From Lachnospiraceae bacterium (GTDB lineage: Bacteria > Bacillota > Clostridia > Lachnospirales > Lachnospiraceae), in assembly GCA_016288005.1 (NCBI GenBank), contig JAEEXY010000025.1:1-39731 (forward strand): a stretch of 39,731 bases of DNA, written 5' to 3'. The position numbers and the translations under genes are program-made. Every line of letters begins with the position of its first letter. The first letter of the stretch is position 1. The notes below the pieces were generated by a model, which saw only the letters and a program-made list of their open reading frames with translations, did no database searches and was not told the DNA's origin. Positions 1-39,731 of this stretch are shown one piece after another.

Positions 1-3000
1 TCCTCGGAGGCCCCCTGCATTTCCTTCCCGAGCTGAAAAAGGCATTTATCAGGACTCTTCATCTGACCGATGAGAATATAGTCGATCCCGATAATTCCCA
101 TCTCTTTGCCGCTATGGGCGCTGCGCTCGAGGCAGGCAATGAGGCCGCTCTCGCCGCCGCAGGCAAGGCTGACGCGCCCAAAGACGAACTCCCTCAGATC
201 TCCGAGCTCATCGCACGCCTCGACAAAGGCGTTGAGATGGCCTTTGAGATCAAGCGTCTTCCCGCGCTCTTCGAGGATGAGGCTGACTATCGGGCATTCA
301 GGGAGCGCCATGCCCGCGCCGTCATCGCAAAAAAAGCGATCGAGACCTACGAAGGCAACTGCTTCCTCGGCATCGACGCAGGCTCCACCACGACCAAGCT
401 CGCTCTGATCGGCGAGGAAGGCGAGCTCCTCTTCTCATTCTACGCAAACAACCAGGGCAGCCCCATAAAGACGGCCATCCGCGCGATGGAGGCCATCAAG
501 GATAAGCTTCCCGCCACGGCTCATATAGTTCGCTCCTGCTCCACCGGTTACGGTGAGGCTCTCTTAAAGTCCGCCTTCTGCCTCGACGAGGGCGAGGTCG
601 AGACCATCGCCCACTGCACTGCCGCCGAGTTCTTCGTGCCCGGCGTCGACTGCGTTCTCGATATCGGCGGTCAGGACATGAAATGCATCAAACTCAAGAA
701 TCACACCGTTGACAGCATTCTCCTCAACGAGGCCTGCTCCTCGGGCTGCGGCTCCTTCATCGAGAATTTCGCGAATTCGCTCGGCTACACAGCCGAGGGC
801 TTCGCAAAAGAAGCTCTTTTCGCCAGGAATCCCGTGGATCTGGGAACCCGCTGCACGGTTTTCATGAATTCGAACGTAAAACAGGCGCAGAAGGAAGGCG
901 CGACCGTTCAGGATATTTCCTCGGGTCTGGCATATTCCGTTATCAAGAACGCCCTGTTCAAAGTCATCAAGCTTTCCGACGCTTCAGATCTCGGTCAGAA
1001 AATCGTCGTACAGGGCGGCACATTTTACAATGAGGCGGTTCTCCGCGCATTTGAGCGCATCGCGGGAGTCGAGGCGACATGCCCCGATATTTCCGGTATA
1101 ATGGGCGCTTTCGGAGCGGCGCTGATCGCCAGGGAGCGCTACAAGGGCCAGACCACGACCATGCTGCCCCTCGATGAGATCACCGCTCTCACCTACAAGA
1201 CTTCAACGACACACTGCCAGGGCTGCTCCAACCACTGCATGCTGACCGTCAACATCTTCCCCGGCAACCGCAGGCACATCACAGGAAACCGCTGTGAGAA
1301 GGGCTTAAAGACCGTCTCGGACATCAAAAAAGGCGAGAATCTGTATGCCTACAAATATAAGCGCATCTTCGACTACGAGCCGCTTCCCGAAGAGGCTGCT
1401 CCCAGAGGCGTTATAGGCATCCCCAGAGTCCTGAACATTTACGAGAATTACCCTTACTGGGCCGTATTCTTCGCGCGCCTCGGATATCGCGTCGTACTCT
1501 CACCCGGCTCTTCCAGAAAGATATATGAGCTCGGCATGGAGTCGATCCCGTCCGAGTCCGAGTGCTATCCGGCCAAGCTCGCGCACGGCCATGCCCAGTG
1601 GCTGATCAACAACGGCATCAAGCGCATCTTCCATCCCTGCGTTTTCTACGAGTATCAGGAGACCGAGGGTGCGCAGAACCACTATAACTGCCCGATGGTA
1701 GTCTCCTATCCCGAGAACCTCAAGAACAATATCGAGGAGATCACCTCGGGAGAAGTCGAGTACATCAGGCCTTTCATCGCGTTCACCACGGAAAAGACCG
1801 CCGAGGACCGTCTCGTGCAGCTGTTCACAAAGGATTTCGGCATCCCCGAAAAGGAAGTCCGTCAGGCGGCCAAGCTCGCATGGGATGAACAGCGCCGCGC
1901 GAAGGACGATATCAGACGTGAGGGCAGACGCGCCTTAGAGGCCATGGAAAAGGAAGGCGGCCGCGGCATCGTGCTCGCGGGCAGGCCTTATCATATCGAT
2001 CCCGAGATCAATCACGGCATACCCGAGATGATCGCATCATACGGTCTGACCGTGCTTACCGAGGACAGCATTCCGCTCGATTTCAAGCCTGCAAGACCCG
2101 TCCGTGTGGTCGACCAGTGGGTATTCCACTCGAGACTCTACACGGCCGCGGAGTTCGTCCGCACCAGAGACGATCTCGAACTGATCCAGCTCAATTCCTT
2201 CGGCTGCGGCTTGGACGCCGTAACCACCGACCAGGTTAACGAGATCCTCGAGAACAGCAACAAGCTCTACACCCTGCTGAAGATCGACGAGGTCAATAAC
2301 TTAGGAGCCGCGCGCATCCGCATCAGGAGCCTTATCGCCGCGATGAACATGCGCCGCGACAGATGCATCACCTGCAAGCCCGGCCCCGTAGACTACCATA
2401 AAACGGAATTCACAAAACAGATGCGCGAAGAAGGCTACACCATCCTCGCGCCGCAGATGAGCCCGATCCATTTTTCGATCCTCGAGCCCGTATTCAGAAG
2501 ATTCGGCTATCGTTTCGAGGTCCTCGACAACGATAACCGTACCGCGGTGGATTACGGACTGAAATTCGTCAACAACGATGCCTGCTATCCTACCATCTGC
2601 ACTGTCGGCCAGTTCATGGAGGCCGTACTTTCGGGCAGATACGATACTCACAAACTCGCGATCATCATGACGCAGACCGGCGGATGCTGCCGCGCGAGCA
2701 ACTACGTTGCGCTGATCCGCAAGGCACTCGACCGTGTCGGCATGTCCTACATACCGGTCATCTCGCTCAACTACACCGGCATGGAAAAGAGCGAGGGCCT
2801 CAAGATCACGCTTCCCATGCTGATCGGCGCCGCTCACGCTCTGATCTACGGAGACGTGCTGATGCGCTGCCTCTACCATGTCCGCCCCTACGAGCTGACA
2901 CCCGGTTCGGCGAACGAGCTTCATAAAAAATGGGAATACATCTGTGTCGATGAGATAATCAATCCCAAGACAAAATACAGCTTTAAGCAGATAATCAGGG

Positions 3001-3635
3001 ATATGGTCAGGGAATTCGACGAATTCCCGATCGATGAAACAATAAAGAAGCCCCGCGTCGGCATAGTCGGTGAGATCCTTGTAAAATACATGCCTCTCGC
3101 GAACAACCACCTCGTAGACCTGCTCGAGCGCGAAGGCGCTGAGGTAGTCGTTCCCGACCTGCTCGATTTCTTCAACTACTGCCTCTACGACGCGGATTAC
3201 AAGCATGAGTTCCTCGGGACCTCTTGGAGTTCCAAGTTCTTCTCGAACTTCGCGATCAATGTCCTGGAACGCTTAAGAAAGCCCGCCGTAGAAGCCCTGA
3301 AGGCCAGCAAACGCTTTGACTACCCTATCCGCATAGAGGAAGTTGCCGAGTACGCGAAGCCTATCCTGTCTCTGGGCAATCAGTACGGCGAAGGATGGTT
3401 CCTTACCGGCGAGATGGCTGAACTTCTCCGCCACGGCACGCCGAACATCGTATGCATACAGCCCTTCGCCTGCCTGCCCAACCACGTGGTCGGCAAGGGC
3501 GCGATCAAACGCCTGCGCCAGCTCTACCCCGGCGCCAATATCGCCGCAGTCGACTACGATCCGGGCGCTTCCGAAGTAAACCAGCTCAACCGCATCAAGC
3601 TCATGATGTCGGCAGCAAAAAAGAACCTGCAATAA
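1..3635 (+). CDS. 2-hydroxyacyl-CoA dehydratase activase-like protein (BcrAD/BadFG + DUF2229), 5' end missing
   Basis: The reading frame is open from base 3, so the start lies before the window; about 1210 residues are visible. The first in-frame ATG (114) is internal, because the upstream codons read as the end of a first ASKHA ATPase domain (GGPLHFLPELKKAF). A second ASKHA domain begins near base 365 (GIDAGSTTTKLAL), with DIGGQDMK near 660 and the cysteine segment NEACSSGCGSF near 730; in HgdC-type activases such cysteines hold a [4Fe-4S] cluster. A DUF2229-type region follows (CQGCSNHC near 1218, CITCKPG near 2366). HgdC-type proteins use ATP to send one electron to 2-hydroxyacyl-CoA dehydratases. 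This long two-ATPase form is common in anaerobic Firmicutes, but its substrate is unknown. No dehydratase subunits are adjacent. Family assignment is firm; the exact reaction is not. Confidence 0.9.
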   Translation, partial: LGGPLHFLPELKKAFIRTLHLTDENIVDPDNSHLFAAMGAALEAGNEAALAAAGKADAPKDELPQISELIARLDKGVEMAFEIKRLPALFEDEADYRAFRERHARAVIAKKAIETYEGNCFLGIDAGSTTTKLALIGEEGELLFSFYANNQGSPIKTAIRAMEAIKDKLPATAHIVRSCSTGYGEALLKSAFCLDEGEVETIAHCTAAEFFVPGVDCVLDIGGQDMKCIKLKNHTVDSILLNEACSSGCGSFIENFANSLGYTAEGFAKEALFARNPVDLGTRCTVFMNSNVKQAQKEGATVQDISSGLAYSVIKNALFKVIKLSDASDLGQKIVVQGGTFYNEAVLRAFERIAGVEATCPDISGIMGAFGAALIARERYKGQTTTMLPLDEITALTYKTSTTHCQGCSNHCMLTVNIFPGNRRHITGNRCEKGLKTVSDIKKGENLYAYKYKRIFDYEPLPEEAAPRGVIGIPRVLNIYENYPYWAVFFARLGYRVVLSPGSSRKIYELGMESIPSESECYPAKLAHGHAQWLINNGIKRIFHPCVFYEYQETEGAQNHYNCPMVVSYPENLKNNIEEITSGEVEYIRPFIAFTTEKTAEDRLVQLFTKDFGIPEKEVRQAAKLAWDEQRRAKDDIRREGRRALEAMEKEGGRGIVLAGRPYHIDPEINHGIPEMIASYGLTVLTEDSIPLDFKPARPVRVVDQWVFHSRLYTAAEFVRTRDDLELIQLNSFGCGLDAVTTDQVNEILENSNKLYTLLKIDEVNNLGAARIRIRSLIAAMNMRRDRCITCKPGPVDYHKTEFTKQMREEGYTILAPQMSPIHFSILEPVFRRFGYRFEVLDNDNRTAVDYGLKFVNNDACYPTICTVGQFMEAVLSGRYDTHKLAIIMTQTGGCCRASNYVALIRKALDRVGMSYIPVISLNYTGMEKSEGLKITLPMLIGAAHALIYGDVLMRCLYHVRPYELTPGSANELHKKWEYICVDEIINPKTKYSFKQIIRDMVREFDEFPIDETIKKPRVGIVGEILVKYMPLANNHLVDLLEREGAEVVVPDLLDFFNYCLYDADYKHEFLGTSWSSKFFSNFAINVLERLRKPAVEALKASKRFDYPIRIEEVAEYAKPILSLGNQYGEGWFLTGEMAELLRHGTPNIVCIQPFACLPNHVVGKGAIKRLRQLYPGANIAAVDYDPGASEVNQLNRIKLMMSAAKKNLQ

Positions 3636-3646
3636 AAGCCAAGGGA

Positions 3647-3708
3647 AGACATGGGGACGGTTCTTCTGTCTGCGAACTAAAGCAGACAGAAGAACCGTCC
3701 CCATGTCT
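3647..3708. repeat. Perfect palindrome with core GGGGACGGTTCTTCTGTC
   Basis: Arms at 3647-3673 and 3682-3708 are perfect reverse complements (27 bp) around an 8-nt loop. The element lies between the convergent ends of the dehydratase activase and the ABC permease and is followed by a T-rich run, so it may act as a bidirectional terminator. A near-identical copy sits at 38355-38417, which points to a dispersed repeat family. Confidence 0.9.
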
Positions 3709-3723
3709 ATAATTTTTCTTGAT

Positions 3724-4563
3724 TCATCCCTTCAGTCCCGTCGTGGCCACGCCCTCAACGAAGTATTTCTGCAGTATCAGGAACATGATTATTACGGGTA
3801 TCAGCGACAGTACCGAGCCGGCCATTATCAGGCCGTAATCCGATGAGTACTGGCTGATGAACATCTTCAGTCCGAGCTGGATCGTCTTTTTCTCCTGGGA
3901 TTTCAGGTAGATCAAAGGTCCCAGATAGTCGTTCCAGGTCGCGACGAATGTGAATATCGTGAGTGTCGATAGTGCAGGTTTTGACAGCGGCAGCATGATC
4001 TTCGCGTATATCTTGTACTCGCTCATGCCGTCTATTCGCGCAGCCTCGCACAGCTCGTCGGGTATGTCCGAATAGAACTGCCTCATCATGAACACTCCGA
4101 ACGCCGAGAACGCCTGCAGGCAGATGATCGCCAGCAGCTTGTCGTTCAGGCCCATCTTACGCATCATGATGAACTGCGGTACCATGTATACCTGCCAGGG
4201 CATCGCGATCGTCGCGATGTAGGCAAGGAACAGCTTGTTCTTGTGCTTGAACTCGAGCTTTGCGAACGAATATGCCGCAAAACTGCTGGTAAGCAGCTGG
4301 AGTATCGTTACAACGATCGTTAAGAATACCGTATTCTCTACGAATTTCAGGAACGGTATCTTTGTCCATATGCCGGAATAATTGCTCCATTTCGGCACCT
4401 CGGGGATCCATACGAACGGATCCATCCGGAACACCTCGCGGTCGCTCTTTATCGACGCCGAGAGCATCCACAGGAACGGAATGAGCATCATCGCGGCGAT
4501 AACGATCAGGATCACATATATGATTATTTTGCCGATCACGGCTTTCTTATGCGCTGATTTCAC
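3724..4563 (-). CDS. Carbohydrate ABC transporter permease, MalG type
   Basis: This 279-residue inner permease subunit belongs to the MalG/binding-protein-dependent transport family (CUT1 sugar importers). The N-terminus has a membrane segment (residues about 10-30) followed by the usual periplasm-facing stretch and five further hydrophobic segments. The cytoplasmic EAA loop, which docks the ATPase, is visible as EAARIDGMSEYKIYAKIMLP near residue 175. The start is GTG at 4563, preceded by GGAGGAG at good spacing. It is the last gene of a three-gene operon (binding protein, MalF-type, MalG-type) with no ATPase gene, as is usual for Firmicute CUT1 systems that share a MsmX-like ATPase. The sugar cannot be read from the sequence. 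Confidence 0.95.
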   Translation of the reverse strand: MKSAHKKAVIGKIIIYVILIVIAAMMLIPFLWMLSASIKSDREVFRMDPFVWIPEVPKWSNYSGIWTKIPFLKFVENTVFLTIVVTILQLLTSSFAAYSFAKLEFKHKNKLFLAYIATIAMPWQVYMVPQFIMMRKMGLNDKLLAIICLQAFSAFGVFMMRQFYSDIPDELCEAARIDGMSEYKIYAKIMLPLSKPALSTLTIFTFVATWNDYLGPLIYLKSQEKKTIQLGLKMFISQYSSDYGLIMAGSVLSLIPVIIMFLILQKYFVEGVATTGLKG

Positions 4564-4614
4564 TGTCTTCTCCTCCCGGTCAGCATTTCACGGCCGCAGC
4601 CGTTTCCTCTGTTC

Positions 4615-5541
4615 TCAGGCTTTTTCCTTTCTGGACTGACCGTAGAACTGTATGATCGTTACCGTCAGTACAAGTACAAAGAGCACCATAGCCACCGCAC
4701 TGGAATATCCGAGATCCCAGTCGATGAAAGCCTTCTGGTAGATGTAGTAAACGAGTACCGTGGCGGATGTCGTCAGCTCTCCGCTGCCTCCTCCCGCGAG
4801 CATGATCGCTATGTCGTAGACCTTGAAGCAGTTGATCGTGAGCATTACGACAACGAAGAATGTCGTGGCCGAAAGCTGCGGCCAGGTGATATAGCGGAAT
4901 TTCTGCCATGTCCCGGCGCCGTCGAGCGAAGCGGCTTCGTACAGCTCACCCGATATGCCCTGCAGGCCGGCAAGATATATTACCATGTAGTAGCCCATGT
5001 ATTTCCATACGCTGAAAAGTATCATGGAAACGAGCACCAGCGACCCCGTAAACCACTGCGGCAGGTCCTCCGCCGCCACTTTGAAGGTGTTGAACAGGAT
5101 GTTGTTGATAGGGCCCTTTGACGGATGGAAAAGCATCTTCCATACCGAGGTGATCGCAACGAGCGAAGCTACATAGGGGAAAAACGAAAGAGTCCTGAAA
5201 ATCCCTCTTCCGAAAACTTTCTGATTCAGGACGACCGCGAGCGCGAGCGACGCGATCATCGTAAGAGGCACGGTACCCAGACAATACAGGATCGTATTCT
5301 TAAGGGCTGCCTTAAAGAATGTGTCGTCGATGAGCCGCGCGAAGTTGCTCACTCCCGCGAACTCGATGGGATTGCTGCCGTCCCATTTCAGGAAGGCCAG
5401 CGAAAAAGCGAATACTATCGGGATCAGCGTGAATACGCAGAAGCCGATGAAATTGGGCGCTATAAAAGAATACGCAACAAGCGTGCGCCTCGTTTCCTTG
5501 CTGATCAATGGTTTCTTTTCGTAATGCAGCCAGTTGTTCAT
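4615..5541 (-). CDS. Carbohydrate ABC transporter permease, MalF type
   Basis: This permease of about 308 residues is the MalF-type partner of the downstream MalG-type subunit. The N-terminus (SFIAPNFIGFCVFTLIPI) is the first membrane helix, and the EAA loop appears as EAASLDGAGTWQKFRYITWP. The ATG at 5541 is chosen because GGAG lies 6 nt upstream. An alternative ATG at 5574 would use the GGAGGGAGGG track in the hairpin at 5585-5613. The frame also runs up to a GTG at 5664, but that would put the hairpin inside the coding region. Together with the 3724-4563 product it should form the membrane channel of a sugar importer fed by the lipoprotein encoded at 5661-7025. Confidence 0.93.
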   Translation of the reverse strand: MNNWLHYEKKPLISKETRRTLVAYSFIAPNFIGFCVFTLIPIVFAFSLAFLKWDGSNPIEFAGVSNFARLIDDTFFKAALKNTILYCLGTVPLTMIASLALAVVLNQKVFGRGIFRTLSFFPYVASLVAITSVWKMLFHPSKGPINNILFNTFKVAAEDLPQWFTGSLVLVSMILFSVWKYMGYYMVIYLAGLQGISGELYEAASLDGAGTWQKFRYITWPQLSATTFFVVVMLTINCFKVYDIAIMLAGGGSGELTTSATVLVYYIYQKAFIDWDLGYSSAVAMVLFVLVLTVTIIQFYGQSRKEKA

Positions 5542-5584
5542 ATCTTTCTCCAAACCGGGCTTTAGTTGCCCCATCAAAGATATA

Positions 5585-5613
5585 CCCTCCCTCCGCTTTT
5601 GACAGAGGGAGGG
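5585..5613 (-). promoter_or_regulatory. Intercistronic hairpin between binding-protein and permease genes
   Basis: Perfect 9-bp arms CCCTCCCTC (5585-5593) and GAGGGAGGG (5605-5613) lie between the solute-binding protein stop and the permease start. Similar hairpins in binding-protein operons protect the upstream mRNA from 3' decay or partly terminate transcription, giving more binding protein than permease. On the mRNA the 3' arm contains a purine track that could serve as ribosome binding site for the alternative start at 5574, so the hairpin could also limit translation. Function is inferred. Confidence 0.7.
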
Positions 5614-5660
5614 GTTTTCAGATAATACCGGAAGGGGGACTAAGTAACCGGTATCGGGTA

Positions 5661-7025
5661 TCACTGCTTAAGGATCTTGCCTACTTCGTCGTTCATCTTC
5701 TGGATGCCTTCGTCGATCGTGATCTCACCTGTCATGATGCTGCCGTGATAGGAATCGAGAACGGAGTTGATCTCGGAAACGTGATCGCCGTAAGGAACCT
5801 CAAGATAAAGGTTGGAAACATCAAGAGCTGCCTTGCTCTGGTCATCTGTAGGGAAGCCTTCGATCGAAGCGATGGTGTTCTTAACGCCCTCGGTCATGCA
5901 AGCCGGGAAGTTACCGCTCGAAGCCATAACAGCCGCGCCGTCAGCACCGCTTACCCAGTTAACGAAATCCCATGCGGCATCGGGATTCTTGGAAACAGAT
6001 GTTACGGAAAGACCTGTGATGGTACCGAGTGTCGAGCCGGGCTCAACGCCTTCGGCGTGAGGATACTTAACGAGACCCCAGTTGCCGCAGAGGCTCTTGT
6101 CATACTCGCCGTTCTTGATGTTGGTGATCAGGGTCGCGATAAACCATGAACCCTGGTTCATCATAGCTACATCGCCGCCCGAGAATGCTGCCGAGTAGTG
6201 GAGACCTTCGGTCTTCAGATCGGCGTACTTTCTGCAGACGCCGTCCTTCTCCTGGTTGAGGACCATCTCATAGTAAGGCTTGATGAAATCGTAGTTGCCG
6301 TCAAGGATGGTGTGCTTGCCGTCGAGCATAGCGCAGAGCTGAACGGTACTTCTCCAGGTATGGTAATGTGTTCCGTAAACCTGCTTGCCGAATGTGGTAT
6401 CGGTAACCTTTCTCGCAAGTTCATCGTACTGGGTCCATGTCATATCGTTTGTGGGATATGCAACGCCCGCTCTGTCAAAGATGTCCTTGTTGTAGAAGAT
6501 AACCCAGAAATCGTTACGGAAAGGCAGCTCGTAAAGCTTGCCGTCAACGAGAACCTGATCGGTAGCGCCGGCGAACTTCTTAAGATCTACTTTATCCTTT
6601 GCGATGTAATCGTCAAGAGCAATGATCGCATTTTTCTGAACAAGTGTGGCGTAACCGGGAACGTCCTTGATCGTAACAACGTCAAAATCGGAACCCGAGC
6701 CCGAAAGTTCTGTTGCAAGGACCGTCATATAATCGGTCGAGCCCAGGTCTACCATCTCGATGGTAACGCCCTGATGCGAAGCCTCATAAGCCTTCTTGAT
6801 GTCGCCCCAGTACTGTGTGGTGCTCTCATCCCAGATAGCCCATTTTAATGTGATGTTCTGCGCGGGCTTGTCGCTCGATGTCGAACCGCTGCTGCTGTTC
6901 GAGCTGCTGTTTGAACTGCTGTTTGAGCTGCTGTTCGCATCGCCGCTGTCCTTCTTGCCGCAGGCGGTAAATACGGATGCTGCCATAACTATGCAGATCA
7001 GCAGCGCAAGAAATCTTTTCTTCAT
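5661..7025 (-). CDS. ABC transporter extracellular solute-binding lipoprotein (sugar)
   Basis: This 454-residue protein is a family 1 extracellular solute-binding protein. A short signal peptide ends at a lipobox-like FTAC with the lipidated cysteine at residue 22, followed by a Ser/Asn/Gly-rich linker (residues about 28-50) that tethers the binding domain to the membrane. The body shows typical CUT1 binding-protein features, such as GSSDYMTVLATELSGSGSDFDV-like N-lobe spacing, NKDIFDRAGV, MMNQGSWF and ISVTSVSKNPDAAWDFVNW-type C-lobe sequence. GAGGAGG precedes the ATG by 7 nt. It is the first gene of the importer operon and diverges from the sensor kinase gene. The ligand is probably a mono- or oligosaccharide, but which one is unknown. 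Confidence 0.93.
   Translation of the reverse strand: MKKRFLALLICIVMAASVFTACGKKDSGDANSSSNSSSNSSSNSSSGSTSSDKPAQNITLKWAIWDESTTQYWGDIKKAYEASHQGVTIEMVDLGSTDYMTVLATELSGSGSDFDVVTIKDVPGYATLVQKNAIIALDDYIAKDKVDLKKFAGATDQVLVDGKLYELPFRNDFWVIFYNKDIFDRAGVAYPTNDMTWTQYDELARKVTDTTFGKQVYGTHYHTWRSTVQLCAMLDGKHTILDGNYDFIKPYYEMVLNQEKDGVCRKYADLKTEGLHYSAAFSGGDVAMMNQGSWFIATLITNIKNGEYDKSLCGNWGLVKYPHAEGVEPGSTLGTITGLSVTSVSKNPDAAWDFVNWVSGADGAAVMASSGNFPACMTEGVKNTIASIEGFPTDDQSKAALDVSNLYLEVPYGDHVSEINSVLDSYHGSIMTGEITIDEGIQKMNDEVGKILKQ
6891..6938 (-). repeat. 12-bp tandem repeat coding the Ser/Asn linker
   Basis: Four 12-bp units (plus-strand variants of GCTGCTGTTTGA) lie head to tail and encode repeated NSSS blocks in the linker after the lipidation cysteine. 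Such repeats can change copy number by slippage, which would alter only the tether length because the unit is a multiple of three. Confidence 0.85.
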
Positions 7026-7089
7026 AAAATAACCTCCTCAGATTAAAATATCCTCCCCCTGTGTTTCAAAAGGGTTAGTTACAGTTATG

Positions 7090-7118
7090 ATTTTATCGTT
7101 TTTCCGTTTTCGCAAGAA
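7090..7118 (-). promoter_or_regulatory. Possible promoter of the sugar ABC operon
   Basis: On the minus strand TTCTTG (7113-7118) and TAAAAT (7090-7095) are spaced by 17 bp, about 65 bp before the binding-protein start. The -35 box is poor, which fits an activator-dependent promoter such as one driven by the adjacent AraC-type regulator. This assignment is tentative. Confidence 0.35.
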
Positions 7119-7211
7119 TGGAATAATTTATATTTGTCTGCACTTTCCTTTATATCGCCGCGCGGTATCGGATGCACTTTTCTTATATAACATGTCATTT
7201 TTTTAGTTTCC

Positions 7212-7240
7212 TTGTTATCGCGCCGCCGTTGGTGTAAAAT
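7212..7240 (+). promoter_or_regulatory. Promoter of the sensor kinase gene
   Basis: TTGTTA (7212-7217), a 17-bp spacer and TAAAAT (7235-7240) form a good sigma-A-type promoter. The expected transcription start falls at about 7247, the A of the kinase ATG, so the mRNA may have no leader. Confidence 0.6.
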
Positions 7241-7246
7241 AATCGC

Positions 7247-8875
7247 ATGAAAAACGATAAGCACCCTTCCGAGAGCAAAAACAGAATAATCGTCATCACG
7301 GTCACGGTCCTGGTCGTCGTCTGCGCGGCGATCATTTTCGTGAGTTATTCCGTATTCCAAAATTATCTGGAGACCAGTCTGATCCGCTCTTCCGAGGCCT
7401 CGCTCCGTCTGGTGTCCGACAGCATCGACTCGGATCTGGCGAATGTTTACCGTCTCGTACGCTTCTGCCGCACCAACCCCTCGATAGCCGACTATATCGA
7501 CAGCAATCCCGAACCGGGCTCTGTCAGATCGGTCGCGACGCACAACCGTATCTCCGAGGAATTTGCGGGCAATTCTTCATCGTCATACATACCGCGTCTT
7601 GCGGTGGTCACCGGAGAGCATTTCCTGCAGATCGTCAGCACCACCTACTCTTCCACCGCTGATCTTTCGGCAGAGCTGCCTGCGCAGGATTTCTTCGAAA
7701 AACTTCTCGATGCCGACGATTATGATTTCTCGACAGGATTCATAAAGGATCCCTTTTACAGGAACGGCATACAGATCCTGCCCATCATCAGACCGATCAG
7801 CTACCGCTTCAGTTCAGCCACAGGCGGATGCCTGTTCATGGAGCTTTCCTCTGCTCTTTTTACCGATGCTTTCAAGCGTTATCAGACCGAGGAGGACAGC
7901 CGCATATATCTGAACCTCCCCGGACACTGCTACTGCTACGAGGACGGCGCGCTCACGGAGGTCGGCGGATTCACGGTTCACGGCACACGCAAAGCATCCG
8001 CGCTCTTATCCGACACACTCGTACAGAAGGTCACCGATTTCCGCGGCGTAAACACGATCCTTGCCACAGTCCCGATAGACATGGCCGGCTGCAGTATTTC
8101 GCTCAGCATCTCGCTCTCGCGGCTCCATTCCCGTCAGCTCCTCATGTGGCTCGGCATATTCTCGGTACTTGCCGTGATAACCGTCGCCGGCATACTTTTC
8201 ATGAGACGCCGCATTGCCGCCGAAAAAGAAAAGAACGATCTCGAATACAAGATGCTGCAGAGCCAGATAAACCCGCATTTCATATACAATACGCTGAACT
8301 CGATAAAATGGATGGCCACGGTACAGGGCTCGGAGGGCATAGCGGAGATGACCACCGCACTGGCCAAGCTGCTGAAAAGCCTCTCCAAGGGCACCAGCAT
8401 CACGGTCCCGATCCGTGAGGAGCTCTCACTGCTGCGCGATTACTGCACGATACAGAGCTACCGCTACGGAGGCACTATCGGCGTGGATATCCGCGTTGAC
8501 GATCCCGCGATCGAGGACTGCGGAATAGTCAGGTTCACTCTGCAGCCGCTTGTCGAGAACGCGATCTTCCACGGTATCGAACCCAAAGGCTCCGGACATA
8601 TCGACGTTCATCTCGGTTTCGAGGACGGCCTTATCCGGATCGATGTTGCCGATGACGGAGTCGGAATGTCCGCCGAAAAAGCCGAAGCGATACTGCAGAA
8701 CGGCGGAGAAGCAAAATCCGAGTTCTTCAGGGAGCTCGGTGTTTACAATGTCAACCGGCGCCTGAAGTTCGAATACGGAGACCGCGCGGGCATAACGATA
8801 AACAGCACTGAGGGTGTGGGCACCACGATGACGGTTCGCATTCCCGCGGAAAACAGCGGGGCCGTGCGTTCCTGA
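7247..8875 (+). CDS. YesM-type sensor histidine kinase
   Basis: This 542-residue membrane sensor has an N-terminal helix (residues about 13-35), an extracellular sensing region of about 260 residues, a second helix (about 302-322, LGIFSVLAVITVAGILF) and a cytoplasmic kinase core. The His_kinase (PF06580) box is QINPHFIYNTLN with phospho-accepting His344, followed by an HATPase domain with N-box LQPLVENAIFHG and G-box DVADDGVGMS. YesM-type kinases pair with AraC-type response regulators and often control adjacent CUT1 sugar importers, and that arrangement is seen here. No ribosome binding site precedes the ATG and an in-frame stop lies at 7235, so the start cannot be moved upstream. Ligand unknown. 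Confidence 0.93.
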   Translation: MKNDKHPSESKNRIIVITVTVLVVVCAAIIFVSYSVFQNYLETSLIRSSEASLRLVSDSIDSDLANVYRLVRFCRTNPSIADYIDSNPEPGSVRSVATHNRISEEFAGNSSSSYIPRLAVVTGEHFLQIVSTTYSSTADLSAELPAQDFFEKLLDADDYDFSTGFIKDPFYRNGIQILPIIRPISYRFSSATGGCLFMELSSALFTDAFKRYQTEEDSRIYLNLPGHCYCYEDGALTEVGGFTVHGTRKASALLSDTLVQKVTDFRGVNTILATVPIDMAGCSISLSISLSRLHSRQLLMWLGIFSVLAVITVAGILFMRRRIAAEKEKNDLEYKMLQSQINPHFIYNTLNSIKWMATVQGSEGIAEMTTALAKLLKSLSKGTSITVPIREELSLLRDYCTIQSYRYGGTIGVDIRVDDPAIEDCGIVRFTLQPLVENAIFHGIEPKGSGHIDVHLGFEDGLIRIDVADDGVGMSAEKAEAILQNGGEAKSEFFRELGVYNVNRRLKFEYGDRAGITINSTEGVGTTMTVRIPAENSGAVRS

Positions 8876-8916
8876 TCCCTTTCGGGTGAGAATACAGACA
8901 CAGAACGGAGTATAGA

Positions 8917-10500
8917 ATGTATAAGCTTCTTATTGTTGACGATGAGCCGCTGGTCCAGGTCGGAGTCCGCTCCATGCTCAACTGGGGCAAGCTGGACATC
9001 GAGGTCATCGGTACCGCCGCAAACGGCCGCACAGCACTCGATATCATCGAGGAAAAACATCCCGATATCGTAATTACCGACATTAAAATGCCCGTCATAG
9101 ACGGGCTTGAGCTCGTGCGCCTCTGCCGCGAGCGTTTTGGCGAACGCGATCCGCATTTTATATTTCTTACCAGCTATGAGGAGTTCCAGCTGGCCAGGCA
9201 GGCCATCGTTTACGGCGTATCCGATTATCTCGTAAAGCTCGAGCTCTCTCCCGCGCTCCTTGAGGAGGCCGTCATGCGCGTCATCGAAGACATACGCAAG
9301 ATACGCGCCATGCAGACCGGCGAGACGAGCCTTGCCGCGCCGCTGCGCGAAAAGTTCTTCATCCGCCTGCTCAACAATATGTTTGAGAGCACCGAACAGT
9401 TCGAACTCGAGAGCAGGGAACTCGGTCTTTCCTTCAGTTCCCCCGCCTATACCTGCTGCGCAGGCACTTTAAGCGCCGCGGGCGCTGAGGAGATGCCCTA
9501 TGACAGACAGCTCTCGGTCTGTACATCAGCGCTCAGCATGATCGGCGAGCTCGCCGAAAAATACATGCCCTCGCACTGCATCGCGCTCGATATGCGGCAT
9601 TTCGCCGTTATTTTCTGCGGTGACGCGGACTGCGGAAAATTAAAGACCATACTCTCGGGCATCGCCGAGACCGTATTCAAATACTACAACGTAAGCTTCC
9701 TCTGCGGCATCGGCACCTGCGCATCGGAGCCGCTCGGCACAGGCGAATCGTACCGCAGTGCCCGTACTGCTCTCGTTAAGGCAGGAGAAGCCTCTCCCAT
9801 CGTATGTTTTGACGCTCTTTCCGCGGAGAATCTCGCGCACAGCTCATTCAACATGGGGATTTTCAAAAACTCGCTCACCAAAGCTTTCGAGGAATACGAT
9901 TCGTGCGAGCTCTCCAAGCTGATCGACAGTCTCTGCGCACTTTTCTCGGAGCATCCCGGTGAATACGTACAGGCACTCGACGCCGCTTCAAACATTCTCT
10001 ATCTGGCCATCTCGCTTCTCTCCGACGGCGAACAGCTGTTGACGGAGATATTCGCGGACAGCCCCGACGGCTACCGTTCTCTCTATCTTCAGAAAAACGT
10101 GGAGCAGATCGTCGGCTGGCTCTCGCATTTCGGCAAGGGCATATGCGCCGTATTCGACGAGCGCAGGAACGACCATAAGAACCATATCGTGAGCGGCGTA
10201 AAGAAATACATCTCCGAGCATATAAGAGAGCGTCTGGCGCTCGATAAGGTCGCCGCGGCATTCGGCATCAGCCCCAATTATCTGAGCCAGCTCTTCGGAA
10301 AATACAGCGATCTGGGCTTCTCGGAATACGTCAATTCCTGCAAGATCCGCGAGAGCAAGGAGCTGCTCGCCACCGGCCGCTACAAGGTCTACGAAGTTGC
10401 CGACATGCTGGGCTACGAGAGCGCGTTTTATTTCAGCAAGGTATTCAAAAAGGTCGAAGGCATCGCTCCTACCGAATATCTGAACCAGCCGCACGTATGA
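8917..10500 (+). CDS. Response regulator with AraC-type DNA-binding domain (YesN type)
   Basis: This 527-residue protein has an N-terminal receiver domain (residues 1-120) with acidic pair DD (9-10), phospho-acceptor Asp55 in VITDIKMP, and the switch Lys in DYLVKLEL. A middle region of about 270 residues resembles the variable linker of YesN-type regulators. The C-terminal 100 residues are a double helix-turn-helix of the AraC/XylS family (LALDKVAAAFGISPNYLSQL and YKVYEVADMLGYESAFYFSK). GGAG precedes the ATG by 6 nt. It forms an operon with the kinase 41 bp upstream and probably activates the divergent sugar ABC operon when phosphorylated. Its 3' end overlaps the convergent gene by 32 bp. Confidence 0.95.
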   Translation: MYKLLIVDDEPLVQVGVRSMLNWGKLDIEVIGTAANGRTALDIIEEKHPDIVITDIKMPVIDGLELVRLCRERFGERDPHFIFLTSYEEFQLARQAIVYGVSDYLVKLELSPALLEEAVMRVIEDIRKIRAMQTGETSLAAPLREKFFIRLLNNMFESTEQFELESRELGLSFSSPAYTCCAGTLSAAGAEEMPYDRQLSVCTSALSMIGELAEKYMPSHCIALDMRHFAVIFCGDADCGKLKTILSGIAETVFKYYNVSFLCGIGTCASEPLGTGESYRSARTALVKAGEASPIVCFDALSAENLAHSSFNMGIFKNSLTKAFEEYDSCELSKLIDSLCALFSEHPGEYVQALDAASNILYLAISLLSDGEQLLTEIFADSPDGYRSLYLQKNVEQIVGWLSHFGKGICAVFDERRNDHKNHIVSGVKKYISEHIRERLALDKVAAAFGISPNYLSQLFGKYSDLGFSEYVNSCKIRESKELLATGRYKVYEVADMLGYESAFYFSKVFKKVEGIAPTEYLNQPHV

Positions 10501-11416
10501 TATTTGTGTCTATGAACCGCTCACGGAACTCTTTCTGCGCGATCCTGTGTATGGTCTCCTCAAAGTCCTGATAAGCCGCCAGGAACCTCTCTCCATCGGG
10601 AGTGAGGCAGGTCCCTCCGCCGCCTTTTCCGCCGCGTTTTCGCTCCACGACGGCATATCCGAGATTGTGCTCGAGCTGGTTGATCATCCCCCATGCCTTG
10701 CTGTATGCCAGCCCGGTGCAGGCGCAGCCCTTATGTATGCTGTAATTGTCTGAGATCAGGAAAAGCAGCGTTTTCAGGCGCTCATCCAGAAAAGGCTCCT
10801 CACGCTCCATCCGCACATGCAGCACAGGGTGCATGACCGGGGCATTGTGCTCCTCAAGGCGCGCGTTCAGTTCCTCGTAACCGTTGACTTTCAGCAGTAC
10901 TCCGCTGTCATCGACATCCACCCAGGTCCGTTCAAACCCGCCCGCGCTTAACGCGCCGCGCAGCCCGTTCTCACCCGTATAGGCGAGTATCCCGGGTATG
11001 GCGTTTCTGCCGATCAGTACCGGATGGCCTCCGTGCATGCGGTGAGACGCGATGACTATCTCCTCTTCCCTCTCCATCATCGTCAGCAGTGTCGTAGAGG
11101 TAAACATCGGCACTTTTACCGGCGTAAACATAACCCGGTCACAGTTATCGGCGAGAAATCCCAGTCCTGCCTTAACGTAGGAGAACAGCTCGGATGTGTC
11201 CTCCGCCGTATTCCGCACAAAAATAACCCCGTAGTTTGACAGCTGCGTTTTTGCGGCTTCATCCTCGGCATCGGTGACTATGACGATCGGGAAAATGCCG
11301 GCCTGCTGGAACGTTATGATGATGCGGCGTATGGCAGGGATCGCGTCGGATCTCTGCTGCTGTGAATTCTTATGATCTGCGGCCGCTATCACGCCGCCCA
11401 CCCTGCTGATGCACAT
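10469..11416 (-). CDS. MobA-like nucleotidyltransferase domain fused to a ModE-like winged helix
   Basis: The 315-residue product has an N-terminal nucleotidyltransferase fold like MobA/MocA molybdenum-cofactor enzymes (residues about 1-200: GVIAAADHK, VIVTDAEDE, VMFTPVKVPMF, HGGHPVLIGR). The C-terminal part (about 220-300) is a LysR/ModE-type winged helix (YSKAWGMINQLEHNLGY, ERKRGGKGGGGTCLTPDG). The usual phosphate-binding loop GGxSxRMGxxK is reduced to AAADHK, so catalysis on NTP is doubtful and a sensing role is possible. AAAGGAG lies 6 nt before the ATG. No molybdenum enzyme or cofactor genes are in the window. The domain calls rest on motif recognition; the function is inferred. Confidence 0.75.
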   Translation of the reverse strand: MCISRVGGVIAAADHKNSQQQRSDAIPAIRRIIITFQQAGIFPIVIVTDAEDEAAKTQLSNYGVIFVRNTAEDTSELFSYVKAGLGFLADNCDRVMFTPVKVPMFTSTTLLTMMEREEEIVIASHRMHGGHPVLIGRNAIPGILAYTGENGLRGALSAGGFERTWVDVDDSGVLLKVNGYEELNARLEEHNAPVMHPVLHVRMEREEPFLDERLKTLLFLISDNYSIHKGCACTGLAYSKAWGMINQLEHNLGYAVVERKRGGKGGGGTCLTPDGERFLAAYQDFEETIHRIAQKEFRERFIDTNIIRAAGSDIR

Positions 11417-11489
11417 ATCGTTCTCCTTTCGGTCATATCCTCAAAATATCCGTATCAATTATCTTATCATGCCGGACAGCGGCCAGCCG

Positions 11490-12449
11490 TCAGTCAATCC
11501 CCTCACGGTCTGCCGCGAGTATCCTGTCCACGTAGCGTTCGAGATACGGGTCGTTTCCTTCGATCAGGCCTTCGTTTTTCAGCATAATCACTATATCCGC
11601 TGCGATCTGCTCCGCGAGGTTCACCACCGGGTCGGCCAGGTTGGGCCTGTCCGGATTGTATTTCCTGTCCTTCCAGAAAGCTACTGCGCATCCCGCTTCA
11701 GCGAGTGACCGGATCTTTGCGGAAAACGCTCCGTTCACGTCGAGTTCGGCGAGTCTCCGGTAAGTCCATTTGTAATATGGCGGATACACGCGCTTCAGGA
11801 GAAAAAACAGCTCCATCGCGGCTTTAAGCCCCTCAAGCCTGCACATCTGCGCGGCAACGGTATCCTTCCTCGTCATGCAGCGCGCGTAGTTGACCTGCAG
11901 CGCCGCAGAGAACCTGTGAAGCTCGTCGGCAAGCCTCTCCCTGTAGATGCTCTCCGGATAGTAGGCCAGCAGCAGTTCGCGAAACCGGGTGAAGGCTCCG
12001 AGGTCGTCGCGGAACACCTCTCCGTTTACGGCGGTCGCGAGACACGCGTAATCGAGCCTGCGCCAGTTTTCATCGCTCATCGCACAGCCTGCCGTATCGC
12101 AGTCCACTCCGAGGATATTCGAATAATAATCATGAATCGTCATCACTCCGCGCCGCTCCATGAGCCGCGCGGAAATAGCGGAATACCCGCTTGTGTATGC
12201 CAGCCTGTCGTATTCGGACGTGAGTTTATCTCCGAACAGCTCCATGTCTTCATCCGTCAGCCACAGGCACACGCCGGTGCCGAAATCATGGTCTCTGGAC
12301 ATGAAATCGTCGTATCCGAAGCAGTCCGAGCCTTCTCCCGCGATCCCGACCGCGATCCGGCCCTCATATTCCGCAAATTTATCATGTATCATCACAGCCA
12401 CTTTTTCCCTGTAAAAAATGCGGCTGCTCTCAAATCTGTCTGTCTCCAT
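11490..12449 (-). CDS. DUF4037 protein with nucleotidyltransferase-like N-terminus
   Basis: About 319 residues. Near the N-terminus lies GIAGEGSDCFGYDDFMSRDHD, shortened here to its key parts: a GS pair, a DD pair and DHD, the layout of the nucleotidyltransferase fold (GS followed by spaced acidic residues). This pattern is typical of DUF4037 proteins. The rest is alpha-helical, including a KWTYRRL segment. The frame is open to 12518, but a promoter at 12486-12515 overlaps that extension, so ATG 12449 is preferred, with 12461 possible. It lies 73 bp upstream of the MobA/ModE-like gene on the same strand and may be co-transcribed. No substrate is known; relation to aminoglycoside-type nucleotidyltransferases is only by fold. 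Confidence 0.75.
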   Translation of the reverse strand: METDRFESSRIFYREKVAVMIHDKFAEYEGRIAVGIAGEGSDCFGYDDFMSRDHDFGTGVCLWLTDEDMELFGDKLTSEYDRLAYTSGYSAISARLMERRGVMTIHDYYSNILGVDCDTAGCAMSDENWRRLDYACLATAVNGEVFRDDLGAFTRFRELLLAYYPESIYRERLADELHRFSAALQVNYARCMTRKDTVAAQMCRLEGLKAAMELFFLLKRVYPPYYKWTYRRLAELDVNGAFSAKIRSLAEAGCAVAFWKDRKYNPDRPNLADPVVNLAEQIAADIVIMLKNEGLIEGNDPYLERYVDRILAADREGID

Positions 12450-12485
12450 ACACAATCCCATCTTTCCGAAAACGGTTATGTATAT

Positions 12486-12515
12486 ATAATACCGCACTTT
12501 TTCCGCGATGCACAA
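12486..12515 (-). promoter_or_regulatory. Promoter of the DUF4037 gene
   Basis: On the minus strand TTGTGC (12510-12515) and TATTAT (12486-12491) are separated by 18 bp. The predicted start at about 12479 leaves a leader of about 30 nt before ATG 12449, which supports that start codon over the longer frame. Confidence 0.55.
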
Positions 12516-12525
12516 CATATGTATC

Positions 12526-12562
12526 CGAAAAATAAAAAAGGAGACTGCCCCGAAGGGCAGTC
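12526..12562 (-). terminator. Terminator of the chemoreceptor gene
   Basis: An 8-bp stem GACTGCCC/GGGCAGTC (12543-12562) with a tetraloop is followed on the minus strand by a U-rich tract at about 12526-12542. It lies 25 bp past the chemoreceptor stop. Confidence 0.85.
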
Positions 12563-12587
12563 CCGCTAATGATAATATTATCGCTGA

Positions 12588-14279
12588 TCAGAGACTGTAT
12601 GATTTAACCACATCGCTCAATGCATCGGCTCTGTTCTTGACCGTAACGGTAACGTTCGATATCTCTTCGGTCATGTTCAGGACTTCTTCGACGGACGCGG
12701 TGGTCTCCTCTGTGGTCGCCGCGTTCTCCTGCGCGGCCGAAGACAGGTTCAGCATTGACCTGCTGACCGTATCGCAGCTGTTCGTCATTGCGCGGCTCAC
12801 ATCACCGAGCAGACGGATCTCCTCATTGATGATCTCCAGATTATCAGATATATTCTTGTAGCTTTCTCTGGTGTTTTCAACTCCTGCAACCTGCTTGTCA
12901 ACGGCATCACGCACATTCTCGCTCTGACCGGTCGCGTTGTCCACGCTGGCTCTGAGCTCCCTGATCATCAGGTTGATCTGGTTTACGCTCTCGGCCGAAC
13001 CGTCCGAAAGCGTCCTGATCTCGTCCGCGACAACCGCGAAGCCGCGTCCTGCGTCTCCGGCGCGCGCAGCCTCGATCGACGCGTTCAGCGACAGGAGGTT
13101 TGTCTGCGATGCGATGCCTTCGATGATCTTTGATGCCTCACCGATCTTATCCGTGCTCTCATTTATCTTTTCTATGCAGTCAAATATGCTGTAGAAAGTC
13201 TTCTCGCTGTTCTTCGACAGAGCGTAGAGCTCATCGAGTATCCTGTTGCCCTGTTCGCTCGCTGCGGAAATCTTGCGGCTGGCCTCGGAGAGCTTATCGG
13301 AAGCCTCTTCGTTCTGCTTTGCCACATCCTGCAGGGCCGAGATCTCCTGCATGGAGCCCTCGATATCGGCTGCCTGGTTGGTAGCGACCGTGGCCACATT
13401 GTTTACGGCCTTGGTTATGTCGGTCATATTGCTCTTGATCCTGTCGGACTGATCGCTCATGAAGTTCGAAGCCTCCTCAAGCTGATCCGTCGACTCGTCC
13501 ATATTTGCCATGATCTCGCGCAATGAAGTCCTGAGAATATTATATGCGTATACGAGACCGCCGATCTCGTCATGCTGCGTCTCGGGTATCTCGCTGACGG
13601 TCAGATCCTTGGCCGCAAGCTGCTGCAGTGCGCTGCTGACATTCGTTATGGGCTTTAACATCTGTCTGATGACTACGAACAGGATAAAGCAGAGCGCAGC
13701 TATATAGAGCACCGAAGAAACGGCATATACGATCGCGATGGTCGTTATCTTCGCGGAAATGTCATTGACCGCTCCGTCGAGCTTGGCTTTCATATCTTCG
13801 GTAACACCGTCAACGATCTCGCTGAGTTCCTCGGTTACCGGATCAACCTGCTCCATGATCTCATTTCCGGCCTCGAGGCCTTCCGCGATATAGGTTCTGG
13901 CCATAGTGACACACAGATCGTAGAAATTCTCGTATTTTCTGAGGATATCGTCCCACAGCGCGGTATCCGCGTCCGGCGAAGTCTTGATCTTTGCGATCAG
14001 TGTATGGATCTCGTCGCGGAACTCTGTCGCCTCTTCGATAACCTCCTCCTCGCGGGTAGCCGAGGCATCGGTCAGTATCTCTGCGGTATGGAGGATATCA
14101 TATCTGATCTGATGCATATCCTGCATCTCAACGATCGTTTGATCACGCAGCTCGGCTGATTCATGCTTAAGCCGGTTAATGGTGGTCAGCGAATAGAGTG
14201 TAATGATCACCATAACGGCGATAATTGCAAACAGAGGTAAAACTACTTTAAATGCGATTCCTTTGTACTTCTGCTCCAT
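12588..14279 (-). CDS. Methyl-accepting chemotaxis protein
   Basis: This 563-residue chemoreceptor has a first membrane helix (residues about 8-30), an extracellular helical region (about 31-178) rich in E and L that resembles a four-helix-bundle sensor, a second helix (about 179-205), a HAMP linker, and a long signalling coiled coil. The conserved hairpin tip is [20 protein letters not shown] with [12 protein letters not shown] after it, which contacts CheA and CheW. The start is placed at ATG 14279 (MEQKYKG), with AAAGGGGA 5 nt upstream, rather than at the longer frame start 14330. A sigma-A promoter lies at 14372-14400 and a terminator at 12526-12562, so it is a single-gene unit. Ligand unknown. 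Confidence 0.95.
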
Positions 14280-14371
14280 CAATGTCCCCTTTCGTAAAAA
14301 GCGCAAACAGGATCTCTTTGCATACATCATGTTCCGTGTGAACGAATCACGCCGATTTTACTATGTGTATG

Positions 14372-14400
14372 ATTATACATGATATTTCGTGTAATAGCAA
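14372..14400 (-). promoter_or_regulatory. Promoter of the chemoreceptor gene
   Basis: TTGCTA (14395-14400), a 17-bp spacer and a perfect TATAAT (14372-14377) on the minus strand predict a start near 14365 and a leader of about 85 nt. This is the sigma-A type, not the flagellar sigma-D type often seen for chemoreceptors. Confidence 0.75.
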
Positions 14401-14485
14401 TCTAGAAATCACACTTTTATAATTTTATATACACTATATCGAATAGGGCAGTTGATGATTTTTCAAAAATAAAAATGATTTTATT

Positions 14486-14518
14486 GCAAAAAAGAGCGCA
14501 GGCCTTACCGGCCTGCGC
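14486..14518 (-). terminator. Terminator of pnp
   Basis: A 9-bp GC-rich stem GCGCAGGCC/GGCCTGCGC (14496-14518) with a 5-nt loop is followed on the minus strand by a U tract (complement of 14487-14495). It lies 24 bp after the pnp stop. Confidence 0.9.
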
Positions 14519-14542
14519 CCTGATAACTCAGCAATATTCTGT

Positions 14543-16627
14543 TTATTTTACATCCTTGATCGAGAAGCTTACTCTGCCCATCTTGTCCTTGCCGAGGCAT
14601 ACGCAGCGAACCTTGTCGCCGAGCGTAAGAACATCCTCAACATGATTGATGCGCTCCTTAGCGATCTTCGAGATATGTACCATGCCCTCTTTTCCGGGAG
14701 CGAACTCGATGAATGCGCCGAAGTCCTTGATCGATACGACCTTACCTTCGTAGATCTTGCCTTCCTCGAACTCGGAAACGATGATATTGATCAGGCGGAT
14801 AGCCTCCTGCATCATATCTGCCTCTGTACCGCATACCGATACAGCACCGTCATCCGTAATATCGATCTTAACGCCGGTAGCGTCGATGATAGCGTTGATG
14901 GTCTTGCCGCGCTGTCCGACAACATCACCGATCTTCTGGGGATCGATCTGGATCTGGATGATCTTGGGAGCGTATTTGCTGACCTCGGGACGAGGCTCGG
15001 AAATAGCGGGCTTCATGCAGTTGTCCATGATGTAGAGACGTGCCTCACGGCAGCGTGCGATAGCGCCCTCTACGATGGGACGGGTAAGGCCGTGTATCTT
15101 GATATCCATCTGGATAGCGGTGATACCCTCGGTAGTACCTGTAACCTTGAAGTCCATATCGCCGAAGAAGTCCTCAAGGCCCTGGATATCGGTCAGAAGA
15201 ACGAAATCGTCGTCCGTATCGCCTGTTACCAGACCGCAGGAAATACCCGCAACCATACGCTTGATCGGAACACCGGCTGCCATCAGGGACATGCACGATG
15301 CGCAGGTCGAAGCCATCGAAGTGGAACCGTTCGACTCAAAGGTCTCCGATACGCAGCGGATAGCGTAAGGGAACTCCTCCTCTGTGGGAAGAACGGGGAT
15401 CAGGGCACGCTCAGCCAGAGCTCCGTGACCGATCTCACGACGTCCGGGTCCGCGCGAAACCTTTGTCTCACCTACTGAATACGCAGGGAAATTATAGTGG
15501 TGCATGTAGCGCTTAGCTACTTCGTTCTCATCGAGTCCGTCGAGCTTCTGCTGCTCAGATAACGGTGCCAGTGTGCAGACATCGCAGATCTGTGTCTGGC
15601 CACGGGTGAACATGGAAGATCCGTGAACTCTCGGGATGATATCAACCTCAGCCGCAAGAGGTCTGATCTGGGTGATCTGACGTCCGTCGGGACGCTTGTG
15701 GTCCTTGAGGATCATCTTGCGGACTGTCTTTTTCTCGTACTGGTAAATAGCGTCACCAAGGATAGCGAGCCACTCTTCGTTCTCGGCAAAAGCAGCCTCG
15801 AGCTTTTCTGTGATGGCCTTGATATTCTCCTCGCGCTTCTGCTTCTCGTCGGTAAATACGGCCTCTTCCATCTCCTGGGGAGGAACGATCTCCTTGATAG
15901 CATTGAAGAGTTCCTCGGGAACCGCGCAGCTCTCATATTCATGCTTCTGCTTGCCTACCTCGCGAACGATGTCGCTGATGAAAGCAATGAGCATCTGGTT
16001 AACGTCATGAGCCTTGTAGATAGCCTCGATCATCTTTGCTTCGGGGATCTCATTGGCACCGGCCTCGATCATGATAACCTTCTCTGCGGTAGACGCAACG
16101 GTAAGGTTCAGATCGCCGTTCTTCCACTGCTCCTGAGTGGGGTTGATGATCAGCTCGCCGTCGATCATGCCGACCTGTGTGGTAGCGCAGGGGCCGTCGA
16201 AGGGAATATCCGAAATGCTGGTCGCGATAGCCGATCCGAGCATGGCAACGAGCTCGGGACGGCAGTTGGGATCAACCGACATAACCATGTTGTTGAGGGT
16301 AACGTCGTTACGATAGTCCTTAGGGAACAGGGGTCTCATGGGACGGTCGATAACACGGCTGGTAAGGATAGCGTTCTCGCTGGCCTTACCCTCACGCTTA
16401 TTGAAGCCTCCGGGGATCTTGCCTACCGCGTAGAGCTTCTCCTCATATTCAACGCTCAAAGGGAAGAAATCGATACCGTCTCTGGGCTTATCCGATGCGG
16501 TAGCCGTAGAAAGAACGGTGGTGTCGCCGTAATGCATGAATGCGGCGCCGTTAGCCTGTGCTGCAACTCTGCCGATATCAACGGACAGTGTTCTGCCTGC
16601 AAGCTCAATAGAAAATGTCTTGTACAT
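14543..16627 (-). CDS. pnp: Polyribonucleotide nucleotidyltransferase (PNPase)
   Basis: This 694-residue enzyme degrades RNA 3' to 5' using phosphate, as a trimer, and takes part in mRNA turnover. The order of domains is complete: first RNase PH domain (from YKTFSIELAGRTLSVDIGR), helical linker, second RNase PH domain (RVHGSSMFTRGQTQ, GTSMASTCASCMSLMAAGVP-like segment), KH domain (IGDVVGQRGKTINAI) and S1 domain at the C-terminus (GKVVSIKDFGAFIEFAPGKE). ATG 16627 follows AAGGAGG at 6 nt; the longer frame to 16729 overlaps the leader hairpin and is rejected. In most Firmicutes pnp directly follows rpsO; here a CapA-type gene on the other strand separates them, and pnp has its own strong promoter. 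Confidence 0.98.
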   Translation of the reverse strand: MYKTFSIELAGRTLSVDIGRVAAQANGAAFMHYGDTTVLSTATASDKPRDGIDFFPLSVEYEEKLYAVGKIPGGFNKREGKASENAILTSRVIDRPMRPLFPKDYRNDVTLNNMVMSVDPNCRPELVAMLGSAIATSISDIPFDGPCATTQVGMIDGELIINPTQEQWKNGDLNLTVASTAEKVIMIEAGANEIPEAKMIEAIYKAHDVNQMLIAFISDIVREVGKQKHEYESCAVPEELFNAIKEIVPPQEMEEAVFTDEKQKREENIKAITEKLEAAFAENEEWLAILGDAIYQYEKKTVRKMILKDHKRPDGRQITQIRPLAAEVDIIPRVHGSSMFTRGQTQICDVCTLAPLSEQQKLDGLDENEVAKRYMHHYNFPAYSVGETKVSRGPGRREIGHGALAERALIPVLPTEEEFPYAIRCVSETFESNGSTSMASTCASCMSLMAAGVPIKRMVAGISCGLVTGDTDDDFVLLTDIQGLEDFFGDMDFKVTGTTEGITAIQMDIKIHGLTRPIVEGAIARCREARLYIMDNCMKPAISEPRPEVSKYAPKIIQIQIDPQKIGDVVGQRGKTINAIIDATGVKIDITDDGAVSVCGTEADMMQEAIRLINIIVSEFEEGKIYEGKVVSIKDFGAFIEFAPGKEGMVHISKIAKERINHVEDVLTLGDKVRCVCLGKDKMGRVSFSIKDVK

Positions 16628-16649
16628 ACAGTACCTCCTTATTATTTTG

Positions 16650-16730
16650 CGTGGAGATTCCGAAACAACTGAAAAACAGGCATTCGCTCGGAATACGGGC
16701 TTTTCAGAAGTCTCGGGAACAATCTCCACG
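16650..16730 (-). promoter_or_regulatory. Long hairpin in the pnp mRNA leader
   Basis: On the minus strand CGTGGAGATT (16721-16730) pairs with AATCTCCACG (16650-16659). Inside it CCGAGAC pairs with GTTTCGG, CTGAAAA with TTTTCAG, and GTATTC with GAATGC around a CGAGC loop. The whole 81 nt can fold into one long stem with small internal loops. It begins at the predicted transcription start and ends about 10 nt before the ribosome binding site. In Escherichia coli a leader stem cut by RNase III mediates PNPase autoregulation; a comparable role here is inferred. Confidence 0.8.
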
Positions 16731-16737
16731 AACTGAT

Positions 16738-16766
16738 ATTATACCACTTCCGCGGGATACTTGCAA
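16738..16766 (-). promoter_or_regulatory. Promoter of pnp
   Basis: TTGCAA (16761-16766), a 17-bp spacer and TATAAT (16738-16743) on the minus strand. The predicted +1 at about 16731 coincides with the base of the leader hairpin. Confidence 0.8.
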
Positions 16767-16817
16767 GTTTATTCCTGCAGGGACAGCTCCCGTTTTGCGC
16801 CGGGCCGATGCCGGTTG

Positions 16818-16846
16818 TTGCGGCAACCCCGTTTTTCTGCTATAAA
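16818..16846 (+). promoter_or_regulatory. Promoter of the first CapA-type gene
   Basis: TTGCGG (16818-16823), a 17-bp spacer and TATAAA (16841-16846). It is divergent from the pnp promoter about 50 bp away. The predicted leader (about 16853-16928) contains the 14-bp tandem repeats. Confidence 0.6.
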
Positions 16847-16870
16847 TATAGTGATTACTGATAAAAATAT

Positions 16871-16910
16871 ACTGTTTGAACTTTACTGTTTGAACTTTAC
16901 TGTTTGAACT
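16871..16910 (+). repeat. Three 14-bp tandem repeats upstream of a CapA-type gene
   Basis: The unit ACTGTTTGAACTTT occurs at 16871-16884 and 16885-16898, with a third, 12-bp copy at 16899-16910, ending 18 bp before the CapA start. The repeats fall in the predicted 5' leader. They may bind a regulator, modulate translation, or simply be slippage-prone sequence; nothing in the window decides this. Confidence 0.9.
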
Positions 16911-16928
16911 CAACGGGGCGGTCACAAA

Positions 16929-18446
16929 ATGCGCGGAAGGAAACTGTACGAAATCATATCGGTGAAAACCGGCTTAAGCATCATAAAGATGCTTGCCTTT
17001 TGCGCCCTGTTTTCGGTTATGCTCCTGTTTTCCGCACTCGTTATGCGCCGGCCCGCTTCGGTTTGGGCGGGTGTAACCTCTGACCGGGCCTCAGAACAGA
17101 CTGATCCGAATCCTGATCCGGCATCGAACGGGGCAGATAAGGCTTCCGACCGGACATCGGGCCGCTCCCCGTCATGCGCGGCAGCGCGGTATCGGTGCTG
17201 TCCCGACGGCATATGGCGCAGGACCACCGCTGACAACGGCTATGCGGCCTTCGTTCCCGATCTTCCCGATCCACTCTCTCTTGTAGACTATTCTGCCGCA
17301 TTTTTTTCACATCGAATCCCGTTTTCAGGGAAACATAATGCATATGAGGAACTCATGAAATCACTCGCGCGACCGGATGACCGCATGGCAGTTTTCTCGT
17401 CAGGCGCTCCCGATACCGCAATCTGCTGCTTTACCGGCGATATAATGTGTCTTCGCGGACAGCAGTATGACGCAAAAACGAAAAAGGGTTATGATTTCCT
17501 GCCTTCCTACAGATTTGTCTCCCGGATATTTAACGACGCGGATCTCGTATGCGGCAATCTCGAAACCCTCGTCAGCCCGTCAAATCCGCTTACCAAAGAC
17601 CGCAAAACGGACGACAACGGCACTCCTGTCTGCAACGCTCCCGCAGGGCTGCTCTGCGCTTTGAAAAAGGCCGGTTTTGATATGCTCCTGACCGCGCACA
17701 ATCACTGCTGCGACTACGGTGCGGAAGGGATCATCGAGACAAAGGATAATCTGGACCGTTATCATTTCGCGAATGCGGGTACCGCGTATCCCGGTGAACA
17801 GGCCGGGGCAGGCGGGAATTACTGTATCTTCGAGGTGAACGGCATCAATATCGCGATCCTTACATATACCCATCTGATCAACCAGCGTTCTCTCATGTCC
17901 CATGAGGAGCTCGATACCATGGTCAACCGCTATGACAGTGAGCGTGTCGGCCGGGATATCGCGGACGCCCGTGCCGCCGGCGCAGAGTTCGTGGTCGTAT
18001 ATTGCCACTGGGGGATCGAGAATACCGAGGAACTCACGGAATACCAGATCCGCGATGCCGAAAAAACAGCGGAAGCCGGCGCCGATCTGATAATCGGCTC
18101 GCATCCGCACTGCCTGCAGCCCGGACGTTTTATCGAGACTTCCGACGGACGCACGGTTTTCTGCATATATTCGATGGGCAATTTCTGTTCGAGCATGGAG
18201 CGTGATATCAATAACGACACGATCATCCTGCGCCTCGAACTCGCCCGCGCGGCGGACGGCTCCGTCACCTCCGCCCTCTCCTATATCCCCTGCCGCGTGA
18301 TGCATTACCGGTCACACAGTTTTGTGGTGGTCCCCACCGACAGTGAGCTGAACGGAGGCATTTCGGACAGGCGTTTAAGAGAAGCCGATGAGCGTATAGG
18401 TGAAGTGCTCGAGAAAACCGAGGGCGGTACGCTTCCCAGGTATTAA
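16929..18446 (+). CDS. CapA family protein (PGA_cap metallophosphatase fold), membrane-anchored
   Basis: This 505-residue protein has one N-terminal membrane helix (residues about 17-40), a low-complexity extracellular linker rich in D, P, S and R, then a CapA/PGA_cap domain (about 160-480). Motifs of this calcineurin-like fold are visible: CFTGDIMC, DLVCGNLETLVS, LLTAHNHCCDYG, VVYCHWGIENTEE, IIGSHPHCLQP and IYSMGNFCSS. CapA proteins take part in poly-gamma-glutamate capsule synthesis, but most clostridial homologues stand alone and are uncharacterised. It sits on the plus strand between rpsO and pnp, which are normally neighbours, so it probably inserted there. GGGGCGG precedes the ATG. No capB or capC genes are near, so a capsule role is not supported by context. 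Confidence 0.88.
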   Translation: MRGRKLYEIISVKTGLSIIKMLAFCALFSVMLLFSALVMRRPASVWAGVTSDRASEQTDPNPDPASNGADKASDRTSGRSPSCAAARYRCCPDGIWRRTTADNGYAAFVPDLPDPLSLVDYSAAFFSHRIPFSGKHNAYEELMKSLARPDDRMAVFSSGAPDTAICCFTGDIMCLRGQQYDAKTKKGYDFLPSYRFVSRIFNDADLVCGNLETLVSPSNPLTKDRKTDDNGTPVCNAPAGLLCALKKAGFDMLLTAHNHCCDYGAEGIIETKDNLDRYHFANAGTAYPGEQAGAGGNYCIFEVNGINIAILTYTHLINQRSLMSHEELDTMVNRYDSERVGRDIADARAAGAEFVVVYCHWGIENTEELTEYQIRDAEKTAEAGADLIIGSHPHCLQPGRFIETSDGRTVFCIYSMGNFCSSMERDINNDTIILRLELARAADGSVTSALSYIPCRVMHYRSHSFVVVPTDSELNGGISDRRLREADERIGEVLEKTEGGTLPRY

Positions 18447-18453
18447 CCTAAAA

Positions 18454-18466
18454 GGTGCCTGTCACC
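18454..18466. repeat. 13-bp motif GGTGCCTGTCACC (copy 1)
   Basis: The motif lies 7 bp after the CapA stop. An identical 13-mer at 38326-38338 stands 16 bp before the second large palindrome. The outer GGTG and CACC can pair. The linked occurrence suggests both belong to one dispersed repeat family. Confidence 0.7.
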
Positions 18467-18472
18467 ATAAAG

Positions 18473-18509
18473 TAAAAAAAAAGACTCTGCGGGGTAATCC
18501 CACAGAGCC
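18473..18509 (-). terminator. Terminator of rpsO
   Basis: An 11-position stem (18483-18493 with 18499-18509, two mismatches) and a run of A on the plus strand at 18473-18482, read as U on the minus strand, end the rpsO transcript 24 bp after its stop. Confidence 0.85.
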
Positions 18510-18532
18510 TTTGTTTGCTTCGTAATATGAAA

Positions 18533-18802
18533 TTACTTTCTGAGGCCGAGCTTCTCAATCAGATCACGATAAGCGTTGATGTCTGTCTTCTTGAGGTACT
18601 CAAGGAGACCACGTCTCTGACCAACCATCTTAAGAAGGCCGCGTCTTGAGTGATGGTCCTTCTGGTTAACCTTAAGGTGTGCGGTAAGGTCATTGATCCT
18701 AGCGGTGAGCAGAGCTACCTGAACCTGAGTGGAACCGGTGTCTTCTGCGTTCTTGCCGAACTTGCTTACGATCTCGGCTTTCATTTCCTTTGTTACTGCC
18801 AT
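18533..18802 (-). CDS. rpsO: 30S ribosomal protein S15
   Basis: The 89-residue length is exactly that of the family. Typical S15 segments are visible: [40 protein letters not shown] and [11 protein letters not shown]15 binds the central domain of 16S rRNA early in 30S assembly. GGAGG lies 8 nt before the ATG. The gene has its own strong promoter and terminator. In the usual Firmicute order it stands between ribF and pnp; here plus-strand genes separate it from both. Confidence 0.98.
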
Positions 18803-18894
18803 TTTAGTTTCCTCCGTTTGATAAAAATTTTCAAGTCGACCAATGCTAAGGAACCGGCCGGAGCGACCGCATACCTGAGCTATGGTTCACAACC
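18803..18894 (-). promoter_or_regulatory. rpsO leader, possible S15 autoregulatory site
   Basis: About 92 nt lie between the predicted rpsO transcription start and the ATG. The minus strand contains short GC-rich complementary stretches (GGTTCC, CCGGCCGG) able to form stems. S15 represses its own mRNA through varied leader structures in several bacteria. I could not match this leader to a specific known class, so the role is inferred from position. Confidence 0.35.
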
Positions 18895-18900
18895 TTTTGT

Positions 18901-18929
18901 ATTTTATGCGTATAAGGCCTGTTTGTCAA
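18901..18929 (-). promoter_or_regulatory. Promoter of rpsO
   Basis: A perfect TTGACA (18924-18929), a 17-bp spacer and TAAAAT (18901-18906) on the minus strand. It lets rpsO be transcribed independently of the interrupted superoperon. Confidence 0.8.
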
Positions 18930-18958
18930 GGATTATTTAAGACGAATAATGAATGCTG

Positions 18959-18986
18959 TTGTTCTCGGATTTGTCGGATATATATT
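18959..18986 (+). promoter_or_regulatory. Possible promoter of the CotH-kinase gene
   Basis: TTGTTC (18959-18964), a 16-bp spacer and TATATT (18981-18986), divergent from the rpsO promoter. The predicted leader is about 74 nt. Moderate match only. Confidence 0.45.
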
Positions 18987-19066
18987 TCGTGGCAGCGAAG
19001 CTATAGTAGTATCGGGAGAATAAGAATATACGTTATCTTTCAGAAATATCGAGAGGTTGGGGAAAT

Positions 19067-21379
19067 ATGAGGATCAGATACAGAAATAGCAGCTATAGTA
19101 TCAGGCAAATGTTCCGGGAGATCATCCCAGCGGTTATCATAATGGCGGCGGTCGTTTTCATGACAGCCTGTGCAGGGAACGGACGCGGAAATGTAAATGA
19201 AACAAACAAAGGTATAACGGCCGGTGTATCTGCCGACAGTAACAGTGTGTCCGATACTGCAGGAAGCATAGATACAGGCAGCAAATCGGGCAGTAACGGC
19301 ATGTCTGATAATACCGGCAGCACAGACTCAACGGGAGATACTTCGTCTTCCGACTCGGGTGCAACAACCGCCACTCCCGGTAACGAAATAAACGATAATC
19401 CTGCGGCATCTCAGGACAACTCTGCCAATAATTCCGATGCATCTGCGGATAATACCGAATCCCAAAACCGGATCACCGATCCCGGCATCCCCGTCTCTCA
19501 CCCCGAGGCTGCGTACACGGTTCCGACCGATATCCCGGTTATCGAAAAAAGCATCTCTTTCTCACTCCCCTCAGGCTTTTATCCCGAAGAGTTCGACTTA
19601 GAGCTCGGCATTGCCTCAGATGCAGCCGCCCCCGAGGGTTCCGGCGCGTCCTCCGGCCACATATTCTTCACTCTCGACGGCAGCGATCCCGCTCAGAGCC
19701 ATACCGCTATAGAGTACACTTCCGCGATCCGCATCTATGCGCCTCGCAGCGTGATCCGTGATAATGCCGTGGTCCCAGGCCCCGAAAACATCGCCTCGGC
19801 CGTCGATCCGCTCCTCTTTTCCGGCAATTACAGCGCAGTGGGGCCTGTCGGATACAATTTCGTAAGCACGGTCAGCACGCCTGATGAAAGCGCCGCAGAT
19901 AAATGCACTGTCATCCGTGCCGCCCTCAGATACGCCGACGGCAGCTTCGGTCCCGAGAGCGGCGCGGTGTATTTCATCGGCATTCCCTCAGATCATATCC
20001 CCGGCATAGCCGAAAGCTGCAGCGCCGCGGGGTATCCCCTGTCGGTCATCAGCATCGCGACCGCGCACGACGGCCTGTTTGACAACGAAAACGGCATCTA
20101 TGTCAAAGGAAAGATATTTGACGACGCATTAAACGAATACATTTCGGCAAACGGCAGGATAAAGGACGGCGAAGTCGCGCGCTCTCTGGACGCCAATTAC
20201 AAACAGCACGGAAAAGCCTGGGAGCTCAAAGCCTCCGTCACGATGTTCGAGGCCGACGGCAGCGGCGCCGCCGAAGTCATTTCCCAGGTCTGCGGCCTGC
20301 GCGTGCAGGGCAATTACTCGAGGTCAGACCTGCAAAAAGGCTTCAGACTGTATGCCAGAGGCGAATACGGCAAGAAAAACTTTAAATACCCTGTCTTCGG
20401 TGCAGGCTACACCAACGCGGCCGGCGAAGTAATGGACAGATTCGACACACTCGTGCTGCGCGCCGGCGGCAACTGCGCATTTACTGCCAAATTCAGCGAT
20501 GTTTTCTGGCAGTCCCTGCTGGGCAATTCCAATTGCGAAACGCAGCGCAGCCGGCCCTGCGTCGTATACCTCAACGGCGAATACTGGGGCCTGTATGTCC
20601 TGCAGGAAGACTACAGCGACGACTGGTTTGAGGACAAATACGGAGTGGATAAAGACAGCGTCGTGATCTATAAGGGCGACGCCGAAAAATACGCGAGCGG
20701 CTACAAACTGGACGAAGGCACGCTCCCCGAGGGTGCCTTGGAAGACTATTATTTCAGCGAACTGGAGTATATCTTCAGCCGCTGCAAAGACCTGTCGTCA
20801 GATGAGGATTATGAGGCTTTCTGCCGCATCGTGGATGAGGAGTCGGTCATGGATTATTTCGCGGCCGAATGCTGGATAAACAACAAATGGGACTGGCCCG
20901 GCAAAAACTGGTCAATGTGGAAAGCCGCCCCCACCGATGATTACGACGGACGCTGGCGGTTCATGTTCTATGATATGGAGTTCGGCGGCGTGAGCGGCTC
21001 CTCCGACGCCAAAACCAACACGGTAAAGGAGGACAACTACAAGCCCGAGGGCCTGCTCGACCGCGGCACCAACAATCCCGCAGTCCTCTGCTTCGCCTGG
21101 CTCATGACCAACAAGGGCTTCAAAGACCGTTTCTGCGCCCGCCTCACAGCCCTTTCCGAGAGCTGCTTTGAAAAAGAAACCGCTCTTGCGCGGCTGGCCG
21201 AGTATGAAGCGATCTACGCCCCTCTGTACGACCAATTCTTCGCCCGCTATCCCGGCAGCGGCAGCACCGACAATGCCGTAAACGGCGGCTATGCGTCGAT
21301 CAGGTGCATACGGGATTTCCTGAACGGCAGGGCGGGGAATATATACAGGCTGACGGATTACATCAACAAAAAGAGATAG
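19067..21379 (+). CDS. CotH-kinase family lipoprotein
   Basis: This 770-residue exported protein has a signal helix (residues about 18-34) and a lipobox ending at Cys35 (FMTAC). A long S/T/N/D-rich spacer (about 36-150) follows, then a chitobiase-C-terminal-like beta domain (about 165-310; FTLDGSDPAQS) and a CotH kinase domain (about 330-740). CotH signatures include GLRVQGNYSR, FDTLVLRAGGN, NGEYWGLYVLQEDY, NNKWDWPGKNW and FYDMEFGG. CotH kinases are secreted protein kinase-like enzymes, known from spore coats; many anaerobes carry surface-anchored versions, some linked to extracellular polysaccharide or cellulosome-like systems. Which protein this one phosphorylates is unknown. GGGGAAAT precedes the ATG. 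The gene lies on the plus strand inside the minus-strand superoperon, between rpsO and ribF. Confidence 0.9.
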   Translation: MRIRYRNSSYSIRQMFREIIPAVIIMAAVVFMTACAGNGRGNVNETNKGITAGVSADSNSVSDTAGSIDTGSKSGSNGMSDNTGSTDSTGDTSSSDSGATTATPGNEINDNPAASQDNSANNSDASADNTESQNRITDPGIPVSHPEAAYTVPTDIPVIEKSISFSLPSGFYPEEFDLELGIASDAAAPEGSGASSGHIFFTLDGSDPAQSHTAIEYTSAIRIYAPRSVIRDNAVVPGPENIASAVDPLLFSGNYSAVGPVGYNFVSTVSTPDESAADKCTVIRAALRYADGSFGPESGAVYFIGIPSDHIPGIAESCSAAGYPLSVISIATAHDGLFDNENGIYVKGKIFDDALNEYISANGRIKDGEVARSLDANYKQHGKAWELKASVTMFEADGSGAAEVISQVCGLRVQGNYSRSDLQKGFRLYARGEYGKKNFKYPVFGAGYTNAAGEVMDRFDTLVLRAGGNCAFTAKFSDVFWQSLLGNSNCETQRSRPCVVYLNGEYWGLYVLQEDYSDDWFEDKYGVDKDSVVIYKGDAEKYASGYKLDEGTLPEGALEDYYFSELEYIFSRCKDLSSDEDYEAFCRIVDEESVMDYFAAECWINNKWDWPGKNWSMWKAAPTDDYDGRWRFMFYDMEFGGVSGSSDAKTNTVKEDNYKPEGLLDRGTNNPAVLCFAWLMTNKGFKDRFCARLTALSESCFEKETALARLAEYEAIYAPLYDQFFARYPGSGSTDNAVNGGYASIRCIRDFLNGRAGNIYRLTDYINKKR

Positions 21380-21382
21380 GAA

Positions 21383-21426
21383 AAAGGCATAGAGCTCATC
21401 ACAACGGGTTCTATGCCTTTCTTTTA
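21383..21426 (+). terminator. Terminator of the CotH-kinase gene
   Basis: Perfect 11-bp arms at 21383-21393 and 21410-21420 (AAAGGCATAGA and its complement) are followed by CTTTTA. It starts 4 bp after the stop codon. Confidence 0.9.
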
Positions 21427-21454
21427 TTGACAAAACAGACTGATGTGATATACA
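21427..21454 (+). promoter_or_regulatory. Promoter of the nucleotidyltransferase module
   Basis: A perfect TTGACA (21427-21432), a 16-bp spacer and TATACA (21449-21454). It lies directly after the CotH terminator and 42 bp before the first module gene, so the two-gene module is an independent transcription unit. Confidence 0.7.
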
Positions 21455-21495
21455 ATTACCCTACATTAATAGATTTTTTCTTTGAGGTGTTGTGT

Positions 21496-22146
21496 ATGGA
21501 CAATTACTCAGATGCATATGTTTCATTAAAAAAAGAGTTGTCAAAACTGGAGAACAAACTGGAAATGATGCCTAAGGGTACGCTTCGCAGGCGTATTATC
21601 AACGGCAGAGAATACTGCTATCTGCAATACAGAGACGGTGATCATGTCAGGAGTCGGTATGTTAAACCTGACGACATATCCGATGTTTGCAGGATGATTA
21701 AAGACAGAAAAAAAACAGAACAGAGCATCCATGTCATACGCTCAAAGTTAGATATCTATTCAAGAATTCTTGGCATTCACAGAACATATCGTCCAGTTAA
21801 AAATGTGAACTATGAAGATTACACCCTCTTTATGTCAACGGTGGCGCATGATTATAAGACTCTGTCGATCGATGTTTTCAGTGAAAAATATGATACAACC
21901 AAATACCGCGGACTCAATAAGCGATATCTGCTGGCTTTCCTTGATTATATCAATGGGATTGAACGGCAAAACACACGTAAGACAAACGATCTTGTGTTAG
22001 ATCCGTATACTTATCTGCTTTACTATAAATACGGCGACAAGACTGTCTTGGAAGAAGAACTCAAAAAAGCCATCCCTGCTTTTTTGAACAGAGGTTTATT
22101 GATCACAAATGTTCAGGAGGCTGTAAATGGGACATTTGACAGATGA
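21496..22146 (+). CDS. Uncharacterised partner of a nucleotidyltransferase (putative toxin-antitoxin or defence module)
   Basis: This 216-residue protein is not one I can assign to a named family. It begins with a predicted coiled coil (residues about 8-30, SLKKELSKLENKLEMM), then a basic beta-rich segment (about 31-60: PKGTLRRRI, REYCYLQYRDGDHVRSRY), then a helical C-terminal half. The basic hairpin segment could bind nucleic acid. ATG 21496 is chosen because GAGGTG lies 6 nt upstream; the frame extends to 21304 but that part overlaps the CotH gene. Its 3' end overlaps the nucleotidyltransferase gene by 20 bp, as in tightly coupled two-gene modules. Codon use is clearly more A/T-rich than in the neighbours, suggesting recent transfer. 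A role as antitoxin or regulator is inferred from context only. Confidence 0.75.
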   Translation: MDNYSDAYVSLKKELSKLENKLEMMPKGTLRRRIINGREYCYLQYRDGDHVRSRYVKPDDISDVCRMIKDRKKTEQSIHVIRSKLDIYSRILGIHRTYRPVKNVNYEDYTLFMSTVAHDYKTLSIDVFSEKYDTTKYRGLNKRYLLAFLDYINGIERQNTRKTNDLVLDPYTYLLYYKYGDKTVLEEELKKAIPAFLNRGLLITNVQEAVNGTFDR

Positions 22147-22690
22147 AGAATATCTGGACAGAGAGAATATAGATTTTTATTTTTCTATGCTTGCCGACGA
22201 ATTAATAAAAACAGGTCTGGGCAAACACAGAATATTGGTCGTTGGTGGTGCTGCTATGGCACTTAAGTTTAGAGACGGACGTTCCACCGTCGATATCGAT
22301 GTCTGTTTTCGGGAGCAGAACAATCTATATTCATGCTGCACACAAATTGCCAAAAAATATAATCTACCTGCAGATTGGATCAACACCGATGTTATGCACT
22401 CCGATTCTTTTTCCTTTGCCCTGTTTGAAAAGGCAGAGTTTTACCGCAACTATGGTGATATTCTGGATGTCTATGTAGCTTGCGACATTGATCTGTATTG
22501 CATGAAAATAGTATCTTTCCGTCCCAAAGATATACAGGATATGGAAGTTCTGGCGAATTCATTACGAACAACAAACACTTCTCAGGTTGACATAATCCAA
22601 AACTTCATACGTTTATATGGTGACGAATACTTTTTGCGTAATGATGAACGAAAGCTGCGTCTAGTCAGACTGCAAACTAGTACAGAATAA
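22127..22690 (+). CDS. Nucleotidyltransferase, DUF6036/AbiEii-like
   Basis: The 187-residue product shows the nucleotidyltransferase core: ILVVGGAAMALKF (residues about 38-50) followed by RSTVDIDV, the R-x-T-x-D-I-D signature shared by DUF6036 and AbiEii/MenT-type enzymes. Further acidic and helical parts follow (ILDVYVACDIDLYCMKIVSF). AbiEii/MenT enzymes transfer nucleotides to tRNA or proteins and act as toxins in abortive infection; DUF6036 proteins are mostly untested. AGGAGG lies 6 nt before the ATG, inside the upstream gene. The gene is A/T-rich and ends 22 bp from the truncated ribF on the other strand. Fold assignment is good; toxin function is inferred. Confidence 0.8.
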   Translation: MGHLTDEEYLDRENIDFYFSMLADELIKTGLGKHRILVVGGAAMALKFRDGRSTVDIDVCFREQNNLYSCCTQIAKKYNLPADWINTDVMHSDSFSFALFEKAEFYRNYGDILDVYVACDIDLYCMKIVSFRPKDIQDMEVLANSLRTTNTSQVDIIQNFIRLYGDEYFLRNDERKLRLVRLQTSTE

Positions 22691-22712
22691 TCTATAAATA
22701 CAATCTCTGCCT

Positions 22713-23246
22713 TTACCCCAGCATCTTATATGCCTCATCCAGCTTTCCTTCCCGGATGAGCTCTCTTATCAGACTGCTGCTGACGGTCTGCCCGTCATAC
22801 TTAATTCTCTCCAGCACTACGGTCTCAAAGCCGTATTTCTCTCCTTCGCTCTTCAGCATGGCGGTATCTCCCGCACGCTCGTATCCGAATCTGAAATCGT
22901 CTCCGACCACCATAGCGCCCACTCCGAGCCTGTCCACGAGGATATTTTTGATAAAGCTCTCGGCGCTCATATGAGCGACCTGTTCGGTAAAGGGCAGACG
23001 GATATAGATGTCGATCCCCAGGGCCTCGAGCAGCTCGATGCGCTCCTTCTCTGTCCTGATATTGGATTCCGATCCCTTTCCCTTCTCCGGCATCTCGAGC
23101 CTCAGGACCACGGCGGAGAGCCCCTTCTTTCGGAACTCTTCCATGCGCTCCATCAGCGCCTTGTGCCCGATGTGCAGCGTGTCGAACTTGCCCACGGTCA
23201 CACAGGTATCTTTGAATCTGAAATCTGCGTCATTTATTATTATCAT
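22713..23246 (-). CDS. ribF: FAD synthetase (RibF N-terminal domain only)
   Basis: The 177-residue protein carries the nucleotidyltransferase half of bifunctional RibF: TVGKFDTLHIGHKAL near the N-terminus, VVGDDFRFGYERAGD, and the end signature VSSSLIRELIREGK. This domain adenylates FMN to FAD. It stops at AYKMLG, the point where full-length RibF (about 310 residues) continues into the riboflavin kinase domain, which is absent. The start overlaps the truB end by 17 bp, as in an operon. Only 22 bp separate its stop from the A/T-rich nucleotidyltransferase module on the opposite strand, so insertion of that module may have removed the kinase domain. A separate riboflavin kinase would then be needed elsewhere. 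Alternatively this lineage may have single-domain RibF. Confidence 0.88.
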   Translation of the reverse strand: MIIINDADFRFKDTCVTVGKFDTLHIGHKALMERMEEFRKKGLSAVVLRLEMPEKGKGSESNIRTEKERIELLEALGIDIYIRLPFTEQVAHMSAESFIKNILVDRLGVGAMVVGDDFRFGYERAGDTAMLKSEGEKYGFETVVLERIKYDGQTVSSSLIRELIREGKLDEAYKMLG

Positions 23247-24297
23247 CGCTGAAAACCTTTATCGGTGTGTACTTGTTGCGGCCTTCGAGGTACTCGTATA
23301 TCCCGAGGAACTCTCCCTTGCTCGAATAAACCCGTACAGGCGAAGGGGGCTCGGTGATATACTGCGAAAAATGCCTGAACCACAGCTGGTTTCCGTTGGC
23401 CAGCAGATCGTCGTATTTGGCCTTTGTATCGAGTCGCTCATAGTCAGTGAAACAGCTGTCGGCGCAGATGATATGCTCCTCGAGCTTGCCCTCGCGGACC
23501 AGGTCCTCGACCTCGCGCAGCATGAACGAATCCTCGACCTTAAATCCCGATACACGCGTGCGCACGAGCCTTTCCATGCAGGCGTGCACTCCGAGCTTTT
23601 CGCCGATATCGTTGCATACGGTCCTGACATATGTGCCCTTCGAGCACTCTATCGCGAACGCGACCCTGATCACGTATGTGTCGCGCGCCATCTCATTGTA
23701 TATGCAGCCCGAGTAGCGCTCGAACCTGCCCTGCTCGTCGCGGGCACGCCCGATGTATTTTTTGAGCTTGCTGTTGTCCGAGAGATCATCCGCGCTGAAT
23801 TCATCCTCGGCCTTGCATCTGACTATATCCGAGGTGATCTCGATGGCGCCGATCTCGACATGTCTCGTTTGCCGCTCGACTTCTTTCCCGGCGCGCGCCA
23901 GCTCGTATAAGCGCTGTCCGCCCTGTCTTACCGCGGAAAACATAGGCGGGAGCTGATCGTACTCTCCGACCATGCTCATGATCGCCTCACGGATGCGCTC
24001 GTCGGTGAGAGCCCTCAGTTCGGCTTCATCCGCGCGCGCTGTGATGCTGCCCGATATGTCCTGCGAATCCGTCGCGATACCCAGCACCATCACCGCTTCG
24101 TAGCTTTTTGACTTGTCGGTGAGCACATCGCAGGCCTTGGTCGCCGTGCCGAGACATATGGGCAGTACGCCCTCCGCATCGGGATCGAGCGTTCCGGTAT
24201 GCCCCATCTTGCGCTGTCCGGTGATGCCGCGAAGCCGCGCCACCACATCGTGCGACGTATATCCGCGCTCCTTGTAAATGTTGATTATTCCGTTCAA
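23230..24297 (-). CDS. truB: tRNA pseudouridine(55) synthase
   Basis: About 355 residues. TruB makes pseudouridine 55 in the T arm of tRNAs. The family start NGIINIYKERGYTSHDVV and the catalytic motif GHTGTLDPDAEGVLP, with Asp38, are clear, as are KSYEAVMVLG and KGTYVRTVCNDIG. The start is a TTG at 24297, with GGAAGGA 7 nt upstream; the longer frame to 24351 adds 18 residues with no family resemblance. The protein is longer than the usual 300 residues because of an insert (about 185-225, DDLSDNSKLKKYIGRARDEQ) of unknown role. It lies after a terminator that follows nrnA, so truB-ribF may have a separate promoter. Confidence 0.96.
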   Translation of the reverse strand: MNGIINIYKERGYTSHDVVARLRGITGQRKMGHTGTLDPDAEGVLPICLGTATKACDVLTDKSKSYEAVMVLGIATDSQDISGSITARADEAELRALTDERIREAIMSMVGEYDQLPPMFSAVRQGGQRLYELARAGKEVERQTRHVEIGAIEITSDIVRCKAEDEFSADDLSDNSKLKKYIGRARDEQGRFERYSGCIYNEMARDTYVIRVAFAIECSKGTYVRTVCNDIGEKLGVHACMERLVRTRVSGFKVEDSFMLREVEDLVREGKLEEHIICADSCFTDYERLDTKAKYDDLLANGNQLWFRHFSQYITEPPSPVRVYSSKGEFLGIYEYLEGRNKYTPIKVFSDDNNK

Positions 24298-24364
24298 ATT
24301 ATCATCCTTCCGAATGCTCAGACAGCTATGAGTCCGTCTGTAAAAACTCATAACCGTCTTTCAT

Positions 24365-24392
24365 AAAAAAGCGGACCAAAATCCGCTTTTTT
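24365..24392 (-). terminator. Terminator between nrnA and truB
   Basis: Perfect 11-bp arms (24365-24375 and 24382-24392) with AAAAAAGCGGA/TCCGCTTTTTT symmetry allow termination in either direction. It lies 30 bp after the nrnA stop and implies that the truB-ribF part of the superoperon is at least partly uncoupled. Confidence 0.85.
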
Positions 24393-24422
24393 GATCATGC
24401 TGTTTAATTTTACCGTTCGGAG

Positions 24423-25406
24423 TTAGTTTTCGATCCCGCCGGGAGTATGCGGCCCGAGCTGCATCTCTATCTCCCTGGTCAGCGTATTGATCACGTCATG
24501 CACCGAGCCGTTCAGCATGCAGCCTGCGGCCCTGATGTGCCCGCCTCCGCCGAACTTGCTGCAGATCGTCGCGACATTGACTTCCTCCTGTGAGCGCATG
24601 CTCACGCGCCATACACGTGGATTCATCTCCTTCAGCAATATGGCGACCTCAACGCCCTTTGTCTCGCGCAGCTGGTCTATCACTCCGTCGGTATCGCTGC
24701 TCACGAGTCCGTAGAGCATCTGGACCTTTCTGTCGAGTGATGAAATGATGACCTTGCCGTCCATGCAGAGTATGCTCTCCATCAGGCATCTGCCGAGGAT
24801 CTGGTTCTGCAGATAGGTCTTTTCATAAAATGTCCCGTCGATGATGCGGGCGCTCGAAACACCGTATGTCAGCAGCGCTCCGGCCGTTTCCATCGTATGC
24901 TTCGTAGTGTTCGAATGCTTGAAAACTCCGGTATCATGCACGATGCCGAGGTACAGGCACTCAGCGACATTTTTCGATATGCGGGCCGGATCCATAAGGT
25001 CGTACAGAACCTCGGCGGTCGCCGCCGCGTCGTGCACGATCAGGTTCTCATGCGCATATCCCGTATTTGTCTTGTGATGATCGATGCAGTATGAATGCAC
25101 CGCTTTTTTCATAAACTTAGCGGCCTTGCCGAGCCGTTCCTCATCTCCGCAGTCCAGCGCGAAGAAAACATCGAAGTTCCCGGTATCCTTAAAACTGAGG
25201 TCGATGCTGTCGCTTCCGGCAAGAAAACCGTATTTTTCCGGCAGTTCCTCAATATACACCGTAACGCTGCATCCGTAGTTTTCGGTGATATAGTTGTACA
25301 TAGCCAGACATGAGCCGATGCAGTCGCCGTCGGGGCGTATATGCCCCGCGATGCCGACTCTCGCAGCCTCACTTACAGACTGCCACATTATTTCTTTATC
25401 AAACAT
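24423..25406 (-). CDS. nrnA: Bifunctional oligoribonuclease/PAP phosphatase NrnA (DHH family)
   Basis: The 327-residue DHH/DHHA1 phosphoesterase degrades nanoRNAs and dephosphorylates 3'-phosphoadenosine 5'-phosphate in Firmicutes. The metal-binding motifs are in order: GHIRPDGDCIGS (residues about 22-33), ALDCGD, CIDHHKTN and IVHDTGVFKHSN; the C-terminal DHHA1 substrate site is FGGGGHIRAAGC near 300. ATG 25406 starts 55 bp after the rbfA stop on the same strand. The position between rbfA and truB is the usual one in clostridia. Confidence 0.95.
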   Translation of the reverse strand: MFDKEIMWQSVSEAARVGIAGHIRPDGDCIGSCLAMYNYITENYGCSVTVYIEELPEKYGFLAGSDSIDLSFKDTGNFDVFFALDCGDEERLGKAAKFMKKAVHSYCIDHHKTNTGYAHENLIVHDAAATAEVLYDLMDPARISKNVAECLYLGIVHDTGVFKHSNTTKHTMETAGALLTYGVSSARIIDGTFYEKTYLQNQILGRCLMESILCMDGKVIISSLDRKVQMLYGLVSSDTDGVIDQLRETKGVEVAILLKEMNPRVWRVSMRSQEEVNVATICSKFGGGGHIRAAGCMLNGSVHDVINTLTREIEMQLGPHTPGGIEN

Positions 25407-25461
25407 ATAACTCTAATAAAACCTTCCACTTCATTCCCGGCATCGCAATTCTGCCTGCCGT

Positions 25462-25896
25462 TCAAAGCTCTTCGTAACCCTCGTCCTCTTCCTCTGTTTC
25501 GGTATCGTCCCCGCCGAAGGGATCGGGCACATATTTAGCCTCGTCGTGCTCGATCACATCCTCGATCATATGCGACATGTTCACGCCGTATTCGATCGAC
25601 TGGTCCATAACAAAGGTCAGCTCGGGAGTGTTGCGAAGATTGAGATTGTGCGCCAGCTGGCTGCGCAGGAAGGATGCCGCGGAACGGAGCCCCGCCAGGG
25701 TATCCTTCTGTGCCTGTGCGTCGCCGAGCACGCTCACATATACCTTGGAAGTCTTCAGATCGGGCGCAACGTCAACGCTGACAACGCTCGTCATGGGACT
25801 GATGCGCGGATCCTTTACCTCCATGGAAATAAGTGTCGAGAGCTCGCGCTGGAACTCGCGATTTATCCTGATCATTTTTACACTGTTCTTACGCAT
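25462..25896 (-). CDS. rbfA: 30S ribosome-binding factor A
   Basis: The 144-residue protein has the KH-like RbfA fold: INREFQRELSTLISMEVKDP, SVDVAPDLKTSKVYVSVLGD, and LRNTPELTFVMDQSIEYG. RbfA assists late 16S rRNA maturation in 30S subunits. The acidic tail (EETEEEDEGYEEL-like, last 20 residues) is longer than usual. It begins 16 bp after the infB stop, with AGGCAGG upstream of the ATG, in the canonical operon. Confidence 0.96.
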   Translation of the reverse strand: MRKNSVKMIRINREFQRELSTLISMEVKDPRISPMTSVVSVDVAPDLKTSKVYVSVLGDAQAQKDTLAGLRSAASFLRSQLAHNLNLRNTPELTFVMDQSIEYGVNMSHMIEDVIEHDEAKYVPDPFGGDDTETEEEDEGYEEL

Positions 25897-25912
25897 GTAG
25901 ATCGCCTGCCTT

Positions 25913-28900
25913 TCAGTTTCTGGGAACTTCCTCCATTACGTAGAATTCAACCTGATCAAGCTCTGCCAGATCCGTGAATTTCTCAAATACAAGACCGCAC
26001 TCGTAACCGGCAGCAACTTCCTTGACATCATCCTTGAAGCGCTTGAGCGAAGCCAAAGCGCCTTCGAAGATCTGAGTGCCCTCACGCGTGATGCGTGCCG
26101 AGCAGCCGCGGGTGATCTTTCCGTCGAGAACAAAGGAACCTGCGATCACGCCGACGCCCGAAGACTTGAACAGCTGACGTACTTCCGCATGTCCGATAAC
26201 CTTCTCCTGGTAAACGGGCTTCAGCATGCCCTTCATGGCCGCCTCGATATCGTCGATGGCGTTGTAGATTACCTTGTAGAGCTTGATGTCGATGTTCTCA
26301 TGCTCCGCGATATCCTTCGCGGTGTTGTCGGGCTTAACGTTGAAGCCGATAACGATCGCGTCGGAAGCGGCCGCAAGATTGACATCGCTCTCGTTGATAT
26401 TTCCTACGCCGCCGTGGATGACGCGTACGGCAACCTCGTCGTTGCTGAGCTTGACGAGAGACTGCTTAACAGCCTCGACAGAGCCCATAACGTCGGCCTT
26501 GATAATGATATTGAGGTTCTTGATCTCGCCCTCCTGGATCTGTGAGAACAGACTCTCGAGGGTAGTATTCTTCTTGGACTCGGCGATGAGCTGTTCCTTG
26601 CTCTGCGCAATGAACGCTTCCGCGATGGTCCTTGCTTCCTTCTCGTCCGCAACGGCCATCATGACCTCGCCTGCAGCGGGAACACCGTTTAAGCCGAGCA
26701 GCTCAACGGGTGTCGAAGGAGTGGCCTCCTTGACCTTGCGTCCCTTATCGTCGACCATCGCGCGTACCTTACCGTGAACGGAACCGATAACAACGGTCTC
26801 GCCGACATTTAACGTGCCCTTCTGTACCAGAACGGTAGCAACGGGGCCGCGGCCCTTATCCAGCTTGGCCTCGATAACCACGCCGCGTGCCTTTCTGTTG
26901 GGATTGGCCTTAAGTTCAAGCACATCCGCGGTAAGGAGCACCATCTCGAGAAGGTTCTCGATGCCCTCGCCGGTCTTTGCCGAAACGGGAACCATAACGG
27001 TATCTCCGCCCCAGTCCTCGGCAACGAGCTCGTACTCGGTCAGCTCCTGCTTTACGCGGTCGATATTGGCACCGGGCTTATCCATCTTGTTGATGGCGAT
27101 GATGATCGAAACGCCTGCTGCCTTCGCATGGTTGATAGCCTCAACGGTCTGGGGCATAACGCCGTCGTCCGCCGCAACTACCAGAATGGCGATATCCGTC
27201 GACTGTGCGCCGCGCATACGCATCGAGGTAAATGCCTCATGTCCGGGCGTATCGAGGAAGGTGATCTTCCTGCCGCCGATCTCAACCATATAAGCACCGA
27301 TGTGCTGTGTGATGCCGCCCGCCTCGCGCGCGGTAACGTTTGTCTTTCTGATGGCGTCAAGGAGTGAAGTCTTACCGTGGTCAACGTGACCCATTACGCA
27401 GACAACGGGAGGACGCTTCTGCAGCAGTGCCTCGTCCTCATCAGCCTCCTTAAGGAGCTCCTCGACGATATTAACCTTAACTTCCTTCTCGCATATGATC
27501 TCGTAATCGAGAGCGATCTCCTCAGCCTCTTCGAATGAAAGCTCTGAGTTGACCGTAACCATCTTGCCCGCAAGGAACAGCTTCTTGATGAGGGCGGATG
27601 CGTTCTGCTTCATCTTGTCGGCCAGCTCCTTGATCGTAATGACCTCGGGAACAACGATCGTCTTGATCTCGTCCTCAACCTCTACCTTGGGCTTCGCAAC
27701 GGGTTTCTGGAACGCGCCCTTGCGGTTGGGATCCTTCTTGCCCTTCTTGATATTGTCATCATCGAAATCGGCGCGATTGTTCTTGCCGTCCTTGAAATTA
27801 TCGTTATTCTTTCTGCGCTGATCGCGCTTTCCCTTACCGGGATCGGTTACAAAGTCAGGCTTGCCCGCGCCGCCCGAAGACTTGTCGTTCTTGCGCGGAG
27901 GGAACTTGCGGGGTGCATCGTCCTTATCCTTGTCTCCGAATCCGCCCTGGCCGCCGCCAAAGCCTCTGCCGCCGCCCTGGGCTCCGCCGAAAGGACGTCC
28001 GCCCTGGCCCTGAGGTCTGTCACCGTAAGGACGGCGCTCGCCCTGGGGCTTGTCGCCGTAGGGACGACGCTCGCCCTGAGGCCTGTCGCCGTAAGGACGA
28101 CGCTCGCCCTGGCCCTGTCCCTGGCCTTGACGCTGAGGTCTGTCACCGTAAGGTCTGCCCTGACGGTCGGATGAGTATGTTCTCTCACCCTCACGGTAAG
28201 AGCCGTTATTCTGTCCGCGACGGTCGCCGCGCTGTCCGCCCTGCTGGGGACGGTCCGAAGAATACGTGCGCTGTCCGGTCTGACCTGTCTGACCGCCCTG
28301 AGGTCTCTCATGACGGATAACGGTGGGATTATCGAAAATATTGCCGTGCACAATGGGATTGACCAGAGACTTGGGTTCCGCAGCGGGTGCTTCGGGCGCT
28401 GCCGAAACTGCGGGTGCGGGCTCGGGCTCGGTCTGAGGCTCAACCGCGGGTGTCTCTGCGGGTGCGGTATTCTCAGGCTCCTGCACGGATGCTTTTCCGT
28501 TCTTAAAATCGTCGGGAAGTACCGGAAGCGGGAAATCCGCATCCGTCTTCTTCTTTTTCTGACGGTTCTCATTATTTACAACGGGCGCGGAAGGATCGAT
28601 CTGATCCGCGAACGCGCTGATCTTGTCGCCGAGCGCGTTGGTCAGAGCGCCCTTGGGACCGATAGCCTTATTCTGCGCGTTGTTTGCCGCACGCTGCTTG
28701 TCACGCTCCGAACGACCGTCGAATACCTGGTTCATCGGAGGTACGGCGGGCCTGGCGGGCTGACTGCCCGAAGGCTTGCGCGTGATCGGACGTCCGTCCT
28801 GTCCGATGATGATGCCTTCCTGGTTCATCTTAAAGGGCAGGGGCTTGTTGTTCTCAACATTGATGAGTCTGCCGTCCTGCGCAACACGGTAGTATATCTC

Positions 28901-29305
28901 CCTGCCGTCGCGCGAACGCAGAACACCGCGCCTGTTGGCAACACCCTGTCCGCCCTGCGCGTTCTGTGTCTTTGCCTGCTGCCGTGCCTCGCCGCCCTCT
29001 TTTGCGGGAGCCTTTTCAGGCTTGGCTGCGGGCTTTTCCGAAGCGGTCTTTACGGGCGCTTCGGCCTTTTCGGGGTCGTTGTGCGGCTCTGCGGCCTTTG
29101 CGGGCTTCTTTGCCTTTCCCGAACCCGAGAAAGCGGCTCTGATCTTATCTGCTTCTTCGTCGGTAACGGTGCTCATATGGTTCTTCGCATCGCTGCCGGC
29201 ATCCTGAAGGATCTTCAGGATGTCCTGAGTAAGCGTTTTAGCGTCAGCCTCCGCGTTTTTCTCCAGTATTTCCTTTGCCAGTTCATGTATCCTAATCTTG
29301 GCCAT
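25913..29305 (-). CDS. infB: Translation initiation factor IF-2
   Basis: IF-2 brings initiator tRNA to the ribosome and hydrolyses GTP. The 1130-residue product is longer than the usual 700-950 because of a low-complexity N-terminal half. Order: an IF2_N-like start ([13 protein letters not shown]), an A/P/E/K-rich region (about 60-130), a P/E/A-rich stretch, an R/G/Q-rich repeat region (about 330-460), a second IF2_N domain near 555, then the GTPase core with [12 protein letters not shown] (near residue 637), [15 protein letters not shown] and NKMDKPG, and domains II-IV. A single frame runs throughout. It sits between ylxQ and rbfA as expected. Confidence 0.97.
28010..28113 (-). repeat. 33-bp coding repeats in infB
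   Basis: About three near-identical 33-bp units encode [11 protein letters not shown]-type 11-residue blocks in the IF-2 N-terminal region. They are flanked by further R/G/Q-rich sequence. The unit length keeps the frame, so copy number may vary without breaking the gene. Confidence 0.85.
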
Positions 29306-29352
29306 ATATCTTTATTTTCCTCCACCTAGCCGAATATGATCGGCATCTCATG

Positions 29353-29706
29353 CTATTTGTTTTCGAGTAGATCTATGATTTTCTTCGCCATACCGGCGTT
29401 GTTAATGGTAACCGATGCCCTGAATTCGGTTCCTATCGAATGTCCGAGTTCATCCTTCGTTCCGAAGGTATAGAACGGAACCTTGTAAAAGGCACACATG
29501 TCCGAGAAGTTTTTCTTGGTATTGGCGGAAGCGTCGTCCGCTACCAGTATCAGCGATGACTTAAAGGACTTCACCGCCTTCTCGGTCAGGAACTCGCCTC
29601 CCTGCGCAAAGCCGGCCTTTTTGGAGAGACCGAGGAGCGAATATATCTTCGCGTCCGCCGCTTCGCCTTTGAGGATAACCTCGGGTTTATCGTTATTCTT
29701 CTTCAC
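29353..29706 (-). CDS. ylxQ: YlxQ, ribosomal protein L7Ae-like RNA-binding protein
   Basis: About 117 residues of the L7Ae/L30e/S12e fold, with KIYSLLGLSKKAGFAQGG, LILVADDASANTKKN and VPFYTFGTKDELGHSIG. Members bind kink-turn-like RNA; the bacterial role of YlxQ is poorly known. The likely start is GTG 29706, with GGAG 10 nt upstream; TTG 29715 is possible but too close to that site. It overlaps the upstream rnpM end by 14 bp, which suggests coupled translation. Confidence 0.92.
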   Translation of the reverse strand: MKKNNDKPEVILKGEAADAKIYSLLGLSKKAGFAQGGEFLTEKAVKSFKSSLILVADDASANTKKNFSDMCAFYKVPFYTFGTKDELGHSIGTEFRASVTINNAGMAKKIIDLLENK

Positions 29707-29968
29707 CGTCTTCAAGCTCCTTCAGCAGTTTCTCACGTACTTCCTGAGGTATCGCGTGCTTAAGGCTCGCTTCGAGCCCCTTTGACTTAAGGGCCTTGGT
29801 CAGGCAATCCTTATTGCCGCACACATATGCGCCGCGGCCGTTCTTTCTGCCTGTCCTGTCCAGCTCTATCTCATCTTCGGGCGTAAGTATCACGCGGATG
29901 AGTTCCTTCTTCGGGAACATGCCTCCGCAGCCCGTGCACTTTCTCATCGGAATCTTTTTAACTGCCAT
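29693..29968 (-). CDS. rnpM: RNase P modulator RnpM (YlxR, DUF448)
   Basis: The 91-residue protein has the DUF448 signature: RKCTGCGGMFPKKELIRV, with a CxxC pair, and GRKNGRGAYVCGNKDCL. YlxR of Bacillus has been described as binding RNase P RNA and modulating its activity. The ATG at 29968 overlaps the nusA stop by one base (TGATG), so translation is probably coupled. The order nusA-ylxR-ylxQ-infB is the conserved one. Confidence 0.95.
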   Translation of the reverse strand: MAVKKIPMRKCTGCGGMFPKKELIRVILTPEDEIELDRTGRKNGRGAYVCGNKDCLTKALKSKGLEASLKHAIPQEVREKLLKELEDGEEE

Positions 29969-31026
29969 CAATAATTGTCCTCTGCCTGTGATTCACTCTT
30001 GATATCGATCTTATAACCGGTAAGTCTGGCCGCAAGTCTCGCGTTCTGGCCTTCCTTTCCGATCGCCAGCGAAAGCTGGAAATCGGGAACGATAACCCTG
30101 GCCGACTTCTCATACTCGTCCGCAACTACCGAAACAACCTGTGCGGGACTTAACGCGTTTCTGATGAGCAGCGCGGGATCGTCGTTCCATTCGATGATGT
30201 CGACCTTCTCGCCTCTGAGCTCATTGACGATAGCGTTTACTCTCGCGCCGTTAAGGCCTACGCATGCGCCTACGGGATCAACGTTGGGGTCGTTCGAGCT
30301 GACTGCCATCTTCGTTCTGGCACCCGCCTCACGGGCAATGCTCCTGATCTCAACGATGCCGTCATGAACCTCGGTAACCTCTTCCTCGAACAGGCGCTTA
30401 ACCAGCTCCTTGTGTGTTCTCGAAACGGAGATCCTGGGTCCCTTTGTATTGTCCTTAACCTCGAGCACGTAAACCTTGATGCGCTCGGTGGGACGGAAAT
30501 GCTCGCCGGGGATCTGCTCGGCCTCGGTAAGGATCGCGTCCGCCTTTCCGAGATTAATGCTGATGTTGTTGCCTACATAACGCTGTACAACGCCGGTAAC
30601 AACCTCGTGCTCAATGTTTGAATACTGGTTGAAGAGCACCTTGCGCTCCTCCTCACGGATCTTCTGCACTACGGTCTGCTTTGCCTTCTGTGCCGAGATC
30701 CTCTGGAAATCCTTGGGTGTAACTTCGATGTTGACCTCATCTCCGACCGAGAGCTTTCTGCGGGGGAATTTTTCTTTTGCCTCCTCCAGCGTGATCTCCT
30801 CATCGGGATCGTTCACTTCATCAACGATAAGCTTTGTAGCGTAAACCGAAACGGCGCCGTTCTCACGGTTGATGTTCACGTGGATGTTGTCAACCTTGCC
30901 GTTGAACTCATTCTTGCACGCCGCGAGAAGCGAATTCTCGATAGCTTCAAGCATGACTTCCTTGCTTATGTCCTTCTCCTTTTCTATCAGATCGAGAGCC
31001 TCGATCAGTTCTTTGTTGCCTGCCAT
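29968..31026 (-). CDS. nusA: Transcription termination/antitermination factor NusA
   Basis: The 352-residue NusA binds RNA polymerase and nascent RNA. Domains in order: N-terminal polymerase-binding domain (1-125), S1 domain (about 130-200, GVVQRYVGNNISINLGKAD), and two KH domains (about 200-345; DPNVDPVGACVGLNGARVN and LAIGKEGQNARLAARLTG). The C-terminal acidic repeats found in proteobacteria are absent, as is usual for Firmicutes. GGAGG precedes the ATG at 10 nt. It lies 86 bp after the rimP stop. Confidence 0.98.
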   Translation of the reverse strand: MAGNKELIEALDLIEKEKDISKEVMLEAIENSLLAACKNEFNGKVDNIHVNINRENGAVSVYATKLIVDEVNDPDEEITLEEAKEKFPRRKLSVGDEVNIEVTPKDFQRISAQKAKQTVVQKIREEERKVLFNQYSNIEHEVVTGVVQRYVGNNISINLGKADAILTEAEQIPGEHFRPTERIKVYVLEVKDNTKGPRISVSRTHKELVKRLFEEEVTEVHDGIVEIRSIAREAGARTKMAVSSNDPNVDPVGACVGLNGARVNAIVNELRGEKVDIIEWNDDPALLIRNALSPAQVVSVVADEYEKSARVIVPDFQLSLAIGKEGQNARLAARLTGYKIDIKSESQAEDNY

Positions 31027-31112
31027 TTTCCATTGTCCTCCTTATTCGGTGTTTCGCGAATTACTTCGCTTATACTGCTTTTTTTATGTCTATCCCTTTT
31101 CCGGGATTGATC

Positions 31113-31577
31113 TCAAAAATCTATAGTGAGCGCGATCTTAGCGATATTCTCGCGGTCAAACGCGGTCTCTGTCCCGTCGATCGTGATCTTAACGGTCTTA
31201 TCGTCAAAGCCCGAGAGGATGCCGACATACTCCTTGGTCCCGCCGACTGCCTTGTAGAGCTTCAGCTCAACCTCTTTGCCGTTCTCCCTCACGAAATCCT
31301 TATCCTTTTTAAGCTGTCTGCCGAGTCCCGGCGAGCTGACCTCCAGGATATAAGCGTCCGCGATGAAATCCTTTTCATCGAGCAGGTCGCTGAGTCTCCT
31401 GCTGACCGCCTCGCAGTCTCCGATGTTTACGCCGCCCTCTTTGTCGATGTAGGCACGCAGATAGTAGTCGGAGCCCTCCTTAACGTACTCGACGTCCACG
31501 AGCTCAAGCTTCATCTCATCGACGATGGGCTGCAGCAGCGCCTCCGTCCGCTTTTCATACTCTTCTCTCTTCGCCAT
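31113..31577 (-). CDS. rimP: Ribosome maturation factor RimP
   Basis: The 154-residue protein has the RimP layout: LLQPIVDEMKLELVDVEYV at the start, YLRAYIDKEGGVNIGDCEAVSR and YILEVSSPGLGRQLKKDKDF in the middle (each key segment shortened), and a C-terminal SH3-like part. RimP acts in 30S assembly. AAGGAA precedes the ATG. It is the first gene of the superoperon, with a promoter at 31652-31680. Confidence 0.95.
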   Translation of the reverse strand: MAKREEYEKRTEALLQPIVDEMKLELVDVEYVKEGSDYYLRAYIDKEGGVNIGDCEAVSRRLSDLLDEKDFIADAYILEVSSPGLGRQLKKDKDFVRENGKEVELKLYKAVGGTKEYVGILSGFDDKTVKITIDGTETAFDRENIAKIALTIDF

Positions 31578-31598
31578 TTTCGTTCCTTTTCAAAACTT

Positions 31599-31626
31599 TG
31601 GGAGTGGACCTCGCGGCCCACTCCCA
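31599..31626 (-). promoter_or_regulatory. Hairpin in the rimP leader
   Basis: TGGGAGTGG (31599-31607) and CCACTCCCA (31618-31626) form a perfect 9-bp stem with a 10-nt GC-rich loop, 20 bp before the rimP ribosome binding site. The following sequence on the minus strand (AAAGTTTTG) is only weakly U-rich, so attenuation is possible but not well supported. Confidence 0.6.
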
Positions 31627-31651
31627 TGCTGAACAATAATTACCATGTATC

Positions 31652-31680
31652 ATCTTAACACTTTAATATAGTGAATGCAA
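31652..31680 (-). promoter_or_regulatory. Promoter of the rimP-nusA-infB operon
   Basis: TTGCAT (31675-31680), a 17-bp spacer and TAAGAT (31652-31657) on the minus strand predict a start near 31645 and a leader of about 68 nt containing the hairpin at 31599-31626. Confidence 0.6.
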
Positions 31681-31729
31681 GCACTTTTTGACATTGACCT
31701 TTGAATAGTAACCGATCATTGACTAACTC

Positions 31730-32683
31730 CTAAGGTATACATTCAAACTCATACATCCGATACGCTCCGTCCTCATTCAAAGAAACAGCCGCGACAAAGC
31801 GTCTGATTACAATATCGGAGTCAACACCGGAGACATAAGGCGGAACTCCGTCAATATATCCCTCACATATGTATCTTCCGTCTTTTATGTACACATTTTC
31901 CAAAATCGGATTTCCGCCATAAGGGATCCAGTGCTTATAGAACAGTATCCGGTCTCCGTATCCGTATATCTCGCCTGCCATAAAGCCTGTAATCCCGTTT
32001 ATGTCAAAAAGCCGGTCTATATCCTCCTGAATATTGGAAATATAGGTAGTATACCGGGCATAGTCAGGTTCATACTCTAGCCGCAGATCTGCTTTCTGCT
32101 CCAGATAATGGACAATAAATACGAGGACAGCTTCCGTATTCTCCTGTGTAAACGAATAAAGGACCGGCTTCTTCGTAAATTGCGCAACAAATTCCTCAAG
32201 CCCTCTGATCACTTCCGAAGTTTCTGTTTTTTCTCCGTATTCTTTTATATCATCCAATATGCCCCTTATTTCTCCGGGGTTCATCTGTCCTTTTTTCAGA
32301 TGATACAGCTCGTCACCTATGCAGATCTCAGTGTCTGAGAGGATTTTTATCTTTTTCCGATCTGTCTCCTGCTGTCTGTTGTATAAAGAAATAGTGAATG
32401 AATACCCTCCCGCTTCCTTCATTGCTTCTTTGCTTTTGTACTTCAGATTACTGAGAACGTTGAATAATCTATGCAGCTTCTCCGGATCTGCATACCTCAA
32501 AATGATCTCTGCACTAGCCTCAGTCTCATCTCCGATTTCGCGATAGTATAAATAATTGAACGCGTTAAAGTCTTCTTCGCTGAATGCGGTCACAATGCCG
32601 CCTCTGCCAAAACACACATACAGGATTCCTATGATCATTAAGAATGATAAAAATGCAACCAGCGCAATTTTGCAGTTTTTCAT
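31730..32683 (-). CDS. Exported or membrane-anchored protein of unknown function
   Basis: I do not recognise this 317-residue protein. It has one N-terminal hydrophobic helix (residues about 5-25, CKIALVAFLSFLMIIGILYV) and otherwise soluble, alternating strand and helix sequence, rich in D, E and Y. No catalytic motif or cysteine pattern is evident. GGGGGAAGGGGTTAT precedes the ATG. It follows the second CapA-type gene by 39 bp on the same strand, so it is probably co-transcribed with murD and capA. It is A/T-richer than the surrounding genes. A role at the cell surface is only a guess from the N-terminal helix. Confidence 0.8.
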   Translation of the reverse strand: MKNCKIALVAFLSFLMIIGILYVCFGRGGIVTAFSEEDFNAFNYLYYREIGDETEASAEIILRYADPEKLHRLFNVLSNLKYKSKEAMKEAGGYSFTISLYNRQQETDRKKIKILSDTEICIGDELYHLKKGQMNPGEIRGILDDIKEYGEKTETSEVIRGLEEFVAQFTKKPVLYSFTQENTEAVLVFIVHYLEQKADLRLEYEPDYARYTTYISNIQEDIDRLFDINGITGFMAGEIYGYGDRILFYKHWIPYGGNPILENVYIKDGRYICEGYIDGVPPYVSGVDSDIVIRRFVAAVSLNEDGAYRMYEFECIP

Positions 32684-32722
32684 ATAACCCCTTCCCCCTT
32701 AATTAACAGGTCGCATTACTCT

Positions 32723-33889
32723 TCACATCATTTTGAGGATATAGTCCTTCACTTTTTCGAGCCGGCTGTCCTTCCACTCACCCCTTTCCGCCTCATCGGC
32801 GAGCGGGCAAACGATCTGAAAGTCCAGAGCCTCGCCCGGCACGCGGCCCGAGCGCATGTCGTTCCAGAAATTCTCGCGCCACTCCTCTTCGGTGGTCGCA
32901 GCGGAATATCTGTCGGGATACATGAATATCTGCTGGCGCTTTGTGGCGGCCACGAAAGCCTTCGCCGAAAGGGGTGCAAGCTTCTTATACTCGTCTTCCG
33001 GTACCTCGGTGAAGATATCGGGAAGCGGCGCCGAAACTATGCGCTCTGCATCGCGGTCCACCCTTACCCCGAGGGCTTCGAAATCATAACTGTCTTCGGA
33101 GAATATCAGCTTCAACACCACGCCGCTCTCGGTGTAGAACTGGGAACGCTGGTACGGGGTATCGAAAATAAAATTGCCGAGCGAGTAGAAAATGTATTTG
33201 TCCCCGACCTTTTCCCAGTTCATCGGAACATGAGGATGGTGGCATACGACCGCGTCCGCTCCCATATCGAGGTATTCTAGATATCTATCGCGGGTGTAGG
33301 GTGTCGGGAGTGCGGTAAACTCCTCGCCTCCGTGCGAAACAACGATGCACCAGCGGCATCTGCTCTTGATCTCCCCGATGATCCTGCGGATCGTGTCTGT
33401 CTCGTTCCAGTTGAGGCATCCTCCCTTATCGGGTCCCGCGGGCTTGCAGCCGCGGCGGTACCCTACGGCAAACATGCCTATGCCGCCTGCTTCGTCGAGA
33501 TATACAGGCTTGCAGGCCTCGTCTGTGTTCATGCCGACGCCGAGTGTCTTCGCATCGTTTTTCTTCGCGCATTCGAGCGTAAGAGCCAGGCCCTCCTGGC
33601 CCGCATCCATGATATGATTGTTGCAGAGATTCCAGATATCGGCGTGCATTTTGTGAAACACGGATACGGCCGCCGGATCGATCGTGTGCATCAGGCGCAT
33701 CTCGGCTGCCTGCATGAGCTTCGCCGAAGCCGCATCCACGAGAGGGCCTTCGACATTCGCGATCACATGGTCCGAAGCCGCCAGATATGCCAGAACATCA
33801 TCCGCTATCAGGTTTTCGTCCTCCCATTTGCCCGCCATAAAGTGGTCAAATCCGATATCTCCGGTGAAAGTAAGTACCGTTTTATCCAT
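32723..33889 (-). CDS. CapA family protein without signal peptide
   Basis: The 388-residue protein is a second PGA_cap/CapA-type phosphatase-fold protein. Motifs in order: VLTFTGDIGFDHF at the N-terminus, HVIANVEGPLVD, IWNLCNNHIMDAG, CIVVSHGGEEFT, VVCHHPHVPMNWE and IFYSLGNFIFD. ATG 33889 has AGGAG 4 nt upstream; the frame extends to 33943 but that part is made of the intergenic 38-bp repeat. No signal peptide or membrane helix is seen, unlike the CapA-type protein at 16929, so it may act in the cytoplasm. It lies between murD and an exported unknown protein, possibly in cell-envelope metabolism, but the substrate is unknown. Confidence 0.85.
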   Translation of the reverse strand: MDKTVLTFTGDIGFDHFMAGKWEDENLIADDVLAYLAASDHVIANVEGPLVDAASAKLMQAAEMRLMHTIDPAAVSVFHKMHADIWNLCNNHIMDAGQEGLALTLECAKKNDAKTLGVGMNTDEACKPVYLDEAGGIGMFAVGYRRGCKPAGPDKGGCLNWNETDTIRRIIGEIKSRCRWCIVVSHGGEEFTALPTPYTRDRYLEYLDMGADAVVCHHPHVPMNWEKVGDKYIFYSLGNFIFDTPYQRSQFYTESGVVLKLIFSEDSYDFEALGVRVDRDAERIVSAPLPDIFTEVPEDEYKKLAPLSAKAFVAATKRQQIFMYPDRYSAATTEEEWRENFWNDMRSGRVPGEALDFQIVCPLADEAERGEWKDSRLEKVKDYILKMM

Positions 33890-33904
33890 ATAACTCCTAT
33901 TAAG

Positions 33905-34018
33905 ATCTGCGTATTTCGGGTCCTGCAGGTCAAAGATCGCCAATCCGGGGACTTCCGGTCCCGCCGGTCAAAAATCTCCGATCCAGGAATTATCCGGTCT
34001 GACAGGTCACAGATTGCC
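33905..34018 (-). repeat. Three degenerate 38-bp tandem repeats between murD and the CapA-type gene
   Basis: Read on the minus strand, units at 34018-33981, 33980-33943 and 33942-33905 share GG.GAT..TTGACC near their start and GACC-GGA or GAT near their end. The first unit includes the last 12 bases of murD, so the array seems to have arisen by duplication from the murD 3' end. The unit is not a multiple of three and the units read in different frames, so it is not coding. Confidence 0.75.
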
Positions 34019-35200
34019 GTGCGCCAGCTTCGCAAATACGTCGCCGCGTTCCTCGAAATTCTTAAAATATCCGTACGAAGCGGCCGCCGGCGAAAGAATG
34101 CAGGCCTTTCCCACAGGCGTCCTGCTCTTTGCCTCCGCCACCGCAGCCTTCAGATCCGCAACCGCCACGCAGTTCGGATACTGCTTCACATCCTCATATA
34201 TGCGGTATCCGGACTCATACATGAAAATGTAGTCCAGCTCCCCATGCTCACGGATAAAACCAACCAGAACATCGTAATCTATATGCCTGTCCATGCCTCC
34301 GATCAGCAGCGTGTGCACGTTCGGAACGCTCTTCGCCGCAGCGATCGTGGCCTCCGGTATCGTGGAGATCGAATCGTCGTAAAAATCTATGCCTCCCACA
34401 TTGCCGATATACTCGAGCCTATGGCGCAGTCCGGTAAATTCCGCGATCGAAGCGCGGAGCGCCGCGTCATCACAGCCATACAGATCCTTTGCGATGACAT
34501 ACGCGAAAAACGCGTTGATCTGGTTGTGTGAGCCCTTGAGCGCCATCTCAAAACGCGGTCCGCCCATGAACGGAATGATCCAGACCTTCGCGTCGGTCTT
34601 GATCTGCGGCACCTGGTCACCGACTATGAAATGATCGCCTGCCGTCTGCTTCAGCGTGATATTCTTTTTCGCCTCAAAGTAGCGCTCCTTTGTGCCGTAG
34701 CGGTCGAGATGGTCCTCGTAAATATTCAGCATCACGGCCACATGCGGCGAATAGTACGCATGCTCGAGCTGATGACAGCTCATCTCGAAAACTATGATCG
34801 AATCGGGCGTGATGTCGTCATAGATATCGAGGCACGGAACGCCGATATTGCCCACCAGGAAAACGGGCCTGCCGCTGCATTCCTTAAGGATGTGGTACAA
34901 CAGCGAGGATGTCGTGCTCTTGCCCTTCGTGCCTGTAATACCGATCGTCTGCGGAGCAAACTCCGAAAGGAACAGATCCGTCGCCGCGGTATATTTGTCG
35001 TTAAAATGATCTGTGGGGATACCCGGGCTCTTGATAATCACATCGTAAGCATCCTCATCAAGGTCACTCTGCTTTCCCTCAAAAACCTCAAGACTCGCCG
35101 GAGCGCAATGCGTCTCGATAAAACGCTTCGCCGACTTTCCCTCAAGCCCATAGCCCCAGATCAGGACTTTTTTATTATCGATCTTTTCCCTAATAGTCAT
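34007..35200 (-). CDS. murD: UDP-N-acetylmuramoyl-L-alanine:D-glutamate ligase (MurD-like)
   Basis: The 397-residue Mur ligase adds an amino acid to the peptidoglycan precursor in the cytoplasm. Visible motifs: N-terminal nucleotide-fold VLIWGYGLEGKSA, ATP-binding loop GITGTKGKSTTSSLL, NIYEDHLDRYGT, KGSHNQINAFFAYV, and FTGLRHRLEYIGNVGGIDFYDDSISTIPEA, whose last part includes DDSxxTxPxA typical of MurD. It is somewhat shorter than most MurD proteins (about 450). ATG 35200 follows GGGGG at 7 nt; the frame runs open to 35278 without a family match. Its promoter is at 35304-35332. Confidence 0.85.
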   Translation of the reverse strand: MTIREKIDNKKVLIWGYGLEGKSAKRFIETHCAPASLEVFEGKQSDLDEDAYDVIIKSPGIPTDHFNDKYTAATDLFLSEFAPQTIGITGTKGKSTTSSLLYHILKECSGRPVFLVGNIGVPCLDIYDDITPDSIIVFEMSCHQLEHAYYSPHVAVMLNIYEDHLDRYGTKERYFEAKKNITLKQTAGDHFIVGDQVPQIKTDAKVWIIPFMGGPRFEMALKGSHNQINAFFAYVIAKDLYGCDDAALRASIAEFTGLRHRLEYIGNVGGIDFYDDSISTIPEATIAAAKSVPNVHTLLIGGMDRHIDYDVLVGFIREHGELDYIFMYESGYRIYEDVKQYPNCVAVADLKAAVAEAKSRTPVGKACILSPAAASYGYFKNFEERGDVFAKLAHGNL

Positions 35201-35461
35201 GTCATTACCCCCGCCGTTCTCGTCACCGATCCCGGCCGGGCCGCGCAGTGCGGCTCCTTTACATATCCGAATTTGCATATCCGATCATGCATTGTCTTCC
35301 CTAATTCTATCACAACCTTCTCTCTCAGACAATTATTACTGATTCCCCCATCCCTCATTCAATTCAATGTGCAGGTACGTCGCCCACACGAGATCGCCTT
35401 TGGTTCGAATCCGAGAATAAATGATCTATAAGATCTTATGTCAGGCTATCAGTAAAAGAGA
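35201..35461. other. Non-coding stretch upstream of murD
   Basis: The region holds the murD promoter and leader, an isolated 12-bp palindrome ATAAGATCTTAT (35428-35439), and a T-arm-like segment (35399-35415, TTTGG-TTCGAAT-CCGAG). I see no gene here. No acceptor or anticodon arms match the T-arm-like piece, so it is at best a tRNA-end remnant. Confidence 0.5.
35304..35332 (-). promoter_or_regulatory. Promoter of murD
   Basis: TTGTCT (35327-35332), a 17-bp spacer and TAGAAT (35304-35309) on the minus strand predict a start near 35297, about 97 nt before the murD ATG. Confidence 0.6.
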
Positions 35462-35677
35462 TCGGAGTATTGTTACGGATGATATGAAAACGATAGTGAG
35501 CGACTGAGCTGCGCAAGCACTGTGCACGCTCGAAGGCGACCAATCTTCTCCAGAATGGCACCCTTATTGACTCGCTTCGCGCCTCAATAAGTATCGCCGG
35601 AAAAATCACCGGCTCAATCAGTGCGCAGCCCAGCGAAGGTAGCGAGCGTGTTTTCATTCACCGTGACAATACTCCGA
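35462..35677. repeat. 216-bp nested palindromic element (MITE-like or structured RNA)
   Basis: The ends are perfect inverted repeats TCGGAGTATTGT (35462-35473) and its complement (35666-35677). Complementarity continues inward with gaps for about 50 bp on each side (ATGAAAAC, GCTGCGC and others). The core holds further hairpins: CTTATTGA/TCAATAAG (35563-35570, 35584-35591) and GCCGG/CCGGC (35596-35600, 35609-35613). A 73-codon frame (35657-35436, -) covers most of it but follows the palindrome and resembles no protein I know, so I do not call it a gene. Confidence 0.75.
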
Positions 35678-35705
35678 CCGTAGTCCGATCGAAAGCCACA
35701 AAAAA

Positions 35706-35903
35706 TCATTCAATATCCAATTCCGGAGGCACATCGATCTCTTCACCGACGTACTTTCCGTTTTTCTTCCGCTGCTTCACGCATTCGGTCAGCAGATACT
35801 CTATCTGGCCGTTTACCGATCTGAAATCGTCCTCGGCCCATGCGGCGATAGCCTCATACAGCTTTTCCGAAAGGCGGAGCGGAACCTGTTTTTTTTCACC
35901 CAT
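35706..35903 (-). CDS. Arc-type ribbon-helix-helix DNA-binding protein
   Basis: The 65-residue protein begins with a short strand QVPLRLSEKLYEAIAAWAED, then FRSVNGQIEYLLTECVKQR, the strand-helix-helix layout of Arc/MetJ-type repressors; SVNGQIEYLL is the usual second-helix start. Such dimers bind paired palindromic half-sites. Its ATG overlaps the SPFH gene stop by one base (TGATG), so the two are translationally coupled. Two TGATATCA palindromes 11 bp apart sit on the operon promoter and are its likely operator. No toxin partner is adjacent, so an autoregulator of the SPFH gene is the simplest view. Confidence 0.88.
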   Translation of the reverse strand: MGEKKQVPLRLSEKLYEAIAAWAEDDFRSVNGQIEYLLTECVKQRKKNGKYVGEEIDVPPELDIE

Positions 35904-36913
35904 CAGTAGAGGCTGCCCGAATTAACTACAGGCTGCGCATCGTGGTTGCCGCAAAGAACCACGAGCAGGTTCGAAACCATGGCTGCCTTTCTTTCCTCGT
36001 CGAGCACTACGGTCTGCTTCTCGTTCAGTCTCTCGAGAGCCATCTCGACCATGCCAACAGCACCGTCAACGATCATCTTTCTCGCGTCGATGATTGCCGA
36101 TGCCTGCTGGCGCTGAAGCATTACGGACGCGATCTCGGGAGCGTACGCGAGGTATGTGATCCTGGCTTCGATGATCTCGAGGCCGGCGTCGTTGACCTTG
36201 CTCTGGATCTCATTCTTGATGCGCTCGGCAACAACCTCCGCGGAGCCTCTCAGGCTCCCCTCATCGGCCTGTCCATCGCCTGTGGTGTCGACATTCACAG
36301 CCACATCGTAAGGGTATATCCTGACGATATTGCGCAGGGCCGAATCACACTGGAGCGAGAGATATTCCTTATAGTTGTCTACGTTGAACACTGCCTTTGC
36401 GGTATCGACAACACGCCAGATCACCGCGATACCGATCTCCACGGGATTACCGAGGCAGTCGTTGATCTTCTGTCTGCCGTTGTTGAGCGTCATGGCCTTC
36501 AGCGATATTTTCTTTGAGAACATCTCGGGAGAAATGGCGGTGCTGCCGTCCGCGCCGAACTTAAGTCCGGGTATCGGTGACGCAGGTCCGCTCTCGCCGC
36601 TCTGTGCCAGTTTGGTGGATGCAGCGGGGTTTATGGCCGAGCAGAAAGGATTGACAAAGTAGAAACCGTCGCCCCTGATCGTGCCCTTATACTGACCGAA
36701 AAGCGTGAGCACAAGTGCCTCCTGAGGCTTTAAGATCCTCAGTCCCAGGAAAGGTATCCATCCGATGAATACGATAGCCAATCCAAGGAACAGAAGCATG
36801 GACTCTTCTGTCGCTCCGTAAACGATGCATGCTATGCCGCCTGCCATCAGCAGCAGTGTGAGCAGCAGTGCCGTCATTCCGTTTTTCTTTGTAGTGTATA
36901 TTTTCTCCGTCAT
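35903..36913 (-). CDS. SPFH/Band 7 domain membrane protein
   Basis: The 336-residue protein has two close hydrophobic segments at the N-terminus (residues about 12-32 and 37-60), forming a hairpin, then an SPFH domain (about 65-260: [59 protein letters not shown]) and a helical C-terminus ([20 protein letters not shown]). SPFH proteins scaffold membrane microdomains and often regulate proteases. GGAGG precedes the ATG. The pairing with a downstream ribbon-helix-helix gene is a recurrent arrangement in Firmicutes, as I recall it, with no defined role. A second SPFH protein is encoded at 38428-39731. Confidence 0.93.
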
Positions 36914-36930
36914 TGAAGAACACCTCCTTT

Positions 36931-36949
36931 TGATATCATTATGATATCA
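36931..36949 (-). promoter_or_regulatory. Probable operator: two TGATATCA palindromes
   Basis: Perfect 8-bp palindromes at 36931-36938 and 36942-36949 are 11 bp apart centre to centre, one helical turn. One covers the -10 box, the other the start region. This is the form expected for co-operative binding by a ribbon-helix-helix dimer pair, here the product of 35706-35903. Confidence 0.65.
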
Positions 36950-36969
36950 TATAAAATCTTTTCTGTCAA
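36941..36969 (-). promoter_or_regulatory. Promoter of the SPFH/ribbon-helix-helix operon
   Basis: A perfect TTGACA (36964-36969), a 17-bp spacer and TATCAT (36941-36946) on the minus strand. The predicted start near 36934 gives a short leader with GGAGG at 36923-36929. Confidence 0.8.
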
Positions 36970-36982
36970 TATCCGTCCGTAT

Positions 36983-37009
36983 TAATAATCCGTCTCATCC
37001 GTCCGATAT
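36983..37009 (+). promoter_or_regulatory. Possible sigma-D (sigma-28)-type promoter of the EF-hand-like gene
   Basis: TAAT (36983-36986), a 15-bp spacer and TCCGATAT (37002-37009) differ by two bases from the Bacillus sigma-D consensus TAAA-N15-GCCGATAT. An overlapping TATAAT (37011-37016) has no -35 box. The gene start at 37132 would leave a leader of about 115 nt. Confidence 0.4.
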
Positions 37010-37131
37010 ATATAATACCGGAATACCCGTACTATGCTCTTTTACCGGTTAAAATGTCCGGGATATCATATTTGCGTGTGGAAAAGGATTTCCATACACT
37101 CTTTTGCATGTTCAGGGAAAGGAGACCCGAT

Positions 37132-38319
37132 ATGAAGATTGCAGGCAGCTCTATAGCTATGAATTCGGAACACCTCTACAGTGAGTCCAACACCTATGAT
37201 TCTCTCCAGCTCATTACCCGTTCGTCGGGCGCGCGCGAAGCAGCCGAAGCTTACGCGAAGCACCATGAAGGCAATACCGTTGCGGGACTGCGCGATTTCC
37301 AGAAGCAGGAGGAGCTCGACGCCGAACAGCGCCGCAAGGAGAACGAACAGAACAGCGTCCGCCACATGCTCGAGCGCATGCGCGAGGACAGGATGCGCCC
37401 CAACTTTGAGATCAGCGACGAGACCGATCTGCAGATCAAACTGCTCCGCAAGCTTCTGGCCGCTCTGAACGGCAAGGGCAAGCCCGAGCCCATCGATCTC
37501 GAAGAACTTGATCACGCGAAGGCGCTCGATCTGCGCAGCAGCAACATTAAAAAAGCTGATATGATAATGCAGATCCGCGGCGCGTCCGCAAGCTTTTCGG
37601 TATCTGCGGAAAAAGTTGCCGCGCTCAAGGTAGGCACGAACGTTTCGGGCACCACATGGCAGAAAATCACCGCAGTAAGCGCCATGCACAACGAGAGCGA
37701 GTACACTTCCTTCAGCACCACCGGTCTCGCATACACCGAGGACGGCCGAAAGATCGATTTCGGCGTGGAGCTCTCGATGTCACGTTCATTTACTGCCAAA
37801 TTCGAGTCGCTTACCGCAGAAAGCTATATAGTTACCGATCCCCTGATCATCAATATCGACAATAAATTCGCAGGTCTGTCCGACGTCAAGTTCAAGTTCG
37901 ATCTGGACAATGACGGCAAAAAGGAGGATATCTCCTTTGCCGGCGAAGGCAGCGGATTCCTGGCGCTCGACAAAAACGGAAACGGTACGATCGACAACGG
38001 CAGCGAGCTCTTCGGGACAGCCTCCGGCAACGGATTCGCGGATCTGGCAGCCTACGACGAAGACGGCAACGCATGGATAGATGAGAACGATTCGATCTAC
38101 TCGCAGCTTAAAGTCTGGACCAGAGACAAGGACGGCAACGACCGTCTCATAGACCTCAAGGAAGCCGATGTCGGAGCGATATATCTGGGCAGCGCGAGCA
38201 CCGAGTTCAGCCTCAAGGACGGCACGAATTCCACCCTCGGCGCGATCCGCAGGACCGGCATCTATCTTAGGGAATCAGGCGATGTCGGCACTATCCAGCA
38301 TGTGGATCTGGCTATGTAA
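37132..38319 (+). CDS. EF-hand-like (DxDxNG) calcium-binding-type protein, function unknown
   Basis: The 395-residue protein has a charged helical N-terminal third (residues about 40-135; many E, R, K, Q), a middle beta domain (about 165-260), and a C-terminal region with repeated acidic loops resembling EF-hand or dockerin loops: DLDNDGKKED, DKNGNGTIDNGSELFG, DEDGNAWIDENDSIY and DKDGNDRLIDLKE. Such loops bind calcium in related proteins. It ends with GTIQHVDLAM. No signal peptide is seen. ATG 37132 has AAGGAG 7 nt upstream, which rules out the longer frame from 37054. The gene is convergent with the flotillin-like gene and flanked by dispersed repeats. The role is unknown. Confidence 0.85.
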   Translation: MKIAGSSIAMNSEHLYSESNTYDSLQLITRSSGAREAAEAYAKHHEGNTVAGLRDFQKQEELDAEQRRKENEQNSVRHMLERMREDRMRPNFEISDETDLQIKLLRKLLAALNGKGKPEPIDLEELDHAKALDLRSSNIKKADMIMQIRGASASFSVSAEKVAALKVGTNVSGTTWQKITAVSAMHNESEYTSFSTTGLAYTEDGRKIDFGVELSMSRSFTAKFESLTAESYIVTDPLIINIDNKFAGLSDVKFKFDLDNDGKKEDISFAGEGSGFLALDKNGNGTIDNGSELFGTASGNGFADLAAYDEDGNAWIDENDSIYSQLKVWTRDKDGNDRLIDLKEADVGAIYLGSASTEFSLKDGTNSTLGAIRRTGIYLRESGDVGTIQHVDLAM

Positions 38320-38325
38320 ATCAAT

Positions 38326-38338
38326 GGTGCCTGTCACC
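38326..38338. repeat. 13-bp motif GGTGCCTGTCACC (copy 2)
   Basis: Identical to 18454-18466. It lies 6 bp after the EF-hand-like stop and 16 bp before the palindrome at 38355, so motif and palindrome occur together here. Confidence 0.75.
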
Positions 38339-38354
38339 ACCAACAAGACACGGG

Positions 38355-38417
38355 AAGACATGGGGACGGTTCTTTTGTCTGCGAAGTGCGCAGACAAAAG
38401 AACCGTCCCCATGTCTT
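38355..38417. repeat. Perfect palindrome with core GGGGACGGTTCTTTTGTC
   Basis: Arms at 38355-38383 and 38389-38417 are perfect 29-bp reverse complements around a 5-nt loop. The arms are nearly identical to those at 3647-3708: one C/T change in each arm, so pairing is kept. It lies between convergent genes and may serve as a two-way terminator. Confidence 0.9.
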
Positions 38418-38427
38418 GTAATATCCT

Positions 38428-39731
38428 TTATTCTGTCTTGATCGTTACGTTTCCGGCATTCTCCAGACCTGTCAGATTAACGTTCTTGTTAACCTTTGCG
38501 TCGTAGGTCTCGGCCTTCATGATCTCGGTGATATCAAAACCCGTAGTTTCCTTGATGGTCTCGATAGTCTTCGCGAGCACTGCGGGAACATATCCGCCCA
38601 TGGTGCCCACGCCGGTTTCGGAGCCGTTCGCGCCGTCGATGATGGTGATCTTATCGATAGCCGCAAGAGGCTCGGCAACAGCCTTAGCCATCTCGGGCAG
38701 CTTGTTGACGATCATCTCGGTCATGGCTGCCTGGCCGTACTTCTTCATAGCCTCAGCCTTCTTGTCGATAGCTTCAGCCTCGGCGATACCCTTTGCAGCG
38801 ATCGCTGCGGCCTCAGCCTCACCGACTGCCTTGATACCTTCGGCTTCCTTAAGCTTTGCGTACATCTCCGCCTCAGCTACTGCCTTGCGGGCATCAGCCT
38901 GCTTTTCCTGTTCGAACTTCTCGGCCTCAGCCTTCTTCATTCTCTCGAAGAGTTCAGCCTCTGCACGCTGCTGTCTCGCAAACTTCTCAGCCTCAGCCTT
39001 TTTCTTAACTTCGGCTTCGAGCTGCTGCTCCGTAACAGAAACTTCCTTCTGTTTTAACTCGATCTCACGTTCCTGACGCGCAATGTTCGCGTTAGCGGTC
39101 GTGATCTCGATGGTCTTACGCTGCTCTTCCTTCTGGATCTCGTAAGCGGCGTCTGCCTCAGCCTGCTTGATATCCGCAGCCTTTTTGAGCTCTGCCTGCT
39201 TGATGGCCAGCTCGTTCTGTCTCTCCGCGATAGCGGTCTCGGATGCGATCTTCGCGTCGTTCGCAAGCCTGCGGGCCTCAGCCTCCGCGATCGCAACTTC
39301 CTTGTCCGCGTTAGCCTTCGCGATCGATGCGTCTTTCTTGATCTTGGACATATTGTCCTGACCGAGCGCAACGATCAGACCGTTCTCATCCTCGATCTTC
39401 TGGATGTTGCAGGAAATGATCTCGATACCGAGAGCGTTCATGTCCATCTGTGCCTTGGTCTGAACCTCGTCACCGAACTTTTTGCGGTCCGTGCACAGCT
39501 CGCGCAGATCAACAGTACCGATGATCTCACGCATGTTGCCCTGCAGGGAGTCGGTCAGTGCCTGGCAGATCCTCTCCTCGTTCATGTTGAGGAAGTTCTT
39601 CATCGCGAGTTTGATACCGTCTTTGTCGGTCATGATCCTGACCTTCGCAACGGCATCGATATCAACACCGATGAAGTCCTGTGTGGGAATGTAGCCGCTG
39701 GTCTTGATATCAACAGTGATCTGTTTTGCCA
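38428..39731 (-). CDS. Flotillin-like SPFH protein, N-terminus outside the window
   Basis: The frame is open to the window edge, so the start is missing; about 434 residues are visible. The visible N-terminal end (YIPTQDFIGVDIDAVAKVRI) belongs to an SPFH domain. Then comes a long coiled coil rich in E, A, K and Q (from about NADKEVAIAEAEARRLANDA to EAEAAAIAAKGIAEAEAI), the flotillin hallmark, and a C-terminal tail with AMTEMIVNKLPEMAKAVAEP. Flotillins form oligomeric membrane scaffolds. Together with the 35903-36913 product this gives two SPFH proteins in 4 kb, separated by the EF-hand-like gene. It ends 10 bp from the palindrome at 38355-38417. Confidence 0.93.
   Translation of the reverse strand, partial: AKQITVDIKTSGYIPTQDFIGVDIDAVAKVRIMTDKDGIKLAMKNFLNMNEERICQALTDSLQGNMREIIGTVDLRELCTDRKKFGDEVQTKAQMDMNALGIEIISCNIQKIEDENGLIVALGQDNMSKIKKDASIAKANADKEVAIAEAEARRLANDAKIASETAIAERQNELAIKQAELKKAADIKQAEADAAYEIQKEEQRKTIEITTANANIARQEREIELKQKEVSVTEQQLEAEVKKKAEAEKFARQQRAEAELFERMKKAEAEKFEQEKQADARKAVAEAEMYAKLKEAEGIKAVGEAEAAAIAAKGIAEAEAIDKKAEAMKKYGQAAMTEMIVNKLPEMAKAVAEPLAAIDKITIIDGANGSETGVGTMGGYVPAVLAKTIETIKETTGFDITEIMKAETYDAKVNKNVNLTGLENAGNVTIKTE

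Follow-up and report, generated by a model that had tools for sequence, protein, structure and literature searches.

The closest described relatives of the locus reported here are the MenAT and AbiE systems which, like the present pair, are two-gene operons encoding a nucleotidyltransferase (NTase) with a T/S-x-D-x-D motif, a lysine and a later aspartate. According to PMC10435456, the catalytic residues of MenT1 are T39, D41, D43, K137 and D152, and AbiEi is described in PMC7319586 as repressing its own operon through a winged helix-turn-helix (HTH). The pair considered below, ORF1 and ORF2, lies in a 39,731-nucleotide stretch of a Lachnospiraceae genome, the whole of which is referred to as the window. 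We regard it as moderately probable that the pair is an autoregulated, MenT/AbiEii-like NTase toxin-antitoxin operon in which the DNA-binding domain of the antitoxin is of an undescribed kind.

The locus and its base composition

Features of the locus are collected in Table 1, where ORF1 is counted from its own ATG (the program-made ORF list begins it at a GTG, 21304).

Table 1. Features of the gene pair and its surroundings, with positions in the window.
Feature	Position	Strand	Basis
Intrinsic terminator, CotH-family gene before the pair	21383..21420	+	15-pair stem, then T run
Promoter driving the pair (TTGACA and TACAAT, 18-bp spacer)	21427..21456	+	11/12 consensus positions
Candidate operator AATTACCCTACA, immediately after the -10	21454..21465	+	TTACCCTAC at -40/-41 from ATG, 11/12 loci
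ORF1, partner (antitoxin candidate), 216 aa	21496..22146	+	Predicted model; C-domain homology; module found elsewhere
ORF2, DUF6036 nucleotidyltransferase (toxin candidate), 187 aa	22127..22690	+	PF19502; invariant residues; predicted fold closest to MenT1

An initial annotation, made from the sequence, had described two overlapping genes with a private promoter and a conspicuously A/T-rich composition, and each of these features has held. The sigma-70-type promoter, which follows the terminator of the CotH gene, is the highest-ranking of nine promoter-like sites within 1.6 kb, where shuffled sequence gives 4.2 on average, and the two genes overlap by 20 bp. The GC content of positions 21427–22690 is 0.384 versus 0.533 for the remainder of the window, and GC3 is 0.421 and 0.369 for the two genes versus a mean of 0.679 (SD 0.053, lowest 0.465) for a hand-picked reference of 25 other long window ORFs. 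The annotation had also placed the pair within a housekeeping superoperon, on the opposite strand; the strand was correct and the insertion was not. Pfam checks of the neighbours identified a CotH gene preceding the pair on the same strand and, on the opposite strand after it, FAD_syn (RibF-like), TruB, DHH, RbfA, IF-2, NusA and RimP. The pair is convergent with the superoperon (rimP-nusA-infB-rbfA-DHH-truB-ribF) and sits past the 3′ end of FAD_syn, its last gene. Another AT-rich ORF (31730–32683; GC 0.42, GC3 0.465) adjoins the rimP end of the superoperon. No second match to ORF2 was found in the source genome, a 3.3-Mb draft of 136 contigs with a contamination estimate of 5.98%.

The nucleotidyltransferase, its partner and their relatives

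ORF2, with its RSTVDIDV signature, was correctly assigned by the annotation to the DUF6036 nucleotidyltransferases (PF19502; E 4e-12, 46.7 bits, cut-off 23.6). This is its sole Pfam family, with no match to DUF1814/AbiEii, and the PADLOC AbiEii models, which are given without a cut-off, matched over residues 16–68 (best E 1.5e-5). The catalytic pattern, whose loss the annotation had named as an argument against itself, is kept: G40-G41, R52-x-T54-x-D56-x-D58, K127 and K134-D135-x-x-D138 are invariant in 13 sequences. Within it, T54-x-D56-x-D58, K127, D135 and D138 provide the MenT/AbiEii-type T/S-x-D-x-D, lysine and later aspartate; the equivalence with MenT1 residues is a pattern match made without superposition, and the lysine and aspartate of ORF2 lie closer together (8 or 11 versus 15). 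The structure prediction that the annotation had called for gave a model with the fold of an NTase toxin, for which MenT1 is the best-ranked solved structure, a rank that it shares with other entries.

In a scan of one genome per species (84,980 species), 14 loci of the ORF2 family were confirmed, comprising 12 close loci, all in Lachnospiraceae (best-segment identity 61–69%), and two distant actinobacterial ones. In keeping with the predicted conservation of the pair, an ORF1 relative directly precedes and overlaps the ORF2 relative in all 11 of the 12 close loci that are readable upstream (by 8 bp in L056), and the GC content of the pair is below that of its own locus in 11/11 relatives. A contig that starts inside the NTase, L059, was left out of the promoter and census sets; there (L059:1-2700), the ORF2 relative ends after about residue 131, and behind the shortened gene lies what we take to be an IS66-like transposase. 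Among the 58 flanking proteins scanned, of 104 listed, no Pfam family was found more than twice at E≤1e-8. PADLOC matched 14 models, each to one protein, including PDC-S27 (E 5e-193) and PDC-S03. The annotation had anticipated a home in defence islands, and no recurrent defence neighbour was seen among these 58 proteins by PADLOC or Pfam. Because the flanks are unrelated and the GC content of the pair is the lower in every relative, the pair is probably a horizontally spread islet.

Within the family, the NTase was found in 22 of 250 genomes at 23 loci, three of them of the window type. The pair has the layout of a toxin-antitoxin operon: its genes are small, overlap, stay together across relatives and are sporadically distributed, and the candidate regulator comes first. 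It is conceivable that the pair is instead an accessory two-component enzyme with no toxin, in which ORF1 would serve for regulation or for binding the substrate while ORF2 would nucleotidylylate a small molecule or protein, much as aminoglycoside nucleotidyltransferases do. This is rather improbable, as MenT structures rank above ANT for the predicted fold of ORF2, and as an overlapping, partner-first operon in 22/250 genomes with lower GC in 11/11 is typical of toxin-antitoxin pairs.

A Pfam search with ORF1 gave nothing at E≤1. Its predicted model (pLDDT 85, pTM 0.60) is composed of two parts: residues 1–93, hereafter the module, form a helical hairpin with a three-stranded sheet (helix 2–23; strands 29–35, 38–47 and 50–56; helix 58–92), and residues from about 98 to 216 form a mostly helical C-domain. 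The AbiEi arrangement of an N-terminal winged HTH and an AbiEi C-domain is absent from this hairpin-plus-sheet model. The basic hairpin noticed by the annotation is reproduced in the model, and the sheet is basic in 20/20 module sequences (mean +5.6).

At the other 20 family NTase loci, the upstream partner possesses a C-domain homologous to that of ORF1 (15 partners built the profile and five were found with it), and 19 of the 20 have room for an XRE domain (HTH) at the N-terminus; in a Pfam check for the HTH on two of them, L004 scored above the cut-off and L017 just below. Profile comparison of the C-domains gave a probability of 95.5 and a score of 48.4 over 104 columns (maximum of 18.7 in 40 column shuffles), with no match between the N-terminal parts of ORF1 and the XRE-type partners. 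When the ORF1 C-domain was searched against 2310 ORFs, the best 12 non-self matches (E up to 0.05) were XRE-type partners, and the next two (E 0.053 and 0.065) were not. From the C-domain homology and the mismatching N-terminal parts, the C-domain appears to be the constant part, presumably facing the NTase, and the head the part that varies. In other Bacillota (L087, L088, L089 and L078), a 125–126-aa partner follows the DUF6036 NTase in reversed order; no homology between these partners and the C-domain of ORF1 could be demonstrated.

The module and its promoter boxes

A 20-sequence profile (E≤0.001, weak matches included) found the module in 81/299 family genomes, 22/196 class genomes and 10/299 phylum genomes, the latter two with own and family genomes included. 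Pfam on representatives places it before genes for DUF3990, NTP_transf_8 and Fic proteins. It also occurs in fusions with Fic, HipA_C, AAA_14 and AAA-ATPase_like proteins, one of which has PDDEXK_9. In genome G430, the module heads the partner of another DUF6036 enzyme. The C-domain of that partner has bare relatives without the module (L123–L125, 39–44% identity) and could not be tied to the window C-domain, from which we infer an independent acquisition of the module.

Several other arrangements were seen. In the own genome, contig C120 (L153, L156) has two further module genes about 3 kb apart, one an open frame of 637 codons that looks AAA-type by eye, the other an open frame of 332 codons in which Pfam identifies a Fic domain. 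In L126:505-1806, L032:1438-2505 and L039:1447-2702, a standalone module is followed by a DUF3990-like protein, a small protein and a DUF3791-like protein (names by eye; Pfam run on L029 and L139), and this recurring operon looks like a toxin-antitoxin unit; the open-access literature yielded a paper with DUF3990 and without DUF3791. In L128:1438-2419 and L141:806-1818, a standalone module lies next to an NTP_transf_8 gene, which brings to two the NTase families that it accompanies, and the module forms the N-terminus of HipA-like kinases (HipA_C) in L028:82-1575 and L134:268-1746. Neither of the HipA promoters examined (L134, L174) showed a similar box. Finally, divergent module-like proteins of about 140–350 aa (G594, G604, L106–L121, L147–L159), number several per genome in some hosts and are possibly further effector classes; five of them (L112, L115, L117, L121, L149) were run against Pfam and matched nothing at E≤0.01.

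The promoters of the window and 10 of its 11 relatives share TTACCCTAC behind the -10, at position -40 or -41 relative to the ATG, versus a mean of 0.0065 of 12 in shuffled promoters; the exception, L057, has TAACATACA...TGTAGGTTA. With the preceding bases, the element reads AATTACCCTAC, and L049 deviates in the two bases before TTACCCTAC. Of the module-type loci, only L048, L056 and L057 show a clear second half-site in inverted orientation. None of 18 XRE-type promoters contains TTACCCTAC, and a CGGTnnACCG palindrome lies just before the -10 in 11 of them exactly and in 16 within one mismatch (by eye), whereas no module-type promoter has it in exact form. (These 18 come from 20 loci; L012, without upstream sequence, and L020, without an HTH-length ORF, were not entered. 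Duplicate modules, and ORFs preceded by less than about 100 bp, are absent from the promoter and census sets, and start codons were set by rule.) At the level of sequence, then, the promoter element changes together with the N-terminal domain of the partner.

Repeats also occur upstream of other module genes, for example TACCCAACA...TGTTGGGTATAAT with DUF3990, TTAACCTACA with adjacent Fic genes, GTTCCCTAA with module-Fic fusions and TATACCC...GGGTATAAT with module-AAA fusions. Inverted repeats (spacer 10–35, 200 dinucleotide shuffles per promoter, p≤0.01) were found in 23/84 promoters of a first set, in 21/49 of a hold-out fetched after the inverted-repeat idea had been noted, and in 6/234 controls (hold-out versus control, Fisher p 2e-13, operons treated as independent); the hold-out minus Fic fusions gave 2/25. 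A first run with spacers of 4–45 had given 26/84, and the range of 10–35 was fixed before hold-out scoring. Over both sets, the repeats occurred in 26/32 Fic fusions, 11/26 AAA fusions, 1/12 of the window subfamily, 0/13 of the DUF3990 group, 1/3 Fic-adjacent operons, L086 (1/1), 0/2 NTP_transf_8, 0/2 HipA and 4/42 unassigned promoters, classes having been assigned by Pfam for representatives and by length and sequence by eye for others. In a separate test of likeness to the window box, 12 DUF3990 operons averaged 7.58/10 versus 6.67 for controls (p 1.6e-4; p 4.7e-5 with n=13 if L127, which shows no DUF3990 gene, is counted), and p was 0.0006 for Fic fusions, 0.006 for AAA fusions, 0.07 for unassigned promoters and 0.94 for HipA, all values taking operons as independent, without regard to kinship.

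These boxes could be read by a host regulator common to the hosts, with the link to the module reflecting common descent of the operons. The near-identical box of Fic-fusion operons of shared ancestry would fit such a regulator, as would the origin of many sampled genomes in one family; yet some boxes are alike though their effectors are unrelated, XRE-partner DUF6036 operons of the same family carry a different palindrome, and the window 12-mer AATTACCCTACA (≤1 mismatch) occurs once in the 3.3-Mb own genome (its reversed pattern nine times), all of which makes this explanation quite improbable. The simplest account is that the module itself would read the box, since the same effectors with other heads have other operators and the same module with other effectors has related operators in several classes. 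The module might also be an RNA- or protein-binding arm of a toxin-antitoxin unit, for example reading its own mRNA leader. This is unlikely, because in several operons where the module accompanies another effector (L032, L086, L131) the repeat has its left arm before the -10 and its right arm across it, outside the transcript, and because the module occupies the position of the DNA-binding domain of XRE partners.

The basic sheet and the long helices, which would suit a dimer, are in keeping with the module as a putative DNA-binding dimer. With confidence just short of even, we tentatively propose an undescribed DNA-binding class in which a dimerising hairpin carries a basic three-stranded sheet reading TTAnCCnACA or GTTCCCTAA. 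Its odds are slightly lowered by the DUF3990 class, which is without inverted repeats at p≤0.01 and had one row misfiled. The module would serve in Bacillota as an exchangeable autorepressor head for DUF6036, NTP_transf_8, DUF3990, Fic, HipA-like and AAA operons, in place of XRE or winged-HTH domains; in DUF6036 systems, head and operator would have been exchanged together and the head acquired at least twice. In the window, the N-terminal module of ORF1 would dimerise, bind the box behind the -10 and repress the operon, and the helical C-domain would bind and silence ORF2, which when free would transfer nucleotides to a cellular RNA (the likeliest targets being tRNA 3′ ends) and halt growth.

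Comparison with known systems

In line with the earlier remark that DUF6036 members are uncharacterised, neither DUF6036, PF19502 nor DUF6788 was found in any paper among open-access full texts; wider queries led to work on AbiE, MenAT and toxin-antitoxin systems in general. If correct, the proposal would bring to light an NTase toxin-antitoxin family on which no literature was found, with an antitoxin that swaps its DNA-binding head and operator together while retaining a presumably toxin-facing domain. Moreover, if the module binds DNA, its operator signature could be used to find more toxin-like operons in gut and rumen bacteria.

DUF6788 (PF20586) resembles the module weakly: 12/20 module sequences match it at E≤0.1 (best E 1.2e-4), and the one bit score seen beside its cut-off falls below it (17.6 versus 27.2). 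The Panacea domain is a hyperpromiscuous antitoxin domain that is described in PMC10440598 as one domain accompanying many unrelated toxin-like enzymes, as the module does too. Unlike Panacea as presented there, ORF1 has no Pfam domain, and the module holds the place of a DNA-binding head, with neutralisation ascribed to another domain. The XRE repressor and DUF6036 pairs of Lachnospiraceae found here, whose C-domain partners stand at 20/23 family NTase loci, likewise have a homologous C-domain upstream of a homologous NTase, but they differ in having an XRE domain instead of the module, a mostly longer NTase and CGGTnnACCG before the -10. Compared with MenAT and AbiE, to which the pair is tied by MenT1 as top structural match, ORF2 is a DUF6036 protein without a DUF1814/AbiEii Pfam match, ORF1 matches no Pfam family at all, and the N-terminal domain of ORF1 is a predicted hairpin with a sheet and no helix-turn-helix. 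We regard the pair as a probable variant of the NTase toxin-antitoxin systems, with a DNA-binding domain that may be new.
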